From: an uncultured Paracoccaceae bacterium
GTDB taxonomy: Bacteria; Pseudomonadota; Alphaproteobacteria; Rhodobacterales; Rhodobacteraceae
Assembly: GCA_947503765.1 (NCBI GenBank)
Contig: CANNFA010000010.1
Coordinates: 1 to 64,000, forward strand
DNA length: 64,000 bases
Reading direction: 5' to 3'
The notes under the pieces are model-generated. The model was given only the letters and a program-made list of their open reading frames with translations. It was not told the DNA's origin and ran no database searches. Positions 1 to 64,000 of this stretch are shown here, one piece after another (position 1 is the first letter of the stretch; the number at the start of each line of letters is the position of its first letter). The translations under genes were made by a program, and so were the position numbers.

Positions 1-122
1 GAGGCAACGACCGCGCCCGAAAGTTCCGCGAACCCCGCCCAGCCGCCGAAGCCGCCGACCAGCACCAGCAGGACCAGCAGGCCGACCAGCAGGTGTCGGC
101 GGACAGAGAGCGCGCCGCTCAT
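1..122 (-). CDS. HlyD-family type I secretion adaptor, N-terminal fragment (runs off the window)
   Basis: About 40 residues of the N-terminus are visible, starting at the ATG whose complement is at 120-122. They show a short basic start (MSGALSVRRHL), one strongly hydrophobic membrane segment, and then a GFGGWAGFAELSGAVVA stretch, which is the usual beginning of the periplasmic membrane-fusion (HlyD/PrtE) subunit of type I secretion systems. The start overlaps the stop of the ABC exporter gene by four bases (ATGA), so the two are translationally coupled. In type I systems this protein bridges the inner-membrane ABC exporter and a TolC-like outer-membrane channel. The rest of the gene lies outside the window, so the family call rests on this fragment and its neighbour. 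Confidence 0.8.
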   Translation of the reverse strand, partial: MSGALSVRRHLLVGLLVLLVLVGGFGGWAGFAELSGAVVA

Positions 123-1864
123 GCCGTCCCCCCTGGCCCGGCGCCCTGCCGGACCTGCCGGTAATTCTGCAGCACCTCCTTCATCACCTTGTCGCGCGGC
201 CCGAATGCGCGCCGGGCGCCGCCGTCGAGAACGAGCAGGGTATCGCATTCCTCGATCGCGGCAGGGCGATGCGCCATGATCATCACCGACCGCCCGTCCT
301 CCTTGATCTGGCGGATCGCCCGGTTCAGGGCGGCCGATCCCTCGTTGTCGAGGTTGGAATTGGGCTCGTCCAGCACCAGAACCGCCGGATCGCCGTACAT
401 GGCGCGCGCAAGCCCGATGCGCTGCATCTGCCCCCCCGAAAGCCGCCCGCCGCCGCTGGTGACGCGGGTGTCGTAGCCATCGGGCAATTGCAGGATCATG
501 TCATGCGCCGCGGCCTTCTTCGCGGCCTCGACCACCTTGGCAGGGTCGGGCGACAGGCTGAGCCGGGCGATATTCTCGGCGATGGTGCCGTCGAACAGCT
601 GCACCCGCTGCGGCAGATAGCCGATATGGCCGCCAAGGATGTCCGGGTCGTAATTGTCGAGCGCCGCGCCATCGAGGCGGATCTTGCCGCCGGCGGGCCG
701 CCAGACTCCGGTGATCGCGCGCGCCAGCGTCGACTTGCCGGACCCGGACGGGCCGATAACCCCCATCGCCTGGCCCGGCTCCAGCCGGAAGCTGACAAGG
801 CGCAGCGTCGCAAGCGTCTCGCCCGGCGGGATCACCGTGACCTGTTCGGCGGAAAGCAGCGCCTTCGGGGCCGGAAGCGGCGTGCGCTCGGGCTCTTCGG
901 GCACCTCGCCCAGCAGTTCGGCAAGGGTCTGCCAGCCGCGCGCCGCGCGCTGGATGTTGGCCCATTGCCCGATGGCGAGATCGAGCGGCGCCAGCGCCCG
1001 GCCCAGAAGGATCGACGCGGCGATCATCGCGCCGGGTGTCAGGTCGGCGGTCAGCACAAGGTACGCGCCGAGGCCCAGCATCGCCGATTGCAGGAACAGC
1101 CGGAAGGTCCGCGACAGGGTCGAGAACCCGCCACTGCGGTCGCTGCTGGCGATGCTGTGATCCAGCGCGCGCGAGCGGGCCGCGTGCCAGCGGCTGAACG
1201 TCGCCTCGCGCATCCCGAGGGCGCGGATCAGTTCCGCCTCGTTGCGGATCTGGTCGGCCATGTGTTCCGCCCGCTGTGTGGCGATACCGGCCTCCTGCAC
1301 GGGGGCCGATGTGCGGATCTGGTTGAGGATCGTCACCCCGATGAGCAGTGATCCGCCAACTACGGCAAGCCCGCCCAGCCACGGATGGAACAGGGCGATC
1401 CCGATCAGGAAGACCGGCGTCCACGGAATGTCGAACAAGGCCGCGAAGACCGGCGAGGCCAGAAGGCGCTGCACCGATTCCAGGTCGCGCAGCGCATTCG
1501 CCGCCCCGCCCGGCCCGTGAGCCAGCGAGGCCTTGCGCAGAACGGCCGCGAAGACACGCGAATCGAGCCGCGACTGGAACCGCGCGCCGATCCGCGCCAG
1601 GACGCGGCCGCGCACGAAATCCAGAAGGCCCATCATCGCGAACAGGAAGGCCATGACAAGGACAAGCGCCAGAAGCGTCGCCTCCGACCGGCTGCCCAGA
1701 ACACGGTCGTAGACCTGCAGCATGAACAGCGGGCCGGTCAGCATCAGAAGGTTCACGAAAAAGCTGAACACCGCCACGAAGACGAACAGATGACGGCTTT
1801 CGCCGCGCGCGGCGCGAAGCTCGGCCAGACCGGCCCTGATGTCGCCTTTGCGCAGTCCTGCCAT
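119..1864 (-). CDS. Type I secretion ABC transporter, PrtD/LapB-like (permease fused to ATPase)
   Basis: 581 residues. The N-terminal half is an ABC exporter membrane domain with several hydrophobic segments starting around residue 25; the C-terminal half is an ATPase with Walker A GPSGSGKST near residue 370, the signature LSGGQ near 472 and Walker B VLVLDEP near 495. There is no N-terminal C39 peptidase domain, which is typical of exporters for RTX-type proteins and proteases (PrtD family). It is followed directly by the HlyD-like adaptor with an ATGA overlap, forming a two-component inner-membrane export unit. The exported substrate is not visible in the window. Length and domain order are normal for the family. 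Confidence 0.93.
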   Translation of the reverse strand: MAGLRKGDIRAGLAELRAARGESRHLFVFVAVFSFFVNLLMLTGPLFMLQVYDRVLGSRSEATLLALVLVMAFLFAMMGLLDFVRGRVLARIGARFQSRLDSRVFAAVLRKASLAHGPGGAANALRDLESVQRLLASPVFAALFDIPWTPVFLIGIALFHPWLGGLAVVGGSLLIGVTILNQIRTSAPVQEAGIATQRAEHMADQIRNEAELIRALGMREATFSRWHAARSRALDHSIASSDRSGGFSTLSRTFRLFLQSAMLGLGAYLVLTADLTPGAMIAASILLGRALAPLDLAIGQWANIQRAARGWQTLAELLGEVPEEPERTPLPAPKALLSAEQVTVIPPGETLATLRLVSFRLEPGQAMGVIGPSGSGKSTLARAITGVWRPAGGKIRLDGAALDNYDPDILGGHIGYLPQRVQLFDGTIAENIARLSLSPDPAKVVEAAKKAAAHDMILQLPDGYDTRVTSGGGRLSGGQMQRIGLARAMYGDPAVLVLDEPNSNLDNEGSAALNRAIRQIKEDGRSVMIMAHRPAAIEECDTLLVLDGGARRAFGPRDKVMKEVLQNYRQVRQGAGPGGTA

Positions 1865-1925
1865 GTCCGGTTTCGCCTTCGAGGTTACGACATGCGGGCC
1901 GCTTCGGCCCGCTGTCTCCTTATGG

Positions 1926-1944
1926 TCACAACACTTCCTTGTGA
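1926..1944. promoter_or_regulatory. Inverted repeat TCACAA-N7-TTGTGA in a divergent promoter region
   Basis: A perfect 6-base inverted repeat with a 7-base centre lies in the 162-base gap between the divergently transcribed type I exporter and mlaA. A TAATAT hexamer (1951-1956) follows on the + strand, so the repeat sits where a regulator could influence either promoter. The spacing and symmetry look like a dimeric repressor site, but I cannot assign a regulator. A separate GC-rich hairpin (GCGGGCC, loop, GGCCCGC) lies close by at about 1892-1910. Confidence 0.35.
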
Positions 1945-2026
1945 AAGGGATAATATCTGTGTCTCGCCGCGTCTTGCATTATCTGATATTCCAACCGAAC
2001 CGAAACCCATCCGGCGGCCTGTTGAC

Positions 2027-2782
2027 ATGATGCCCACACGTTTCCTCTCGCGCCAGCTGGTCGTGCTTTCGCTGGCAGGTCTGCTTGGTGCCTGCGCCGC
2101 GCCCGAGATATCGCAGACGATCAACGATCCCTACGAGGAACAGAATCGCGCGGTGCACGAGTTCAACAAGCAGGTCGACACCGCGATTCTGAAACCGCTG
2201 ATGGGCGGCGGGTCCGGCGGCGACGGGAAGCCCGGTTTCGCGATGCGGACGGTCGGCAATTTCGCCGGCAACATCGACACGCCGCGCATGGTTGTGAACG
2301 ATGTGCTTCAGGCCAACCCGGACGATGCCGCGCACAATTTCATGCGATTCCTGATCAACTCGACCTTCGGGATCGCGGGTCTTTTCGACCCGGCGACCGC
2401 CTGGGGCCTGCCCGAGCGGCCCAGCGATTTCGGCGAGACGCTGCATGTCTGGGGTGCCGACGAGGGCGCCTATGTCGAGCTGCCGCTGCTTGGCCCCTCG
2501 ACCTCGCGCGATACGGCGGGGCGGGTTGTCGATTTCTTCATGAACCCGGTGCGCCTGGCGGTGCCGACGCCCGAGCGCTACGGGGTGACGGCGGCACGGA
2601 TCGTGGCGGCGATGACGTCGCGGTCGGAATATGGCGAGGCGATCGACGACGTGCTGTACGGCAGCGCCGACAGCTACGCGCAGACGCGATTGCTGTATTT
2701 GCAAAGCCGCCGCTTCCAGCTAGGTCAGACGGTAACGGCGGAGGAGGTTGATCCCTTCGCGCTCGACACTGAAGGATTTTAG
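2027..2782 (+). CDS. mlaA: MlaA/VacJ family outer-membrane lipoprotein
   Basis: 251 residues from the ATG at 2027 (a second ATG follows at 2030). The N-terminus is a lipoprotein signal with the lipobox LLGAC, so the mature protein would be lipidated at that cysteine. The body matches the VacJ/MlaA pattern: NDPYEEQNRAVHEFN, later NFMRFLINSTFGIAGLFDPA and a GADEGAYVELPLLGPS segment. MlaA removes mislocalised phospholipid from the outer leaflet of the outer membrane and passes it to MlaC. Only two bases separate it from the mlaC gene, so they form an operon. The inner-membrane MlaFEDB transporter is not in this window. Confidence 0.93.
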   Translation: MMPTRFLSRQLVVLSLAGLLGACAAPEISQTINDPYEEQNRAVHEFNKQVDTAILKPLMGGGSGGDGKPGFAMRTVGNFAGNIDTPRMVVNDVLQANPDDAAHNFMRFLINSTFGIAGLFDPATAWGLPERPSDFGETLHVWGADEGAYVELPLLGPSTSRDTAGRVVDFFMNPVRLAVPTPERYGVTAARIVAAMTSRSEYGEAIDDVLYGSADSYAQTRLLYLQSRRFQLGQTVTAEEVDPFALDTEGF

Positions 2783-2784
2783 CG

Positions 2785-3378
2785 ATGTTTCCGATTTCAC
2801 GGCGGGCATTCATGGCGTCCGCTGCGGCCCTTCCGATACTGACCGTGCCCGCGCTGGCCCTCACCGAATCGAGCGCCAAGGCGCTGGTCGACCGGGTCGT
2901 GGCCGAGATCAACCAGATCATCTCGGCCGGGGGGTCCGAGGCGACGATCATCAACCGCTTCGAAGGCATCTTTCAGCGGTATGCGGATCGCCCCTATATC
3001 GCCGCCTATGCGCTTGGCCCGGCGGCGCGGCAGGCGTCGCAGGCGCAGCGCGCGGCGTTCTCGAACGCGTTCGGCGCCTATCTGACGGCCAAGTACGGCC
3101 GCCGGTTCCGCGAATTCGTCGGCGGCCGGGTCGTCGTGCAGCGTGCGCAGGCGGTCAAGAACTGGGTCGAGGTCAAGTGCGTGGTCCAGCTTGCCGGACG
3201 CGCGCCGTTCGACGTGACCTTCTACATCTCGGACCGGACCGGGCGCGATCTGTTCTTCAACATGACCGTCGAAGGCGTCAGCCTGCTGCTGACCGAGCGC
3301 GAGGAGATCGGCGCGATGCTGGACCAGAACCGCGGCAATATCGACGCGGTGACGGCCAATCTGCGCCGGATGACCTGA
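2785..3378 (+). CDS. mlaC: MlaC/Ttg2D family periplasmic phospholipid-binding protein
   Basis: 197 residues. The N-terminus carries SRRAFM followed by a hydrophobic stretch ending ALA, a twin-arginine-like export signal. The body follows the MlaC family pattern (about 200 residues, FEGIFQRYADRPYIAAYALG, KYGRRFREFVG, and a C-terminal GRDLFFNMTVEGVSLLLTE stretch). It would shuttle phospholipid between the outer-membrane lipoprotein MlaA, encoded two bases upstream, and the inner-membrane transporter. The pairing with mlaA alone, without mlaFED, is common in alphaproteobacteria. Confidence 0.9.
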   Translation: MFPISRRAFMASAAALPILTVPALALTESSAKALVDRVVAEINQIISAGGSEATIINRFEGIFQRYADRPYIAAYALGPAARQASQAQRAAFSNAFGAYLTAKYGRRFREFVGGRVVVQRAQAVKNWVEVKCVVQLAGRAPFDVTFYISDRTGRDLFFNMTVEGVSLLLTEREEIGAMLDQNRGNIDAVTANLRRMT

Positions 3379-3400
3379 GCGGGGACGGCCGGACCCGGCA

Positions 3401-3479
3401 GGCCCGAAGGGCCGCGCTTCCGACCTGGCGGCCCACCCGGCCGCATCGGCAGGATTTGCGTATTTGGAACGAGAAGAAG
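3401..3479 (+). repeat. Dispersed TATTT...GAAGAA element, copy A, with upstream hairpin
   Basis: The gap between the convergent mlaC and PBP genes contains a short hairpin (GGCCC-GAA-GGGCC, 3401-3413) and, at 3452-3479, the core GCGTATTTGGAACGAGAAGA. Closely related cores occur at 17888-17915 (opposite strand), 20617-20644, 33707-33743 and 59711-59744. The position between convergent genes fits a terminator-like or REP-like role; the family is unnamed to me. Confidence 0.6.
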
Positions 3480-3512
3480 GTGCAGGTTGCCGAATGGGGG
3501 CCCGCGCCTGCG

Positions 3513-5717
3513 CTATTGCGGAACGCCAAGGATGTTGTCGAGCACGTCGCGGATGATCCGGTCGGCGGTTCCGCTGCCGCCGTTTCCGGGGCGCGGCCGG
3601 GTGTCGCCGGCGGGCGGCGCGGGTTCGGGTGTCGGGGCGCGGCGCGGGGTCAGTTGGCCGGGGGTGATCATCGGCAGGGGCCGCGCCGGCAGATCCGCAT
3701 GGACGCGCAGCATGACCTCGCGCCAGATCTCTGCCGGCAGGCCGCCGCCGGTGACACCGGAAAGCGGCGTGTTGTCGTCATAGCCCATCCAGACGCCCGC
3801 GACGTAATCGGCGGTGAAGCCAAGGAACCACGCATCGCGCGCCGCCTGCGTGGTGCCGGTCTTGCCCGCGACCTCGCGACCGGGAAGCCGGGCACGCCCG
3901 CCGGTGCCGCGCGCGACGACCTGGTTCATCATGTAGACCAGTTGCCGCGCCGCCTGTTGCGAGATCACCCGCTCGCCCAGCCCGCCGGCCTTGTCCATCA
4001 GCGGCGCGTCGTCGCCGATCAGGCGCAGCTCGACCAGCCCGTAGGGCGTGACCGACGAGCCGCCGTTCAGGATGCCGGCAAAAGCACCGGTCATTTCCAG
4101 CAATGTCGATTCGGATGTCCCGAGTGCCAGCGCCGGGCCGACCGCCAGATCGCTGGCGATGCCGAAATCCTCTGCCACCGTGCGCACCTTGTCGCGGCCC
4201 ACCGCCTCGGACACGCGCACCGCGGCGGTGTTGATCGAGCGGGCCAGCGCCTCGATCAGGGTGATCTCGCCCAGGTAGTCGCGGGTGTAGTTCTTGGGCG
4301 ACCAGGGGCCCGATCCGGGGATGTTGATGGTCAGCGGCGCGTCCATCACCGTGTCGTCCATCCGCCAGCCCAGCTCCAGCGCGGTGGCATAGACGAACGG
4401 CTTGAACGCGCTGCCGGTCTGGCGTTTCGCCATGATCGCGCGGTTGAACTGGCCGGCGATGCCCTTGAACCTGCGGCCGCCGACCATGGCGCGCACGGCG
4501 CCGTCCGCGGACATGATGACGATCGCCGCCTGCGCCTTTGAGCCTTCCTTCAGCTTTTCGTCCAGCACCGCGCGCAGGGCCTCTTCGGCGACCGTCTGGA
4601 TGCGCTGGTCGAAGGTGGTGCGGATCACCACGTCCTCGGTCGTCTCGCGGGTCAGGAAACCGGGGCCGCTATCCATCACCCAATCGGCGAAATAGCCGCC
4701 GGCGCGTGCCTCGGCGGCGGCCGAAAGCTCTGCCGGCGCGCCCGAGGCATGGGCATATTCGCGGTCGTTCAGGTAGCCCTGGTCGTGCATCAAGGCCAGC
4801 ACCACGGCGGCGCGGTCCTGCGCGCGTTGCAGGTTGTTGGTCGGCGCGAACCGCGACGGCGCGGTCAGAAGGCCCGCCAGCATCGCCGCTTCGGGGGCGT
4901 TCACTTCTGCCGCCGACTTGCCGAAATAGCGCTGCGCCGCCGCCTCGAAGCCGTGCGCGCCGGCCCCCAGATAGGCGCGGTTGAGGTAGATCGAGAGGAT
5001 CTCGTCCTTGGAGTATTTCCACTCCAGCGCGAAGGCATAGGGCATTTCCTTGATCTTGCGCCACATGGTGCCGCGCCGGCAATCGGCCTCGTAGGCGGTC
5101 TTCGATTCCCACTCATCCGGATCGTAGGGCGTGCCGAGGCACAAGAGCTTGGCGACCTGCTGCGTGATGGTGCTGCCGCCATGGCCGGAAAACGGGCTGC
5201 GCCCTTCGCGCAGGTTGATGGCGATGGCGCCGGCGATGCCGCGCGGGCTGACACCGAAATGCCGGTAGAACCGCTTGTCCTCGGTCGCGACCACCGCGTC
5301 CTTGAGAATTGGCGAAATGGCCTGCGCGTCGATCTTGCCGCCGAACTGCTCGCCGCGCCACGCAAAGACGTCGCCATGCCGGTCCAGCAGTGTCACCGAG
5401 CCGCGTGTGCGCCCGTCGATCATCTCGTTCAGTGGCGGCAGCTGGCTGTGGAAATAGTAGGTGGCGGTCCCGATCAGCAGCAGCACCACGGCGATGCCGG
5501 CAAACGCCGTGCGCAGCACGATGCGCAGGATCCATGCGACGATGCGGCGAAAGAAGCCCACGATGCCGCCCCGTTTCCCAGCGGACTTGCGCCCGCGCCG
5601 GGACTTCGCGGGGGCTTTCGCCTTGGACCTTGCGCCCGCCTTGCCCTTGGCCGGCGCCTTTTTCCGGGGCCGTTTGTCGGCCACAAGGGGCGGCCGTTTG
5701 CGTCCTGTCCCGCTCAT
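3513..5717 (-). CDS. Class A penicillin-binding protein (PBP1A-type, bifunctional)
   Basis: 734 residues. A Lys/Arg/Ala-rich cytoplasmic tail of about 50 residues precedes one membrane anchor (about 67-89). The periplasmic glycosyltransferase (GT51) domain shows EDKRFYRHFGV and GGSTITQQVAK plus KWEYSKDEIL-like helix features (EWKYSKDEILSIYLN). The transpeptidase domain has the SxxK motif SAFK near residue 435, SIN in ARSINTAAV, and KTGTT near 618. It polymerises glycan strands and crosslinks peptides in the cell wall. It converges with mlaC. The unusually long basic tail resembles that of other alphaproteobacterial PBP1 proteins. PBP1A versus PBP1C-like naming is not settled by sequence alone. 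Confidence 0.93.
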   Translation of the reverse strand: MSGTGRKRPPLVADKRPRKKAPAKGKAGARSKAKAPAKSRRGRKSAGKRGGIVGFFRRIVAWILRIVLRTAFAGIAVVLLLIGTATYYFHSQLPPLNEMIDGRTRGSVTLLDRHGDVFAWRGEQFGGKIDAQAISPILKDAVVATEDKRFYRHFGVSPRGIAGAIAINLREGRSPFSGHGGSTITQQVAKLLCLGTPYDPDEWESKTAYEADCRRGTMWRKIKEMPYAFALEWKYSKDEILSIYLNRAYLGAGAHGFEAAAQRYFGKSAAEVNAPEAAMLAGLLTAPSRFAPTNNLQRAQDRAAVVLALMHDQGYLNDREYAHASGAPAELSAAAEARAGGYFADWVMDSGPGFLTRETTEDVVIRTTFDQRIQTVAEEALRAVLDEKLKEGSKAQAAIVIMSADGAVRAMVGGRRFKGIAGQFNRAIMAKRQTGSAFKPFVYATALELGWRMDDTVMDAPLTINIPGSGPWSPKNYTRDYLGEITLIEALARSINTAAVRVSEAVGRDKVRTVAEDFGIASDLAVGPALALGTSESTLLEMTGAFAGILNGGSSVTPYGLVELRLIGDDAPLMDKAGGLGERVISQQAARQLVYMMNQVVARGTGGRARLPGREVAGKTGTTQAARDAWFLGFTADYVAGVWMGYDDNTPLSGVTGGGLPAEIWREVMLRVHADLPARPLPMITPGQLTPRRAPTPEPAPPAGDTRPRPGNGGSGTADRIIRDVLDNILGVPQ

Positions 5718-5868
5718 GTCGTGGATCTGCTACTCGATTGGCATTGTTTTCGGCACGATACCTGCCCGCGGGCGGTTTGTGGAGCCATGAGCGACACACG
5801 AGCGCGTGTTTTTGACCTGCCGTGTCTTCCTGGGACGTCGAACGCAGCGGGGTTGCCGCGCGGGGGAG

Positions 5869-6249
5869 CTACTTCTTCTCCACCCGCTTGGGCGCGCCGG
5901 TGGACATGTCGGTGCCGACATAGGGCAGGCCGGCCTGTTTCCAGGCGCCGAACCCGCCGTCCATGTGGGTGGCGGGCTGCACGCCCTTGGCGGCGCATTT
6001 CTGCGCCACGTTGCCCGACCGCGCGCCGGAGCCGCAATAAAGCACCAGCCGCTTGCCCTGCTGCGACGGCAGCTTGTCGGCCTGGAAGAACGGCATCGGC
6101 AGAAGCAGCGCGCCCTCGACATGTTCGAACATGTATTCCTGCGGCGTGCGCACGTCGATCAGGGCGATCTCGCCCCTTTCATAGGCTTCCCAGACCTCTT
6201 CGGGGCTCCAGGTATCGATTGCCGCATCGCCGGTCGTTTCGGTTGTCAT
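5869..6249 (-). CDS. Rhodanese-domain sulfurtransferase
   Basis: 126 residues, a single rhodanese domain with the active-site loop CGSGARSG (cysteine 72) and the CH2A-like WSPEEVWEAYERGEIALIDVR start. No signal peptide, so cytoplasmic. It carries sulfane sulfur as a cysteine persulfide. The gene starts at an ATG with AAGGAG ahead of it and lies 12 bases after the persulfide-dioxygenase-like gene, so the two are co-transcribed; this pairing is typical of sulfide/persulfide detoxification, where the dioxygenase makes sulfite and the rhodanese transfers sulfane sulfur. Both would be controlled from the operator at 7196-7211. Confidence 0.92.
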   Translation of the reverse strand: MTTETTGDAAIDTWSPEEVWEAYERGEIALIDVRTPQEYMFEHVEGALLLPMPFFQADKLPSQQGKRLVLYCGSGARSGNVAQKCAAKGVQPATHMDGGFGAWKQAGLPYVGTDMSTGAPKRVEKK

Positions 6250-6261
6250 CGCATCGCTCCT

Positions 6262-7158
6262 TCAGAACTTGTTGGCCGGGATCTTGAAGTAATGGCTGCC
6301 ATCGGCTTCCGGCTCGGGCAGGCGGCCGCCGCGCAGGTTGACTTGCAGCGCGAACAGCATCCGGTCCGGCAGGTCGAGCGTGGCGTCGCGCGCGTCGCGC
6401 AGGGCCACATATTCGGCCTCGGACACGCCGCCGCCGACATGGGTGTTGTGCGCGCGGTGCTCGGCCACCGTCGCCTCCCAGGCGGGATCCTCGCGGTCGC
6501 CGACGGGCGGATAATCGTGGCCGATGAACAGGCGGGTGTCTTCGGGCAGCGACAGGATTTCCTGGAGCGAGCGGTACAGCTCAACCGAAGAGCCGCCGGG
6601 GAAATCGGCGCGCGACGTACCGGCATCGACATGCATGAAGGTGTCATGCACGAAAGCGGCATCGCCCACGACATAGGTGATCGAGCCCAGCGTATGACCG
6701 GGCGACAGTATCACCCGCACGTCCAGATCGCCGATGCGGAACGTGTCGCCATGCGCGAACAGGCGGTCGAAATCGCGGTCCGGATCATAGGCGCCGGGCG
6801 TGTGGTAAAGCGATTCCCACAGCGTGCCGATCTCGCGCACCTTCTCGCCGATGGCGGTAGGCGCGCCGGTCTGCTGCTTCAGCCAGGCCGACGCCATGAG
6901 GTGATCTGCATGCGGGTGGGTGTCGAGGATCCACTGAACCTCCAGCCCTTCGCGCCGCACGAAATCGAGGATCTCCTGCGCGCTGTCGGTGCGGGTCCGG
7001 GCATGGGCCGGGTCGAAATCCAGCACCACGTCGATCAGTGCCGCCTTCTTGGTGGCCTCGTCGATGGCGACATACTGGCAGGAGCCGGTGGCCTCTTCGT
7101 AGAACCCGACGACCCGGGGCGATCCGGGGCCGCCGGAGGGGCTTTCGCGTGTGAACAT
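6262..7158 (-). CDS. MBL-fold hydrolase, persulfide dioxygenase-like (ETHE1/Blh group)
   Basis: 298 residues from the ATG at 7158, chosen because AAGGTGAGG stands just upstream and because a more distal in-frame GTG (7191) falls inside the predicted -10 box. The metal-binding motif THPHADHL is near residue 80, with SPGHTLGS and VHDTFMHVDAG further on; these fit ETHE1/Blh mononuclear-iron persulfide dioxygenases rather than lactamases. It would oxidise glutathione or protein persulfide to sulfite. It leads a two-gene operon with a rhodanese. Close families (glyoxalase II) are possible, but the rhodanese neighbour and the sulfide-type operator favour persulfide oxidation. Confidence 0.88.
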   Translation of the reverse strand: MFTRESPSGGPGSPRVVGFYEEATGSCQYVAIDEATKKAALIDVVLDFDPAHARTRTDSAQEILDFVRREGLEVQWILDTHPHADHLMASAWLKQQTGAPTAIGEKVREIGTLWESLYHTPGAYDPDRDFDRLFAHGDTFRIGDLDVRVILSPGHTLGSITYVVGDAAFVHDTFMHVDAGTSRADFPGGSSVELYRSLQEILSLPEDTRLFIGHDYPPVGDREDPAWEATVAEHRAHNTHVGGGVSEAEYVALRDARDATLDLPDRMLFALQVNLRGGRLPEPEADGSHYFKIPANKF

Positions 7159-7190
7159 GTGCCTCACCTTTTCGGTATTCGGTTCGGCCA

Positions 7191-7218
7191 CACATATTCT
7201 GCCAGAAGAATGTGTAAA
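7191..7218 (-). promoter_or_regulatory. Predicted promoter with SqrR/BigR-like operator ATTC-N8-GAAT
   Basis: On the minus strand, TTTACA (7218-7213) and TATGTG (7196-7191) are separated by 16 bases, a plausible sigma-70 promoter about 30 bases before the persulfide-dioxygenase start. Between and across these hexamers lies ATTC (7196-7199), eight bases, GAAT (7208-7211), embedded in a wider imperfect palindrome ACACAT...ATGTGT. ATTC-N8-GAAT is the published recognition pattern of the sulfide-responsive repressor SqrR of Rhodobacter and is close to BigR sites. Position over the promoter predicts repression relieved by persulfides. The regulator gene itself is not in this window. Confidence 0.72.
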
Positions 7219-7221
7219 GGG

Positions 7222-8406
7222 TCAGGCCCCGGATTCGACGATCGCCCTGGCAAGGATCGGCACAGTCTTCGCGTTCAGCCCGGCGATGTTGATGCGGCTG
7301 TCGCCGACCATGTAGATGCCGTTCTGCTCGCGCATCGTCTCTACCTGCTCGGGTGTCAGGCCCAGCCGGCTGAACATGCCGCGATGCTGCGCGACAAAGC
7401 CGAAGCGGTCCGACCCGGTCAGGCGGCGCAGTTCGTTCGCCAGTTGCTCGCGCAGGGCGAGCATGCCCTGCCGCATCTCCTCCAGCTCGGCCTGCCAGTC
7501 GGCGCGCAGCGCGTCATCGGCTAGGATCATCGACACAAGCCGCGCCCCGTGATCGGGCGGGAACGAGAAGTTCTGCCGGTTGATATGGTTCAGGTTGCCC
7601 TGGGCGATGGGCGTTTTCGCGGCATCGCGCTGCACCGCCATCAGCACGCCGGCGCGTTCGCGGTACACACCGAAATTCTTGGAACAGGAGGCCGCGATCA
7701 GCACTTCGGGGCAGGTGGAGGCGACATGGCGGGTGCCGGCGGCGTCCGCCTCCAGCCCGTCGCCGAAGCCTTGGTAGGCGATGTCGATCATCGGCAGCGC
7801 GCCGCGTTCGTTCAGCAGGTCGGCCACCGTGCCGAATTGCGTCAGGTTCAGGTTGGCGCCGGTCGGGTTGTGGCAGCAGCCGTGCAGCAGCACCACGTCG
7901 CCCGGCTTCACCGCGCCCAGATCGGCGATCATCCCGTCGAAATCGACGGCGCAGGTCGCATCGTCGAAATAGCGGTATTCGCGCATGGGGATGCCCATGT
8001 GCTTCAGGATCGACAGGTGGTTCGGCCAGGTCGGCTGCGACGCCCAGACGGTCACGTCCGGGTTGGCCATGCGCGCCAGATCGAACGCCTGCCGCACCGC
8101 GCCGGTGCCGCCCGGCGTGGCGGCGGCGGCGACGCATTCGGCCGGGACGGCATCGCCCAGCACCAGCGCGCGCATCCCGCCGGTAAAGCCTGGATCACCC
8201 GCCAGCCCGGTATAGGACTTGGTCGTCTCGGTCTCCCAAAGCTGTTTCTCGGCGGCCTTCACGGCGCGCATCACCGGGGTGACGCCTTCGGCATTCTTGT
8301 AGACGCCGACGCCCAGATCCACCTTGGTCTCGCGCGGGTCGGCCTTGTAAAGTTCCATCAGCATCAGGATCTTGTCCTTCGGCTGGTCTTTCAGCTGTTC
8401 AAGCAT
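7222..8406 (-). CDS. Class I aromatic/aspartate aminotransferase (TyrB/AspC type)
   Basis: 394 residues. The N-terminus DKILMLMELYKADPRETKVDLGVGVYK and the PLP-lysine region ASCSKNFGVYRERAG are characteristic of the class I-alpha group (AspC/TyrB), and GCCHNPTGANL is the expected substrate-site stretch. It would interconvert aspartate, tyrosine or phenylalanine with their keto acids, using 2-oxoglutarate. Length matches the family. It sits alone between the persulfide operon and an acetyltransferase; the 30-base gap to the former includes the operator region. Aspartate versus aromatic preference cannot be read from the sequence with confidence. Confidence 0.92.
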   Translation of the reverse strand: MLEQLKDQPKDKILMLMELYKADPRETKVDLGVGVYKNAEGVTPVMRAVKAAEKQLWETETTKSYTGLAGDPGFTGGMRALVLGDAVPAECVAAAATPGGTGAVRQAFDLARMANPDVTVWASQPTWPNHLSILKHMGIPMREYRYFDDATCAVDFDGMIADLGAVKPGDVVLLHGCCHNPTGANLNLTQFGTVADLLNERGALPMIDIAYQGFGDGLEADAAGTRHVASTCPEVLIAASCSKNFGVYRERAGVLMAVQRDAAKTPIAQGNLNHINRQNFSFPPDHGARLVSMILADDALRADWQAELEEMRQGMLALREQLANELRRLTGSDRFGFVAQHRGMFSRLGLTPEQVETMREQNGIYMVGDSRINIAGLNAKTVPILARAIVESGA

Positions 8407-8427
8407 GGGTCGGCCTTTCCTGTACGG

Positions 8428-8994
8428 TCAGTCGGGAAACCGCGCCGGGTCGCGGTCGCGCGTCAGCACGCGGGTCCGGTCCTCGCGCCGCACGACCTCG
8501 AAGCCCACCTTCTGGTAGAGCGCGAGCGCGCGGGGATGGTCCAGCGTGCAGGTGTTCACGGTCATTCGTTCGGTGCCGGGCATGTCCCAGGCGCCCAGAA
8601 CGGCGGTCTTCAGCAGCCAGGTTCCCAGCCCGCTTCCCACCGCCTCGGGCACCAGCCCGAAATAGGCCAGCTCCACCGTGCCGGCCTCGCGGGCGTCGAG
8701 CAGGTAGAACCCGTGCGGCCACCCGGCGCGGTGCAGCGTCCACAGCGTCACGCCGGGATCGTCCAGCGTTTCGCGCAGTTCTGCCTCCGGCACGGCATGG
8801 ATGTCTTCCCAGGAATATTCGCGGCCCACCGCGTCATAGAGCGACAGCAGGTACCAGACGGGCGGCGTTTCCGCCGCGATCAGGCTTGCGGGGCGACCGG
8901 CCGGTTGCGGCGGGTGCGGCCATGTCGGCCGCGCGGTCATCTCGAGAAAGGTGACGGTATAGGCGACTTCGTCTCCGGCCCTGGCGCGCATCAT
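8428..8994 (-). CDS. GNAT family N-acetyltransferase
   Basis: 188 residues from the ATG at 8994, chosen because it overlaps the stop of sseA by the ATGA arrangement. The GNAT core appears as [21 protein letters not shown] (acetyl-CoA binding V-x-x-x-x-x-G-x-G form) followed by [21 protein letters not shown]. It belongs to the plain GNAT superfamily, whose members acetylate small amines, antibiotics or protein N-termini; the substrate cannot be told. It is co-transcribed with the 3-mercaptopyruvate sulfurtransferase upstream. Confidence 0.85.
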
Positions 8995-9842
8995 CCGGTC
9001 TCCACCTTGAGATCTCCATACATGCCCCATTCGGACCACGACCCGTCATAGACCGAATGGCGGTCATGGCCGAGCCGCTCCAGCGCCAGATCGACGATCC
9101 CCGCCGTGACGCCAGATCCGCAGGTGGAAATCACCGGCTTGCGCAGATCGACGCCGGCGGCGTCGAAGGCCGCGCGCAGGCCCTGTTCGTCCTTCATCGT
9201 GCCGTCCGGGTTCAGAAGCTGCGCGTAATGCACGTTGCGCGAGCCGGGGATATGGCCCGAGCGCAGGCCAGCGCGCGGCTCCGGCGCCTCGCCGCGGAAC
9301 CGGGCGGGGCCGCGGGCATCCACGATCTCGTGGTCGCGCAGCTTGGCGGCGGCGGCGACCTGGGTCACGTCGCGCACGAGGTGGTTCTGCACGGACACGG
9401 TGATGTGCCGGTCGCGCATCAGGGGGGGCATGTCCTCGACCGGGCGCCCCTCGGCCTGCCATTTGGGAAAACCGCCATCCAGCACGGCGATGTCGGTCTT
9501 GCCCATCAGGCGGAACAGCCACCACACGCGCGCGGCGGAAAACAGCCCGGCGCCGTCATAGACCACCACCTGATGCCCGTCGCCGACGCCCATCGCGCGC
9601 ATCCGGCTGATGAACTTTTCCGGCGGCGGCGCCATGTGCGGCAGGTCGGAGCGCGCATCGCTCAGCGCGTCGATGTCGAAAAACCGCGCGCCGGGGATGT
9701 GGGCGGCGTCGTATTCGGCGCGGCCGTCGCGGCCCATGTCGGGCAGGTACCACGACCCGTCGAGGATCCGCAGATCGGGATCGTCCATGTGCCGTGCCAG
9801 CCACTCGGTCGAGACCAGCGTTTTCGGGTCGTCCTGTGCCAT
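8991..9842 (-). CDS. sseA: 3-Mercaptopyruvate sulfurtransferase (two-domain rhodanese)
   Basis: 283 residues with two rhodanese repeats. The first holds [20 protein letters not shown] and [10 protein letters not shown]; the second holds [18 protein letters not shown] and the catalytic loop CGSGVTAG at STCGSGVTA. The CGSG(V/I)T loop, rather than CRxGKx, marks mercaptopyruvate sulfurtransferases. The enzyme moves sulfur from 3-mercaptopyruvate to thiophilic acceptors, linking cysteine breakdown to sulfane sulfur. It lies about 1.8 kb from the persulfide dioxygenase/rhodanese operon, with its own start, and is coupled to the following acetyltransferase gene. Confidence 0.93.
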
Positions 9843-9992
9843 CCGGCGCTCCCTGCCGTGCCTTGCGTCTGCCTATCGCCGCCGCCGCTCGAGGGCAAGA
9901 CCGCGGACCGTCGGCGCGCGGCGCGATGCCGGTTGCAAATGCCCGCCCCTTCGACCACGCTTCGCGGTGACATTCGCCAAGGGAGCCTGCCG

Positions 9993-11105
9993 ATGAAAAC
10001 CCGCGCCGCCGTTGCCACCGCCGCCGGAAAACCGCTCGAGATCATGGACGTGAACCTTGACGGCCCGCGCGCCGGCGAGGTGCTGGTCGAAATCCGCGCG
10101 ACCGGCATCTGCCACACCGACGAGTTCACCCTGTCCGGTGCCGATCCCGAGGGGCTGTTCCCGGCGATCCTGGGCCATGAGGGCGCGGGCGTGGTGATGG
10201 AGGTCGGCGCGGGCGTGACCAGCCTGAAGCCCGGCGATCACGTCATCCCGCTTTACACGCCCGAATGCCGGGAATGCGAATACTGCCTGAACCCCAAGAC
10301 CAACCTGTGCCAGTCGATCCGCGAGACGCAGGGCAAGGGGCTGATGCCCGACGGCTCGTCGCGCTTTTCCACGCTCGATGGCGATCCGATCCTGCATTAC
10401 ATGGGCTGTTCGACCTTCGCCAACCACACCGTCCTGCCGGAGATCGCACTGGCCAAGGTCCGCGAGGACGCGCCGTTCGACAAGATCTGCTATATCGGCT
10501 GCGGCGTGACCACCGGGATCGGCGCTGTCGTCAACACCGCCAAGGTCGAGATCGGCAGCCGCGCCGTGGTGTTCGGGCTGGGCGGTATCGGGCTGAACGT
10601 GATCCAGGGGCTGCGGCTGGCCGGGGCGGATCAGATCGTCGGTGTCGATCTGAACCCCGACAAGAAGCCGATGGCCGAACGCTTCGGCATGACGCATTTC
10701 GTGAACCCGTCCGAGGTGGAGGGCGATCTTGTTCCCTACCTCGTGAACCTGACCGGGGGCGGCGCGGACTACACCTTTGACGCGACCGGCAACGTGCAGG
10801 TGATGCGCACTGCGCTGGAATGCGCGCACAAGGGCTGGGGCGAGAGCATCATCATCGGCGTTGCGCCGGCGGGCGCGGAAATCTCGACGCGCCCGTTCCA
10901 GCTTGTCACCGGGCGGGTCTGGAAGGGCACCGCGTTCGGCGGCGCGCGCGGGCGCACCGACGTGCCGCGCATCGTCGACTGGTACATGGACGGCAAGATA
11001 GAGATCGACCCGATGATCACCCACACGATGGGTCTCGAGGATATCAACAAGGGGTTCGATCTGATGAATGCCGGGGAATCGATCCGTTCCGTGGTGGTTT
11101 ATTGA
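9993..11105 (+). CDS. adhC: S-(hydroxymethyl)glutathione dehydrogenase / class III alcohol dehydrogenase
   Basis: 370 residues from the ATG at 9993 with AAGGGAG ahead of it. Zinc-dependent medium-chain dehydrogenase: catalytic zinc cysteine in [21 protein letters not shown], structural zinc site [15 protein letters not shown], a Rossmann [12 protein letters not shown], and the class III hallmark [12 protein letters not shown]. It oxidises S-hydroxymethylglutathione (formaldehyde plus glutathione) to S-formylglutathione with NAD, and can reduce S-nitrosoglutathione. The partner hydrolase fghA is in the window at 15634 but is separated by about 4.5 kb; the next gene is an acetyltransferase with a 4-base overlap. 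Confidence 0.96.
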
Positions 11106-11596
11106 TCCTGCGCGAGGCCGGGGAAGGCGACCGCGCCGCGATCTGGAACATGCTCCGGCCCGTCTTCCGGGCCGGCGACACCTACACGGTGGATGCGGAC
11201 ATATCCGAAGCGGATGCGCTGGCCTTCTGGTTCGCGCCGGAAGGCCGCGTCTTCGTCGCGGAGGAAAGCGGTGCACCGCTGGGCACCTACTACATCCGGC
11301 CGAACAAGGCGGGCGGCGGGGCGCATGTGGCCAATTGCGGCTACGTCACCGCGGCCGAGGCACAAGGGCGCGGCGTGGCGCGGGCGATGCTGGCCCACTC
11401 GCTGGACATGGCGAAAGCGATGGGCTTTCGGGCGATGCAGTACAATTTTGTCGTCGCCTCCAACACGCGCGCGATCCGAACCTGGGAACGGGCGGGATTC
11501 GAGACCGTGGGCCGACTGCCCGGCGCGTTCCTGCATCCTTCGCAGGGCTACGTCGATGCGCTGGTGATGTACCGCGATCTGACGGGGACGGCCTGA
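11102..11596 (+). CDS. GNAT family N-acetyltransferase
   Basis: 164 residues, starting at a TTG that overlaps the stop of adhC (TTGA). The start is inferred from the tight coupling and from the sequence [21 protein letters not shown], a typical first GNAT strand. The acetyl-CoA loop is [18 protein letters not shown], followed by [19 protein letters not shown]. It resembles the YhhY/phosphinothricin-acetyltransferase-like group; substrate unknown. Co-transcription with the glutathione-dependent formaldehyde dehydrogenase is clear from the overlap, but a functional link is not. Confidence 0.85.
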
Positions 11597-11676
11597 CCGC
11601 ACGTGAACGCAATCTCGGCGCCATTTCCCCCGCCGCCGCGCCATGCTAGGCCCCCGCTAAACTCAAGGAGCGTGTC

Positions 11677-12381
11677 ATGGCCGAGTCCCGTCCCCTTTAT
11701 GCCGTCCTGATCGACGCCGATAACATCCCGGCGAAATTCGCGGCACCGATCCTCAAGGAAATCACCACCTTCGGAGAACCGGCGCTGCGCCGGGTCTATG
11801 GCGACTGGTCGTCGGGCCGGCTGGCCGGCTGGGCGCGCGAGGTGCGCTCGCTCGGCCTCGTGGCGCATCAGGAAAGCGCCAACACCACCGGCAAGAATGC
11901 CAGCGATATCGGGCTGGTGATCGACGCGATGGACATCCTGCACACGGGGCGGTTCGACGGCTTCGTGCTGGTGTCGTCCGACAGCGATTTCACCTCGCTG
12001 GCCAACCGGATCCGCGAGCAGGGAATGGACGTGATCGGCATCGGCGAAGGCAAGGCGCCGGAAAGCCTGCGCAATGTCTGCAACCGGTTCATCATGATCG
12101 AGAACATCGTCGAAGAGCCGGAGCCGGCGAAGGGAACGCCGCCGCAGGGCAAGAAGAACCCGACCAACGCCGTGCCGCTGATCCTCAAGGCGATGGACAA
12201 GATCCAGCAGGACGACGAATGGTATGCGCTGGGCCAGATCGGTCAGTACATCACTGCCGACAGCCCCGATTTCGACACCCGCACCTATGGCAAGCGCAAG
12301 CTGTCCGACCTTGTCGAGGAACTGAAACGGTTCGAGACGCGCAAGATCGGCAACCAGCTGCATGTGCGCCGCCTCGACTGA
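11677..12381 (+). CDS. NYN-domain (LabA-like PIN/DUF88) protein with C-terminal LOTUS/OST-HTH domain
   Basis: 234 residues with AAGGAG upstream of the ATG. The N-terminal part is a NYN domain (PIN-like RNase fold): YAVLIDADNIPAK, then IGLVIDAMDIL and VLVSSDSDFTSLANRIREQG, providing the acidic residues expected at the metal site. The C-terminal ~75 residues (LILKAMDKIQQDDEWYALGQ, ...FDTRTYGKRKLSDLVEEL) match a LOTUS/OST-HTH RNA-binding domain. The architecture suggests an RNase or RNA-associated protein; the target is unknown. A second NYN protein without the LOTUS domain is encoded at 50142. Confidence 0.88.
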   Translation: MAESRPLYAVLIDADNIPAKFAAPILKEITTFGEPALRRVYGDWSSGRLAGWAREVRSLGLVAHQESANTTGKNASDIGLVIDAMDILHTGRFDGFVLVSSDSDFTSLANRIREQGMDVIGIGEGKAPESLRNVCNRFIMIENIVEEPEPAKGTPPQGKKNPTNAVPLILKAMDKIQQDDEWYALGQIGQYITADSPDFDTRTYGKRKLSDLVEELKRFETRKIGNQLHVRRLD

Positions 12382-12420
12382 CGGGGCGGTGCGGGCGCAA
12401 GGCTGCGGCGCGGCGCCCGG

Positions 12421-13044
12421 TCAGGCCGCGCCGTAGCGGGCCATGAACGTCTCGACCGCGCCCCGGATCACGCGGTCGATCTCGTCATCGGCAAAGCCGG
12501 GCGCGATTCCCATGATCCACTTTATGTGCAGCGACGCCTTGCACAGCGCGATGAACTGGTCGGCGGCAAGGTCGGTATCCGCGATCTGCCGCAATTCCCC
12601 TGCGGCGCTGCGGTCGCGCAGATAGGCGGCGATGGCGTCCCGCGCCATGGCCGGTCCGGACGCATAGAACGCCTCGCCGATCTCGGGAAAGCGGCCCGCC
12701 TCGGCCACCGCGATCCGGTAGGATTGGCGACCGAACTCGGACAGGAAAAACCGCACCATGGTCGATGCCGCCTCGAACAGGACCACTTCGGGCGGGCGGG
12801 AAATGTCGATCCGGGCGATCGCGGCATCCGCCTGGCGCTGGCATTCGCGCTTTGCGATTTCCATGAACAGGCGCCGTTTGTCGGGAAAATAGCTGTACAG
12901 CGTCGCCTTCGACACCTTTGCGGCGCGGGCAATGGCATCGACGCTGGCGCCGTCATAGCCGTCGGCGACGAACACCGCGCGGGCCCCGTCGATCACCTGT
13001 TCGAATTTCCGGCCGTGCCGAATCGCACCCGTTTGCGCGTTCAT
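12421..13044 (-). CDS. TetR/AcrR family transcriptional regulator
   Basis: 207 residues from the ATG at 13044, which gives a normal TetR N-terminus (a longer in-frame extension exists but is unlikely). The helix-turn-helix is GASVDAIARAAKVSKATLYSYFPDKRRLF near residues 30-60. The C-terminal ligand domain (DUF-like TetR_C, with AVAEAGRFPEIGEAFYASGP) resembles the AefR/AcrR-like group. It is divergent from mbfA; a palindrome AACCG-AA-CGGTT at 13077-13088 between them is a candidate autoregulatory site. No efflux pump is adjacent. Confidence 0.9.
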   Translation of the reverse strand: MNAQTGAIRHGRKFEQVIDGARAVFVADGYDGASVDAIARAAKVSKATLYSYFPDKRRLFMEIAKRECQRQADAAIARIDISRPPEVVLFEAASTMVRFFLSEFGRQSYRIAVAEAGRFPEIGEAFYASGPAMARDAIAAYLRDRSAAGELRQIADTDLAADQFIALCKASLHIKWIMGIAPGFADDEIDRVIRGAVETFMARYGAA

Positions 13045-13076
13045 CCCCACCCCCGATACCGCCCGGCCCATACATA

Positions 13077-13088
13077 AACCGAACGGTT
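13077..13088. promoter_or_regulatory. Candidate TetR operator AACCG-AA-CGGTT
   Basis: A perfect 5-base inverted repeat with a 2-base centre lies 33 bases before the TetR start, and overlaps a second one (GAAC-G-GTTC, 13081-13089). TetR-family repressors commonly bind such palindromes close to their own promoters. The site is 93 bases from the divergent mbfA start, outside the Irr box. Confidence 0.5.
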
Positions 13089-13127
13089 CAGTTTCGGCAA
13101 GGAACCACGGCCGCGACACGAAAACGC

Positions 13128-13169
13128 TTGCGGAACGCGAGCGAGCGCATAGTTTAGAACAATTCTAAA
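13128..13169 (+). promoter_or_regulatory. mbfA promoter with Irr-type iron control element (ICE)
   Basis: TTGCGG (13128-13133), 16 bases, TAGTTT (13150-13155) form a plausible promoter. Overlapping its -10 is TTTAGAA-CAA-TTCTAAA (13153-13169), a perfect 7-base inverted repeat that matches the iron control element bound by Irr in alphaproteobacteria. The mbfA start follows 12 bases downstream. Binding here would block transcription when iron is scarce, as established for mbfA in Bradyrhizobium and Agrobacterium. Confidence 0.85.
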
Positions 13170-13180
13170 TCGGAGGCCCC

Positions 13181-14158
13181 ATGCTACCGCAACTCTCGAA
13201 CCGCCGACGGTTCTCGGACCTGACCGAGCAGGAAATCCTTGCGCTGGCGATCTCGTCCGAGGAGGACGACGCGCGTATCTACCGGCATTATGCCGAGCGG
13301 CTGCGCGGCGACTTCCCGGCCAGCGCCGCGATCTTCGACGGCATGGCCGAGGAAGAGGACGGGCACCGCGCGGCCCTGATCGAATTGCACCAGAAGCGGT
13401 TCGGAGAGGTCATTCCGCTGATCCGCCGGGAACATGTGGCGGGGTATTATGCGCGCCGGCCGGTCTGGCTGGCGGAAACCATGAGCCTCGAGCGGATGCG
13501 CGAGGAAGCGGCCGGGATGGAGCGCCAGGCCGAAGCCTTCTACCGCAAGGCGGCACAGCGCACCGGGGATGCGGCGACCCGCAAGCTGCTGGGCGATCTG
13601 GCCGCCGCCGAGGCGGCGCACGAAACCCGCGCAGGCACGCTCGAGGCCGAGCATCTGGGCGATGACGCGCGCGGCGAAGAGGACCGCCGCTCGCACCGGC
13701 AGTTCGTTCTGACCTGGGTGCAGCCGGGGCTTGCCGGGCTGATGGACGGATCGGTCTCGACGCTGGCACCGATCTTCGCCACCGCCTTTGCCACGCATGA
13801 CACATGGACCACCTTCCTTGTCGGCCTGGCCGCGTCCGTCGGCGCCGGCATCTCGATGGGCTTTACCGAGGCGGCGTCGGATGACGGCGAATTGTCGGGC
13901 CGCGGATCGCCCGTCAAGCGCGGCATCGCGTCGGGGGTGATGACCACGCTGGGCGGGCTGGGCCATGCGCTGCCCTACCTGATCCCGCATTTCTGGACCG
14001 CCACGATCACCGCCATCGTCATCGTGTTCATCGAACTCTGGGCAATCGCGTGGATCCAGAACCGGTTCATGGACACGCCATTCTGGCGCGCGTCCTTCCA
14101 GGTGGTGCTGGGCGGTGCGCTGGTCTTTGCGGCGGGGGTGCTGATCGGCAGCGGGTGA
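13181..14158 (+). CDS. mbfA: Membrane-bound ferritin-like iron exporter (ferritin-like domain + VIT1)
   Basis: 325 residues with CGGAGG upstream of the ATG. The first ~150 residues are a ferritin-like di-iron domain (ISSEEDDARIYRHYAERL, MAEEEDGHRAALIELH, then MERQAEAFYRKAA); the last ~150 form a VIT1/CCC1-type membrane domain (QPGLAGLMDGSVSTLAPIF, GISMGFTEAASDDG). This fusion is MbfA, which exports iron and protects against iron and peroxide stress in Rhizobiales. Control by Irr is supported by the perfect ICE box 12 bases before the start. Divergent from a TetR gene. Confidence 0.95.
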   Translation: MLPQLSNRRRFSDLTEQEILALAISSEEDDARIYRHYAERLRGDFPASAAIFDGMAEEEDGHRAALIELHQKRFGEVIPLIRREHVAGYYARRPVWLAETMSLERMREEAAGMERQAEAFYRKAAQRTGDAATRKLLGDLAAAEAAHETRAGTLEAEHLGDDARGEEDRRSHRQFVLTWVQPGLAGLMDGSVSTLAPIFATAFATHDTWTTFLVGLAASVGAGISMGFTEAASDDGELSGRGSPVKRGIASGVMTTLGGLGHALPYLIPHFWTATITAIVIVFIELWAIAWIQNRFMDTPFWRASFQVVLGGALVFAAGVLIGSG

Positions 14159-14181
14159 CCGGTTTTGGCCGCGAAATGACC

Positions 14182-14209
14182 TTGGCAGACCCCGGCAGCA
14201 CCATATTCA
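14182..14209 (+). promoter_or_regulatory. Predicted sigma-70 promoter for the small pilin-like gene
   Basis: TTGGCA (14182-14187), 16 bases, TATTCA (14204-14209). The putative start point lies about 50 bases before the small gene at 14267. Both hexamers match in 4-5 of 6 positions; no experimental support. Confidence 0.35.
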
Positions 14210-14266
14210 CGCCGCCATCGCCGCATAGCGTCGGCCGATGGGTAATTGTATCACCGGAGTATCGGT

Positions 14267-14458
14267 ATGACTTTCTGCGGGAAACTAGTGGATTTCGGGC
14301 GCGACGAAAGCGGCGCGATCTCTGTCGACTGGGTGGTGATCACCGCGGCGATCATGGGAATATCGCTTGCGGTTCTGAACACGATGGGCGGCGCAACCCA
14401 CGACTACGCGGAAGCCATCGAGACCACGATGGACAGCAAGGGCATCGCCACCTACTGA
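14267..14458 (+). CDS. Small Flp/type IVb pilin-like protein
   Basis: 63 residues from the ATG at 14267 with CGGAG ahead of it. The sequence has a short N-terminal part, the stretch RDESGAISVDWVVITAAIMG and a single hydrophobic helix, then a polar tail. The acidic-then-hydrophobic pattern with E/D-S-G-A before the helix is the Flp pilin signature, and small orphan genes of this kind are frequent in Rhodobacteraceae. No Tad/Cpa assembly genes are in the window. The typical Glu at +5 is not seen, so it may be a pilin-like minor protein rather than a major subunit. Confidence 0.65.
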   Translation: MTFCGKLVDFGRDESGAISVDWVVITAAIMGISLAVLNTMGGATHDYAEAIETTMDSKGIATY

Positions 14459-14645
14459 CCTTTCCCGGCAGGTCTCGTCGCGTTCGATCCTTCAGGGCGG
14501 GCGCGGCGCGGGCCGGTCGCCCAGCGATCATCGCTAAAGGGACGTGTTTCACCGGCACCATTCGGCGTGCGGCCGGGCCCCCGCGCGCCCGCCGCTCTCG
14601 AAGGCAGCCATTCCGCTGCGGCGCGCAAGCTGTTAAGGGCGCGGC

Positions 14646-15584
14646 ATGGTTGCGATCTTTCTTGAAACCCTGCCGTTTTTCCTGCTGATCGGCGTCGGCT
14701 ATGGCGCCGCGGCGACAGGGTTCTTTTCGGAGGCCGCCGCCGCCGCGCTGACCCGGTTCGTGTTCTACTTCGCGCTCTCGGCGATGCTGCTGCGATTCTC
14801 CGCCAACCTGCATTTCGGCGAGGTGTTCGATCCGCGCTTCATGGGCGTCTACCTGGCGGCGACGGGGGCGGTCTATGCGCTGGTGACGGCGGTCGCCATG
14901 TGGCGCCGGTTGTCCGTGGCCGAAGCCGCGGTCGAGGCGCAATGCGCCGCCATCGGCAATACCGGCTTTCTGGGCCTGCCGATGCTGGCCGTGCTGATGG
15001 GCGAGGCGGCGGTCGGGTTCATCATGATGATCCTGGCCGTCGATCTGCTGGTCTTCGGCTCGCTGATCGTGATCCTGATCACCGGCAGCCGCGCCGGCCT
15101 GACCCCGCGCGTGGTCCGCTCGGTGGGGCTGGGGCTGGTAAGCAACCCGATGCTGGTGGCGATCTTCCTGGGCTTTTCCATCTCGGCCCTCGCACTGCCG
15201 ATCCCCGGCCCGGTCAACGAGTTCCTGGCGTTGCTGGGCGATGCGGCGACGCCCGGCGCGCTGTTCGCCATCGGCGCGTCGCTGGCGGGCAAATCGGCCG
15301 AGCGGATCAGCGTGGCAAGCTGGCTGAGCTTCGGCAAGCTGGTGCTGCATCCGGGCGCGGTGGCGCTGGCCGCGCTGGTGATCTGGCCGCTGGAGCCTTA
15401 CGCCGCCGCCGTGATGATCGCCTCTGCCGCGCTGCCGACGGCGGGCAACATCTATATGCTGGCCGCGCATTACGGCGTGGCACCGCAACGTGTGTCGGCG
15501 ACGATCCTGCTGTCCACCGCCGCGTCCATCGTCACGGTGTCGCTGGTGCTTGCCTGGCTTGCCCAGCGCAGCGCCTTCCCGTAG
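14646..15584 (+). CDS. AEC family (auxin efflux carrier-like) transporter
   Basis: 312 residues, about 10 membrane segments in two five-helix halves. The central GNTGFLGLPMLAVLMGEAA motif in the first half and the NPMLVAIFLGF and AALPTAGNIYMLAAHYG stretches in the second are typical of the AEC/BART superfamily (malonate, malate or auxin-like efflux carriers). The substrate is unknown. It sits alone upstream of fghA; the 49-base gap to fghA contains a GGAG-containing leader. Confidence 0.85.
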   Translation: MVAIFLETLPFFLLIGVGYGAAATGFFSEAAAAALTRFVFYFALSAMLLRFSANLHFGEVFDPRFMGVYLAATGAVYALVTAVAMWRRLSVAEAAVEAQCAAIGNTGFLGLPMLAVLMGEAAVGFIMMILAVDLLVFGSLIVILITGSRAGLTPRVVRSVGLGLVSNPMLVAIFLGFSISALALPIPGPVNEFLALLGDAATPGALFAIGASLAGKSAERISVASWLSFGKLVLHPGAVALAALVIWPLEPYAAAVMIASAALPTAGNIYMLAAHYGVAPQRVSATILLSTAASIVTVSLVLAWLAQRSAFP

Positions 15585-15633
15585 CACGGGATCAGGACGG
15601 CCGGAACAAGCGGCCGGGAAACGGAGTATCGTC

Positions 15634-16464
15634 ATGGAAACGAAATCGGAAAACGCATGTTTCGGCGGGGTTCAGGGGGTCTACGCGCATAAGGCCGCGA
15701 CGACGCAATGCGACATGACCTTCGGCCTCTATCTGCCGCCTCAGGCGAAGGATGGCGATGTGCCGGTCCTGTGGTTCCTGTCGGGCCTGACCTGCACGCA
15801 TGAGAACGCGATGACCAAGGCCGGCGCACAGGCCTGGGCCGCCGAGGCGGGGATCGCGCTCGTCTTTCCCGACACCTCGCCGCGGGGCGAGGGTGTGGCC
15901 GACGACGATGCGTTCGATCTGGGGCAGGGTGCCGGTTTCTACGTCAATGCCACGCAAGCCCCCTGGGATCCGCATTACCGGATGTGGGACTACATCACCG
16001 ACGAATTGCCGAAACTGCTGTTCGGGGAATTTCCGCTGAACCCCGACCGGCAGGCGATCACCGGCCATTCCATGGGCGGGCACGGGGCGCTGACCATGGC
16101 GATGCGGCTACCGGGGCGGTTCCGGTCCGTCTCTGCCTTCTCGCCGATCTGCAACCCGACCAAAAGCGACTGGGGCCGCAAGCAGTTCACCGCCTATCTG
16201 GGCGAGGATGCCGGTCAATGGGCGGCACATGATGCCAGCCTGCTGATGGCCGAAAGCGGCTTTGACGGGCCGATGCTGCTGGACACGGGCACCGAGGATC
16301 AGTTCATCGACCTGCTACGCCCCGAGGCGATGGCCGCCGCGATCGCCGAGCGGCGGCAACAGGCGGTGTTCCGGATGCAACCGGGATACGATCACAGCTA
16401 TTTCTTCGTGGCCTCCTTCATGGCCGATCACGTCGCGTTCCATGCCGAGGCGCTGCTGGATTAG
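15634..16464 (+). CDS. fghA: S-formylglutathione hydrolase
   Basis: 276 residues from the ATG at 15634 with GGAG upstream. An alpha/beta hydrolase (esterase D family) with the nucleophile elbow GHSMGG (Ser146), Asp222 in DTGTED and His254 in YDHSY, plus the LSGLTCTHENAM loop. It hydrolyses S-formylglutathione, made by AdhC, to formate and glutathione. The partner gene adhC is at 9993-11105 and not adjacent here. Length and catalytic triad are complete. Confidence 0.96.
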   Translation: METKSENACFGGVQGVYAHKAATTQCDMTFGLYLPPQAKDGDVPVLWFLSGLTCTHENAMTKAGAQAWAAEAGIALVFPDTSPRGEGVADDDAFDLGQGAGFYVNATQAPWDPHYRMWDYITDELPKLLFGEFPLNPDRQAITGHSMGGHGALTMAMRLPGRFRSVSAFSPICNPTKSDWGRKQFTAYLGEDAGQWAAHDASLLMAESGFDGPMLLDTGTEDQFIDLLRPEAMAAAIAERRQQAVFRMQPGYDHSYFFVASFMADHVAFHAEALLD

Positions 16465-16494
16465 CCCGTGGGCAGGATGCAGGGCAGGTTCTGA

Positions 16495-17412
16495 ATGGGG
16501 GGGCTGGACGATCTTCGCGCGCGCTGGGCACGGTTTGCCGATGCGCGCCAGCGCGCGCCGTCCTACACGCTGTTCACCCACGCGCTGCCCGGCTTTCCGC
16601 TGCCAAGGCGCGCGCCGTTGTCCGATCCGCCGCCGGTCGTGGCGATCCTGACGCCGTGCAAGAACGCGATGCGCGAGCTGCCCGGATACGCCGCGCTGAT
16701 CCGCGCGCTGGACTACCCGAAGGACCGGCTGCACTGGACCCTGCTGGAAGGGGATTCGACCGACGCGACCCGCGATGCGGCAAATGCGATGCTGGCAGAG
16801 GCGCGGGGCTATGCCGGCACCCGGCTGATCAGGCTCGATCTCGGGCTCGATCACGCGACGGGCTGCACCGGCAACCGGACCCGTGCGGACATTCAGCGCG
16901 CCCGCCGCGCCGGGATCGCGCGCTGCCGCAACCGGCTGCTGGAGGCGGGGATGAAGACCGGCGCGGAGTATCTGCTGTTCGTCGACGTGGACATGGCCGC
17001 GATCCCGCCCGATGCGCTGTGCCGGGCGCTGGAATGGCGCGCGCCGATCCTGGCGGCAAACTGCCTGACCCATGACGGCGCGCGGATCTTCGACCGCAAT
17101 TCGTTCCTCTACACTGCGCCTGTCTCCGACCGCTCGGCGCGGCGATACGTGACAGGCGGGCTGTACCAGCCGCCGACCGGGTTCTTTCGCCACTATCCTG
17201 ATCCGGAGGGACCGGAAGAGATCGCGCCGCTGTCCTGTGTCGGCGGCACCTTCCTGCTGATCCGGCGCGACGTGATCGCGGCGGGGGCGGACTTTCCCGA
17301 AACGCCCTACCAGCTTCATATCGAGACGGAAGGCTTCGCCCTCAAGGCCGCCGATCTGGGCTTCGGCAGCTTCATGGCGCCGCGCCTTGTCGTGCGGCAC
17401 GGGCCGAACTGA
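16495..17412 (+). CDS. Anp1-like glycosyltransferase (mannosyltransferase family relative)
   Basis: 305 residues. The N-terminal part [20 protein letters not shown] followed by [15 protein letters not shown] is a GT-A fold start, and the metal-binding DxD is in [12 protein letters not shown]. The segment [17 protein letters not shown] and the C-terminal [24 protein letters not shown] match the Anp1 family (best known from fungal Golgi alpha-1,6-mannan polymerases; bacterial members are scattered). It would add a sugar, perhaps mannose, to an unknown acceptor. No polysaccharide cluster surrounds it; it overlaps a DUF188 gene by one base (TGATG). Confidence 0.7.
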
Positions 17413-17858
17413 TGATCTATGTCGATGCCGATGCCTGCCCCGTCAAGGACGAGGTCGAACGCGTCGCCACGCGGCACCGCACCCCTGTCAGGATGGTGGC
17501 CAATGGCGGGTTGCGCCCGTCGCGAAACCCTTTGGTCGAGACGGTTTTCGTCCCCGAAGGCCCCGACGTGGCCGATATCTGGATCGCCGAGCGCGCGGGG
17601 CCGGGCGACGTGGTGGTGACGGGCGATATCCCGCTGGCCGCGCGCTGTGTCGCGGCGGGGGCCGAGGTGCTGAAACACAATGGCGAGCAGCTGAACGCCG
17701 CCAATATCGGCAATGTGCTGGCGACCCGCGACCTGATGGCCGACCTGCGCGCGGCCGATCCGTTCCGGCAGGGTGGCGGCAAGGGATTCACCCGCGCCGA
17801 CCGCTCGCGCTTCCTTCAGGCGCTGGAGGATGCGCTGCGCCGCGTCGCGCGCCGCTGA
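17412..17858 (+). CDS. YaiI/YqxD family protein (DUF188, UPF0178)
   Basis: 148 residues, ATG overlapping the stop of the preceding gene. The sequence matches UPF0178/DUF188: [31 protein letters not shown], and GEQLNAANI. The fold is PIN-like, with conserved acidic residues near the N-terminus (DADACP) and in the TGDIPLA loop, but no function is established. Length matches the family. Confidence 0.88.
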
Positions 17859-17887
17859 CTCCCCGCCCCCGGATCGCGCTCCTGCCG

Positions 17888-17915
17888 TTTCTTCTCGTTC
17901 CAAATACGCAAAACC
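17888..17915 (-). repeat. Dispersed TATTT...GAAGAA element, copy B
   Basis: On the minus strand the core reads TTGCGTATTTGGAACGAGAA and continues GAAA. Identical over about 20 bases to copy A at 3452-3479 in the same internal order, but in the opposite orientation and here between two same-strand genes. Confidence 0.6.
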
Positions 17916-18012
17916 CGCCCGCACCGCCCGCGCATCGGCGTGATACCGCGCCCGGCATCTGGACCTTTCCCGCGCCGCCTGACACCTTGCCCGGATTGCC
18001 GGAGATAGCGAC

Positions 18013-18972
18013 GTGGCCACGATTGCGAAAAATCCCCCGATTCTCGGCGCGCTCAGCGCCATGATTGCGGTTTTCTGCTTTTCGATCAACGATGTGGCGA
18101 TCAAGTTCCTGTCGGGCGGCTATGCGCTGCACGAGGTCGTCCTGATCCGCTCGTTCATCGCGCTGGCGGTGTTCTTCGCCGTCGTCCTGCCGCTTGCGGG
18201 CGGGCTGGCCGTGCTGCGCACCAAACGGCTGGGGCTGCATCTGATACGGGGCGGCTGCGTCGTGTTCGCGAACATGGCGTTCTTCATGGGCGTCGCGGCG
18301 ATGCCGCTGGCCGAGGCGGTGGCGATCTTTTTCGTCAGCCCGCTGCTCATCACCGTGTTCTCGGTGGTGTTCCTGGGCGAAACGGTCGGGCCGCGCCGCT
18401 GGGCGGCGATCGGCATCGGTCTGCTGGGCGTGGTGGTGGTGTTGCGGCCCGGCACCTCGACCTTCCAGTTCGCCGCGCTTCTGCCGCTGACCGGCGCGTT
18501 CGGCTATGCCACGCTGCACACCCTGACCCGCAAGCTGGGCACCACCGAAAGCGCGGCGGCGCTGACATTCTACATCCAGATCACGTTCATCGCCGTGGCG
18601 GGTACCATCGGGCTGGGGCTGGGCGGCGGGCAGTACGCGGGGTGGGACAACGCTTCGCTCGAATTCTTCTTCCGCGCCTGGACGTGGCCCGGCCCGCGCG
18701 ACTGGGTCATCCTCGTGGTGCTCGGCCTGTGCTCGGTCGGCGGCGGCTATTTCATCAGCCAGGCCTACCGGCTCAGCGAGGCGGCGCTGGTCGCCCCGTT
18801 CGAATACATCGCCATGCCGCTTGCCGTGCTGTTCGGGATGCTGCTGTTCGATGAATGGCCCGATCTCTTCGCGTGGTCGGGCATATTGCTGATCGTCGGC
18901 TCGGGCCTGTTTCTGATCTGGCGCGAGGCGGCGGCCGGGGCGCCGCGCCCGCGGCCGCGCGCACGGCGCTGA
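18013..18972 (+). CDS. EamA/DMT superfamily transporter
   Basis: 319 residues starting at a GTG with GGAGA upstream. About ten membrane helices in two EamA repeats: first repeat with GGYALHEVVLIRSFIALAVF and LAEAVAIFFVSPLLITVFS, second ending in FEYIAMPLAVLFGMLLFDEWPD. The family includes amino-acid and drug exporters and RhaT-like permeases; the substrate cannot be deduced. A second EamA protein is encoded at 23798-24685. The C-terminus is a short basic, Pro/Arg-rich tail. Confidence 0.9.
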   Translation: MATIAKNPPILGALSAMIAVFCFSINDVAIKFLSGGYALHEVVLIRSFIALAVFFAVVLPLAGGLAVLRTKRLGLHLIRGGCVVFANMAFFMGVAAMPLAEAVAIFFVSPLLITVFSVVFLGETVGPRRWAAIGIGLLGVVVVLRPGTSTFQFAALLPLTGAFGYATLHTLTRKLGTTESAAALTFYIQITFIAVAGTIGLGLGGGQYAGWDNASLEFFFRAWTWPGPRDWVILVVLGLCSVGGGYFISQAYRLSEAALVAPFEYIAMPLAVLFGMLLFDEWPDLFAWSGILLIVGSGLFLIWREAAAGAPRPRPRARR

Positions 18973-19024
18973 GTTCCAATCCCCCGGCAGGGCGGCTAGA
19001 ACGGGCCGGAAAGAGGAGAGTCCA

Positions 19025-19648
19025 ATGGCAAGCATCGAGGCCGTCGTTTTCGACATCGGGAACGTCCTGATCCACTGGGATCCCGAAGGGTTCTACGACC
19101 GCCGGATCGGGCGCGCGCGGCGCGAGGCGCTGTACGCCGCCGTCGATCTGGATGCGATGAACCTGCGCTCCGACCGGGGCGAGGATCTGGCGGAATTGGT
19201 GGCCGAGGCGGCCGCGGCCCATCCCGATTTCGCGGACGAAATACGCTGCTGGCACGACAACTGGCTGGACATGGCGCAGCCCGACATTCCCCGCAGCGCG
19301 GTTCTGCTGCGGGCGCTCAGGCGGCGCGGCGTTCCGGTCTTTGCCCTGACCAATTTCGGTGTGCCGACGCTGGCCATGGCCGATGTGGCCTACCCGGTCC
19401 TGACCGAGTTCGACCGCCGCTTCGTGTCGGGCGAGCTGCGGATGCTCAAGCCCGAGCCGGAAATCTACGCGCATGTCGAGCAGGAAACCGGCGTCGCGCC
19501 GGAGCGGCTGCTGTTCACCGACGACAAGCCCGAGAACATCGAGGCCGCCGCCGCGCGCGGCTGGCAGACCCACCTGTTCGACACGCCGGAAGGCTTTGCC
19601 GCCCGGCTGGTGGCAGAGGGTCTGCTGGGCGCGGAGGACGCGGCATGA
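19025..19648 (+). CDS. HAD superfamily phosphatase (YihX-like)
   Basis: 207 residues with AGAGGAGAG upstream. Nucleophile loop VVFDIGNVLIHWDP (DxGN variant seen in YihX-like hydrolases), motif II in FALTNFGVP, motif III lysine in LKPEPEIY and motif IV in LFTDDKPENIEAA. It is expected to be a cytoplasmic magnesium-dependent phosphatase; the substrate is unknown. It overlaps the next gene by ATGA, forming a two-gene operon with the ornithine-cyclodeaminase-like gene. Confidence 0.88.
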   Translation: MASIEAVVFDIGNVLIHWDPEGFYDRRIGRARREALYAAVDLDAMNLRSDRGEDLAELVAEAAAAHPDFADEIRCWHDNWLDMAQPDIPRSAVLLRALRRRGVPVFALTNFGVPTLAMADVAYPVLTEFDRRFVSGELRMLKPEPEIYAHVEQETGVAPERLLFTDDKPENIEAAAARGWQTHLFDTPEGFAARLVAEGLLGAEDAA

Positions 19649-20571
19649 GCGGGGGCGTTCCCGTCATCCCGTTCGCCGAGGGCGAGGCGCGGCTTGACTG
19701 GCTGGCGCTGACCGACACGCTGGCGGCCGGGCACCGCCTGCCGAAGGCGCGGCTGGGCGACACGTTCCTGGTGCGAGAGCCCGACACCCTGCTGAACCGC
19801 GCTGCCTGGATCGACGGGCTGGGATCCGCGGTCAAGACGGCAACGATCTTTCCGAACAATCCAGGCAGGGGGCAGCCCAGCATCAACGGCGCGGTGACGC
19901 TGTTTTCCGATGCCGAGGGGCTGCTGGAAGCGATCGTCGATTTCCACCTCGTGACCAAGTGGAAGACCGCCGGCGACAGCCTGCTGGCGGCGCGGCGCCT
20001 GGCGCGGCCGGACAGCCGGTCGATCCTGATCGTGGGCGCGGGCACGGTGGCGCAGTCGCTGCGCGAAGCCTACGGCGCGGCCTTCCCCGAGGCACGGTTC
20101 ACCGTCTGGAATCGCAGCCCGGAGGGCGCGGCGAAACTGGCCGCCGCCTGGCCCGGCATGGCGGTGGCCGAGGATCTGGAAAGCGCGGTGCGAGCCGCCG
20201 ACATCGTGACCAGCGCGACCATGGCGCGTGCGCCGATCATTCGCGGCGAATGGCTGCGCCCCGGCCAGCATCTCGATCTGATCGGGGCGTTCCGCGCCGA
20301 CATGCGCGAGGCGGACGATGCCGCGCTGACGCGGGGGCGGCTGTTCGTGGACAGCCGCGAGACGACGCTGGACCATATCGGGGAGCTGAAGATACCGCTC
20401 GATGCGGGCGCGATCAGCCGCGATGACGTGCTGGCGGATTTCTACGACATCGAAAGCGGCGGGTTCGCGCGTGGCGGCGCGGGCGAGATCACATTGTTCA
20501 AGAACGGCGGCGGCGCGCATCTGGATCTGATGACCAGCCGCTATATCCTGGACGCCTGGCAGGCAGGGTAG
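19645..20571 (+). CDS. Ornithine cyclodeaminase/mu-crystallin family protein
   Basis: 308 residues. NAD(P)-binding Rossmann segment ILIVGAGTVAQSLREAYG, substrate part with FPNNPGRGQPSINGAVTLF and DFHLVTKWKTAGDSLLAARRL; C-terminal region with DFYDIESGG. Family members convert ornithine to proline or reduce ketimines/alanine-type imines; the precise activity cannot be told. ATGA overlap with the HAD phosphatase gene upstream suggests joint expression. It converges with anmK, with element copy C between. Confidence 0.88.
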   Translation: MSGGVPVIPFAEGEARLDWLALTDTLAAGHRLPKARLGDTFLVREPDTLLNRAAWIDGLGSAVKTATIFPNNPGRGQPSINGAVTLFSDAEGLLEAIVDFHLVTKWKTAGDSLLAARRLARPDSRSILIVGAGTVAQSLREAYGAAFPEARFTVWNRSPEGAAKLAAAWPGMAVAEDLESAVRAADIVTSATMARAPIIRGEWLRPGQHLDLIGAFRADMREADDAALTRGRLFVDSRETTLDHIGELKIPLDAGAISRDDVLADFYDIESGGFARGGAGEITLFKNGGGAHLDLMTSRYILDAWQAG

Positions 20572-20616
20572 GGCCGCGCGGCGCCCCGCCCCGGCGGTCC
20601 GGTTGGTGGAACTGCC

Positions 20617-20644
20617 GGATTCTGCGTATTTGCGACGAGAAGAA
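20617..20644 (+). repeat. Dispersed TATTT...GAAGAA element, copy C
   Basis: Core GCGTATTTGCGACGAGAAGA, between the ends of two convergent genes (ornithine-cyclodeaminase-like and anmK). Differs from copies A and B by GC for GG and GAC for AAC after TATTT. Confidence 0.55.
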
Positions 20645-20667
20645 ACTGGAAGCGGGGACTCGGTCGG

Positions 20668-21771
20668 TCAGCCCGTATCCGGACGGCTGATGCGCCCGCC
20701 GCCGACCGGGGCGGCGACGCCGGTGGTGCCGGGCGCCGAGGTCGGCAGGCCGCGCAGCACCCGGACCGCGAGATAGGCGAAAGCCTGCGCCTCGAGCATG
20801 TCGCCGTCGAGACCGGCCGCCTCGACCGGTGCCACGGGGCAGGGCAAGGCGCGCGCCAGCCCTGCCATCATCGCGGCGTTGTGCCGCCCGCCGCCGGCGA
20901 CCAGCAGGTGTTCGGGCGGAGCGGGGCAATGTTCCATCCCGCGCGCCACGGCGGCGACGGCGCAGGCGGCGAGCGTGGCGGCGGCGCGGGCGTCAGGCAG
21001 GTCCGCGACTGCATCGGCTAGCGCGGCGAACGCATCCCGGTCGAGCGATTTTGGCGGCATCTTCAGGAAATAGGGGTGTTCGAGGAAGCGCGCGACGATA
21101 TCCGCGTCCGGCTCTGCCGAGGCGGCGAGCGCGCCGCCCTCGTCCTGCGCCGCGCCGCGCCGTGCCTGCATCAGGTCGTTCAGCGGGGCGTTGGCCGGGC
21201 CGGTGTCGAAGGCCAGGCAGGCGCCGGGCACATCCGGGCCGGGCTGACCCGGGTCGAGCCAGGTCAGGTTGCCGACGCCGCCCAGGTTGAGGAACGCCAG
21301 CGGCGCATCGGCCCCGACCCAGCGCGCGCAGGCGAAGTGGTAGAACGGCGCGAGCGGCGCGCCCTCGCCGCCCAGCTCGATGTCGGACGAGCGAAAATCC
21401 CACACGACGGTGCGTTCCAGCGCCGCCGCCAGCAGCCCGCCATTGCCGGCCTGGTGGGTGCCGCGCCCATGCGGCGCGTGCGCGAGGGTCTGGCCGTGAA
21501 AGCCGATCACCTCGGCCTCGGGGAAGGTCGCCATCAGCTCGGCATGGACGCCCTCGACGATTTCCGCCGCCCCGGCCACGCCCGCGTCATCCGGCCATTT
21601 GCCCAGCGCGGCACGCAGCACGGCGCGTTCCGCATCGCTGTAGGCGCGATAGCCGGTGCGGCCGAACGCCTCGATCCGGTGGCCGTCGGTCAGCACCAGC
21701 GCCGCGTCCACCCCGTCAAGCGAGGTGCCCGACATGGTGCCAAGCGCCCAGACCGGTGCGGTGTTCTTCAT
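20668..21771 (-). CDS. anmK: Anhydro-N-acetylmuramic acid kinase
   Basis: 367 residues from the ATG at 21771, with GAAGGG upstream. The N-terminus [18 protein letters not shown] and the later [18 protein letters not shown] are diagnostic of AnmK. It phosphorylates and opens 1,6-anhydro-MurNAc from cell-wall turnover to MurNAc-6-phosphate. In the window it is divergent from tyrS, a common pairing in alphaproteobacteria. Genes for the transglycosylases that produce its substrate include the MltB-like gene at 41163. Confidence 0.95.
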
Positions 21772-21838
21772 GGCTTTCCCTTCGGCACCCGCGCCGGTAT
21801 ACCCGGCCCGCATGACACCCACGATGGACCGAAAAACG

Positions 21839-23092
21839 ATGACCTACCACCCGAAATCGGTGTTCCTGGGGGTGATGATCGAGCGGGGATTCCTGGCCGA
21901 TTGCACCGATCTTCAGGGGCTGGACGAGGCGTTGATGGCGGGGATCGTGCCGGCCTATATCGGGTACGATGCCACGGCCACGTCGCTGCATGTCGGGCAC
22001 CTGCTGAACATCATGCTGCTGCGCTGGTACCAGAAATGCGGGCACCGGCCGATCACGCTGATGGGCGGCGGCACCACCAAGGTGGGCGATCCGTCCTTCC
22101 GCTCCGAGGAACGCCCCCTGCTGACGCCGGACGCGATCGGGCGCAACATCGCCGGCATCAAGGAGGTTTTCGCCAAGTACCTGACCTACGGGGACGGGCC
22201 GACCGATGCGCTGATGGTAAACAACGCCGAATGGCTCGACGGGCTGAATTACCTCGATTTCCTGCGCGATATCGGGCGGCATTTCTCGGTCAACCGGATG
22301 CTGTCCTTCGAAAGCGTCAAGTCGCGGCTGGACCGCGAGCAATCGCTGTCCTTCCTCGAATTCAACTACATGATCCTTCAGGCCTACGATTTTCTGGAAC
22401 TGAACCGGCGCTATGGCTGCCGGCTCCAGATGGGCGGCTCGGACCAGTGGGGCAATATCGTCAACGGTATCGACCTGACGCGCCGGGTGCTGGACCGCGA
22501 GATTTTCGGCGCGACCACCCCGCTTCTGACCACCTCGGACGGTCGCAAGATGGGCAAGAGCCAGGGCGGCGCGATGTGGCTGAATGCCGACATGCTCAGC
22601 CCCTACGAGTTCTGGCAATTCTGGCGCAACACCAATGATGCCGATGTCGGACGGTTCGCCAAGCTCTACACCGAACTGCCGGTGGACGAATGCGACCGCC
22701 TGGGCAGGCTGGGCGGGGCCGAGATCAACGCCGCCAAGATCATCCTGGCGAACGAGGTGACGGCCCTGTGCCACGGGCGCGAGGCCGCGGCCGCCGCCGA
22801 GGCGACCGCGCGCGAGGTGTTCGAGAAGGGCGGCATCGGCGGCGACCTTCCGACACTGGCCCTGACGGCGGAGGACGTGGAAGGCGGCATTTCCGTGGTG
22901 CAGCTGATCGTTCGCTCCGGGCTGGCGAAATCCGGCAAGGAGGCCAAGCGCCTGATCGCCGAGGGCGGCGCCAGGCTCGACGATGCGCCCCTGACCGATG
23001 CCGGCCTGATGCTGGACCGCGCCGCGCTGGCGCAGCCGGTCAAGCTGTCGGCGGGGCGCAAGCGGCACGCGCTGGTGACGCTGGCGGGCTGA
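21839..23092 (+). CDS. tyrS: Tyrosyl-tRNA synthetase
   Basis: 417 residues from the ATG at 21839 (starts at 21812 and 21824 are also possible; the chosen one matches the usual family start MTYHPKS). Class I synthetase: HIGH-type motif LHVGHLLN near residue 51, KMSKS-type motif [10 protein letters not shown] near 238, and a C-terminal S4 RNA-binding domain. It attaches tyrosine to tRNA-Tyr. It is divergent from anmK, sharing a short promoter region. Confidence 0.97.
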
Positions 23093-23168
23093 CGCTCCGG
23101 CGGGCCGGTTGCGGGTGCCGGCGGGGCAGCGTAGCCTCGGGGCCTGCCCGATACCGGAGGTTTTGGCC

Positions 23169-23801
23169 GTGAAACTCTACAATGCCGCCCTGTCGCCGAA
23201 TGCGCTGCGCGTCCGCGCGGTGGCGCAGGAACTGGATATCGCGCTCGATCTGGTCGAGATCGACATGCGCGGCGGCAGCCACAAGACGCCCGAATACCTG
23301 GCGATGAACCCGATGGGCAAGGTGCCGGTGCTGGTGGACGGCGATTTCGCGCTTTGGGAAAGCCGCGCGATCATCGGCTATCTCGCGGCCCTGCGTCCGG
23401 AGGCGGGGCTGTACCCGGATGATCCGATGCGCCGCGCGATCGTCGATCAATGGAGCTATTGGCAGGCGGTGCATCTGTCGCCGGTGGTGCAGAAGATCGT
23501 GTTCGAGATGATGGTGAAGCCGATGCTGGGCCTCGGCGATCCCGACCCCGGCGCGGTGCGGCGCGAGCGCGAGGAGACGGGCGAATTGCTGGCCGTGCTC
23601 GATGCCGCCTTGGCCGGGCACGACTGGATCGCCGGGGCGCTGAGCCTTGCCGATTTCACCCTTGCCTCGACGCTGGTCTATTCGGGGCGGACCGGGATCG
23701 CGCTGGACGGCGTGCCGAACGTCGCTGCCTGGCAGGCCCGGATGGAGGCGCGGCCCTCCTGGCGGGCGGCGCTGGCCCCCGCCCTGCGGATGCTCGACTA
23801 A
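23169..23801 (+). CDS. Glutathione S-transferase family protein
   Basis: 210 residues from a GTG at 23169, chosen for the CCGGAGG 9 bases upstream. Thioredoxin-fold N-terminus (KLYNAALSPNALRVRAVAQE, cis-Pro in GKVPVL, WESRAIIGYLA) and an all-alpha C-terminal domain with GALSLADFTLASTL. The catalytic residue may be Ser in LSPNALRV. The substrate is unknown. Its stop overlaps by four bases the stop of the convergent EamA transporter gene. Confidence 0.92.
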   Translation: MKLYNAALSPNALRVRAVAQELDIALDLVEIDMRGGSHKTPEYLAMNPMGKVPVLVDGDFALWESRAIIGYLAALRPEAGLYPDDPMRRAIVDQWSYWQAVHLSPVVQKIVFEMMVKPMLGLGDPDPGAVRREREETGELLAVLDAALAGHDWIAGALSLADFTLASTLVYSGRTGIALDGVPNVAAWQARMEARPSWRAALAPALRMLD

Positions 23802-24685
23802 GCCGCGCCAGCCCGCCGCTTCTGCGCCTGCCGCTCGCGCCAGAGCGCAAACAGCCCCGCCCCCACGATCATCGCCGCGCCCAGTGCGGTCGTGGTCTCG
23901 ATCGTCTCGCCGAACAGCGCGACCCCGAAAGCCGATGCGAAGACCAGTTGCAGGTAGGCGAAGGGTTGCACCGCGCTCGCCTCGGCCACGTCATAGACCT
24001 TGATCAGGGTGAAATGGCCCGCCGCGCCGGTGATGCACAGGATCGTCATCCAAACCCAGTCGAGGGCCGTCATCGGCTGCCAGAACCAGATGCCGATCCC
24101 GGTCATCAGCACCGCGCCCATCGTCCCGGTCCAGAAGAACGAGGTGGCGGCGTCGTCCTTGCGCGCGGCAAAGCGCGTCAGCAGCCCGTATAGCGCGAAC
24201 ATCGCCGCCGCGATCAGCGCGACCAGCGCCGCGGGCTCGAACACGCGCAGGCCCGGTTGCAGGATCACCATCATCCCCACGAACCCGGCAACGATCGCCG
24301 CCCAGCGGCGCCAGCCCACCCGCTCGCCCAGCACCGGGCCGGACAGGGCGGCGATGATCAGCGGGTAGCAGGCAAAGATCGCGTGGCTTTCCACCAGCCC
24401 CAGCAGCGTGAAGGCCAGCACCATCACGCAGACCTCGGCCGCCAGCAGAAAGCCCCGTACCGCCTGCAGCACCGGCTGCGACGTGGCGGCGGCGGCGCGC
24501 ACGCCGCCCGCGCCTCTTGCCGCGACGGCGATCACGAAGGCGGAAAAGAACCAGTAGCGGATCATCACCACCATCAGCACATTGTACTCGTCCGCGAGAT
24601 AGCGCGAGATGCCGTCCTGCGCCGCGAAGATCACGGTGGTTAGCACCATCAGCCAGATGCCCAGCCGGGTGTTCTGTTCGCTCAT
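23798..24685 (-). CDS. EamA/DMT superfamily transporter
   Basis: 295 residues, ten predicted membrane helices in two EamA repeats (NVLMVVMIRYWFFSAFVIAV; GLVESHAIFACYPLIIAALSGPVLGE; VQPFAYLQLVFASAFGVALFGE). The start overlaps the stop of the mnmD gene by ATGA, so the two are coupled. Substrate unknown; a second EamA protein is at 18013. The C-terminus is a short Lys/Arg-rich tail. Confidence 0.9.
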   Translation of the reverse strand: MSEQNTRLGIWLMVLTTVIFAAQDGISRYLADEYNVLMVVMIRYWFFSAFVIAVAARGAGGVRAAAATSQPVLQAVRGFLLAAEVCVMVLAFTLLGLVESHAIFACYPLIIAALSGPVLGERVGWRRWAAIVAGFVGMMVILQPGLRVFEPAALVALIAAAMFALYGLLTRFAARKDDAATSFFWTGTMGAVLMTGIGIWFWQPMTALDWVWMTILCITGAAGHFTLIKVYDVAEASAVQPFAYLQLVFASAFGVALFGETIETTTALGAAMIVGAGLFALWRERQAQKRRAGAA

Positions 24686-25356
24686 CGCAACCTCGCCGAT
24701 GTCATGTGGCGCTTGCGTCCGTATCCCGGCCTGCGCAGAACTTCAAACCCGGCGGCGGCAAGACCGCGGCGCACGATACCGGCGGCGGTGTAGGTGGCGG
24801 CGGTGCCGCCGGGGGCGGTGCGGCGCGCGACCTCGGCCAAAAGCGCGTCGCCCCAGAGTTCGGGGTTCTTCGCCGGTGCGAACCCGTCGAGGAACCAGGC
24901 ATCCGCGCGCCCCGGCCAGAGGGGCAGGGTGCCGCGCGCGTCGCCGATGACGATTTCGGCCACCAGATGCGGTGTCTCGATACGGTGCGCGCCCCTGTCC
25001 CATGCCGCCAGCAAGGGCGCGGCCAGCGTGTCCAGTTCCGGGAACGCGGCCAGCGCGCGGGCAAGGTCGGCGGGCGGCAGGGGATATGCCTCGAACCCGG
25101 TATAGTGCAGCGGGCCGCTCTGCCCCGATGCCAGCCATGCCTGAAGCGCCGCCAGCAGGTTCAGCCCGGTGCCGAAGCCCAGTTCGGCAATGTGAAAGCC
25201 CGGCCGGAACCGTGCCGGCAGGTCATTGCCCGCAAGGAACACATGCCGGGTTTCGTCCAGCCCGTTTTCGCGCGAGAAGTACGGATCGTCGAACCGCGTG
25301 GACAACGGAACCGAGCCGTCCAGCCAACGGGTCGCGGGAATTTCGGGGTCGGGCAT
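24682..25356 (-). CDS. mnmD: MnmD-type tRNA (mnm5s2U34) methyltransferase
   Basis: 224 residues from the ATG at 25356. The N-terminus ISRFDDPYFSREN-like segment (STRFDDPYFSRENGLDET), the SAM-binding motif AELGFGTGLNLL near residue 57, and WFLDGFAPAKNPELW match the methyltransferase half of MnmC. In bacteria with fused MnmC this domain is followed by an FAD oxidase half; here it stands alone as MnmD, methylating the aminomethyl group at U34 of tRNAs. The FAD-dependent oxidoreductase resembling the other half lies next door in the divergent direction (25404). Confidence 0.9.
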   Translation of the reverse strand: MPDPEIPATRWLDGSVPLSTRFDDPYFSRENGLDETRHVFLAGNDLPARFRPGFHIAELGFGTGLNLLAALQAWLASGQSGPLHYTGFEAYPLPPADLARALAAFPELDTLAAPLLAAWDRGAHRIETPHLVAEIVIGDARGTLPLWPGRADAWFLDGFAPAKNPELWGDALLAEVARRTAPGGTAATYTAAGIVRRGLAAAGFEVLRRPGYGRKRHMTSARLR

Positions 25357-25403
25357 GGATCGGCCTTTCAGCGACGGCGCGACATTGGACAAGGGGCAGG
25401 GCA

Positions 25404-26453
25404 ATGACAATGGCCGACGTGACGGTGATGGGCGCGGGGATATTCGGGCTGTCCGTGGCCTGGGCCTGTGCCCGGCGGGGGGCCAGGGTGCGCATCCTCG
25501 ACGCGCGCGGGCTGGCGGCCGGATCCTCGGGCGGCGTGGTCGGTGCGCTGGCGCCGCATGTGCCGGAAAACTGGAACGCCAAGAAGGAATTCCAGCTCGA
25601 CAGCCTGCTGATGTCCGAACGCTTCTGGGAAGAGATCGACGCTGTGTCCGGCCTGTCCTCGGGCCATGCGCGGCTGGGCCGGGTGCAGCCGCTGGCCGAC
25701 GACCGCGCGGTGGACCTGGCGCGGGCGCGCGAGGCGTCGGCCCGCGATCTGTGGCGCGGCGCGGCCGAATGGCGGGTTGTCGATGCCGGCGCCGCGCCCG
25801 GCCTGCGGGTGCACAGCCCGACCGGCCTTTATGTCTGGGACGACCTGACCGGCCGCGCCGCGCCGCGCGCCGCCTGCGCCAGCCTGATGCGGGCGCTGGA
25901 ACGGGCGCATGGCGCCGCCCTGGAGATCGGCACGAAGGCACCGATGCAGGGCCGCGTGGTCTGGGCCACCGGCTATGAGGGGCTTGCGGACTTGTCGCGC
26001 GCGCTGGGCCGGCCGGTGGGCAGCGGCGTCAAGGGGCAGTCGGCGGTGCTGCGGCTCGATGCGCAGGGCGCGCCGCAGCTTTTCGCCGGCGGGCTGCTGA
26101 TCGTGCCCCACGCGGACGGAACGGTCGCCGTCGGCTCAACCAGCGAGCGCGAATTCGATGCGCCCGGCAGCGTTGACGAACAATGTGACGCGCTGATCGC
26201 GCGGGCGCGGCAGGTCTGCCCGGCCCTCGCCAAGGCGCCGGTCCTGGCGCGCTGGGCCGGGGTGCGCCCGCGGGCGCAAAGCCGCGCGCCGATGCTGGGC
26301 GCCTGGCCGGACCGGCCGGGGCATTTCGTGGCCAATGGCGGCTTCAAGATCGGCTTCGGCGTCGCGCCGAAGGTCGGCGAGGTGATGGCGGATCTCGTGC
26401 TGGACGGGCGCGACACGATCCCCGACGGGTTTCGCGTCGAAGACAACCTGTAG
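25404..26453 (+). CDS. FAD-dependent oxidoreductase, MnmC C-terminal (DAO) domain-like
   Basis: 349 residues from the ATG at 25404, with AAGGGGCAGG upstream. GxGxxG in VMGAGIFGLSVAW near residue 10 and a DAO-family fold (LDARGLAAGSSGGVVGALAPHVPENWN, WAGVRPRAQSRAPMLG, HFVANGGFKIGFGVAPKVGE). It matches the oxidase half of MnmC, which removes the carboxymethyl group of cmnm5U34 in tRNA. Its position head-to-head with mnmD supports that role; the general DAO family is otherwise broad, so glycine oxidase-like functions remain possible. Confidence 0.8.
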   Translation: MTMADVTVMGAGIFGLSVAWACARRGARVRILDARGLAAGSSGGVVGALAPHVPENWNAKKEFQLDSLLMSERFWEEIDAVSGLSSGHARLGRVQPLADDRAVDLARAREASARDLWRGAAEWRVVDAGAAPGLRVHSPTGLYVWDDLTGRAAPRAACASLMRALERAHGAALEIGTKAPMQGRVVWATGYEGLADLSRALGRPVGSGVKGQSAVLRLDAQGAPQLFAGGLLIVPHADGTVAVGSTSEREFDAPGSVDEQCDALIARARQVCPALAKAPVLARWAGVRPRAQSRAPMLGAWPDRPGHFVANGGFKIGFGVAPKVGEVMADLVLDGRDTIPDGFRVEDNL

Positions 26454-26467
26454 GGCCGTCAGGATGT

Positions 26468-27274
26468 TCAGACGGAAGAAAAGGTTGCTGCCGCGTCCAT
26501 GCACATCCGTCCGTCGCCGGCGCGGACCCACATCGCGCCGTTCTCTGCCAGGCACAATGTCGCCAGTTCCTCGGCCGTCAAGGGCGAGGTGCCGCGAAAG
26601 GCGAAGGCCGCGAGAGGGCCGCGCGTGTCTTCGGCAAGGTGGATGAGCAGTTGCGCCAGCAGCGGCCCGTGCACCACGAGGCCGGGGTAGCCTTCGACAT
26701 CGCGCGCATAATCGGCATCGTAATGGATGCGGTGGCCGTTGAAGGTCAGCGCCGAGTAGCGAAACAGCAGCGTGCTGTCGAAAGCGACGTCAAGCGTGCG
26801 GTGCGGCGCGGTGGGGGCGGGCGGCGGCGATGCGCGACGGCGGGTGCCGGGCGGGTCGCGGTAGACGAGATCCTGACGCTCGGTCACGCACAGCGTGCCG
26901 TCCTGCGAAATGTCATGGCGCAGCGCGACGAAGCCGAGCCGCCCGGAGTGGCCGGCTTTCTCGGTCACGTCCTCAAGCGTCGTGCGGCGGGTCGCCGGGG
27001 TGCCGATCCGCAGCTTTGCGTGAAACGTCAGGTGCCCGCCGGCCCACATCCGCTGCGGCAGGCCGAGGTCGGGGATGATGCCTCCGCCCACCCTCGGGTG
27101 GCCGTCGCGGCCCAGCGCGGCGGGGCGGCGCGGATCCCAGAAATAGGCCTGGTGCCAGAAGGCCGGCAGCGGATCGCCGGGCCTTGGCGGGTCGCCGGGC
27201 CGGTCCAGCGCGGCGTGAAGGGCCGCGGCGCGGGCCGGGTCCAGCGTGCAGGTCAGCGTTTCGGCGGCGCTCAT
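26468..27274 (-). CDS. FAS1-like dehydratase/MaoC-type hydratase
   Basis: 268 residues in the HTD2/mesaconyl-C4-CoA hydratase-like group: WHQAYFWDPRRPAALGRDGHPR, RMWAGGHLTFHAKLRIGTPATRRT, and, in the C-terminal hot-dog fold, HRIHYDADYARDVEGYPGLVVHGPLLAQLL. The last motif places the D/H catalytic pair of MaoC-like hydratases. Family members hydrate short-chain enoyl-CoA esters such as mesaconyl- or itaconyl-CoA. The next gene begins 7 bases upstream, so it ends the HupE-like operon; a metabolic link to cobalt transport is not obvious. Confidence 0.75.
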   Translation of the reverse strand: MSAAETLTCTLDPARAAALHAALDRPGDPPRPGDPLPAFWHQAYFWDPRRPAALGRDGHPRVGGGIIPDLGLPQRMWAGGHLTFHAKLRIGTPATRRTTLEDVTEKAGHSGRLGFVALRHDISQDGTLCVTERQDLVYRDPPGTRRRASPPPAPTAPHRTLDVAFDSTLLFRYSALTFNGHRIHYDADYARDVEGYPGLVVHGPLLAQLLIHLAEDTRGPLAAFAFRGTSPLTAEELATLCLAENGAMWVRAGDGRMCMDAAATFSSV

Positions 27275-27281
27275 CGTGCCG

Positions 27282-27902
27282 TCAGGCCGGGCCGGGCAGG
27301 CGCAGCTCGAACGCCAGCACCATCAGGGCGACCGCGGCGAGCCAGCTTGACGCCACGCGCCAGCCGATCCGAAGCCAGGCATGCGGCCACCGCTCCAGCG
27401 TCGCGGCGGCCAGCCCGGCCATGGCCGCGACGGCCAGGTTGGCCCCGAACAGCAGACCGGCGTGGATCCCCGCGCCAAGCTGGAACAGGCCGTGCCCCTC
27501 GAAGCTGGCAGCGGCGGACAGAAGGCCCGTCAGTCCGGCGAAAAGCTGCGGGGCGGGGACTGGCGGGCCCGGGCGCAGCGCGGCAAGCGTTGCCGTGACC
27601 GCGCCCAGCGCCAGCGCGGCCGCGCCGATGGATGGCGGCGAAATGGCGGCCACCGCGATTCCCGCCGCCTGACCGGCCAGCAGCCACGGCCAGACCGCCA
27701 GCATCCCGTCGCGCCGCCAGGTTCCGGCCAAGAGGCCCAGCGGCAGCAGGCACAGGATGATCGGCGGGCTGGAAAGGGCGACGGCGGTGCCCTCGATGAA
27801 TTGATCGTACAGATCCGACCCGGCCTGAAACGCATGCGCCGCCCCCCGGTCGGGAAGCAGCGCGAGGATCAGGACGGCAAGCGGCGCGGTGCCCCGCCTC
27901 AT
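27282..27902 (-). CDS. HupE/UreJ-like membrane protein (second copy)
   Basis: 206 residues with about six membrane segments and an N-terminal hydrophobic start ending before AHAFQAGSDLYDQFIEG. It resembles the HupE/UreJ group of nickel/cobalt permeases in size, topology and position, but lacks the full HPxxGxDH signature of the first copy. The ATG overlaps the stop of the HupE gene by four bases. With cobO downstream of the next gene upstream, it is likely part of a cobalt uptake unit; assignment is by context and topology. Confidence 0.65.
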   Translation of the reverse strand: MRRGTAPLAVLILALLPDRGAAHAFQAGSDLYDQFIEGTAVALSSPPIILCLLPLGLLAGTWRRDGMLAVWPWLLAGQAAGIAVAAISPPSIGAAALALGAVTATLAALRPGPPVPAPQLFAGLTGLLSAAASFEGHGLFQLGAGIHAGLLFGANLAVAAMAGLAAATLERWPHAWLRIGWRVASSWLAAVALMVLAFELRLPGPA

Positions 27903-28492
27903 GCGTAGCCGGTCAGGAACGCCCCGCCGATCGCCGCGATCGCCACGCCCGCCGCGCGGATCGCGTAGGAACCCCAGGACAGTTTCGTCAGGAAGCCCAG
28001 CGCGATCCCGGCAAGGTGCAGCAGGCCGGTCCCCACAACGAAGCCGACCGCGTAGGCATAGGGATTGGCCGCACCGGGAAGTTCGGTGCCATGCGCATGG
28101 CCGTGGAAGATCGCGAAGATGCCGACGATCACCGCCGCCACCCAAAGCGGCGCGCGCACCGCCAGTGCGATCAGGATGCCGAGCACGACGCCGGACAGGG
28201 CGATGCCGGCTTCCACGGCGGGCAAGGGAATTCCGGCCACGCCCAGCGCGCCGCCGAAGGCCATGACCAGCGGAAAGACCACCGGCAGCAGCCAGATCGC
28301 CGGCGCGCCAAGGAACGCCCCCCAGAGGCCGACCGCGACCATCGCGATCACGTGGTCCCAGCCGAGGATCGGGTGGGTGAAGCCGGAGATCAGTCCGCCC
28401 GTCACGCCCTCTCCGGTATGGGCGGCGGCGGCGCCGGCGGTCAGAACCAGCGCGGCGGCCAGGCAAAGGGCGGAAATCCGGTGTCGGGTCAT
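27899..28492 (-). CDS. HupE/UreJ family nickel/cobalt permease
   Basis: 197 residues from the ATG at 28492 with AAGAGAG upstream. A cleavable signal (ISALCLAAALVLTAGAAAAH) is followed by the family signature HTGEGVTGGLISGFTHPILGWDHVIA and a second histidine-rich stretch FAIFHGHAHGTELPGA. The family transports Ni or Co for hydrogenase, urease or vitamin B12. The neighbouring cobO and the lack of urease or hydrogenase genes point to cobalt. It is coupled to a second HupE-like gene by ATGA. Confidence 0.88.
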   Translation of the reverse strand: MTRHRISALCLAAALVLTAGAAAAHTGEGVTGGLISGFTHPILGWDHVIAMVAVGLWGAFLGAPAIWLLPVVFPLVMAFGGALGVAGIPLPAVEAGIALSGVVLGILIALAVRAPLWVAAVIVGIFAIFHGHAHGTELPGAANPYAYAVGFVVGTGLLHLAGIALGFLTKLSWGSYAIRAAGVAIAAIGGAFLTGYA

Positions 28493-28559
28493 GGCGTGTC
28501 TCTCTTGTCTGTCGGGTATCACCATACGGCAGGAAGTGCGCGGCGCAAGCGGCGCAGGG

Positions 28560-29186
28560 TCAGAATTCGACGCCCTGCTGCGCCTTGATGCCGGCGCGGA
28601 ACGGGTGCTTGACCAGCTCCATCTCGGTCACGAGATCGGCAATCTCGATCAGTTCTTCCTTGGCATTGCGCCCGGTCAGCACGACATGGGTCATCTCGGG
28701 CTTTTCCGTGCCCAGGAACGCCACCACCTCGGCGATGTCGATGTAGTCGTAGCGCAGCGCGATGTTGATCTCGTCGAGCAGGACCATCCGGTTCGCGGGG
28801 TCGCGGATCAGCTCCTTGGCCTTCGCCCAGGCGGCCTGCGCCATTTCGATGTCGCGGCTCTTGTCCTGGGTTTCCCAGGTGAATCCTTCGCCCATCGTGT
28901 GGAACTGGCAAATGTCCGCGAAACGGCTTTCGATCAGGTCGCGCTCGCCGGTGGACATGCCGCCCTTGATGAACTGCACCACGGCGCACTGCATGTCATG
29001 CGCGATACAGCGAAAGATCATGCCGAAACCGGCCGTGCTCTTGCCCTTGCCCTTGCCGGTATGGACGATGATCAGGCCTTTCTCGTCCGTCTTGGTGGCC
29101 ATGATCTTGTCGCGCGCGGCCTTCTTCTTGGCCATCTTGGCGGCGTGGCGGTCGGTGTCGGGCTGGGGGGTGTCCTGATCGGTCAT
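28560..29186 (-). CDS. cobO: Cob(I)yrinic acid a,c-diamide adenosyltransferase
   Basis: 208 residues, CobO/BtuR type: P-loop HTGKGKGKSTAGFG near residues 42-55, the segment CAVVQFIKGGMSTGERD, and LLDEINIALRYDY with Walker B character. It attaches the adenosyl group to Co(I) corrinoids in cobalamin synthesis. The N-terminal 35 residues are lysine-rich. The start overlaps the stop of a GNAT gene by ATGA, and HupE-like cobalt permeases follow after 67 bases. The cobN-cobW-cbiM set lies only 2.3 kb away. Confidence 0.95.
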   Translation of the reverse strand: MTDQDTPQPDTDRHAAKMAKKKAARDKIMATKTDEKGLIIVHTGKGKGKSTAGFGMIFRCIAHDMQCAVVQFIKGGMSTGERDLIESRFADICQFHTMGEGFTWETQDKSRDIEMAQAAWAKAKELIRDPANRMVLLDEINIALRYDYIDIAEVVAFLGTEKPEMTHVVLTGRNAKEELIEIADLVTEMELVKHPFRAGIKAQQGVEF

Positions 29187-29674
29187 CGTAATCCTACCGG
29201 TCGTTGCATGGTCACGCGCGTCGGGCGCTCGTAGCCTTCATGCGCGGTCTGGCCGGTAATGGCAAATCCCAGCGCGGTGAACGCGGCATGATTTTCCGTC
29301 AGCTCCACCCGATTGTGCAGCGCAAGATGCGTCAGCCCGCGCGCGGCGGCGCGATCCTCGGCCACGGCCACCAGCCGCCTGGCCAGCCCGCGCCCGCGAT
29401 GGGTGGACGCGACGGCCAGCTTGCAGATGAACAGCGCGGGCGGCTTCGGCGTCAGGAAAATGCAGGCGACGGGCCGCTCTGCCGCCTCGATCACCCAGAT
29501 CTCGCCGCGTGCCGCCTGATCGGCCAATGCCTCGGGGGTCAGGGCGTCTGTCGCGGTCGGCGGATCGACCCGGCCCTGCATGAAGGCGTATTCCGTGTGG
29601 ATCAGCGTCAGCAGCGCGGCCCAGTCATAGGACGCGATGACGCGGCAGGGGGCGAATCCGTCCGGCGTATCCAT
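29183..29674 (-). CDS. GNAT family N-acetyltransferase
   Basis: 163 residues from the ATG at 29674. The GNAT core is in ICKLAVASTHRGRGLARRLVAVAEDRAA and LALHNRVELTENHAAFTALGFA. The N-terminus carries DWAALLTLIHTEYAFMQGRVDPP. Substrate unknown. The stop overlaps the cobO start (ATGA), so it heads or precedes the cobO transcription unit; in other alphaproteobacteria similar acetyltransferases are also seen beside cobalamin genes, but a role there is not established. Confidence 0.85.
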   Translation of the reverse strand: MDTPDGFAPCRVIASYDWAALLTLIHTEYAFMQGRVDPPTATDALTPEALADQAARGEIWVIEAAERPVACIFLTPKPPALFICKLAVASTHRGRGLARRLVAVAEDRAAARGLTHLALHNRVELTENHAAFTALGFAITGQTAHEGYERPTRVTMQRPVGLR

Positions 29675-29710
29675 GTGGCAATGGGGACACGGATTCGGCA
29701 ACCGCGCAAG

Positions 29711-29737
29711 AAAAAGGAGCGCAGTGTGCGCCCCTTT
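29711..29737 (-). terminator. Rho-independent terminator for the TsoY-like gene
   Basis: On the minus strand: AAAGG-(G)-GCGCA, loop CAC, TGCGC-(T)-CCTTT followed by a T-rich stretch (TTTTTCTT). The stem has about ten pairs with one mismatch and ends 20 bases after the stop of the membrane protein gene at 29758. It separates that gene from the downstream acetyltransferase/cobO unit. Confidence 0.75.
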
Positions 29738-29757
29738 CCCCATTTCCTGATGCGGGT

Positions 29758-30966
29758 TTACTCTGCCGGGACGGCCGGTGCCGCGGCCGGTCTGCCGAAA
29801 TGCTGGCGGTTGAGCCGAAGCACAAGCCAGACCATCCCGAACTGGAAGGCGATGGCGATTGCCGTCAGCGTCCAGTACGCGGCCGAGAACTGTGCCAGCA
29901 TGTCGGACTCGACCAGACCCTTGTTGATCCAGAATTGCAGCATCACGCTCATCCCGACGCCGGGGCAGACCAGCGCGTAGGATCCGGGCGAGGTTTCGGT
30001 GCCGAACACGAAGCTGCGGAAATAGCCCTGCCGGCGCAGCACCAGCATTCCGAGCAGCAGGAAGATCACCTGCACCGCGACCAGCCGCGACAGGAAGACC
30101 AGCGTGTCAGCGGCCTGGTCCTGGGCCGCAAAGGCGGTGTGCAGCCCGTGATCCTGGCGCAGGAACATGATCCCCAGAACCGTCAGAAGCGGCACGATGA
30201 TCATCAGGGTCGGCCCGGATTCGCGCGCGGTGCCGTAGTGCAGCATCGAGTTGAAGCCGGTGATCGCCGCCACCGTGGCGTAAATGATCGAGGCGAATCC
30301 GAAGAAGGTCGACCCGATCAGAGAGATGCCCTGCACCAGCGGCGCGGCGCTCATCGCGGCGGGGGCGGCAAAGCCGACGGCCACCATCGCCAGCGCGAAG
30401 GCCGGCAGCAGCTGGGCAAAGCTGTTATGCGCGGTCACGTCGAACACGCCGCCCTTGGTCAGAACGCGGCCCAGAAAGTTGCCGATCATGTAAAGCGCCA
30501 TGCCGCCGATGATCGCAAAGCCGATCATCGCCAGCGGGAACAGGTACTCGACCACGCTCCACAGCCCCGGCACGAAGACGAGGCCAAGCATGAAGCCGCC
30601 ATTGACGCCCATGGCCAGCGGCATCGCCAGAAGCTGCGATTCGCCGTTGGTGCTGCGCAGTTTGCGATACGCCTCGGTCTGGCGGAAGGCGCGGTACTGG
30701 CCGAGATTCCACAGCAGCGACTTGTAATGCACGAAGGCCATCGCGGCGATGCCGGCCATGGCGATCACGATCCCGACCTGAAGCGCCGGGCTGCCGGTCG
30801 CGAGGGCGGCCATGATGTCCTCGAAGACCGGGACCGACTTGCCGGGATGCGGCACCCAGAACATCAGGTACATGAAGAAGGTGACGATCAGGCCGCCGGC
30901 ACCGAGCGCGCCGAGGAAATAGAGCGGCGAATAGGTGTCCGCCGGGCGGGAGACGGGATGGGACAT
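29758..30966 (-). CDS. Multi-spanning membrane protein, TsoY-like, with sulfide-type operator
   Basis: 402 residues with about ten predicted helices. The pattern PLYFLGALGAGGLIVTFFMYLMFWVP, SLLWNLGQYRAFRQTEAYRKLRSTNGE, CPGVGMSVMLQFWIN and a conserved Cys in LVCPGVGM resembles a Rhodobacterales-rich family I associate with the name TsoY, some of whose members use selenocysteine; this recall is not verified. Function is unknown. The promoter overlaps ATTC-N8-GAAT, the SqrR/BigR pattern also found before the persulfide dioxygenase operon at 7.2 kb, so a role in sulfur or persulfide handling is inferred. A terminator follows. Confidence 0.6.
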   Translation of the reverse strand: MSHPVSRPADTYSPLYFLGALGAGGLIVTFFMYLMFWVPHPGKSVPVFEDIMAALATGSPALQVGIVIAMAGIAAMAFVHYKSLLWNLGQYRAFRQTEAYRKLRSTNGESQLLAMPLAMGVNGGFMLGLVFVPGLWSVVEYLFPLAMIGFAIIGGMALYMIGNFLGRVLTKGGVFDVTAHNSFAQLLPAFALAMVAVGFAAPAAMSAAPLVQGISLIGSTFFGFASIIYATVAAITGFNSMLHYGTARESGPTLMIIVPLLTVLGIMFLRQDHGLHTAFAAQDQAADTLVFLSRLVAVQVIFLLLGMLVLRRQGYFRSFVFGTETSPGSYALVCPGVGMSVMLQFWINKGLVESDMLAQFSAAYWTLTAIAIAFQFGMVWLVLRLNRQHFGRPAAAPAVPAE

Positions 30967-30980
30967 GGCAGGCTCCGTTC

Positions 30981-30996
30981 ATTCATATTGATGAAT
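30981..30996 (-). promoter_or_regulatory. SqrR/BigR-like operator ATTC-N8-GAAT before the membrane protein
   Basis: ATTC (30981-30984), eight bases, GAAT (30993-30996); the arms extend to ATTCAT-ATTG-ATGAAT, a perfect 6-base inverted repeat. It begins 15 bases before the start codon and abuts the AT-rich hexamer TATATA (30997-31002), so binding would block the promoter. The same spaced pattern occurs at 7196-7211 before the persulfide dioxygenase/rhodanese operon. Confidence 0.7.
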
Positions 30997-31083
30997 ATAT
31001 ATAGCGAAACCCGCATCGCATTGTCCTGCGTCAAACTGTCCTTGGTAAACCGGACATTAACCATTTGCCCCCAGACAGGGCGG

Positions 31084-31485
31084 ATGTGGGTTCGATTTGC
31101 GTTTTTCATGGCGCTGGTGGCGCTTGCCGGTTGCGACAGTCCCAGCCCGGCCTTTGCACGGCTGCCGGCACACCGTGTAACAGTGGATGGCTCGATCTTT
31201 GCGGTGCGCCATACCCACTTTGACGCCGAAGCGATCCGCCTGAGCGTCGAAGGCAGCACGACGCGCGGCGGCACGGTGTTCAAGGGCGCCAAGGCGATGA
31301 TCCTGGTCAGTGGCTGCGCCGTGGTCCCCGAAACCCTGAAGGGCGATGAAAACCTCGTTTACGCCGATCTCGACTGCCCCGGTGCGGGGCAGCGCCCGCC
31401 GCGGCGCAGGAAACCGCTTGAACTCGATTGCGCGTTTACCGGCGCGGTGGCGGACGGTGATTTCCGCTGTACCGCGCTGCGCTGA
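31084..31485 (+). CDS. Small putative lipoprotein of unknown function
   Basis: 133 residues from the ATG at 31084. The N-terminus is a lipoprotein signal (WVRFAFFMALVALAGC, lipobox LAGC), giving a mature cysteine-anchored protein with one later Cys pair (SGCAVV..., LDC, LDCAFTG). No known domain is recognised; a beta-rich fold with VTVDGSIFAVRHTHFDAEAI is apparent. Such small lipoproteins are common in Rhodobacteraceae. It converges with cobN, 5 bases away. Confidence 0.6.
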   Translation: MWVRFAFFMALVALAGCDSPSPAFARLPAHRVTVDGSIFAVRHTHFDAEAIRLSVEGSTTRGGTVFKGAKAMILVSGCAVVPETLKGDENLVYADLDCPGAGQRPPRRRKPLELDCAFTGAVADGDFRCTALR

Positions 31486-31490
31486 CCGCC

Positions 31491-34400
31491 TCAGCCGGCC
31501 AGACGGTCCAGCAGCGCGCGGGCGGAATTGGAGCGCGGCGTCCACATCCCGCGTTCGACCGCTTCGCGCAGGCGTTCGGCGATCTCGCGCAGGGCGGGGG
31601 CGTTGTGCGTCTCGATGAAGTCGCGGGTCTCCGCGTCTTCCAGAAACGCGGCGTGCACCAGATCGAAATGGTGTCCCCTGACCGCCCCGGTGGTGGCGGC
31701 GAAGGCGAACAGGTAATCGACCGTCGCCGCGATCTCGAAGGCGCCCTTGTAGCCGTGGCGTTTCACACCGTCGATCCATTTCGGGTTGACCACGCGCGAC
31801 CGCACGACGCGGCCGATCTCGTCCTCCAGCGTGCGGATGACGGGGCGTTCGGGGCGCGAATGGTCGTTGTGGTAGATCGGACGCTGGCGGCCCTGAAGAT
31901 GCGTAACGGCGGCGGCCGCGCCGCCCTCGAACTGATAGTAGTCGTCGCTGTCCAGCAGATCGTGCTCGCGGTTGTCCTGGTTCTGCACGATGGCGTCGGT
32001 TTGGCCCAGCCGGGTTTCGAGCGCGCCGCGGGCGGGGGTTCCCTCCGCCTCCTTGCCATAGGCGTAGCTGCCCCAGGTCAGGTAGGCTTCGGCCAGGTCA
32101 GCGGTGTCGTTCCACAGCCGCTCGTCGATCAGCGCCTGAAGCCCGGCACCGTAAGCGCCCGGCTTGGCGCCGAACACGCGGAACTGCCCCTCCGCCCCCT
32201 CGGTGCGCGCGCGGGCGGCGGCGGGGTTGGCGTCGTCGGGCTCGTCCAGCGCCATGACCGCGCGGGCGGCGGCATCGAACAGCGCGATCTGGTGCGGGAA
32301 CGCGTCGCGGAAGAACCCCGACACCCGCAGGGTCACATCGACGCGGGGCCGGCCCAGCGCGGTGTGGGGGATGAGCTCGAACCCGGTGACGCGGCGGCTG
32401 GCCGCGTCCCATTGCGGCCGCACGCCCATCAGCGCCATGCCCTGCGCGATGTCGTCGCCGCCAGTGCGCATGTTGGCGGTGCCCCAGGCGGTCAGCAGCA
32501 TGGCGCGCGGCCAGTCGCCATGATCCTGAAGGTGCTTGTCGATCAGCAGCGACGCCGATTTCCAGCCCAGCGCCCAGGCCGCCTGGGTGGGCACGGCGCG
32601 GCTGTCGATGGAAAAGAAGTTGCGCCCGGTGGGCAGCACATCGGGCCGCCCGCGCGTCGGTGCGCCGGACGGGCCGGGGGCGACGAAGCGGCCGGACAGC
32701 GCGGTCAGCAGGCCCGCGCCCTCGGCCGCGCCGCACGCCGCCAGCGCCGGGCGCATCCGCGTGGCGGCCTCGTCCAACACCGCAGCACTCTTCGGCCCCG
32801 GCGGCCCCGCCTCGTGGTCGAACAGGCGCTGGGCCAGCAGTTCCAGCCGCTCGACGCTGTCGCCGTTGCTGCGCCACGGATCGGCTGTGAGCGGTGCCAG
32901 CCCTGCCGGTTTTTCGGCGGCGGGCGCCGCCATGTCGCAATCCAGCGGATCGACGCCAAGGCCGAGATCCTGCGCCAGTGCGCGCAAGAGCGAGGCATCC
33001 CCGCCCGCCCCCTCGCCGCGCGGGGTGCGCACAAGCGCGATGGCCAGATCGCGCTCCAGCGTGCCGGCGGGGGACTGGCCGAAGACGTGCAGACCGTCGC
33101 GGATTTGCGCCTCTTTCAACTCGCACAGATAGGCGTCGAGGCGGGCAAGGTCGGTATCCTCGTCATCGCCGGTCATGCCCGCATCGGCATCGAGCCCGGT
33201 GGCCGAGGTCAGCGACAGGATCTCGCGCCGAAGATGCGCGATGCGGCGCGGATCGACGCCGGCGGCCTCGAAATACTCGTCGACCAGCGCCTCGAGATCC
33301 TTGAGCGGGCCGTAGGTTTCGGCGCGGGTCAGCGGCGGGGTCAGGTGATCGACGATCACCGCCTGGGCGCGGCGCTTGGCCTGCGTGCCCTCGCCGGGAT
33401 CGTTGACGATGAACGGGTAGACATGCGGAACTGGGCCGAGCACGGCCTCGGGCAGGCAGGTTTCGGACAGCGCCAGCGCCTTGCCGGGCAGCCATTCGAG
33501 ATTGCCGTGCTTGCCCATGTGCACGATGGCATGCGCGCCCCAGTGATCGCGCAGCCAGATGTAGAAGGCGAGGTAGTTGTGCGGCGGCACGAGGTCGGGC
33601 GAATGGTAGGTGTCCGCCGGGTCGATGTTGTAGCCGCGCGCCGGTTGCAGCGCGACGACCGCGCCTCCGAAGCGGTGGATCGAGAGCTTGAAGCCTCCTG
33701 CGGAGGCTGCCTCCGGCGGGGATATTTCGGAACCGAAGAAGGGATCCTGTTCCGGCTTGCCCCAGCGGTCCTCGATCCGTTGGCGAACTTCCCAGGGAAG
33801 GGTCTTGTAGCTGGCGAGGTAGGCGTCCAGCGACAGGGTTTCGCCGCCGCTCCGGTCCGCCCGGTCGGTCAGCCAGTTGGTCGGGCCGGCCATCAGCCGC
33901 GCCATCAGCGCGTCCGCACCCGCAGGGATGTCCGCGATGTCGTAGCCGTCTTCGGCCAGCAGGTGTAGCGCGTGCAGGGTGCTGGCGGGGGTGTCGAGGC
34001 CGACGCCGTTGGCGAGGCGGCCGTCCTTGTTGGGATAGTTGGCAAGCACCAGCGCCACCTTGCGCTCGGCGGCCGGCGTGCGGCGCAGGCGGGTCCATCT
34101 GGCGGCGAGGCTGGCCACGAAGTCGATCCGGTCGCCGCGCGCGCGGTACGTGGCGATCGGGCATTCGGTGTCCGCGTCGAAGAACGCCTCGTCCTTGAAG
34201 CTGACCGCGCGGGTCAGGATGCGTCCGTCGATCTCGGGCAGGGCGACGTTCATCGCGATGTCGCGGGCGGACAGGCCGGCGAGGCCCTGATCCCAGGCTT
34301 CCTCGGTTCCCGAGGACAGCACCACCTGGAACACCGGGGCACCGTTCGCGGCCGGCGCGGCCAAGGGGTTGGCGTCGCCGCCGCCGCCGGGGGTGCCGGC

Positions 34401-35201
34401 GCTGAACGCGGTGCAGTTCAGGATCGCATCCGGCGGCGCCTGGGTGAACAGCCGGTCCAGCGTGGCGGCCGAGACCGGATCCTTCAGCGAGGCGACGAAG
34501 ACCGGCATCGGGTTCAGCCCGGCGCGCAGCAGGGCACGGGTCAGCCGGTTGATCGGGTGCAGGCCCGCGCCCTGCACCAGCGCGCGGTAGAAGACCAGCG
34601 GCACGACCGGCGCGCCCGTCGTCCAGTTGCGGCGCAGAGTGGCGAAATCGGCGGTGCTTTCGCCCGGCCAGTAGAGCCCCGCGCGCAAGAGCGGTTTGGC
34701 GGGTGGCGGCGCCTCGGTCCCGGTCAGCATGTGGGCGGCATGGTGCAGGAAGTTCGCGGCGTTCTCGGGCCCGCCCTCGACCAGGTAGGACCAGAGCGCG
34801 TCGTAATCGGCATCCGCGACGGTGGACAGGCGGCGCAGGTCGGCATCTGGCTTGTCGTCGCCCGGCAGCAGCGCCAGTGGCACGCCCGCCGCATGCAGGT
34901 GCGCCGCGTATTGCTCGGCGCCATAGCGCCAGTAGCCCAGCCCGCCCAGCACGCGGGCGACGACCAGCCGGGATTTCGCCGCGCACTGGTCGATATGCAG
35001 GTCCACCGACATCGGGTGGCGCAGGTGCATCAGGCTGGCCAGCCGCAGGGTCGGGGGGCTGTCCATCTCGGCCCGGGCGGCCGACAGGGCGGCCAGTTCG
35101 GTATCGGCGGCCGATAGCACGACGACATCCGCCGGGGTCTGGCCCAGATCGACAGGCTCGGTATCGTCGACCGTGCCGGGGGTGGCGGCGAGCAGGTGCA
35201 T
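31491..35201 (-). CDS. cobN: Aerobic cobaltochelatase subunit CobN
   Basis: 1236 residues, the size expected for CobN. Characteristic segments include HMGKHGNLEWLPGKALALS, ARGYNIDPADTYHSPDLVPPHNYLAFY and IVNDPGEGTQAKRRAQAVIVDHLTPP. With CobS and CobT it inserts cobalt into hydrogenobyrinic acid diamide in the aerobic B12 pathway. It follows cobW by 10 bases on the same strand, downstream of the cobalamin riboswitch. Residues encoded around 33691-33743 (SEISPPEAASA) fall where other CobN proteins, as I recall, have a shorter run, and this DNA matches the dispersed repeat family; see the repeat entry. Confidence 0.95.
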   Translation of the reverse strand: MHLLAATPGTVDDTEPVDLGQTPADVVVLSAADTELAALSAARAEMDSPPTLRLASLMHLRHPMSVDLHIDQCAAKSRLVVARVLGGLGYWRYGAEQYAAHLHAAGVPLALLPGDDKPDADLRRLSTVADADYDALWSYLVEGGPENAANFLHHAAHMLTGTEAPPPAKPLLRAGLYWPGESTADFATLRRNWTTGAPVVPLVFYRALVQGAGLHPINRLTRALLRAGLNPMPVFVASLKDPVSAATLDRLFTQAPPDAILNCTAFSAGTPGGGGDANPLAAPAANGAPVFQVVLSSGTEEAWDQGLAGLSARDIAMNVALPEIDGRILTRAVSFKDEAFFDADTECPIATYRARGDRIDFVASLAARWTRLRRTPAAERKVALVLANYPNKDGRLANGVGLDTPASTLHALHLLAEDGYDIADIPAGADALMARLMAGPTNWLTDRADRSGGETLSLDAYLASYKTLPWEVRQRIEDRWGKPEQDPFFGSEISPPEAASAGGFKLSIHRFGGAVVALQPARGYNIDPADTYHSPDLVPPHNYLAFYIWLRDHWGAHAIVHMGKHGNLEWLPGKALALSETCLPEAVLGPVPHVYPFIVNDPGEGTQAKRRAQAVIVDHLTPPLTRAETYGPLKDLEALVDEYFEAAGVDPRRIAHLRREILSLTSATGLDADAGMTGDDEDTDLARLDAYLCELKEAQIRDGLHVFGQSPAGTLERDLAIALVRTPRGEGAGGDASLLRALAQDLGLGVDPLDCDMAAPAAEKPAGLAPLTADPWRSNGDSVERLELLAQRLFDHEAGPPGPKSAAVLDEAATRMRPALAACGAAEGAGLLTALSGRFVAPGPSGAPTRGRPDVLPTGRNFFSIDSRAVPTQAAWALGWKSASLLIDKHLQDHGDWPRAMLLTAWGTANMRTGGDDIAQGMALMGVRPQWDAASRRVTGFELIPHTALGRPRVDVTLRVSGFFRDAFPHQIALFDAAARAVMALDEPDDANPAAARARTEGAEGQFRVFGAKPGAYGAGLQALIDERLWNDTADLAEAYLTWGSYAYGKEAEGTPARGALETRLGQTDAIVQNQDNREHDLLDSDDYYQFEGGAAAAVTHLQGRQRPIYHNDHSRPERPVIRTLEDEIGRVVRSRVVNPKWIDGVKRHGYKGAFEIAATVDYLFAFAATTGAVRGHHFDLVHAAFLEDAETRDFIETHNAPALREIAERLREAVERGMWTPRSNSARALLDRLAG
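33691..33743 (+). repeat. Dispersed TATTT...GAAGAA element, copy D, inside cobN
   Basis: Within cobN, a hairpin GCCTCC-TGC-GGAGGC (33693-33707) is followed by TGCCTCCGGCGGGGATATTT and then CGGAACCGAAGAAGGG. It closely matches copy E at 59711-59744 (TGCCTCCGGCGGGGATATTT then GCGAACCGAAGAAG). It runs antisense to cobN and keeps its frame open, encoding SEISPPEAASAGG on the cobN strand. Confidence 0.7.
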
Positions 35202-35211
35202 CAGCGCCGGG

Positions 35212-36294
<1,083 letters not shown>

Positions 36295-36321
36295 GGCGGG
36301 GTCTTTCGCAAAGGGGACATC

Positions 36322-36344
36322 GCCGGGGCCGTGGCGGCCCCGGC
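36322..36344 (-). other. Strong GC hairpin between cbiM and cobW
   Basis: A perfect 10-base stem GCCGGGGCCG / CGGCCCCGGC with a 3-base loop lies in the 79-base gap between the cbiM stop and the cobW start, both on the minus strand. No T-run follows, so it is more likely an intercistronic RNA-stability or partial attenuation element than a full terminator. Confidence 0.5.
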
Positions 36345-36373
36345 GGGGGAGGGTCGGACAGGAGGGGCCGCGA

Positions 36374-37051
36374 TCAGGCTTCGGCGTAGAGGCGCTTTGT
36401 CACCAGGCCGGAACGCTCGAGGCCGCGCAGCGCCTTGGCACCGGCGAGAACGGCCAGATCGGCGATCGGCTCGACCAGGATCACCAGCATGTAGGCGCCG
36501 CCGAAGGCCGCGACGCTGGACAGGTTGGCCGCGCCGAAGCCTTGCCCGTAGAAGGCCCAGAACGCGACCCAGGCGACCACGCCGCCCTGATAGGCGGTCG
36601 AAAGCGCCAGAGCCTGGCCGTATTTCAGGTCCACATAGGGCGTGCCCGGCGCGATGACGCGCTCGGCCAGCGCCCGCACCGCGAACAGCGGCACCAGCAG
36701 CGTGGTGACGTTGACGAAATATTGCGGCAGGTCGAACGGCGCAAAGAACATCCCCTGCATCAGCAGGCCCAGCGCCAGCCCGAATGCGGCCGGGGCCGCG
36801 CCGAAGATCAGGAACAGGGTAGAGCCGAGGATGAAATGCACCTCGGACACGCCGACGGGGTAATGCGGCAGCACCTCGAAGAAGGTGAAGACGGCGGCAG
36901 TGCTCAGCGCGGCGCGGCCGGCCAGCGCGGCGGCGCCGCTTTCGCGCAGCGTGGCGGCGGCGAGTTTCAGCGTATAGGCGCCCGCGCCGGCGGCGGTGGC
37001 CCAGGACAGCGCGATCTTGGCGCCGTCGACGATTCCGGGTTCGATATGCAT
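36374..37051 (-). CDS. cbiM: CbiM-like cobalt transporter component
   Basis: 225 residues with six to seven membrane segments and the CbiM hallmark start MHIEPGIV (metal-binding His2). Other segments, VGVSEVHFILGSTLFLIFGAAPAAFGLALGL and the histidine in EVLPHYPVGVSEVH, match the substrate-specific subunit of ECF-type cobalt transporters. CbiN, CbiQ and CbiO are not adjacent; several B12-producing alphaproteobacteria have stand-alone CbiM-type permeases. It is the first gene downstream of the cobalamin riboswitch. Confidence 0.88.
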   Translation of the reverse strand: MHIEPGIVDGAKIALSWATAAGAGAYTLKLAAATLRESGAAALAGRAALSTAAVFTFFEVLPHYPVGVSEVHFILGSTLFLIFGAAPAAFGLALGLLMQGMFFAPFDLPQYFVNVTTLLVPLFAVRALAERVIAPGTPYVDLKYGQALALSTAYQGGVVAWVAFWAFYGQGFGAANLSSVAAFGGAYMLVILVEPIADLAVLAGAKALRGLERSGLVTKRLYAEA

Positions 37052-37106
37052 GGGTCGAAGTCTCCTCTTGCCGTCATCCCCGACGGCGGTTGCGAGTATG
37101 TTCGCA

Positions 37107-37296
37107 TGGCTGGTCTCCTGGCTTCGCGGGTCGTCGCGCCTCGCCGCCTTCCCGGGATGTGTTCCCAGTGGCTTTCCGGCGGGCGCTCTCCGCTTACAGT
37201 CGCGGGGGCGGCTTCGGCTTCGGGCCCCGGAATGGGTCGCCGCGTTCCGAATTCCCAGTTAGGCCCTGCGCGGGTCGCGCGCCTGCGGGCACCATG
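37107..37296 (-). promoter_or_regulatory. Cobalamin (B12) riboswitch before cbiM-cobW-cobN
   Basis: Read on the minus strand, the segment starts with GGTGCC (37293-37288), contains GCCGCCCCCGCGACTGTAAG, then GCCACTGGG and CGGGAAGGC, and ends with the B12 box AGCCAGGAGACCAGCC (37123-37108). This order is that of the AdoCbl riboswitch class. It lies about 55 bases before the cbiM start and would lower expression of cbiM, cobW and cobN when B12 is plentiful. Confidence 0.92.
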
Positions 37297-37303
37297 CTGT
37301 CTT

Positions 37304-37333
37304 GTTGTGGGCCGGCGGGGCGGCAAAGGTCAA
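37304..37333 (-). promoter_or_regulatory. Predicted promoter of the riboswitch-cbiM transcript
   Basis: TTGACC (37333-37328), 18 bases, CACAAC (37309-37304) on the minus strand. The expected start point near 37297 coincides with the 5' end of the riboswitch at 37296, which is why this pair was chosen. The -10 is weak. Confidence 0.45.
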
Positions 37334-37461
37334 GGCCGATTGCGGCCGATCGTGGGGTGGGTGCGACATCGGCGATTGGCGTTCTCCGGCTGGCTGCAGG
37401 TGAGACGCAGCAATATCTTGTGGATAACGGGCGCGTTTCCGCCATATGCAGCGTGTGCCCG

Positions 37462-37489
37462 TTGACAGGCGCCGTGCGGCCCGGACAAT
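37462..37489 (+). promoter_or_regulatory. Predicted sigma-70 promoter of smc
   Basis: A consensus TTGACA (37462-37467) and GACAAT (37484-37489) separated by 16 bases, about 30 bases before the TTG start of smc. The -35 is perfect; the -10 matches in 4 of 6 positions. Confidence 0.6.
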
Positions 37490-37522
37490 GACGGGAAACG
37501 GGAATCAACCGGGCAGTCCATC

Positions 37523-40500
37523 TTGCGCTTCAACCGCCTTCGCCTGAACGGCTTCAAGAGCTTTGTCGATCCGACCGATCTGATGATCCAGGACGGGCTG
37601 ACCGGCGTGGTCGGGCCGAACGGCTGCGGCAAGTCGAACCTGCTGGAGGCGCTGCGCTGGGTGATGGGCGAAAACCGCCCCACGGCGATGCGCGGTGGCG
37701 GGATGGAGGATGTGATCTTTGCCGGCGCCGCCACCCGGCCGGCGCGCAATTTCGCCGAAGTGTCGCTGCAACTGGACAACAGCGAACGGCTTGCCCCCGC
37801 CGGGTTCAACGACAGCGACCTGCTGGACATCACCCGCCGGATCACCCGCGATGCGGGCAGCGCCTTCAAGGTCAATTCGAAGGACACCCGCGCCCGCGAC
37901 GTGCAGATGCTGTTCGCCGACGCCTCCACCGGGTCGCATTCGCCCGCGCTGGTGCGGCAGGGACAGATCGCCGAGCTGATCAACGCCAAGCCCAAATCGC
38001 GCCGCCGGGTGCTGGAAGAGGCGGCCGGAATCTCCGGCCTCTATCAGCGGCGGCACGAGGCGGAGCTGAAGTTGAAGGGCGCCGAGCAGAACCTGCTGCG
38101 GGTCGAGGACGTGATCGAACAGCTTGCCGCGCAATTGTCGCAGCTTGCCCGGCAGGCGCGGCAGGCGGCACGCTACCGCGAGATCGGCGCCGCGCTGCGC
38201 CGGGCCGAGGGGATGCTGTTCTATCGTCGCTGGCGCGAGGCCGACGAGGCGCGCGCCCATGCCGAAACGGGACTGCGCGAGCGGGTGCAATCCGCCGCCG
38301 CCGCCGAACGCAGCGCCGTGCAGGCCGCCACTGCGCGCGAGAGCGCCGATGCCGCGCTGCCGCCCCTGCGCGAGGAAGAGGCGATCGCGGCGGCGATCCT
38401 GCAACGGCTGACCGTGCAGCGTGATGCGCTGGACGAGCGTGAGGCCCGCGCGCGGCAGGCCATCGACACGCTGGAGGGGCGCATCGCGCAGCTTGCGCGC
38501 GATCTTGGCCGCGAGCAGGCCCTGAACCGCGATGCCGGCGAGTCCATCGCGCGTCTGACCGGCGAACAGGCGGAATTGCGCGCCGCCGGCGAAGGCCACG
38601 AAGAGGCATTGGCCGCGGCGGCCGAGGCTGCGCAGGCGGCGAGGACGGTGCTTGCGGACCGCGAGGATGCGCTGGCGCAGGCGGCAGAGGACACCGCGCG
38701 CCTGTCCGCCCGCCACCAATCGGCGCAGCGGCTGCTGGAGGATACGCGAAAAACCCTGGCCCGCAGCGAGACAGAGGCGGACAAGGCGCGCGGCGCGGTC
38801 ACGGCGGCACAGGAGGCTTTGCGCCGGTCGGAGGGCGCGTTTTCCGATGCGCAAACCGCGCAGGTCCGGTCCGCCGCGCAGGCCGAGGCCGCCGAGACCG
38901 CCTTGCAGGAGGCCGACGATGCGCGCGCCGAGACCCAATCGCGCGAGGCCGACGCCCGCGCCGCCCGCTCCGAGGCCGAGGGCGAGGCGAGCGCCCTGCG
39001 CGCCGAGGCGAACGCGCTGGCCAAGCTGGTGCAGCGCGACACCGCCGATAGCGGCGTGATCGACGCGCTGCGGGTTAAACCGGGCTATGAACAGGCGCTG
39101 GGCGCGGCGCTGGCCGACGATCTGCGGGCGCCGGAAATCGACGCCGCCGGGCGGTCCGGCTGGGCCAGCCTGCCCGGCTATCCCGCGCCGCAGCCCTTGC
39201 CGGCGGGGGTGCAGCCGCTGTCCTCCTACGTCACGGTTCCCGCCGTTCTGGCCCGCCGCGTGGCGCAGATCGGCATCGTGGACGCAGCCGAAGGCGCCCG
39301 CCTTCAGGCGGCGCTGCAACCCGGTCAGCGGCTTGTCAGCACCGCCGGCGATCTGTGGCGCTGGGACGGGTTCCGCGCCGCGGCCGAGGATGCGCCTTCG
39401 GCCGCCGCCTTGCGCCTGCAACAGCTCAACCGGCTCGAAGAGTTGAAACAATCGCTGGAATCGGCCAATGCCCGCGCCGACGGGGCGGCCCGCGCCCATG
39501 ACGCGCTTAAACAGCGGCTGAAGGATCTGACCGAGGCCGACCGCCAGGCGCGCGAGGCACGGCGCCGCGCCGATGGCAGCGTGGCCGAGGCAAGCCGCGC
39601 CCTGTCACGGGCAGAGGCCGACCGGAACATCGCGGCCGGCAAGCTGGAATCGGCGCAATTGGCCGTGGCGCGGCACGAGGAGGAAACCCATCGCGCCCGC
39701 CAGGCCCTTCGCGAGGCAGAGGCCGCGGCCACCGGCCTGGGCGATCTGGACGCCGCCCGCGCCGAGGTCGAGGACGTCAAGACGACCGTCGAGGCGGCGC
39801 GCATGACGATGATGTCGCGCCGCGCCGCGCATGACGAATTGCAGCGCGAGGGCGACAGCCGCGAGCGGCGTCTGCGTGCCATCGCCAAGGATATCACCGG
39901 CTGGCAGAAACGGCTGGAGACGGCCGATACCCGCATCGCCGAACTGGCGGAGCGCAAGGACGCCTCCGAGGCAGAGCTGCAAACCGCCTCCGATGTTCCG
40001 GCCGAACTGGCCGCAGAACGCGAGAAACTGGCGGATGGCATCGCGGCGGCCGAGACGCGCCGCACCGCGGCCGCCGATGCGCTGACCGGGGCGGAACGCG
40101 CCCTGCGCGAGGCGATCGCGGCCGAACGCGACGCAGAGCGCAGTGCCGGACAGGCCCGCGAGGCCCGCGCCGCCGCCGAGGCCCGCGCCGATGCCGCCCG
40201 AACGGCTGTCGAGGCCGCGGCCGAACGGATCGACGAGGCGCTGGAAGTCACGCCCGCCGCCTTGCTGGACCAGTTGGACACCGACCCGGATGCCATGCCC
40301 TCCGCCGAAACCGTCGAACACGAGGTGAACCGCCTGAAACGCCAGCGCGAGGCGCTGGGCGCGGTCAACCTGCGCGCCGAGGACGACGCGCGCGAGGTGC
40401 AGGAGGAACACGACACCCTGGTGCGCGAAAAGGCCGATCTGGAGGCCGCGATCGCCAAGCTCCGCTCGGGCATCGCCAGCCTGAACCGCGAGGGGCGCGA

Positions 40501-40975
40501 ACGGCTGCTGACCGCGTTCGAGCAGGTGAACAGCAATTTCGCGATGCTGTTCACCCACCTTTTCGGCGGCGGCGAGGCCAAGCTGGTGCTGGTCGAATCC
40601 GATGACCCGCTGGAGGCCGGGCTGGAAATCATGTGCCAGCCGCCGGGCAAGAAGCTGTCGGTCCTGTCGCTGCTGTCGGGCGGCGAGCAGACTCTGACGG
40701 CGCTGGCGCTGATCTTCGGCGTGTTCCTGACCAATCCGGCGCCGATCTGCGTGCTCGACGAGGTCGACGCGCCGCTGGACGACGCCAACGTCACCCGCTT
40801 CTGCGACATGCTGGACGAGATGACACGCCGGACCTCGACGCGCTTTCTGGTCATCACGCACCACGCCGTGACCATGGCGCGGATGGACCGGCTGTTCGGC
40901 GTGACCATGGCCGAGCAGGGCGTCAGCCAGCTGGTGTCGGTGGACCTCAAGAAGGCCGAGGCGCTGGTCGCCTGA
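37523..40975 (+). CDS. smc: Chromosome segregation protein SMC
   Basis: 1150 residues starting at a TTG (family start RFNRLRLNGFKSF). Walker A VVGPNGCGKSNLLEALRW near residue 31; long coiled coils (about 170-480 and 640-930) around a hinge; signature LSGGEQTLTALALIF near 1051 and Walker B VLDEVDAPLDDANV near 1078. It condenses and organises the chromosome with ScpA and ScpB. It stands alone here; in many alphaproteobacteria smc follows the mutY-DUF721-dsbA set, which in this window is 16-20 kb away without smc. Confidence 0.96.
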   Translation: MRFNRLRLNGFKSFVDPTDLMIQDGLTGVVGPNGCGKSNLLEALRWVMGENRPTAMRGGGMEDVIFAGAATRPARNFAEVSLQLDNSERLAPAGFNDSDLLDITRRITRDAGSAFKVNSKDTRARDVQMLFADASTGSHSPALVRQGQIAELINAKPKSRRRVLEEAAGISGLYQRRHEAELKLKGAEQNLLRVEDVIEQLAAQLSQLARQARQAARYREIGAALRRAEGMLFYRRWREADEARAHAETGLRERVQSAAAAERSAVQAATARESADAALPPLREEEAIAAAILQRLTVQRDALDEREARARQAIDTLEGRIAQLARDLGREQALNRDAGESIARLTGEQAELRAAGEGHEEALAAAAEAAQAARTVLADREDALAQAAEDTARLSARHQSAQRLLEDTRKTLARSETEADKARGAVTAAQEALRRSEGAFSDAQTAQVRSAAQAEAAETALQEADDARAETQSREADARAARSEAEGEASALRAEANALAKLVQRDTADSGVIDALRVKPGYEQALGAALADDLRAPEIDAAGRSGWASLPGYPAPQPLPAGVQPLSSYVTVPAVLARRVAQIGIVDAAEGARLQAALQPGQRLVSTAGDLWRWDGFRAAAEDAPSAAALRLQQLNRLEELKQSLESANARADGAARAHDALKQRLKDLTEADRQAREARRRADGSVAEASRALSRAEADRNIAAGKLESAQLAVARHEEETHRARQALREAEAAATGLGDLDAARAEVEDVKTTVEAARMTMMSRRAAHDELQREGDSRERRLRAIAKDITGWQKRLETADTRIAELAERKDASEAELQTASDVPAELAAEREKLADGIAAAETRRTAAADALTGAERALREAIAAERDAERSAGQAREARAAAEARADAARTAVEAAAERIDEALEVTPAALLDQLDTDPDAMPSAETVEHEVNRLKRQREALGAVNLRAEDDAREVQEEHDTLVREKADLEAAIAKLRSGIASLNREGRERLLTAFEQVNSNFAMLFTHLFGGGEAKLVLVESDDPLEAGLEIMCQPPGKKLSVLSLLSGGEQTLTALALIFGVFLTNPAPICVLDEVDAPLDDANVTRFCDMLDEMTRRTSTRFLVITHHAVTMARMDRLFGVTMAEQGVSQLVSVDLKKAEALVA

Positions 40976-40978
40976 ACG

Positions 40979-41160
40979 CCCGTCCCGGGCTTGACCCGGG
41001 ACCCCGAGGCCTTTGGCGGCGAGGCCCCGGATCAAGTCCGGGGCGCGGCGGAAGAGGCGGCGAGGGTCGGGCGCATCCACGCTCCCCCGTCCCGGGCTTG
41101 ACCCGGGACCTCGCGCCCGCCGACGCTGGGGCCCCGGATCAAGTCCGGGGCGGGCGCGGC
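40979..41160. repeat. BIME-like tandem of inverted palindromes between smc and mltB
   Basis: Two units of about 100 bases (starting 40979 and 41085), each with GTCCCGGG-CTTGA-CCCGGGAC (40982-41002; 41089-41109) and GCCCCGGA-TCAAG-TCCGGGGC (41023-41043; 41131-41151). The second palindrome is the reverse-complement variant of the first (CCGG-CTTGA-CCGG versus CCGG-TCAAG-CCGG), so each unit is a head-to-head pair like a bacterial interspersed mosaic element. The array sits between convergent smc and mltB and probably acts as a terminator or RNA-stability block. Confidence 0.85.
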
Positions 41161-41162
41161 GC

Positions 41163-42368
41163 CTACAGCCGGTTCAGCAGCTCCCGCGTCGGCCAGGCGT
41201 CTGCCGGCAGGCCCAGCCGTTCCTGTTCGGCCTGCACGGCGGCGCGCGTGCCCGCGCCGAGGATCCCGTCGATCTTGCCGACATCGTGGCCCAGCGCCGC
41301 AAGCTTCTGTTGCAACGCCTTCATCTGGCCGTCCGGCAGCATCGGGTCGGGATTGCCCGCGTCATAGACGGGCGCGCCCGTCAGCCTTGTGGCGAAATAG
41401 GCGGCGGTGGCGACGTAGACAAAGCTCTGGTTCCATTCGAACAGCGCCTGGTAGTTCGGATAGATCAGGAAAGCCGGACCCTTGCGCCCCATCGGCAGCA
41501 TCACCGCGGCGTCGAGGTTCGGGGCCAGCCAACTGCCCGACCGCGGTGTGACGCCCCAGGCCTGCCATTCGGCGACGGGCCGGTAGTCATCGGGCTGCAC
41601 GCCGGTTTCCTCCCAGGGCAGATTGTCGGGCACCGCGATCTCCTGCATCCACGGCTCGTTCGGCCGCCAGCCGAACCCGCGCAGCATGTTGGCCCCGGAA
41701 AACAGCGCGTCGGGCACCGAATGGTCCAGATCGACATGCCCGTCGCCATCGCCGTCATAGCCGCGATGCATGATGTCGAGCGGCAGCATCTGGACCTGCC
41801 CGACCTCGCCGGCCCAGGCGCCCTGGGTCTGGGTGCTGAAATCGCCGCGCGCGAACAGTTCCAGCGCCGCGAAGACCTGCGGCTGGAACAGGTCGGGCCG
41901 CCGGCAATCGTGGCTGAGGGTCATCAGCGTGTCGAGCGTGTTGAAATCGCCGGTGAAGGCGCCGAAATCGGTCTCGAACGCCCAGAATGACAGCAGGATC
42001 CCGCGTGGCACGCCCAGTTCCGCCTCGATCCGGCGAAAGATCGCATCGTGCCGGTCGCTGTTCTGGCGGCCCTTGTCCAGCCGGTACTGCGCGATCAGCT
42101 TGCGCGAGAAGCCGATGAAATCGGTCTTGAAGATGCCCTGCCGGCGGTCGGCGTCGATGGTGCGTTGCAGGTAGTTCGCGGCCCCGAAGAACGGCTCTGT
42201 CACCTCGGGCGGGTACGACATCTCCTCGGCCTTTGCCTTCATCCGGGCCACGAAATCGGTAAAGTTGCCGCCGCATTCGACATAAAGCTGCCGCGTCTCG
42301 GCAGCCTGTGCACCCCCGGCGAAAAGCGCCAGCGCGGCGGTTGTGAAAATGGTCCTGAAAAAATGCAT
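41163..42368 (-). CDS. MltB-type lytic murein transglycosylase with peptidoglycan-binding domain
   Basis: 401 residues from the ATG at 42368, with GAGGA upstream. A signal peptide (HFFRTIFTTAALALFAGGAQA) leads into an SLT/MltB domain with the catalytic glutamate region GILLSFWAFETDFGAFTGDFNT and AGEVGQVQMLPLDIM; the C-terminal ~60 residues form a PG_binding_1 domain (ALQQKLAALGHDVGKIDGIL). It cleaves glycan strands to 1,6-anhydro-MurNAc, the product handled by AnmK (20668). It is periplasmic rather than a lipoprotein. Confidence 0.93.
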   Translation of the reverse strand: MHFFRTIFTTAALALFAGGAQAAETRQLYVECGGNFTDFVARMKAKAEEMSYPPEVTEPFFGAANYLQRTIDADRRQGIFKTDFIGFSRKLIAQYRLDKGRQNSDRHDAIFRRIEAELGVPRGILLSFWAFETDFGAFTGDFNTLDTLMTLSHDCRRPDLFQPQVFAALELFARGDFSTQTQGAWAGEVGQVQMLPLDIMHRGYDGDGDGHVDLDHSVPDALFSGANMLRGFGWRPNEPWMQEIAVPDNLPWEETGVQPDDYRPVAEWQAWGVTPRSGSWLAPNLDAAVMLPMGRKGPAFLIYPNYQALFEWNQSFVYVATAAYFATRLTGAPVYDAGNPDPMLPDGQMKALQQKLAALGHDVGKIDGILGAGTRAAVQAEQERLGLPADAWPTRELLNRL

Positions 42369-42413
42369 GATGGTCCTCGTTTCGGTTTGAGGCACTGTAT
42401 CAGCCGGCCCGCC

Positions 42414-43340
42414 TCAGGCAACGGCGAATAGGATCGCCAGCAGCAGGACCACCGCCAGCGTGCCCGCCCATGTTCGCCAGAGCACTGTCACGGCATTGTC
42501 GATCGCGTCCGGGCCGGGCCGACGGTCGCCATTGGGGTTCACGAAGGGAAACTCCCGCAGCGCGCCGTCATAGCTGCGCGGCCCGGCCAGCGCGACGCCC
42601 AGCGCGGCGGCCATCGCCGCCTCGGGCCAGCCGGCATTGGGCGAGCGGTGCAGGCCCGCATCCCGCCGGATCGCTGCCCACGTCCCCCGCCGTCCGTTCA
42701 GCGACCGGATCAGCAGCGCGGTCAGCCGTGCGGGCACCCAGTTCAGCACGTCGTCCAGCCGCGCCGCCGCGCAGCCGAAGGCCGCATGCCGCTCGGTCCG
42801 GTAGCCGATCATGCTGTCGGCGGTGTTCACTGCCTTGTAGACCAGCAAGCCCGGCAAGCCGGCCACAAGGAACCAGAAGGCCGGGGCGATCACCCCGTCA
42901 GACAGGTTCTCTGCCGCGCTCTCGATCGCGGCGCGGGTGATTCCGGGGCCGTCCATCGCGGCGGTGTCGCGCCCGACGATCCGCGCGACGGCCCGGCGCC
43001 CTTCGGGCAGCGACAGGCGCAGATCGCGGGCGACGGCGGCGACGTGATCGCACAGGCTGCGCTGCGCCAGCAGGATCGCCGCAAGCAGCGCCTCGACCAG
43101 GGGTGCGCCGGGCAGGAGCGATACCGCCCAACCCGCCAGTGCCGCGCCAAGCACCAGTGCCGCGACGACCGCGGTGCCCCTGGCCCGCCGCCTGTCGCCG
43201 GCATTCGCGTGCCGGTCGGCCCAGCCGATCGCGCTGCCCAAAAGCACCGCGGGATGCGGCAGGCGCGTCCAAAGCCAGCGCGGCTCGCCCAGCGCCGCGT
43301 CCAGCAGCATCGCGGCGGCCAGCGTCGCCGCTCCGGTCAT
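42414..43340 (-). CDS. cobD: Adenosylcobinamide-phosphate synthase (CobD/CbiB)
   Basis: 308 residues with several membrane segments; the pattern [53 protein letters not shown] and [22 protein letters not shown] is diagnostic of CobD/CbiB. It joins aminopropanol phosphate to adenosylcobyric acid late in B12 synthesis. The start overlaps the stop of the DUF1636 gene (ATGA). It is about 5 kb from the riboswitch-controlled cbiM-cobW-cobN genes, with no riboswitch of its own in the gap upstream. Confidence 0.93.
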
Positions 43341-43714
43341 TCCTCGGGCAGGGGCGGATGGCGGGTGACGAAATGCCCCTTGATCGCCTGCGGCCACTCC
43401 CGGTACGGCACCTGGCCGCTGCCGCTGGCAGCATGCAGGCCGGCATAGGCGACGATCCCCTCGGCGGCGTTCGCCGTCGGCTCGAACCCGCCCAGCGTAT
43501 AGCAGAGCTTTCCTGCGCCCTGGATCGCCACGTTGCACCCCTTGCCGCAGCCCATCAGGCACGAATGCCGGCGCGCGCGCACACCGCCCGCAGGTGCGGC
43601 GGCAAGCGCCGTCTCGACCAGTTCGGCCAGTTCGGCGCCGTCGGGCGCGTCCTTGCCGGCCTCTTCCCAGCCGTCCCGCTTGCAGGTGTCGCAGATCGTG
43701 ATCCAGGTTGTCAT
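43337..43714 (-). CDS. DUF1636 metal-binding (2Fe-2S-like thioredoxin-fold) protein
   Basis: 125 residues from the ATG at 43714. Cysteines at 8 and 11 (ICDTC), 52, 56 and 60 ([10 protein letters not shown]) and 71 match the DUF1636 pattern, a family of predicted metal-binding, ferredoxin-like proteins that recurs in alphaproteobacterial cobalamin clusters. Function is not established, though a role in cobalamin synthesis or cobalt handling is inferred from this repeated neighbourhood. It is coupled to cobD by an ATGA overlap. Confidence 0.85.
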
Positions 43715-43895
43715 GCCATCGCCCCGTGCCGGTTTCGGCCGTTGAACCCGATCGGCCACTGTTGCGCAAGCGGCCTGCCGCTTATTAATGTTGCGGGCAA
43801 GAATCATTAATGCCCTGTTAGGGATTTCGCACGACACTGGCCCCGGTTCGCAATATCGTGGGGCGGTCCTTGCAACTGCCGCTACGGAGGGCTGG

Positions 43896-44297
43896 ATGAA
43901 GGTTCTGATCGTCGAGAGCGAGGCAGAGTTGCTGCGCCTCTGGGCGCGGCACCTGCAAAGGCAGGGCGTGACGGTCTGCGAGGCGCGCACCGAACAGGAC
44001 GCCATCGACATCCTGCAGATGCAGGACATCGACATCATCGTTCTGGACCTCGTGCTCGAGGGGGGCAGCGCATTCGCCGTGGCCGATTTCGCCAGCTACC
44101 GGCACCCGGATGCGCGGGTTGTCTTCGTCACCCGGTCGTCCTTCTTTTCCGATGGCTCGATCTTTCAGCATATTCCAAACGCCTGCGCCTTCCTGCCCGC
44201 AGGAACCCCGCCGGCGGACTTGGCGGCGGTGGTGGATCATTACGGCAGCGAACCGGCGGCGGCATCGGGGACGCAGAAGGCGACCTACCGCTCCTGA
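43896..44297 (+). CDS. Stand-alone response-regulator receiver protein lacking the conserved lysine
   Basis: 133 residues from the ATG at 43896 with CGGAGG upstream. A CheY-like fold: KVLIVESEAELL with acidic E7 and E9, phospho-acceptor D51 in IIVLDLVLEGGSAF, and T79 in VVFVTR. In place of the usual FLxKP the sequence has CAFLPAGTPP, so the conserved lysine is missing. Similar single-domain receivers in Rhodobacterales modulate other signalling proteins. Its stop overlaps the convergent gene by 13 bases. No histidine kinase is nearby. Confidence 0.8.
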   Translation: MKVLIVESEAELLRLWARHLQRQGVTVCEARTEQDAIDILQMQDIDIIVLDLVLEGGSAFAVADFASYRHPDARVVFVTRSSFFSDGSIFQHIPNACAFLPAGTPPADLAAVVDHYGSEPAAASGTQKATYRS

Positions 44298-45304
44298 ACG
44301 GCGTCATCCTTGCTGCCCCGCCCGTGCGGCGCGTCCCAGTCGAGAACCGGGTTGATCGGGATGATGCGGTACGGGTTCACGCTTTCGTGGCTGTAGTGAT
44401 AATGCCGCACGATATGGTCGAAATGCACGGTGCCCGCCACAGGCCCGTCCGGCGTCGGCCATTGGTACAGTTCGCGTGCATAGGCCCAGAGCGCCGGCAT
44501 TTCGCGCAGGAAGGCGCGGTTGCACTTGAAATGCGTGTGATAGACCGGATCGAACCGGAACAGCGTGGTCGCCAGCCGCCAGTCGGCTTCGGTGATGCGG
44601 TCGCCGGCAAGGTATCTTTGGTGCGCCAGCCGCTCCTCCAGCCAGTCGAGCGAGTCGAACAGCGCGTGAACCGCATCGTCATAGGCGTCTTGCGTCGTGG
44701 CGAAACCGGCCCTGTAGACGCCGTTGTTCACGGTGTCGTAGACCCGCGCATTCACCGCGTCGATCTCGGCCCGCAGGGCCTCGGGGTGGTAGTCGTCCCG
44801 ATTGCCGGTGATCGCATCGAAGGCCGAATTGAACATGCGGATGATGTCGGCCGATTCGTTGGACACGATGGTTTCGCGCTTGCTGTCCCACAGGACCGGC
44901 ACGGTGACATGACCCGATGCGCCGGGATCGGCGCGCGTATAGAGGTCGCGCAGGAACGGCAGATCATACAGCCGGTCGCCGGTCGCCCCCGCGAAATCCT
45001 GCGAAAAGCTCCAGCCGTCTTGCAACATGTCGGGATGCACGACCGATACGTCGATCAGCGCCTCCAGCGATTTCAGCTTGCGGAAGATCAGCGCACGATG
45101 CGCCCAGGGGCAGGCATGGGACACGTAGAGGTGATAGCGTCCCGGCTCTGCCTCGAACCCGCCCGTGCCGCTGGGCCCCGGCGCGCCGTCCGGGGTGATC
45201 CAGTTGCGCCATTCGGTATCGGGCCGCTCGAAGGCGCCGCCGCGGCTGCGCTCCGCCAGGCTTTGCGTGATCCAGGTTCCGTTTTCCAGATGCCCCATCG
45301 GCAT
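44285..45304 (-). CDS. Glutathionyl-hydroquinone reductase (xi-class GST, YqjG type)
   Basis: 339 residues (start could also be the ATG at 45298). The catalytic CPWA motif is in YVSHACPWAHRAL (Cys65), followed by WSFSQDFAGATGDRLYDLPFLRDLYTRADP and VPVLWDSKRETIVSNESADIIRMFNS, characteristic of the Xi class. It reduces glutathionyl-hydroquinones with glutathione. The C-terminal region PYRIIPINPVLDWDAPHGR is typical of the family. It converges with the receiver gene and follows pdxJ on the same strand, 77 bases away. Confidence 0.94.
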   Translation of the reverse strand: MPMGHLENGTWITQSLAERSRGGAFERPDTEWRNWITPDGAPGPSGTGGFEAEPGRYHLYVSHACPWAHRALIFRKLKSLEALIDVSVVHPDMLQDGWSFSQDFAGATGDRLYDLPFLRDLYTRADPGASGHVTVPVLWDSKRETIVSNESADIIRMFNSAFDAITGNRDDYHPEALRAEIDAVNARVYDTVNNGVYRAGFATTQDAYDDAVHALFDSLDWLEERLAHQRYLAGDRITEADWRLATTLFRFDPVYHTHFKCNRAFLREMPALWAYARELYQWPTPDGPVAGTVHFDHIVRHYHYSHESVNPYRIIPINPVLDWDAPHGRGSKDDAVQER

Positions 45305-45381
45305 GGCTCCCGTTATGCGATGACGCCGTGCAACCTAGCGCGGCATGGATTGGAGCAAGGGGGAAAGCGCGGCTTTCCGGC

Positions 45382-46134
45382 TCAGGCCGCGCGGGCCGCG
45401 TCCATCAGGCGCCGCATCTCGGCGATTGCCGGGTCGAGGCCGCGAAAGATCGCCTCTCCGATCAGGAAATGGCCGATATTCAGCTCCATCACCTCGGGCA
45501 TCGCGGCCACCGGCTCGACCGTGTCGTAGGTCAGCCCGTGCCCCGCGTGAACCTCAAGCCCCAGCCCATGCGCCAGCGCCGCCATCTCGCGCAGCCGTGC
45601 CAGTTCGGCGTCGCGTTCGGCCAGGCGCTCCTCTGCGTGGAAATCGCAATAGGCGCCGGTATGCAGTTCGACCACCGACGCGCCGATCCGCGCTGCCGCC
45701 TCGACCTGTTTGGCGTCGGCCGCGATGAAGATCGACACCCGGCAGCCGGCATCGGCCAGCGGGGCGATGAAATGCGCCAGCCGGTTTTCCTCGCGTGCGA
45801 CGTCCAGCCCGCCCTCGGTCGTGCGTTCCTCGCGCTTTTCGGGCACGATGCAGACGGCATGCGGACGGTGGCGCAGGGCGATGGCCTGCATTTCGTCGGT
45901 CGCCGCCATCTCGAAGTTCAGCGGCAGCGACAGCTCCGTCGCCAGCCGCTCGATATCCGCGTCGGAGATATGCCGCCGGTCCTCGCGCAGATGCGCGGTG
46001 ATCCCGTCGGCGCCCGCCTCTTCGGCCAGTTTCGCCGCGCGCACCGGGTCGGGATAGGCCGAGCCGCGCGCGTTCCGAACTGTCGCGACGTGGTCGATAT
46101 TCACACCAAGCCGCAGCTTGCCAAGGGGTTTCAT
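45382..46134 (-). CDS. pdxJ: Pyridoxine 5'-phosphate synthase
   Basis: 250 residues with AGGAGAG upstream of the ATG. Diagnostic motifs [32 protein letters not shown] and [15 protein letters not shown]. The TIM-barrel enzyme condenses 1-deoxyxylulose 5-phosphate with aminoacetone phosphate to make pyridoxine phosphate. It is preceded on the same strand by DUF2062, rsh and rpoZ. In other alphaproteobacteria pdxJ is usually followed by acpS, lepB, rnc and era; here a glutathionyl-hydroquinone reductase gene follows instead. Confidence 0.97.
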
Positions 46135-46157
46135 GGCACTCTCCTTGCCTTGCGGCC

Positions 46158-46817
46158 CTACTCTGCCGGGGCCTTGCCGGATTTCCCCGGCTTCTTGCCG
46201 ACCGGCGGGTCCTGCCGTTTTTCGTAGCGGTTGCGCAGTTTCTTGATCCGACGAGCCTGATACGCCTTCACGGCCGGAAGCGCCAGCATGTAGGCGGCCA
46301 CCGCCGCGACGATGCCCGGAACGATGCCGCCGATCAGGTAGGGAAAGAACGCATCGTGCCAGAACAGTTCAAGCCGGTCCCAATGCGCCGGCGCGCCGGT
46401 GAAGATCGACACCGCGTTCTGCCACAATTCCTGGCTGGCGCGGCTGAACGCGCCAAAGACGCGGTGGATCGGGATCGCGTGCCGTCCCAGCATCCACTCG
46501 CCCAGCTTCAGGCTGATCGCGGCGATGAACGGAAAGGTCAGCGGGTTGCCGAAGAACGTGGCCATCAGCGCCGCGATCACGTTGCCCTGCATCACCAGCG
46601 CCAGTGCCGATGCCATGATGAAATGGAACCCGAAGAACGGGCTGAAGCAGACGAACACGCCGGCGGCGATCCCGCGCGCGATGCGGTGCGGCGGATCGGG
46701 CAGGCGGCGCAGGCGGTAGGCGACGTAATAGACCGCACGGTTCCAGCCGCCGCGGGGCCAGAAACCCTCGGCGATGACCTGAAGCCAGGTGCGGGGCGTG
46801 CGTCGTTTGAACACCAC
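46158..46817 (-). CDS. DUF2062 membrane protein
   Basis: 219 residues, starting at a GTG after GGAGGG. Several membrane segments with the DUF2062 pattern [21 protein letters not shown] and [23 protein letters not shown]; the C-terminus is a Lys/Pro-rich tail. The family is of unknown function, sometimes in cell-envelope contexts. It lies between rsh and pdxJ on the same strand with short gaps, so it is probably co-transcribed with both. Confidence 0.88.
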
Positions 46818-46832
46818 TTTGCTGCGGCCCTC

Positions 46833-48968
46833 CTAGGGCTTGCGGTCGATATCCCGGTGACGCGACAGCGAGGCGACATGCGTTTCCGCCTCGACCGCCA
46901 GCATCACTGCGTGCAGATGTTCTGCATCTCTCAAATCCACGTCCATAAAGAGGCGATAAAAGTCCGGTTTCCGGTCAATAAATTGCAGGTCGGAGATATT
47001 GGCGCCTTGTTCGCCGATCAAGGTGCAGATCCGGCCCAGAACGCCGGCATCGTTGCTGATCGTCAGATCGAGCCGGACGGTGTGCACCGCCGGATGGGTG
47101 CCCGAATGCCAGTGCAGATCGACCCAGCGGTCCGGCTCGTCCTGATAGTCTTCCAGGACCGGGCAGTCGATCGCATGCACGATCACGCCCTTGCCGCGAT
47201 AGGAAATGCCGACGATCCGCTCGCCGGGAACGGGCTGGCAGCAGCGGGCACGCTCGAACGTCTGGCCGGGGTTCAGCCCGATGACCGCGCGCGAGGCGTC
47301 GATTTCGTCGGTCGGCGCCTCTCCGAGGTCGGGATACAGCGTCTGCACCACCTTGCGCGCCGCCAGCTCGGCCGATCCCAGCCGGGCCAGCAATTCGTCC
47401 GACGTGACCAGCCCCATCTGTTTCGCCGCGGTGTCCAGCGCCTTTTGCGTGATGCGCTTGCCGACATTCTCGAAGGCCACGCGCGCCAGTTCCCAGCCCA
47501 GCCGCACGAAACGCTCGCGGTCCTCCTCGCGCAGGCTGCGCCGGATCGCCGCCTTGGCGCGGCCGGTCACCACGATGTCGATCCATGTCGATTGCGGGCG
47601 CTGGCCGGTGGCGGTCATGATCTCGCAGGACTGGCCGTTCTTCAGCCGGGTCCAGAGCGGCACGCGCATCCCGTCCACCTTGGCCCCGACACAGCTGTCG
47701 CCGATCCGGGTGTGGATCGCATAGGCGAAATCCAGCGGCGTCGCCCCGCGCGGCAGCTTGACCACGTCGCCCTTGGGCGTGAAGCAGAACACCTGGTCTG
47801 CGTACATCTCCAGCTTGACGTGTTCGAGAAACTCGTCGTCGCCCTCGGCGTTCTGGAACCGCTCGGTCAGCGCGGCGACCCATTTCGTCGGGTCGACGGC
47901 GAACGGGTTCTCGGTCGGCACGCCGTCCTTGTAGGACCAGTGCGCGGCAACGCCCGCCTCGGCCACGTCGTGCATCTGGAAGGTGCGGATCTGGATCTCG
48001 ACGCGGCGGCCGTCACGGCCCGACACGGTGGTGTGGATCGACCGGTAGCCGTTCGATTTCGGCTGGCTGATGTAATCCTTGAACCGCCCCGGCACCGCGC
48101 GCCAGCGCTGGTGCATCGCGCCCAGGACGCGGTAGCAATCGGCCTCGCTGTCCACCAGGATGCGAAAGCCGTAGATGTCCGACAGGCGCGAGAAGGACAG
48201 ACCCTTTTCCTGCATCTTGCGCCAGATCGAATAGGGCTTCTTGGCGCGGCCCTGCACCTCTGCCTCGATGCCGGTCTTCTTCAGCTCGGTGCGGATGTCG
48301 GCGGTGATCTTCTTGACCACGTCGCCGGTCTCGCGCTGAAGCCGGATGAACCGGCGCATGATCGAGTTGCGCCCCTCGGGGTTCAGCACGGCGAAGGCCA
48401 GATCCTCCAGCTCGTCGCGCATCCACTGCATCCCCATCCGCCCGGCCAGCGGCGCGAAGATGTCCATCGTCTCGCGTGCCTTCTGCACCTGCTTGTCGAT
48501 ATGCATCGACTTGATCGTGCGCATGTTGTGCAGACGGTCGGCCAGCTTGACCAGGATCACCCGCAGATCCTTGGACATCGCCATGAACAGCTTGCGGAAA
48601 TTCTCGGCCTGCTTGGTCTCGGACGACGACAATTGCAGGTTGGTCAGCTTGGTGACGCCATCGACCAGTTCGGCGATCTGGGTGCCGAACCGGCCGGAAA
48701 TCTCGGCATAGGTGGACCGCGTATCCTCGACCGTGTCGTGGAGCAGGGCAGTGACGATGGTCGCGTCGTCCAGCCGCATCTGCGTCAGGATCGAGGCGAC
48801 AGCGACAGGATGGGTGAAATACGGCTCGCCCGAGCGCCGGTACTGGCCGGCATGCATGTTCTCGCCGTATTCGTAGGCGCCGCGAATCAGTTCGGCGTCG
48901 GATCGCGGGTTGTAGGCGTGGACCCTTTCGACCAGGTCGTCGACCTCGATCAGCCGGTCCAGCGCCAT
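46833..48968 (-). CDS. rsh: Bifunctional (p)ppGpp synthetase/hydrolase (RelA/SpoT homologue)
   Basis: 711 residues: N-terminal HD hydrolase (TIVTALLHDTVEDTRSTY, near residue 65-80), synthetase domain (SRLSDIYGFRILVDSEADCYRVLG), a TGS domain (VFCFTPKGDVVKLPRGATPLDFAY) and a C-terminal ACT domain. The HD motif is intact, so it can both make and degrade the alarmone. It is the sole long RSH of alphaproteobacteria. It follows rpoZ by 12 bases and precedes DUF2062 by 15, the conserved order of these genes. Confidence 0.97.
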   Translation of the reverse strand: MALDRLIEVDDLVERVHAYNPRSDAELIRGAYEYGENMHAGQYRRSGEPYFTHPVAVASILTQMRLDDATIVTALLHDTVEDTRSTYAEISGRFGTQIAELVDGVTKLTNLQLSSSETKQAENFRKLFMAMSKDLRVILVKLADRLHNMRTIKSMHIDKQVQKARETMDIFAPLAGRMGMQWMRDELEDLAFAVLNPEGRNSIMRRFIRLQRETGDVVKKITADIRTELKKTGIEAEVQGRAKKPYSIWRKMQEKGLSFSRLSDIYGFRILVDSEADCYRVLGAMHQRWRAVPGRFKDYISQPKSNGYRSIHTTVSGRDGRRVEIQIRTFQMHDVAEAGVAAHWSYKDGVPTENPFAVDPTKWVAALTERFQNAEGDDEFLEHVKLEMYADQVFCFTPKGDVVKLPRGATPLDFAYAIHTRIGDSCVGAKVDGMRVPLWTRLKNGQSCEIMTATGQRPQSTWIDIVVTGRAKAAIRRSLREEDRERFVRLGWELARVAFENVGKRITQKALDTAAKQMGLVTSDELLARLGSAELAARKVVQTLYPDLGEAPTDEIDASRAVIGLNPGQTFERARCCQPVPGERIVGISYRGKGVIVHAIDCPVLEDYQDEPDRWVDLHWHSGTHPAVHTVRLDLTISNDAGVLGRICTLIGEQGANISDLQFIDRKPDFYRLFMDVDLRDAEHLHAVMLAVEAETHVASLSRHRDIDRKP

Positions 48969-48980
48969 CCCGGCATTCCC

Positions 48981-49334
48981 TTATTTGGGCTCCTGCGCTT
49001 CCATCAGGGCGCGCAGCAGCTTTTCCTCGGACATGTCGTCGTCGGCGGGCTTGTCCTGCTCGGCACTCATCAGAAGCGCCATGGAATCGTCTTCCGGCTC
49101 GTCGACCTCGATCTGGGTCTGGTGGCTTTCGATCATCCGCTCGCGCAGCGCATCGGCTTGCTGCGTCTCTTCGGCGATCTCGCGCAGGCTGACGACGGGG
49201 TTCTTGTCGTTGTCGCGGTCCACCGTCAGCGGCGCACCCGCAGAAATCTCGCGCGCCCGGTGCGCGGCGAGCATCACCAGTTCGAAACGGTTGGGAACCT
49301 TGTCAACGCAATCTTCGACCGTAACGCGGGCCAT
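48981..49334 (-). CDS. rpoZ: RNA polymerase omega subunit
   Basis: 117 residues from the ATG at 49334 with TTGGAG upstream. The conserved start [32 protein letters not shown] identifies omega; the C-terminal acidic tail is typical of alphaproteobacteria. It helps assemble RNA polymerase and is part of the ppGpp binding site, fitting its linkage to rsh. A good promoter lies directly upstream (49372-49400). Confidence 0.97.
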
Positions 49335-49371
49335 GTAGTCTCCAATCCAGAGCTTGGGAGGCAGAGGCGCC

Positions 49372-49400
49372 TGCATACGCGCTCTTTTTCCCATTGACAA
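49372..49400 (-). promoter_or_regulatory. Predicted sigma-70 promoter of rpoZ-rsh
   Basis: TTGTCA (49400-49395) and TATGCA (49377-49372) with exactly 17 bases between, on the minus strand. The start point would be near 49365, giving a leader of about 30 bases to the rpoZ ATG at 49334. Confidence 0.6.
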
Positions 49401-49425
49401 GCAATCTGGAGCAAATCCCCGTGAT

Positions 49426-50007
49426 TTAAAGGGGCCGGATGCCGGCGCGCGCCGCCTCCGGCAGCGCATCGGCCATCTGCCGCACCGTCAGCCCCAGAAC
49501 CGGGTGCCGCCAGTCCGGCGCGACGTCGCACAGGGGAATCAGCACGAAGCCGCGATCCTGCATGCGCGGATGCGGCAGGATCAGCCGGCCCGGCACGCTT
49601 TGCGCCTGCGCACCGGGCGGCAGCGCCCGCCACGTGTCGAACGTGTCCCGGTCCGGGTGAACGCGCTGCCCGGCCGCCAGCAGATCAAGATCCAGCGTCC
49701 GGCTGCCCCAGCGCTGCGCGCGCACCCGGTCGAACCGCTTTTCGACATCGTGAAGCCGCGCCATGATCGCCTCGGGCGGCTCCGAAATGTCCAGGACCGC
49801 CGCCGCGTTGACATAGTCGGGGCCGGCGCCGGCCGGAAAGCACGGGGTCCGGTAGAACCGGCTGACCGCGACGACCCGGCACCCCGGCGCGTCCAGCCAG
49901 CCCAGCGCGGCGCGCAGCGTCGCCTCGGGCGGGCCGGCTACGCTCGGCAAATTCCCGCCTAGGGCAATTAGCGTTTCAACAGAGGACGTTGCGGAAAATC
50001 GTGGCAT
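49426..50007 (-). CDS. folK: Hydroxymethyldihydropterin pyrophosphokinase
   Basis: 193 residues from the ATG at 50007. Signature motifs ALGGNLPS at the start, [21 protein letters not shown], and [12 protein letters not shown] with [15 protein letters not shown] are those of HPPK. It pyrophosphorylates 6-hydroxymethyl-7,8-dihydropterin in folate synthesis. It lies upstream of rpoZ on the same strand and is divergent from a NYN gene. Confidence 0.96.
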
Positions 50008-50061
50008 TTGGTCCCATTCGCGTCTTGCGGGTGCTCGTGTACACATTATTTTACGGGCGAG

Positions 50062-50090
50062 TTTCGCCACAACGATTGTTTTCCTTATAT
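50062..50090 (+). promoter_or_regulatory. Possible promoter of the NYN gene in an AT-rich region
   Basis: TTTCGC, 17 bases, TTATAT (50085-50090) on the plus strand, in the 134-base gap between divergent folK and the NYN gene, one of the more AT-rich stretches of the window. A GTGTACAC palindrome lies at 50037-50044. Weak -35. Confidence 0.3.
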
Positions 50091-50141
50091 CCACTCACGC
50101 AACGGCTTTGGCGGAACGCATTTACCAAGGGGACGAATAAA

Positions 50142-50714
50142 ATGTTTTACCGTGACGAACGGCTTGCGCTGTTCATTGATGGATCGAATCTTTACGCGGC
50201 GGCGAAATCGCTCGGGTTCGACATCGACTACAAGCTGCTCAGGCAGGAATTCATGCGCCGCGGCAAGATGCTGCGCGCATTCTACTATACCGCCCTGCTG
50301 GAGAACGACGATTATTCGCCGATCCGGCCGCTGGTCGACTGGCTGCATTACAACGGCTTCTCGATGGTGACCAAACCGGCGAAGGAATACACCGACAGCC
50401 AGGGACGCCGGAAGGTCAAGGGCAACATGGACATCGAACTGGCGGTCGATGCCATGGACCTTGCGCCGCATGTCGATCACATCGTGCTGTTTTCCGGCGA
50501 CGGCGATTTCCGCCCGCTGATCGAGGCGTTGCAGCGCAAGGGCGTGCGCGTGTCGGTCGTCTCGACGATCCGCAGCCAGCCGCCGATGATCGCGGACGAG
50601 CTGCGCCGGCAGGCCGACAACTTCATCGAGCTCGACGAGTTGAAGGAAGTGATCGGGCGCCCCCCGCGCGAGCCGCGCGAGATTGCCCCGGCCGAACACG
50701 AAACCGCCGAATAG
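50142..50714 (+). CDS. NYN-domain (LabA-like/DUF88) protein
   Basis: 190 residues from the ATG at 50142 with AAGGGGA upstream. PIN-like NYN domain: RLALFIDGSNLYAAAKSLG, MDIELAVDAMDLA and HIVLFSGDGDFRPLIEALQRKG carry the expected acidic metal ligands. It has no LOTUS domain, unlike the protein at 11677. Such proteins are thought to be RNases; a specific target is unknown. Divergent from folK. Confidence 0.88.
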   Translation: MFYRDERLALFIDGSNLYAAAKSLGFDIDYKLLRQEFMRRGKMLRAFYYTALLENDDYSPIRPLVDWLHYNGFSMVTKPAKEYTDSQGRRKVKGNMDIELAVDAMDLAPHVDHIVLFSGDGDFRPLIEALQRKGVRVSVVSTIRSQPPMIADELRRQADNFIELDELKEVIGRPPREPREIAPAEHETAE

Positions 50715-50805
50715 CGCGCCGCGTGTTCATCGGGACCGTCCCGGCCGCGGGTCTTTACCTGCGGCCGGGGACATCCTAGGTCTGCGCCTGTAAAGGGGGC
50801 ATGCC

Positions 50806-51756
50806 ATGACCAGACCAGCCTTACAGCTCTATCTTGCCGCGCCGCGCGGGTTCTGCGCCGGCGTGGACCGGGCGATCAAGATCGTCGAGATGGCGCTGCA
50901 GAAATGGGGCGCGCCGGTCTATGTGCGCCACGAGATCGTGCATAACCGCTTTGTCGTCGACGGGCTGCGCGAAAAAGGTGCGGTGTTCGTCGAGGAACTG
51001 GACGAATGCCCGCCGGACCGGCCGGTGATCTTTTCCGCCCACGGCGTGCCCAAATCCGTCCCGGCCGAGGCCGCGCGCCGCGAGATGGTCTATGTCGACG
51101 CCACCTGCCCGCTGGTCAGCAAGGTTCACATAGAGGCCGAGCGGCACCATGCGAACGGATTGCAGATGGTGATGATCGGCCATGCCGGCCACCCGGAAAC
51201 GCTGGGCACGATGGGCCAGCTGCCGGAGGGCGAGGTGCTGCTGGTCGAGACCGAGGCGGACGTGGCGCGCCTGACCCCGCGCGATCCCGGAAAGCTGGCC
51301 TTCATCACCCAGACCACGCTGTCGGTCGATGACACGGCCGGCATCGTCGCGGCGCTGAAGGCGCGGTTCCCGGCAATCGTCGGGCCGCACAAGGAAGACA
51401 TCTGCTATGCCACCACCAACCGGCAGCAGGCGGTCAAGGCGATGGCGCCGCTGGTCGACGCGATCCTCGTGATCGGCGCGCCCAATTCGTCCAATTCGCG
51501 CCGTCTGGTCGAGGTCGGCGCCGCCGCCGGTTGCGCCTATTCGCAGCTTGTCCAGCGTGCCACCGATATCGACTGGCGCGCGCTGGAAGGGGTGTCCAGC
51601 GTCGGCGTCACCGCCGGCGCCAGCGCGCCCGAAGTGCTGGTGAACGAGGTGCTGGACGCCTTTCGCGCCCGCTATGACGTGACGATCGAGCCGGTGGAAA
51701 CCGCCACCGAGAACGTGGAATTCAAGGTGCCGCGCACGCTGCGCGAACCCGCGTGA
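50806..51756 (+). CDS. ispH: 4-Hydroxy-3-methylbut-2-enyl diphosphate reductase
   Basis: 316 residues. Cysteines of the 4Fe-4S cluster in [13 protein letters not shown] (Cys17), [11 protein letters not shown] and [18 protein letters not shown] and TQTTLS motifs are also those of IspH. It makes IPP and DMAPP at the end of the MEP pathway. It is followed on the same strand by a LysE-type transporter. Confidence 0.97.
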
Positions 51757-51840
51757 TCGCGCCCCGCGCCGTCTGGCGGTTTCCGTGCGGGCCGTGCTAG
51801 GCTGCGCGCCTGCGCAATCCGAACAAAGGCGACGCCCTCC

Positions 51841-52455
51841 TTGTCCATCCAGTTCCTGCTGACCGCCCTTGTCGTCGTGCTCGCGCCCGGAACGGGTGTG
51901 ATCTACACGCTTGCCATCGGCCTGGGGCAGGGCCGCCGTGCCGCGATCATGGCCGCGCTGGGCTGCACCTTCGGGATCGTGCCGCACCTTCTGGCGGCGA
52001 CGCTGGGCCTGGCCGCCGTCCTGCACACCTCGGCGGTGCTGTTCCAGGCGGTGAATTTCGCCGGTGTCGCCTATCTGCTGTGGCTTGCCTGGCAGGCGCT
52101 GAAATCGGGTGGTGCGCTGGCCGTCAGCGCAGAGAGGCGGGCGGAGCCGGGCTGGATCGTCGCCCGGCGCGGTGCGCTGATCAACATCCTGAACCCGAAA
52201 CTGTCGATCTTCTTTCTCGCCCTGCTGCCGCCGTTCCTGTCGGGCAATCCCGCGACTGCCACGGCAGAGATGATCGGCCTCGGCGCGGTGTTCATGGCGC
52301 TGACCTTCGCGGTCTTCGTGCTTTACGGGGTGTTTGCCGCGGCAACGCGCGACCGGCTTCTGGGTTCGGCGCGGATCATGCGCTGGCTGAACCGGGGCTT
52401 CGCCGCGATCTTCGCCGCCCTGGGCGCGCGCCTTGCGCTGGAGCGGGCAGGATGA
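51841..52455 (+). CDS. LysE/RhtB family exporter
   Basis: 204 residues from a TTG at 51841. LysE pattern VVVLAPGTGVIYTLAIGLGQGRRAAIMAALGCTFG near the N-terminus and LINILNPKLSIFFLALLPPFLS in the middle; five to six helices. Exports amino acids or small amines. ATGA overlap with the following DUF3429 gene. Confidence 0.9.
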   Translation: MSIQFLLTALVVVLAPGTGVIYTLAIGLGQGRRAAIMAALGCTFGIVPHLLAATLGLAAVLHTSAVLFQAVNFAGVAYLLWLAWQALKSGGALAVSAERRAEPGWIVARRGALINILNPKLSIFFLALLPPFLSGNPATATAEMIGLGAVFMALTFAVFVLYGVFAAATRDRLLGSARIMRWLNRGFAAIFAALGARLALERAG

Positions 52456-52901
52456 AGATACCGCCCGCCGCCCTTGCCCTCGGTCTGGCCGGCCTTGTGC
52501 CGTTCCTGTGGGGTGCGCTGACGATGATCTTCGAGCCGGTGGCCGCACTGACCTTCCGTGTCGCCGGCGCGCGCTTCATCGGGCCCTACATGATCCTGTC
52601 CTACGGCACGGTGATCCTGGCGTTCATGTCGGGCGTGCTCTGGGGCCTGGCCACCCGCGCCGAGGGCGAGGCGGCCACCATCGGCTACGGGCTGAGCGTG
52701 CTTCCCGCGCTCTGGGCGTTCTTCTTCGTCGGCGGCGGGGCGGAAACGGCGGCGATCTACCTGATCTTCGGCTTCGTCGGCATCCTGGCGATCGACTGGG
52801 TGTTCTGGCGGCACGGGCTGGCGCCGGACTGGTGGATGCGGCTGCGGGTCGGCCTGACCGCGGGGGCCGTGGCCTGCCTCGCCACCGTGCTTGTCATCTG
52901 A
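52452..52901 (+). CDS. DUF3429 membrane protein
   Basis: 149 residues, four predicted membrane helices. Matches DUF3429: [40 protein letters not shown] and [27 protein letters not shown]. Function unknown. Coupled to the LysE gene by ATGA and 25 bases upstream of rnhA. Confidence 0.85.
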
Positions 52902-52926
52902 CGGCACCGCGGATAAGCGCCCTCCC

Positions 52927-53397
52927 ATGACCGACCTTTACGCCTATACCGACGGAGCATGCTCCGGCAATCCCGGCCCCGGCGGCTGGGGCGTGCTGCT
53001 GCTTGCCCGCGAGAAGGACCGCGTCGTCAAGTCGCGCGAGCTGAAGGGCGGCGAGGCCGCGACCACCAACAACCGGATGGAGCTGATGGCCGCGATCCGC
53101 GCGCTCGAGGCGCTGGAACGGCCCAGCCGGATCACTGTCGTGACCGACAGCGCCTATGTGAAGAATGGCGTGACCGGCTGGATCCACGGATGGAAGCGCA
53201 ATGGCTGGAAGACCGCCGCGAAGAAGCCGGTCAAGAATGTCGAGCTGTGGCAGCGGCTGGACGAGGCGCAGGCCCGCCACGACGTCACCTGGAAGTGGAT
53301 CAAGGGCCATGCGGGCCACGCGGAGAACGAGCAGGCCGATGCGCTGGCCCGCGCCGGGATGGCGCCGTTCAAGCCGAAACGCGCCGTGCCGGAGTGA
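52927..53397 (+). CDS. rnhA: Ribonuclease HI
   Basis: 156 residues from the ATG at 52927. Catalytic acids are complete: D9 ([16 protein letters not shown]), E52 (NNRMELMAA), D74 (VVTDSAYV) and D138 (EQADALAR), with the catalytic-loop histidine in KGHAGH. It removes RNA from RNA-DNA hybrids. Basic handle region present. It converges with fmt. Confidence 0.97.
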
Positions 53398-53424
53398 TTC
53401 TTTCGGGGCGTTGCCGCGCTCGGG

Positions 53425-54327
53425 TCACGTCAGCCGCGCGGGCAGGCGCGCCCCGCGCAGGAAATCCGCCGTGTCCATTGCCCGCTTGCCCGGCCGCTGG
53501 GCGGACATGATCTGCACCGCGCGTCCATCGCCGCACACCACGCGGAACCCGTCCAGCACCTCGCCCGGTGCGCCGGTGCCTTCGGCCAGCCGGCAGCGCA
53601 GCAGCTTCACCCGTTCTGCGCCGATCGGCGTCCAGGCGCCGGGAAAGGGCGACAGCCCGCGGATCAGCCGGTCGACCTCTGCCGCAGGGCGCGTCCAGTC
53701 CACCTGCGCCTCGGCCTTGTCGATCTTGGCGGCGTAAGTCACGCCGTCCTCCGGCTGGGGCTGCGGGGTCAGGGTGTCCAACCGTGCCAGCGCCTCCACC
53801 ACCGTATCGGCGCCAAGCGCCGACAAGCGGTCATGCAGGTCGCCCGCCGTGTCCTCGGGGCCGATGGGCACCGCACGACGCAGCAAGACCGGCCCGGTAT
53901 CCAGCCCGGCCGCCATCTGCATGATGCAGATCCCGGTTTCGGCATCGCCGGCCATGATCGCCCGCTGGATCGGCGCGGCCCCGCGCCAGCGCGGCAGAAG
54001 CGAGGCATGGATGTTCAGGCATCCCCGCGCCGGGGCGTCCAGCACGGCCTGCGGCAGGATCAGGCCATAGGCGACGACCACCGCGATCTCCGCGTTCAGC
54101 GCGGAAAACGCCGCCTGGTCCTCCGCGCCGCGCAGGCTGGCGGGATGGCGCACCGGCAGGCCCAGCGCCTCGGCCCGCGCCTGGACCGGCGACGGGCGGG
54201 GCTTCTTGCCGCGGCCCGCCGGGCGCGGCGGCTGGCAGTAGACGCAGGTAATCTCGTGCCCGGCCCCGATCAGCGCATCCAGCACCGGGACCGAAAAGGC
54301 CGGCGTGCCCATGAAGACGATCTTCAT
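53425..54327 (-). CDS. fmt: Methionyl-tRNA formyltransferase
   Basis: 300 residues. [13 protein letters not shown] at the start, the catalytic [20 protein letters not shown] motif (Asn-His-Asp set) and the C-terminal tRNA-binding domain. It formylates initiator methionyl-tRNA. Its start overlaps the stop of the degenerate deformylase gene by ATGA, within a def / def-like / fmt operon. Confidence 0.97.
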
Positions 54328-54863
54328 CGAGGCCGCTCCCCCTGCCGGGCCGCCTTGCGGTATTTCTTCAGCAGCATCTGCCGTTTCACCGGCGACAGGC
54401 GATCCGTGAAAAGCTTGCCGTCCAGGTGGTCGATCTGGTGTTGCACCGATGTCGCCCACAGATGCACGAAGTCCCGCTCCTCGATCTCGCCGGCCTCGTT
54501 CAGGAACCGAACCGTCACCGCGCGCGGCCGCGTGACGGTGGCCGAGATGCCGGGCAGGCAAGGGCTTGCTTCCAGATGCTCGCGCGGCTGCGCAGAGGCG
54601 TGCAGCACCTCGGGATTGGCCATCCTCACGGCCTGCCCGCGCGACTCGGACGCATCCACCACCGCCAGCCGCAACATCACGCCGATCTGCGGCGCCGCCA
54701 GCCCGACGCCCGGCATCGCGTCCATCGTGGCGATCATGTCGTCCCAGATGGTGCACACATCGCCTGATACCTCGATCACCGGGGCAGCAGCACGGTGCAG
54801 CCGGGGATCGGGCCAGAGCAGGATCGGGCGCGATTTCGCGCGGCGGGTCGGGACGCTATTCAT
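54324..54863 (-). CDS. Peptide-deformylase-like protein with Glu-to-Gln change in HExxH
   Basis: 179 residues from the ATG at 54863 (a GTG at 54875 is possible). Motif [11 protein letters not shown] is intact, but motif II is SPCLPG in place of EGCLS and motif III is QHQIDH where QHEIDH is expected; the DNA reads CAC-CAG-ATC-GAC-CAC, so the catalytic Glu is Gln. The neighbouring def has an intact QHEIDH. The protein is likely inactive as a deformylase, and could bind peptides or ribosomes instead. It lies 16 bases after def and overlaps fmt by ATGA. Confidence 0.88.
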
Positions 54864-54879
54864 GGGATCGGGCACGGGA

Positions 54880-55401
54880 TCAGGCGCGCGCCCGCTCGCG
54901 CTTGAGCTTCTGCATCCGCCGGGTGATCATCTGCCGCTTGAGCGGTTTCAGATGGTCGATGAACAGCTTGCCGTTGATATGGTCGATCTCGTGCTGCACG
55001 CAGGTCGCCCACAGGCCGTCGAAATGCTCTTGCTGCGGAGCGCCATCGGCGTCGAGCCACCGCACCTTGACCTCGGCGGGACGCTCGACCTCGGCGTATT
55101 GGTCGGGGATCGACAGGCAGCCCTCGTCATAGATGTTGGTATCTTCCGAGGTCCATGTGATCTCGGGGTTGAACAGGATCAGTGGGCGCGGCGCCGCGCC
55201 TTCCTCCTTGATGCAATCCATCACGATCAGGCGTACCAGCTCGCCGACCTGCGGCGCGGCAAGCCCGATGCCGGGCGCGTCATACATCGTCTGCAGCATG
55301 TCGTCGGCAAGCGTCCGCAATTCCGGCGTGATCTGCGCCACGGGGGGGCAGACCTTCTTGAGGCGCGGGTCGGGATGGATCAGGATATTGCGGACCGTCA
55401 T
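54880..55401 (-). CDS. def: Peptide deformylase
   Basis: 173 residues. All three motifs are present: GIGLAAPQVG near residue 45, DEGCLSIP near 92, and QHEIDHING near 137. It removes the formyl group from nascent proteins using Fe or another divalent metal. It is first in the def / def-like / fmt operon. Confidence 0.97.
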   Translation of the reverse strand: MTVRNILIHPDPRLKKVCPPVAQITPELRTLADDMLQTMYDAPGIGLAAPQVGELVRLIVMDCIKEEGAAPRPLILFNPEITWTSEDTNIYDEGCLSIPDQYAEVERPAEVKVRWLDADGAPQQEHFDGLWATCVQHEIDHINGKLFIDHLKPLKRQMITRRMQKLKRERARA

Positions 55402-55483
55402 GCTGGGTCATTTAGGCGATGCTCCGGTCGCGCGCAATGCGCGCCGGGCGAAAGCAGGGGCAGCTCTGCGCGCGCCGTGCAGC

Positions 55484-56584
55484 CTACGGCGCGGCGCGCG
55501 CCAGGTCGAAGGCCTTGCGCATCACGGTCGGCAGGCTGGCCGGCCGGAACTCGGCAGGCGGCACGAAGCGTCCCGCTGCCGGTGCCGCCGTCATCGGCAC
55601 GTCCGCCACCCGCAGCGCAAGGCGCAGGTGGAAATGCGTGAAGGTGTGGCGTACCTCGGCGCCGGGATCGCGCCAGTCGGCGTCCAGCGGCGGCGTCTCT
55701 GCGGGCGCGTCGCCCCAGACGCTGCCGGGCCAGCCCAGCATCCCGCCCAGCAGCCCCGAATCCGGCCGCCGCTCCAGCAGCCATGCGCCATCGGCACGCC
55801 GTGCGAGATAGGCGATCCCGAGGCGCACGGGCTTGGGTTTCTTCGGGGTCTTGCGCGGCAATTCTGCGGCGATCCCGGCCGCGCGGGCCGCGCAGGGCGC
55901 ACGCCACGGGCACAGTCCGCAGGCCGGGTTGCGCGGGGTGCAGATCGTCGCACCCAGATCCATCACCGCCTGCGCGTAATCGCCCGGCCGGTGCGCCGGG
56001 GTCAGCGCGGCGGCGTGTGCCGTCAGTTCCGGCTTGGCGGCCGGCAGCGGGACGGCGACCGCATGCAGCCGCGCCATCACCCGCTCGACATTGCCGTCCA
56101 CGACGACCGCCGCCTCGTCGAAGGCGATCGCGGCGATGGCCGACGCGGTGTAGGGCCCGATTCCCGGCAGTGCCAGAAGGCCCGCGCGGTCTTGCGGAAA
56201 GCGGCCGCCGTGATCCCCGGCCACGGCGCGGGCGCATTTCAGCAGGTTGCGGGCGCGAGCGTAATACCCCAGCCCCGCCCATTCGGCCATCACCTCTGCA
56301 TCCGCGGCGGCGGCCAGCGCGCGCACATCCGGCCAGCGCGCCATGAAACGGTGGAAATAGTCCCGCACCGCGGCCACCGTGGTCTGTTGCAGCATCACCT
56401 CGGACAGCCAGACGGCATAGGGGTCGGGTCGGATGCCCGCGCGCCTTGCCGCGGGGCCGACCCGCCAGGGCAGATCGCGCGCATGCCGGTCGTACCAGGC
56501 CAGCAGCGGCTCGGAGAGCGCGCCGTTCGCCCCTTCCGCGCAATCATCGGCGGCGGGCGCGTCGCTTTGCGGAATTTCACGCAA
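55484..56584 (-). CDS. mutY: A/G-specific adenine glycosylase MutY
   Basis: 366 residues, starting at a TTG at 56584 (no suitable ATG nearby). Catalytic Glu62 (LSEVMLQQT) and Asp163 (VVDGNV), helix-hairpin-helix LPGIGPYTASAI near 139, 4Fe-4S cysteines at 215, 222, 225 and 231, and a C-terminal MutT-like domain. It removes adenine mispaired with 8-oxoguanine. It is divergent from the DUF721 gene, a conserved arrangement. Confidence 0.96.
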   Translation of the reverse strand: MREIPQSDAPAADDCAEGANGALSEPLLAWYDRHARDLPWRVGPAARRAGIRPDPYAVWLSEVMLQQTTVAAVRDYFHRFMARWPDVRALAAAADAEVMAEWAGLGYYARARNLLKCARAVAGDHGGRFPQDRAGLLALPGIGPYTASAIAAIAFDEAAVVVDGNVERVMARLHAVAVPLPAAKPELTAHAAALTPAHRPGDYAQAVMDLGATICTPRNPACGLCPWRAPCAARAAGIAAELPRKTPKKPKPVRLGIAYLARRADGAWLLERRPDSGLLGGMLGWPGSVWGDAPAETPPLDADWRDPGAEVRHTFTHFHLRLALRVADVPMTAAPAAGRFVPPAEFRPASLPTVMRKAFDLARAAP

Positions 56585-56649
56585 TCTTTATGGTGTCCCT
56601 GTCGGCTTTGGGCTGGCACGGTGGCGGTACGCTTCGTAAGGATAGCGCC

Positions 56650-57183
56650 ATGAGCAAGGAACGCCAGACAGGGCCGCGCGGCAAGGGTCCGCGCCGCCGG
56701 CGCGGGTTCGAACGGGCCTCCGGCCTTCTGTCGGACCGGATCCGCGAGGCCGGCGAGGCGCGCGGTTTCGCGGTGTCGCGGCTTCTGACCCACTGGGCCG
56801 AGATCGTCGGCGCCGACATCGCCGCCATCGCGCGGCCGGTCAATGTCAGCTATGCGCGCGGCGGGTTCGGCGCGACGCTGACCGTTCTGACCACGGGCGC
56901 GCAGGCCCCGATGCTGGAAATGCAGAAGGACCGTGTGCGCGAACGGGTGAATGCCTGCTACGGCTACAGCGCGATTTCCCGCCTGCGCATCACCCAGACC
57001 GCGCCCACCGGCTTTGCCGAAGGGCAGGTCGCCTTCGATCCCGCGCCGAAGACCCGCGCCGCGCCCGACCCCGCATGCCGCCGCGCGGCCGAGGCGGCGG
57101 TGGCCCCCGTCGCCGACGAGGCCCTGCGCCGTGCCCTTGCCGCGCTGGGCGAAAACGTCCTATCCCGTCAGAAAGACAAGTAA
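56650..57183 (+). CDS. DUF721/DciA-family protein
   Basis: 177 residues from the ATG at 56650. An N-terminal basic stretch (GPRGKGPRRRRGF) and a DUF721 core (FAVSRLLTHWAEIVGADIAAIARPVNVSYARGG), followed by a C-terminal tail. DciA-type DUF721 proteins help load the replicative helicase; alphaproteobacterial DUF721 proteins next to mutY and dsbA are more divergent, so this role is not certain. Confidence 0.82.
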   Translation: MSKERQTGPRGKGPRRRRGFERASGLLSDRIREAGEARGFAVSRLLTHWAEIVGADIAAIARPVNVSYARGGFGATLTVLTTGAQAPMLEMQKDRVRERVNACYGYSAISRLRITQTAPTGFAEGQVAFDPAPKTRAAPDPACRRAAEAAVAPVADEALRRALAALGENVLSRQKDK

Positions 57184-57192
57184 GGCAAACAC

Positions 57193-57906
57193 ATGAACAA
57201 ACTCTTTACCCTCGCCGGTCCGCTGGCGCTCGCCCTCGGTGCGCTGCTGCTGATGCCTGCCGCCCCGGTGGCCCCCGCCCTCAGCGGCGCCGCCTTCGCG
57301 CAGGAGACCGACGCCGATGTCGCGGCCGAGGCGCCGCTGGTGCGCGAAATGACGCTGGGCGATCCCGACGCGCCGCTGACGGTGATCGAATACGCGTCTG
57401 CCACCTGCCCGCATTGCGCGACGTTCCACCTGGGTACCTTCCCGCAGGTGAAGCAGGATTATGTCGAGACCGGCAAGGTGCATTTCGTCTACCGCGAGGT
57501 CTATTTCGACCGCTTCGGCCTTTGGGCCGGGATGGTCGCACGCTGCGGCACCCCCGCCGGAGAGCTGGACGACGCGCAGCAGCAGGCCGCGACACGGCGC
57601 TACTTCGCGATCATGAACATGGTGTTCGACCAGCAGAAGCAGTGGCTTGACGCGGACTCGCCCGCCGGGATCGCCGAAAACCTGTCGAAGATCGGTCGTA
57701 CCGCCGGGCTGACCTCGGACCAGGTCGATGCCTGCCTTCAGGATGCCGCCATGGCCGAGCAGATGGTCGAGTTGTACCAGCAGAATGTCGAGGCCGATGA
57801 CGTGTCCTCGACGCCGAGCTTCATTATCGACGGCGAGCTGCATTCCGGTGCGATGGGTTTCGACGAGTTCTCGGCGCTTCTCGACGCGGCGCTGCCCGCG
57901 GAATGA
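57193..57906 (+). CDS. DsbA-family periplasmic thiol-disulfide oxidoreductase
   Basis: 237 residues with a signal peptide (residues 1-36, ending AFA). Thioredoxin/DsbA active site CPHC (Cys72-Cys75) in SATCPHCATF; cis-Pro loop in STPSFIIDGE. It forms disulfides in exported proteins. It follows the DUF721 gene by 9 bases and overlaps the CoA-transferase gene by ATGA. Confidence 0.95.
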   Translation: MNKLFTLAGPLALALGALLLMPAAPVAPALSGAAFAQETDADVAAEAPLVREMTLGDPDAPLTVIEYASATCPHCATFHLGTFPQVKQDYVETGKVHFVYREVYFDRFGLWAGMVARCGTPAGELDDAQQQAATRRYFAIMNMVFDQQKQWLDADSPAGIAENLSKIGRTAGLTSDQVDACLQDAAMAEQMVELYQQNVEADDVSSTPSFIIDGELHSGAMGFDEFSALLDAALPAE

Positions 57907-59045
57907 CGGCGCCGCTTGACGGATTGCGCGTGGTCGAGCTGGCGCGGATCCTGGCCGGTCCCTGGGCCGGCCAGGTGCTGGCCGATCTCGGGGCGGAAGT
58001 GATCAAGGTCGAAAGCCCCGCCGGCGACGACACCCGGCAATGGGGCCCGCCTTTCGTCGAACGCGATGGCGACGTGTCGGCCGCCTATTTCCACGGCTGC
58101 AACCGGGGCAAGAGGTCCATCGCGGCGGATTTCCGCACCTCCGAGGGGCAGGAAACCGTGCGCGCGCTGGTTGCCGAGGCCGATATCGTGATCGAGAATT
58201 TCAAGGTCGGCGGGCTGAAGAAATACGGTCTGGATTTCGCCAGCTTGTCGGCGCTGAATCCCCGGCTGGTCTATTGCTCGATCACCGGGTTCGGGCAGGA
58301 CGGGCCCTATGCGCATCGCGCGGGGTACGATTACATCGTGCAGGGCATGTCGGGGCTGATGTCGATCACCGGGGAACCGGACGGCCAGCCGCAGAAATCC
58401 GGCGTGGCGATCACCGACCTGTTTACCGGCATGTACGCGGCCACCGCGATCCTCGCGGCGATCCATCAGCGCGAGCGGACCGGTCGCGGCGAGCATATCG
58501 ACCTGGCGCTGCTGGACGTGGCGACGGCGGTGACCGCCAACCAGGCGATGAACTACCTGACCACCGGCACCCCGCCGCAGCGGATGGGCAATGCGCATCC
58601 CAACCTGGTGCCCTATCAGGTGTTCGACTGCTCGGATGGCTATGTCATCATCGCCACGGGCAATTCCGCGCAGTTCCAGCGGCTTTGCGCGATGCTGGAC
58701 CTGCCGGAGCTGGCCGACGATCCCGATTTCGCCACCAATGCGGACCGGATCGCGCATCGCGGGCGGCTGATCGGGCTGCTGAACGCGGCGACCGCCCGGC
58801 GCAGCAAGGCCGAGCTGTTGGACGGCTGCGAGGCGCGGGGCATTCCCGCCGGGCCGATCAACGACATGGCAGAGGTCTTTGCCGATCCGCAGGTGCGCCA
58901 CCGCGGCCTGCAGATGGAACTGGACGGCGTGCCCTCCGTGCGCCCGCCATTCCGGTTCTCCGGCGCCGCGCCGAAGCTGGACCGCGCCGCGCCCAGGCTC
59001 GACGAGCACGGCGGCGAGATCAGGGCAGAACTGAAGCGCGGCTGA
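57903..59045 (+). CDS. CaiB/BaiF-type (class III) CoA transferase
   Basis: 380 residues. Family motifs GLRVVELARILAGPWAGQVLADLGAEVIKVE at the N-terminus and GEHIDLALLDVA (catalytic aspartate in the ALLD segment). It transfers CoA between acyl-CoA and a carboxylate; the acyl group is unknown. Overlaps dsbA by four bases. Confidence 0.9.
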   Translation: MTAPLDGLRVVELARILAGPWAGQVLADLGAEVIKVESPAGDDTRQWGPPFVERDGDVSAAYFHGCNRGKRSIAADFRTSEGQETVRALVAEADIVIENFKVGGLKKYGLDFASLSALNPRLVYCSITGFGQDGPYAHRAGYDYIVQGMSGLMSITGEPDGQPQKSGVAITDLFTGMYAATAILAAIHQRERTGRGEHIDLALLDVATAVTANQAMNYLTTGTPPQRMGNAHPNLVPYQVFDCSDGYVIIATGNSAQFQRLCAMLDLPELADDPDFATNADRIAHRGRLIGLLNAATARRSKAELLDGCEARGIPAGPINDMAEVFADPQVRHRGLQMELDGVPSVRPPFRFSGAAPKLDRAAPRLDEHGGEIRAELKRG

Positions 59046-59118
59046 CCGCCGGGCGCCGCCGGTCATTGCAAATCGGGCGCCCGGCGATATCTCTGGGGAT
59101 ATGGAGGATGATTGCGCC

Positions 59119-59694
59119 ATGACCCCCGATGCGGAGTTCAGTGACCTGACCGGCAAGCTGCTGGTCGCGATGCCCGGCATGGGCGATCCGCGCTTCGAGA
59201 AGAGCGTGATCTTCCTGTGCGCCCATTCGCATGACGGCTCGATGGGGCTGATCGTGAACAAGCCGGCGCCGGGGCTGCACATGGACGATCTGCTGGACCA
59301 GCTGGAGATCCCGAAGGGAGAGGGCAGCCGCGGCGTGAACGTCTATTTCGGCGGCCCGGTGGAACATGGCCGCGGCTTCGTGCTGCACAGCGCCGAATAT
59401 GCCGCCGAAAGCTCGACCCTGAAGGTCGGTTCCGGGTTCGGCATGACCGCGACGCTGGACATCCTGCAGGACATGGCCGCGGGCAGCGGGCCGGACCGGC
59501 GGTTGCTGGCGCTGGGCTATTCCGGCTGGGGGCCGGGCCAACTGGAGGACGAGCTGGGCCAGAACGGCTGGCTGACCTGCGACGCGACGCCCGAGATCGT
59601 GTTCGCGCCCGATGACGGCGGCAAGTGGATGGCGGCGCTGGCCTCGATGGGAATCGACCCGCTGTCGCTGTCGGCGGCGGCCGGGCGGGCCTGA
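59119..59694 (+). CDS. algH: YqgE/AlgH family protein
   Basis: 191 residues from the ATG at 59119, preferred over an ATG at 59101 because GGAGG precedes it by 11 bases. The pattern FSDLTGKLLVAMPGMGDPRFEKSVIFLCAHS and GSMGLIVNKPAP with the ALGYSGWGPGQLEDEL motif identifies UPF0301. Its role is uncertain (stress or surface polysaccharide regulation in other bacteria). It converges with the Sua5-like gene, with element copy E between. Confidence 0.93.
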   Translation: MTPDAEFSDLTGKLLVAMPGMGDPRFEKSVIFLCAHSHDGSMGLIVNKPAPGLHMDDLLDQLEIPKGEGSRGVNVYFGGPVEHGRGFVLHSAEYAAESSTLKVGSGFGMTATLDILQDMAAGSGPDRRLLALGYSGWGPGQLEDELGQNGWLTCDATPEIVFAPDDGGKWMAALASMGIDPLSLSAAAGRA

Positions 59695-59697
59695 ATC

Positions 59698-59744
59698 GCC
59701 CTTCGGGCGATGCCTCCGGCGGGGATATTTGCGAACCGAAGAAG
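59698..59744 (+). repeat. Dispersed TATTT...GAAGAA element, copy E, with hairpin
   Basis: A hairpin ATCGCCC-TTC-GGGCGAT (59695-59711) is followed by TGCCTCCGGCGGGGATATTT and GCGAACCGAAGAAG. It shares with copy D (in cobN) the block TGCCTCCGGCGGGGATATTT and an upstream hairpin. It sits between the convergent algH and tsaC-like genes, where it could serve as a terminator. Confidence 0.65.
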
Positions 59745-59753
59745 CGGGCGGGG

Positions 59754-60695
59754 TCAGTCCCTGGGTGCCGCCGCGCGGCGCAGCCGGTCGTTGATCGCGC
59801 GCCCCAGCCCGGTTTCGGGGATCGGCGCGACCGCGATCGATGCGCCTTCTGTGTCGAGCGCGCGCAGATGGCCGAACAGGTTCGCCGCGGCCTCGACCAT
59901 GTCGCCGGCGCGCGACAGGTTCAGATCGCTCTCCATCTCGCCGAAGCCGAGCAGCACCTCGCCCGGCCGGGCGGTATCGGCGTCCAGCCGCAGCGCCGCG
60001 CCGGGCGCGTAGTGAGAGCGCATCTGACCGGGGGAGGCGATGCCCGCATCGGTGTCCGGCATGGCGAGCGGGGCGCCAAGACACGCCTCCAGCGCCTCGG
60101 CGGGGATGCCGCCGGGACGCAGAAGGCGCGGCGCGGGTCCGGTGGCGACAATGGTCGATTCGATCCCCGTCTCGCACGGCCCGCCGTCAAGCACGGCAGC
60201 GATGCGACCGTCCAGCCCGTCAAGAACATGCTGCGCCGTGGTCGGGCTGATCCGCCCCGCGGGGTTGGCCGAGGGCGCGGCGATCGGCCGGTTCGCGCGG
60301 GTCAGAAGATCGCGCGCCAGCGGGTGGCCCGGCGCCCGCACCGCGACTGTCGCCAGCCCCGCCGTGACCAAGGGTGCGATCCCGGCTGAGGATTTCAGCG
60401 GCAGCACCAGCGTCAGCGCGCCGGGCCAGAACGCGCCGGCCAGCGCCTCGGCCGCGTCGTCGAAATCGGCGATCCGGCGGGCGGCGTCGATATCCGGCAG
60501 GTGCACGATCAGCGGGTTGAAACGCGGCCGCCGCTTGGCGTCGAAGATGCGCGCAACGCAGACGTCGCGGGTCGCATCGCCCGCCAGCCCATAGACGGTT
60601 TCGGTCGGAATCGCGACCAGCTTGCCGGTGCGCAGCAGTTCCGCCGCACGGTTGATACCGTCTTCGTCGGGTTGCAGAAGCTGGGTTTCGGGCAT
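59754..60695 (-). CDS. Sua5/YciO/YrdC-family L-threonylcarbamoyladenylate synthase
   Basis: 313 residues from the ATG at 60695. The YrdC domain shows ELLRTGKLVAIPTETVYGLAGDAT, IFDAKRRPRFNPLIVHL and RAPGHPLARDLL; the C-terminal Sua5 domain ends the protein. It makes TC-AMP for the t6A37 tRNA modification. Sua5-type, longer than TsaC. Confidence 0.93.
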   Translation of the reverse strand: MPETQLLQPDEDGINRAAELLRTGKLVAIPTETVYGLAGDATRDVCVARIFDAKRRPRFNPLIVHLPDIDAARRIADFDDAAEALAGAFWPGALTLVLPLKSSAGIAPLVTAGLATVAVRAPGHPLARDLLTRANRPIAAPSANPAGRISPTTAQHVLDGLDGRIAAVLDGGPCETGIESTIVATGPAPRLLRPGGIPAEALEACLGAPLAMPDTDAGIASPGQMRSHYAPGAALRLDADTARPGEVLLGFGEMESDLNLSRAGDMVEAAANLFGHLRALDTEGASIAVAPIPETGLGRAINDRLRRAAAPRD

Positions 60696-60819
60696 CAGAG
60701 TGACGCTGCGTCCTTGCTGCGGCGGCGCGATCCGCCATGATAGCGATGGATGTAGCGGGCCGCGCGCCCGCTGCCAAGACGCGGCGGAAATGCGCCGCCG
60801 GAACGGGAGGGTTTTGCCG

Positions 60820-62535
60820 ATGGGATACCGCGCGCCGGTCGAGGAGATCGGATTCCTGCTGCGCCATGTCGTGGGATATGGCGACGTCGCGGCGACCGGG
60901 CGGTTCGAAGCGGCCGGAACGGATGTTGTGGACGCGATCCTGCCCGAGGCGGCGCGGCTTTGCGAAGCGGTTCTGGCCCCGTTGCAGCGGGCGGGCGATC
61001 TGCACCCGGCCAGGCTGGAAAACGGATGCGTGCGCACCTCGCCCGGTTTTGCAGGCGGCTACCGCGCGATCGCCGAGGGGGGCTGGGTCTCGACCAGTGC
61101 CGACCCGGAATTCGGCGGGATGGGCCTGCCGCAGACCGTCACCACCGCCGTCAACGAGATGATGGGATCGGCCTGCCTTGCGCTACAGCTTGCCCCGCTG
61201 ATGACGCAGGGCCAGATCGAGGCGCTGGAGCGCCATGCAAGCGCGGAGATCAAGGCGCTGTATCTTCCGCGGCTTGTCTCCGGCGAGTGGTGCGGCACGA
61301 TGAACCTGACCGAGCCGCAGGCGGGCAGCGATGTGGGCGCGCTGAGCACCAGGGCGGAGCCGGCAGAGGGCGGAAGCTATCGCATCACCGGGCAGAAAAT
61401 CTACATCTCCTGGGCGGACAACGATTTTTCCGACAATGTCTGCCACCTGGTGCTGGCGCGGCTGCCGGATGCGGCGCCGGGGACGCGGGGGATCAGCCTG
61501 TTCCTGGTGCCGAAATTCATCCCCGGCCCCGACGGCACGCCCGGTGCGCGCAACGATCTGCGGGTGGTCAGCCTTGAACACAAGACCGGCCTGCACGGAT
61601 CGCCCACGGCGGTGATGGCCTATGAGGGCGCGACCGGCTGGCTGGTCGGCGAGGCGCATGGCGGCCTGGCGGCGATGTTCACCATGATGAACAACGCCCG
61701 GCTGGGTGTCGGCGTGCAGGGCATTTCCGTGGCCGAAGCCGCCACGCAGGCCGCTCTGGCCCACGCGATGGAGCGGCGGCAGGGCCGCTCGCCCATCGAG
61801 GGCGGCACCGGCGCGATCGTCGATCACGCCGATGTGCGCCGCATGTTGCTGACCATGAAGGCGGAAACCGCCGCCGCCCGCGCCATCGCGCTGGCCTGTG
61901 CCGTCGCCGCCGACATGGCCACGGCGACCGGTGCGGCGGACTGGAAGGCCCGCGCGGCACTGCTGACCCCCATCGTCAAGGTGTATGGGACAAAGGCCGG
62001 CATCCGCGTGGCCGAGCTGGGCGTGCAGGTGTATGGCGGCATGGGCTATATCGAGGAGGCCGGCGCCGCGCAGTATGCCCGCGACGTGCGTGTCACCGCG
62101 ATCTACGAGGGCACCAACGGCATTCAGGCGATGGACCTTGTCGGCCGCAAGATGGCCGATGGCGGCGAGGCCGCGTCGCGTCTGCTGGACGAGGTCGAAG
62201 CGGGCGCCGAGGCCGCGCGCGCCGCGCAGCCCGACCTTGCACAACGGGTCTGGGACGCGGCCGAGACGCTGCGCGAGACGACCGAGTGGCTGGCAGCGCA
62301 GGATCTGTCGGAGCGGTTCGGCGGCGCGGTGCCCTATCTGCACGCCTTCGCGCGGGTGCTTGGTGCGCATTTCCTGCTGAAAGCCGCCTGTGCCGAGGAC
62401 GCGGCGGGCCCGCGAACCGCGCTTGCCGCGTTTCACATCCGCCGCCTGCTGCCCGAACATGCCGCGCTGTGCGCCCATGCGCGCGAGGGCACGGCCGGGC
62501 TGTACGACATCGCGCCCGAAGACCTGTCCGCCTGA
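60820..62535 (+). CDS. Acyl-CoA dehydrogenase (long type with extra C-terminal domain)
   Basis: 571 residues from the ATG at 60820, with GGGAGG upstream. Core ACAD features: MNLTEPQAGSDVG, ITGQKIYISWAD, and a C-terminal half with YGGMGYIEEAGAAQYARDVRVTAIYEGTNGIQAMDL, catalytic Glu in the IYEGTNGIQ segment. The length and the extra C-terminal domain resemble FadE12-type and DmdC-like enzymes; the substrate is not told. It is followed by an MBL hydrolase gene. Confidence 0.92.
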   Translation: MGYRAPVEEIGFLLRHVVGYGDVAATGRFEAAGTDVVDAILPEAARLCEAVLAPLQRAGDLHPARLENGCVRTSPGFAGGYRAIAEGGWVSTSADPEFGGMGLPQTVTTAVNEMMGSACLALQLAPLMTQGQIEALERHASAEIKALYLPRLVSGEWCGTMNLTEPQAGSDVGALSTRAEPAEGGSYRITGQKIYISWADNDFSDNVCHLVLARLPDAAPGTRGISLFLVPKFIPGPDGTPGARNDLRVVSLEHKTGLHGSPTAVMAYEGATGWLVGEAHGGLAAMFTMMNNARLGVGVQGISVAEAATQAALAHAMERRQGRSPIEGGTGAIVDHADVRRMLLTMKAETAAARAIALACAVAADMATATGAADWKARAALLTPIVKVYGTKAGIRVAELGVQVYGGMGYIEEAGAAQYARDVRVTAIYEGTNGIQAMDLVGRKMADGGEAASRLLDEVEAGAEAARAAQPDLAQRVWDAAETLRETTEWLAAQDLSERFGGAVPYLHAFARVLGAHFLLKAACAEDAAGPRTALAAFHIRRLLPEHAALCAHAREGTAGLYDIAPEDLSA

Positions 62536-62573
62536 TGGACGGGGTCCTGAGCATGTTTCGCGCAATTGAATTC

Positions 62574-62626
62574 ACGCGCCCGCCCGAACGCATTTGCGTT
62601 GCAAACGCTGCCTCGGGCAGGCGCGC
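62574..62626. other. Strong hairpin-rich segment between ACAD and MBL genes
   Basis: CGCGCC (62575-62580) pairs with GGCGCG (62620-62625), CCCGA (62583-62587) with TCGGG (62613-62617), and a nested hairpin GCGTT-GCA-AACGC (62596-62608) occupies the centre. The gap of 127 bases has no other gene-like content. No terminal T-run. Confidence 0.45.
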
Positions 62627-62662
62627 GAATGACCTGTGCCCTGTAGAGCGAAACACGCCGTG

Positions 62663-63703
62663 ATGGACGGCAGCGCACCGATCCGCCACCCGCATGCGGA
62701 GCCGCCCGCCGAGGGCGAGGTGTGCGAGGTTGCGGACGGCATCCTGTGGCTGCGCCTGCCGCTGCCGATGGCGCTGGACCACGTCAATTGCTACGCGCTG
62801 GAAGACGCGGATGGCTGGACGATCGTCGATACCGGGTTCGACACGCAGCGGACCCGCGCGATCTGGCAGCGCCTGCTGGACGGGCCGCTTTCGGGGCGCG
62901 GCGTGGCGCGGGTGCTGGTGACGCATCACCACCCCGACCATATCGGGCTGGCCGGCTGGATGCAGACCGAACTTGGCGCCGAGCTGATCACCACGCGGAC
63001 CGCCTGGCTGACGGCGCGGATGCTGGTGCTGGACGAACAGGCGCTGCCCGGTCCGGAAACGCTGGCCTTCTGGCGCGGCGCGGGGATGGACCCGGATCTG
63101 CTTGCGCGGCGCCGCGCCGAACGTCCGTTCAACTTCGCCGATATCGTCGCGCCGCTTCCGCCGGGGTTCCGGCGGATCCGCGATGGCGGCAGCATCGCGC
63201 TTGCCGGCCGCAGCTGGGACATCCGCACCGGCGACGGCCATGCGCCGGAACACGCCACCCTCTGGAGCCGCGCGGGCGACGTGGTGATCGGCGGCGACCA
63301 GCTTCTGGCGTCGATCTCGCCCAATCTCGGCGTCTATGCGAACGAGCCTGATGCCGACCCGGTGGGTGAATGGCTGGCATCCTGCGCGCGGCTGCGTCCC
63401 CATGCGCGGGATGGCCAGCTTGTCCTGCCGGGCCACAAGCTGCCCTATACCGGCCTGCCGGCCCGGATGCGGCAACTTGCCGAGAACCACGAAACCGCGC
63501 TGGTCCGGCTGCGGGAATTCACGGCCGCGCCGTGCAGTGCGGCAGAGTGTTTCCCGCTCCTGTTCAAGCGCCCGGTCACCGAGGCGATCTACGGTCTCGC
63601 GCTGGCCGAGGCTATGGCGCATCTGAACCACCTGCATCTCGCCGGACAGGTCCGCCGCTGGCGGCGCGAGGATGGCGTCTGGCTGTGGCAGGCGCTAGAC
63701 TGA
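62663..63703 (+). CDS. MBL-fold metallo-hydrolase (LACTB2-like)
   Basis: 346 residues from the ATG at 62663. Metal motifs THHHPDHIGLAG and GDGHAPEHATLW, with VIGGDQLLASISPNLG. It belongs to the LACTB2-like branch, rather than ETHE1. The N-terminus is short and cytoplasmic; substrate unknown. Same strand as the acyl-CoA dehydrogenase and the DUF6173 gene. Confidence 0.9.
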   Translation: MDGSAPIRHPHAEPPAEGEVCEVADGILWLRLPLPMALDHVNCYALEDADGWTIVDTGFDTQRTRAIWQRLLDGPLSGRGVARVLVTHHHPDHIGLAGWMQTELGAELITTRTAWLTARMLVLDEQALPGPETLAFWRGAGMDPDLLARRRAERPFNFADIVAPLPPGFRRIRDGGSIALAGRSWDIRTGDGHAPEHATLWSRAGDVVIGGDQLLASISPNLGVYANEPDADPVGEWLASCARLRPHARDGQLVLPGHKLPYTGLPARMRQLAENHETALVRLREFTAAPCSAAECFPLLFKRPVTEAIYGLALAEAMAHLNHLHLAGQVRRWRREDGVWLWQALD

Positions 63704-63707
63704 CCGG

Positions 63708-64000
63708 ATGGAAGACAGGATTCATACCACCGCCGAGGTCTACGAGGCCGACGCCATGCCGCGCGCGCATGTCTCGCATGCCGACCCCGAAGAGGCCGCC
63801 CGAAACGGCGCGATGGCGATGCCCGACTGCGTCGCGCGCAAGCCGCTTTCGGACAAGAGCCCGGCGCGCTGGGCCTATGAACGCGTGATCCTCTACATCC
63901 GCAACTTCGAGGAACAGCTCGACAGCGGGCAGGAGGTCGCGATGGGCTTCACCGGGGCCGATGCCGGGGTCATCCGGATCGAGGGGGTCGGCTATTTCGA
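63708..64000 (+). CDS. DUF6173 family protein (truncated by window end)
   Basis: About 97 residues visible from the ATG at 63708, five bases after the MBL stop. The segment SPARWAYERVILYIRNFEEQL and DSGQEVAMGFTGADAGVIRIEGVGYF match DUF6173, a small protein family of unknown function found in Rhodobacterales. Runs off the window. Confidence 0.7.
   Translation, partial: MEDRIHTTAEVYEADAMPRAHVSHADPEEAARNGAMAMPDCVARKPLSDKSPARWAYERVILYIRNFEEQLDSGQEVAMGFTGADAGVIRIEGVGYF

Follow-up and report, generated by a model that had tools for sequence, protein, structure and literature searches.

Results

Persulfide dioxygenase-rhodanese locus

The window, by which we mean the whole 64,000-nucleotide stretch of DNA analyzed here, encodes on its minus strand a single-domain persulfide dioxygenase (PDO) of the ETHE1/Blh type (6262-7158, PF00753), followed on the same strand by a single-domain rhodanese as the second gene of the pair (5869-6249, PF00581). 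The PDO start at ATG 7158 is supported by the N-terminal pattern MF(T/R).ESPS.., which is also found in three genus relatives. There are 12 PDB matches to the PDO, including 4ysk, BpPRF 5ve3, and human ETHE1 4chl, and the best of them is 9g8t, an entry named only by its fold; the protein belongs to the metallo-beta-lactamase family near solved PDOs, with persulfide oxidation predicted from its sequence. Identity with the bifunctional Blh-type fusion was ruled out by the score against the Blh fusion model NF040641, which is 418 bits and below the cut-off of 625, and by the match covering profile positions 141 to 423 only. These family and PDB matches confirm the genes of the persulfide dioxygenase/rhodanese pair named in an earlier note on this DNA, as predicted functions.

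The 63-nt gap between the stop codon of the upstream gene and the PDO ATG (7159-7221) contains ATTCTGCCAGAAGAAT at 7196-7211 (unstranded), 37 nt upstream of the ATG. This ATTC-N8-GAAT core, with a matrix score of 19.3, is the site predicted for SqrR at the PDO-rhodanese pair and lies within an extended imperfect inverted repeat (7192-7215, unstranded), in whose outer arms 7192-7194 pair with 7213-7215 and the unpaired 7195/7212 form the single mismatch. The SqrR-type pattern that the same note had claimed is therefore present, and it is identical to the deduced RcSqrR site published as ATTC-N8-GAAT (PMC9774250). The operator overlaps two promoter-like hexamers recognized by eye on the minus strand (7191-7218), TTTACA (7218-7213) and TATGTG (7196-7191) with a 16-nt spacer. 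The overlap had been described as a good promoter under the operator; the overlapping hexamers stand, but "good" does not, since they match 8 of 12 sigma-70 consensus bases as counted by eye, which is weak, and a sigma-70 scan of 7000-7400 returned no sites. A CTTTACA next to the half-site is common to the three nearest relatives aligned and is missing from the other five in the alignment.

Upstream of the gap and immediately preceding the PDO, 7222-9842 encode an aminotransferase and a 3-mercaptopyruvate sulfurtransferase, which together may form a route from cysteine to persulfide. The former is an aromatic amino acid transaminase on the minus strand (7222-8406) that lies outside the conserved unit.

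Conservation of the operator before PDO

How much weight can a short palindrome carry? By the gap's own composition, about 0.0008 exact sites would be expected in the 63 nt by chance. The 64-kb window holds 2 motif matches where 0.59 would be expected, and at least 2 were also reached in 14 of 100 shuffles, so the window count by itself is weak evidence. The real evidence for the operator is its conservation across relatives, of which 175 were found; the best 80, all of them named PDO loci, were examined. An exact ATTC-N8-GAAT lies less than 100 nt from the PDO in 35 of the 80 loci, and every other spacer (2 to 7 and 9 to 16 nt) occurs there in 0 or 1 locus; elsewhere upstream in the PDO loci, 2 of 2,146 windows contain the N8 motif. 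The reverse order, GAAT-N8-ATTC, was found in 5/80 loci and its N12 form in 1, with the remaining spacers tried giving 0. A reversed pattern was also considered as a genome-wide control (21 motif versus 2 reversed matches) and was discarded, since a scarcity of CTTA/TAAG could have unrelated causes.

A scoring matrix was trained on the 35 exact PDO sites of the 80 loci, which makes the PDO counts obtained with it partly circular; with this reservation, 51/80 loci have a score of at least 15 before the PDO, and the lowest leave-one-out score among the training sites is 15.8. The remaining 29 loci have no site of at least 15, and 19 of these are in genomes with an SqrR match of at least 100 bits. 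A rhodanese relative lies downstream of the PDO in 59/80 loci, and the operator tracks this partner: sites of at least 15 precede the PDO in 49 of 59 loci with the rhodanese versus 2 of 21 without it (Fisher P = 2.6e-9, uncorrected for descent), and for exact sites the numbers are 33/59 versus 2/21 (P = 2e-4, likewise uncorrected). Within the DNA examined, the aminotransferase is near the PDO in just 10/80 loci and the mercaptopyruvate sulfurtransferase in just 9/80, so the operator belongs to the PDO rather than to these two genes. The operator is also present in 44/63 PDO loci whose genomes have an SqrR match of at least 100 bits versus 2/9 below that score (Fisher P = 0.009, uncorrected for descent). 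This co-occurrence is weakly informative because nearly all genomes searched have an SqrR homologue, namely, 38/38 and 32/33 genomes of two sets of relatives (E 1e-12).

SqrR homologue encoded on another contig

The genome has 5 HTH_5 (ArsR-type) hits, none of them on C10, the contig of the window, in agreement with the reported absence of a repressor gene from the window. A genome search for SqrR/BigR proteins found one SqrR homologue on contig C6 (C6:49125-49526; L021:4626-5027; minus strand), assigned through HTH_5 and PDB matches, which bears out the unlinked regulator suggested in the earlier note. This protein matches PDB chain 13ct_A with an E value of 1.6e-37 and 68% identity over 94 amino acids and also matches 6o8l-6o8o, entries titled just "ArsR family"; we take 13ct_A and 6o8l-6o8o to be SqrR of Rhodobacter capsulatus. 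The sensor cysteines Cys64 and Cys130 and the segment RQAAVSQQL are invariant in 5 aligned sequences. Against the BigR equivalog model NF040642, the homologue scores 93.1 bits, below the curated cut-off of 155; judged by these comparisons, the C6 regulator is SqrR-like and falls short of a BigR equivalog assignment.

It is the single SqrR-like protein among the 5 HTH_5 hits, HTH_5 being the ArsR-type family covered by the search. Two of the other four hits were scanned against the BigR model, one giving 28.6 bits and the other having no score listed. The sqrR neighborhood within 5 kb contains no sulfide genes as judged by eye, and a second PDO operon is 8.6 kb away. Autoregulation of sqrR was considered and rejected: the site 109 nt upstream (17.8) is not conserved, with a site in 1 of 20 sqrR loci, 352 nt away.

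Predicted sites before other genes

The 3.98-Mb genome contains 21 exact ATTC-N8-GAAT matches, several of them within long reading frames and with low matrix scores. A looser pattern gave 125 matches, and the regulon list was drawn among the matches listed and is hence incomplete. Candidates were 35 places chosen by two patterns only and then scored with the matrix; 9 of them reach at least 16.9, and 6 of these 9 precede sulfide-related or anion-transport genes. For background, 5 of 1,811 windows of 220 nt drawn at random from the PDO loci score at least 15, and simulated sequence with the dinucleotides of the window yields, per 4 Mb, 4 scores of at least 16 and 1 of at least 18.

The site before trxC scores 25.7 and lies 18 nt upstream of the ATG; a site of at least 15 is present there in 12/18 relatives' genomes, including one at 19.1 (L204). 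Another (C6:58160-58175; L189:2161-2176; score, 22.2) occupies the gap between cydA, whose start is 179 nt away, and an operon for a YgaP-like TM protein, PDO2, and SulP, whose start is 54 nt away. The small protein gene ahead of PDO2 matches PF11127, the YgaP-like TM family, with 81.9 bits. The second operator in the window, at 30981-30996 (unstranded; score, 20.6), precedes tsoY and reaches at least 15 in 12/14 genomes. In several relatives, two overlapping or tandem sites are seen before tsoY. On contig C11, a site (L190:2767-2782; score, 17.2) lies 23 nt upstream of the ATG of sqr, which encodes a human-type sulfide:quinone reductase (SQR), closest to human mitochondrial SQR; its conservation is patchy, with at least 15 in 3/10 orthologues, a fourth at 14.6 (L249), and 0/10 distant homologues. 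The site before a SLAC1-family gene scores 16.9 and lies 12 nt upstream of the likely ATG, a longer reading frame beginning inside the operator site; it reaches at least 15 in 4/4 genus members having the gene and in 0/9 other genomes. Overall, judging from these predicted sites, the sulfide-defense genes that SqrR appears to regulate are scattered and include the one for the TsoY membrane protein.

No clear sulfide gene accompanies three of the nine best sites in the genome (C1:793608, C3:120592, and C5:243965) or C8:1762 (16.0). Near C1:793608 (L028:3109-3124; score, 23.0) are an ABC transporter gene, a tRNA-Arg gene, and a SodC-like protein, the last recognized by eye. C3:120592 (L014:1501-1516; score, 18.9) overlaps the apparent start of a gene preceding an RND-efflux-like protein, again by eye.

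Predicted fold of TsoY

The tsoY gene (29758-30966, minus strand) encodes a membrane protein of the TsoY family (NF047644, 506 bits), a family that includes selenoprotein members. The protein matches no Pfam family at E 0.001, the SLAC1 profile included, and its profile finds no match among PDB sequences up to E 1. An AlphaFold2 model was built from 14 sequences (pLDDT, 80.6; pTM, 0.83). In a Foldseek search with the model, the top 16 rows read as SLAC1/TehA type, the best having an E value of 4.8e-3 and a probability of 1.00, and no row passed E 0.001; 4ycr and the 9m7 entries, whose titles carry no protein name, are read here as TehA and as plant SLAC/SLAH channels. VIA-align, which re-examined the matches supplied by Foldseek, gave a best Z score of 27.9 with an rmsd of 3.5 over 316 residues, and the 22 rows of SLAC1/TehA type span Z 23.4 to 27.9, the next row being at 13.3. 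Identity to SLAC1/TehA structures is 8 to 12% in the structural alignments. TsoY thus resembles SLAC1/TehA anion channels in its predicted fold and differs from them in lacking a Pfam or PDB sequence match. On the strength of the model, a SLAC1/TehA anion-channel fold is well supported for TsoY, and this predicted fold suggests that the protein exports sulfite or a related anion, with sulfite proposed because tsoY stands beside the PDO in the regulon. A literature search by the name TsoY found no described function in the partial texts retrieved.

Discussion

Operator reading and alternatives

The site at 7196-7211 is very probably the operator of an SqrR repressor whose gene lies on another contig, since the N8 repeat is conserved, an SqrR homologue is present, and predicted sites precede other sulfide genes. 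Counting against this reading are the 29 PDO loci below 15, the patchy sqr site, the SLAC1-family site missing outside the genus, the three top sites with no clear sulfide gene, the low matrix scores at E. coli ygaV and R. leguminosarum blh-bigR, and the reported lack of SqrR control over PDO in R. capsulatus. That the palindrome is a chance match is hardly credible: the 21 exact matches in the genome, several in long reading frames with low scores, show that such matches do arise, but spacing and position are fixed across genera, and simulated sequence reaches 18 once per 4 Mb against 19.3 at the PDO site, so conservation across relatives refutes chance. An equally improbable reading takes the site as a terminator or RNA hairpin of the aminotransferase gene, just past whose stop codon (7222) it lies; against this, the scan contained no terminator-like site, the arms of the core consist of ATTC/GAAT, the aminotransferase accompanies 10 of the 80 loci whereas the operator at 15 or above is found in 51, and the same motif precedes unrelated genes.

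Another question is which protein reads the operator. Many related genomes have two SqrR-like proteins, the second mostly 55 to 65% identical, and high scores also occur outside the present gene set. Scanning five plasmid loci with SqrR-like genes gave a site of at least 15 in 2 and nothing of at least 15 in the other 3. In a Ruegeria sox cluster with an SqrR/SoxR-like gene, the gap from soxX to a thioredoxin gene scores 27.1, the soxA-soxB gap 20.0, the gap from ccdA to its neighboring gene 17.8, and the region before the SqrR/SoxR-like regulator 14.9; the gap sites of this cluster also speak for the operator reading. A Rhodobacter sox cluster scores 15.9 before soxX. In Paracoccus, SoxR binds the matching regions. 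SoxR is moreover close to SqrR, with a published identity of 53% (PMC10451225). Recognition of the operator by an unrelated factor, or by a different ArsR protein that senses sulfur (a SoxR/sHdrR-type paralogue), is nevertheless unlikely: a single SqrR-like protein stands among the 5 HTH_5 hits here, the two others scanned against BigR giving 28.6 bits or nothing listed, and the motif is identical to that of RcSqrR (PMC9774250) and precedes R. capsulatus trxC.

With SqrR as the reader, and by analogy with R. capsulatus, reduced SqrR would occupy the site near the gene start at low reactive sulfur and block transcription. Glutathione persulfide or polysulfide would then form a sulfur bridge between the two SqrR cysteines and release the protein from DNA, and PDO and rhodanese would be made. 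PDO would convert persulfide to sulfite and thiol, and the rhodanese would pass sulfane sulfur from one carrier to another. Reduction of the SqrR sulfur bridge by TrxC, whose gene has the same motif, would bring repression back, again as in R. capsulatus. SQR may supply persulfide to the pathway, TsoY and the SLAC1-family protein could export sulfite, and cytochrome bd may sustain respiration. A more specific picture is offered tentatively, and we give it somewhat less than an even chance: TsoY would be a SLAC1-fold anion exporter for PDO-made sulfite, induced through SqrR, and would belong together with PDO, rhodanese, SQR, and TrxC to a scattered regulon for sulfide oxidation resembling that of mitochondria.

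Comparison with published systems

Transcription of trxC in R. capsulatus reportedly rises about 22-fold with sulfide and without sqrR (PMC10044876), and the trxC primer in the same paper reads ATTCCGCAACGCGAAT, which places an exact site immediately upstream of the ATG. Our genome shares with the R. capsulatus SqrR regulon the ATTC-N8-GAAT motif, the two sensor cysteines, and trxC as a target, here a predicted one. It differs in that the PDO-rhodanese pair carries a predicted site, whereas the PDO, the PDO-rhodanese fusion, and CAT/MST of R. capsulatus are reported not to be SqrR regulated (PMC9995734). The wiring therefore differs from that in R. capsulatus, and the predicted sites indicate that SqrR control of PDO is not the same there as in many relatives. 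Beyond trxC, putative further targets here are tsoY and the genes flanking the cydA gap, at predicted sites; a literature search on PDO or TsoY under SqrR gave no such operator among the matches listed.

CstR is a CsoR-family protein. In Staphylococcus aureus, SQR, PDO, and sulfurtransferase genes are likewise under this persulfide-type regulator (PMC9995734), but they form a single operon there and are scattered here. The BigR-Blh operon of Xylella, Agrobacterium, and Rhizobium also places a persulfide/sulfide-type ArsR repressor over a sulfurtransferase/dioxygenase (PMC5823870), but here the regulator is unlinked, PDO and rhodanese are separate, and the rhodanese is of PF00581 instead of the DUF442 part of Blh. 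No matrix score reached 9 upstream of Rhizobium leguminosarum blh-bigR. A similar sequence is reported in the Escherichia coli ygaV footprint (PMC9774250); the best matrix score in the ygaV promoter is 9.1, counted as no site.

In Ruegeria pomeroyi, a pdo mutant reportedly accumulates sulfane sulfur to a higher level than a mutant lacking the enzymes of H2S oxidation and degrades less methanethiol than the wild type (PMC10936201). The predicted operator would connect a dioxygenase responsible for sulfane sulfur clearance in marine roseobacters with a defined sensor of persulfide. The TsoY family gains a predicted fold and a regulatory context, both directly testable. The operator itself is ordinary in kind, and the main use of the analysis is the outline of the SqrR regulon together with the lead on TsoY.

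A related repeat was also seen near the start of second-type PDO genes of relatives (loci L120, L122, L126, L127, L128, and L133), with scores of 12.6 to 15.3; instead of GAAT, its right half mostly shows NTATATG or CATATG, perhaps a variant half-site.

Follow-up and report, generated by a model that had tools for sequence, protein, structure and literature searches.

The 64,000-nucleotide stretch of DNA that was analysed (the window) carries on its minus strand, at 29758-30966, a gene for a membrane protein of 402 aa with ten long membrane helices in its structural model. The protein was assigned to the TsoY family by its match to NF047644 (506.3 bits over residues 12-388, cut-off 150 bits) and further characterized using AlphaFold and Foldseek. 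It scored 48 bits against the selenoprotein model of the family, NF047643, below the 250-bit cut-off, and with a TGC codon for Cys334 it represents the cysteine form. No genome with a seleno-TsoY over the NF047643 cut-off was found, nor was a selenoprotein operon seen around the window tsoY. Cobalamin genes (cobO, cobN and a cobW-like gene) lie on either side of tsoY at 28560-29186 and 31491-36294; among 79 loci that were compared, tsoY has a cobN-type neighbor in about 22 and a cobO-type neighbor in about 12. A small divergent gene for a lipoprotein-like product without a family match is located at 31084-31485, and a relative of it adjoins tsoY in 39 of the 79 loci.

As the preliminary description of this DNA had reported, the 16-mer ATTCATATTGATGAAT is present at 30981-30996, where it forms a perfect ATTCAT-ATTG-ATGAAT dyad, i.e., two inverted 6-bp arms around a 4-bp loop, and contains the pattern ATTC-N8-GAAT, and its companion site was likewise found at 7196-7211. 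The dyad (ATTCATCAATATGAAT in the orientation of tsoY, minus strand) is a predicted SqrR site and lies 14 bp upstream of the ATG (30966) of the minus-strand ORF. It had also been placed on the -10 region of the promoter. A -10-like hexamer, TATATT, does overlap the operator at 30994-30999 on the minus strand, and an alignment of 91 operator sites shows TATAT-ATTC as their conserved left flank. The hexamer is thus a plausible -10 region of tsoY, although a promoter scan returned no sigma-70 match for the tsoY promoter.

The companion site (ATTCTTCTGGCAGAAT, 7196-7211, minus strand, ATTC-N8-GAAT) precedes a gene on the same strand (6262-7158) for a persulfide-dioxygenase-like protein with a metallo-beta-lactamase fold (PF00753), which matches NF040641 over the dioxygenase part with 418 bits, below the model's cut-off of 625. 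This operator is kept with spacing 8 in the sister species and in six of 11 close orthologues. A second dioxygenase-like gene of the same genome, directly followed by a SulP permease gene (L262:2539-5140, G000:C6), has no exact operator in the preceding 180 bp.

Conservation of the operator and its predicted regulator

Judged by its counts, the pattern taken alone is unconvincing and within chance. The window contains two ATTC-N8-GAAT sites compared with a mean of 0.59 in shuffled sequences, and 14 of 100 shuffles reach two. The whole genome contains 21, while spacings 0-20 together give 470, i.e., 22 per spacing, and there is accordingly no genome-wide enrichment of spacing 8. The majority of the 21 exact sites lie inside reading frames, which were called crudely. 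The apparently strong enrichment over the reversed pattern (21 versus 2) was rejected, since the reversed pattern is a poor control and the other spacings show none. One exact site of this genome (L073, G000:C7:13503-13518) directly precedes a methyltransferase-like ORF, a possible further target.

The significance of the operator comes instead from its spacing-specific conservation before tsoY in many marine bacteria and across many genera. Of 199 genomes from the family to which the window's organism belongs, roughly one for each genus, 54 carry TsoY-family genes. The exact pattern is present within 150 bp upstream of 35 of these 54 genes, whereas any other spacing from 0 to 20 occurs in zero to three. 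In a second set of 80 named relatives, which overlaps the first, 78 genes had a placeable start and 69 of them are preceded by the exact site. Other spacings were rare here as well, except for spacing 14 (19 cases), which we attribute to half-sites that overlap. When both sets were pooled and duplicates removed, the exact site was present in 93 of 120 tsoY promoters, and a site with at most one mismatch was found within 120 bp in 101 of the 120. At the same loci, 99 sites lie in the 11.7 kb directly upstream of TsoY compared with two in 1.23 Mb of flanking DNA. A chance match, which would agree with the unenriched counts in window and genome, is refuted by this spacing-specific conservation in many genera and can be dismissed for practical purposes. 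The operators are concentrated 30-38 and 55-57 bp upstream of the ATG, tandem pairs are common and mostly 24-25 bp apart, and the extended consensus reads tATATATTC-N8-GAATAT.

The pattern is identical to the site that has been deduced for SqrR in R. capsulatus (PMC9774250). The genome to which the window belongs encodes one protein of the SqrR subfamily (L076:4989-5393, minus strand, G000:C6), whose best PDB match is R. capsulatus SqrR (6o8k-6o8o, E 1.6e-37) and which keeps both sensor cysteines (ILC and DMFC). SqrR (E <= 1e-30) was found in 53 of the 54 TsoY genomes compared with 96 of the 145 without TsoY (Fisher p 2.8e-7, uncorrected for phylogeny).

Sulfur genes were not found in the local tsoY neighborhood of the rhodobacterial relatives. 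Among eight non-rhodobacterial loci, one shows a run of sulfur genes around tsoY. In this genome (G384, L257), which is gammaproteobacterium-like and which we read as a gammaproteobacterium, a minus-strand run comprises a SLAC1-family tdt gene, tsoY, and genes for an octaheme cytochrome of the tetrathionate-reductase family, a cytochrome b561, a metallo-beta-lactamase-fold protein resembling persulfide dioxygenase, a sulfur transferase/SQR fusion and SulP, in this order. A SLAC1-family gene is also found beside tsoY in a second non-rhodobacterial genome (G913, L271), where the two adjoin divergently, while the six remaining loci showed no SLAC1 or sulfur-run link.

Because of the conserved operator, the single SqrR orthologue, the co-occurrence of SqrR and TsoY, and the sulfide-oxidation gene run, the predicted control of tsoY by SqrR is well supported. 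It is conceivable that the dyad is genuine and bound by another ArsR-type repressor, so that sulfide would not be the signal. Related repressors share sites, as sHdrR binds fragments with SoxR sites in Hyphomicrobium (PMC12423496), and some genomes have two SqrR-like proteins. However, the window's genome has only the one SqrR-subfamily protein, its two other ArsR-type matches are distant from SqrR, and the tsoY site equals the deduced SqrR site, which makes a different repressor very unlikely. The conserved operator, the SqrR orthologue, the co-occurrence and the gene run also support the earlier proposal that the membrane protein takes part in a sulfide/persulfide response, with the reservation that 27 of the 120 promoters do not have the exact site. 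Absence of the operator in genomes that possess SqrR had been named as an argument against this proposal, and it holds for a minority only: eight of the 27 promoters are one mismatch away, and genome G149, for instance, has a close SqrR orthologue yet a different motif before TsoY.

The situation resembles the SqrR regulon of R. capsulatus in the orthologue with both cysteines, in the ATTC-N8-GAAT site before the gene and in the presence of a persulfide-dioxygenase-like gene among the site-bearing genes. In contrast to that regulon, many tsoY promoters carry two operators 24-25 bp apart, some of them together with an FNR box. No mention of TsoY as a SqrR target was found in the literature examined.

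Fold of TsoY and position of Cys334

No Pfam family matched the window protein, including PF03595 (gathering score 27.9 bits), against which the best relative (L024) reached 22.6 bits (E 6.7e-5) and thus remained below the family cut-off, so that a link by sequence exists but is slight. A PDB sequence search with TsoY also found nothing. An AlphaFold model computed with 66 relatives reached a pLDDT of 85.9 and a pTM of 0.86. When this model was compared with the PDB by Foldseek, the top ten matches were all SLAC1, SLAH or TehA structures with a probability of 1.00, albeit at modest scores (query TM 0.42-0.52, target TM 0.47-0.66, E 2e-3 to 5e-2), and the first match after these ten dropped to a probability of 0.15. 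When the profiles of TsoY and of SLAC1 relatives were compared, the scores were weak (probability under 2%, E 0.03-0.13). The modeled structure lends fairly good support to the view that TsoY, a protein of the inner membrane, has the fold of TehA and of the plant SLAC1-type anion channels. Like the SLAC1/TehA/TDT family (PF03595), which supplies the top ten fold matches, TsoY has ten helices in its model and a Pro that follows the gate position of TM9. Unlike it, TsoY is 402 rather than about 300-330 aa long, the window protein has no PF03595 match, and the gate phenylalanine is probably replaced by an invariant Cys in TsoY and by Sec in the seleno form.

This residue, Cys334, belongs to a CPGV motif (codon 29965-29967, minus strand) and is invariant in both TsoY alignments, with no second invariant Cys in the aligned families. 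In a forced full-length profile alignment with SLAC1-family proteins, Cys334 falls on the phenylalanine before the conserved TM9 proline, in agreement with a shared Ala-Leu-x-x-Pro pattern, and the TehA residue at this place, as counted in the alignment, is F262. The TehA gate residue F262 corresponds to F450 of SLAC1 (PMC10645844). Cys334 is therefore the likely equivalent of the SLAC1/TehA gate phenylalanine, an assignment that is tentative because the profile score is weak. The Sec motif of seleno-TsoY is given as UxxV in a 2026 review (PMC13188914); the window protein has CPGV at the UxxV place, and Cys334 is also likely to mark the Sec position of the selenoprotein, from which the window protein differs in being the Cys form.

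The window TsoY lacks two residues of TM3 (30613-30627, minus strand), namely LA of AMPLALAM, so that PLALAM is shortened in-frame to PLAM, while 66 of 66 relatives have the Leu and 65 of 66 the Ala (one Thr). The Leu-Ala pair was probably lost by slippage at a CTGGCG/CTGGCC repeat. Since two conserved TM3 residues are missing, the TsoY copy of this strain may be impaired or not fully active.

Possible function of TsoY

TsoY has a family name, but no assigned function was found in the literature examined. Two independent clues, a conserved sulfide-response operator and a predicted SLAC1-type fold with Cys or Sec at the likely gate position, make TsoY a testable candidate for a sulfur-anion channel. 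Such a channel would supply a missing piece of sulfide detoxification in bacteria, the exit route of oxidized sulfur, and may explain the selenocysteine at the gate position in some lineages. We consider the chances about evenly balanced that SqrR-controlled TsoY is a persulfide-induced outlet of the SLAC1/TehA fold that releases a sulfur anion, with sulfite as the likeliest candidate. For SqrR binding and derepression in this organism, and for the channel activity, direction and substrate of TsoY and the role of its cysteine, we infer the following course. As a repressor of the ArsR type that carries two sensor cysteines, SqrR would bind the 16-bp dyad overlapping the tsoY promoter and keep the gene off. 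Sulfide would be oxidized to per- or polysulfide, a polysulfide bridge would form in SqrR, and SqrR would leave the DNA. The derepressed tsoY would be expressed together with the persulfide-dioxygenase-like gene, and TsoY would allow a small sulfur anion to leave the cell, for which sulfite is our best guess. Cys334, at the likely gate place, might modulate gating or serve as a binding site for the sulfur substrate.

Sulfite is the product of persulfide dioxygenase. It is favored as the cargo because a dioxygenase-like gene occurs in the tsoY run and because Ssu1, which pumps sulfite in yeast, bears the Pfam motif of SLAC1 (PMC6765260). The earlier suggestion that the membrane protein exports or imports a sulfur compound gains from the predicted SLAC1/TehA fold, while direction and substrate stay conjectural. 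Points against an outlet are the modest Foldseek scores, the weak profiles, the loss in TM3, the sulfur run at only one of eight loci and the frequent cobalamin neighbors.

The operator and fold evidence would equally suit a channel-like TsoY under SqrR control that carries HS-, thiosulfate or a small polysulfide, or that works inward, with Cys334 contacting sulfur. The invariance of the Cys at the gate position points in this direction, as does the existence of a Sec form, and the SulP and plain SLAC1-family transporters of the genome could serve the oxyanions. However, the run with a sulfite-yielding dioxygenase-like gene and the known SLAC1-family sulfite pump favor sulfite, and another cargo or inward transport appears rather unlikely to us. 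We also regard it as unlikely that TsoY is a sulfur-gated anion channel, in which persulfidation or oxidation of the gate Cys or Sec by reactive sulfur would let the signal that lifts SqrR also open the channel.

Selenocysteine usually marks redox catalysis, and seleno-TsoY is listed among selenoproteins from a three-selenoprotein operon, one of which is a rhodanese/DsbD-like protein (PMC13188914), so that TsoY might be a redox enzyme of the membrane or a protein that relays sulfur, with a catalytic Cys or Sec, and not a channel. The fold, however, matches anion channels only, and there is one invariant Cys with no second in the aligned families; we hold such a redox or relay role to be quite unlikely.

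Other elements in tsoY promoters

An exact FNR-type box, TTGAY-N4-RTCAA, was found in 23 of the 120 tsoY promoters and at none of the other spacings from 0 to 14, mostly centered 65-70 bp before the tsoY ATG, a placement that would suit an anaerobic activator. The window carries a degenerate FNR-like box (TTGACGCAGGACAA, 31021-31034, minus strand) at about the same place as the exact box in related promoters.

Three tsoY promoters without the SqrR-type site (L059, L060 and L062) share a GTGAC-N3-GTCAC block, with near matches in L058, L063 and L087. An ATTAG-N6-CTRAT dyad, which has the same 16-bp frame as ATTC-N8-GAAT, is located upstream of tsoY in L265, L266, L090 and L091. It is carried by some of the non-rhodobacterial tsoY loci and is perhaps the site of a local SqrR/BigR relative.
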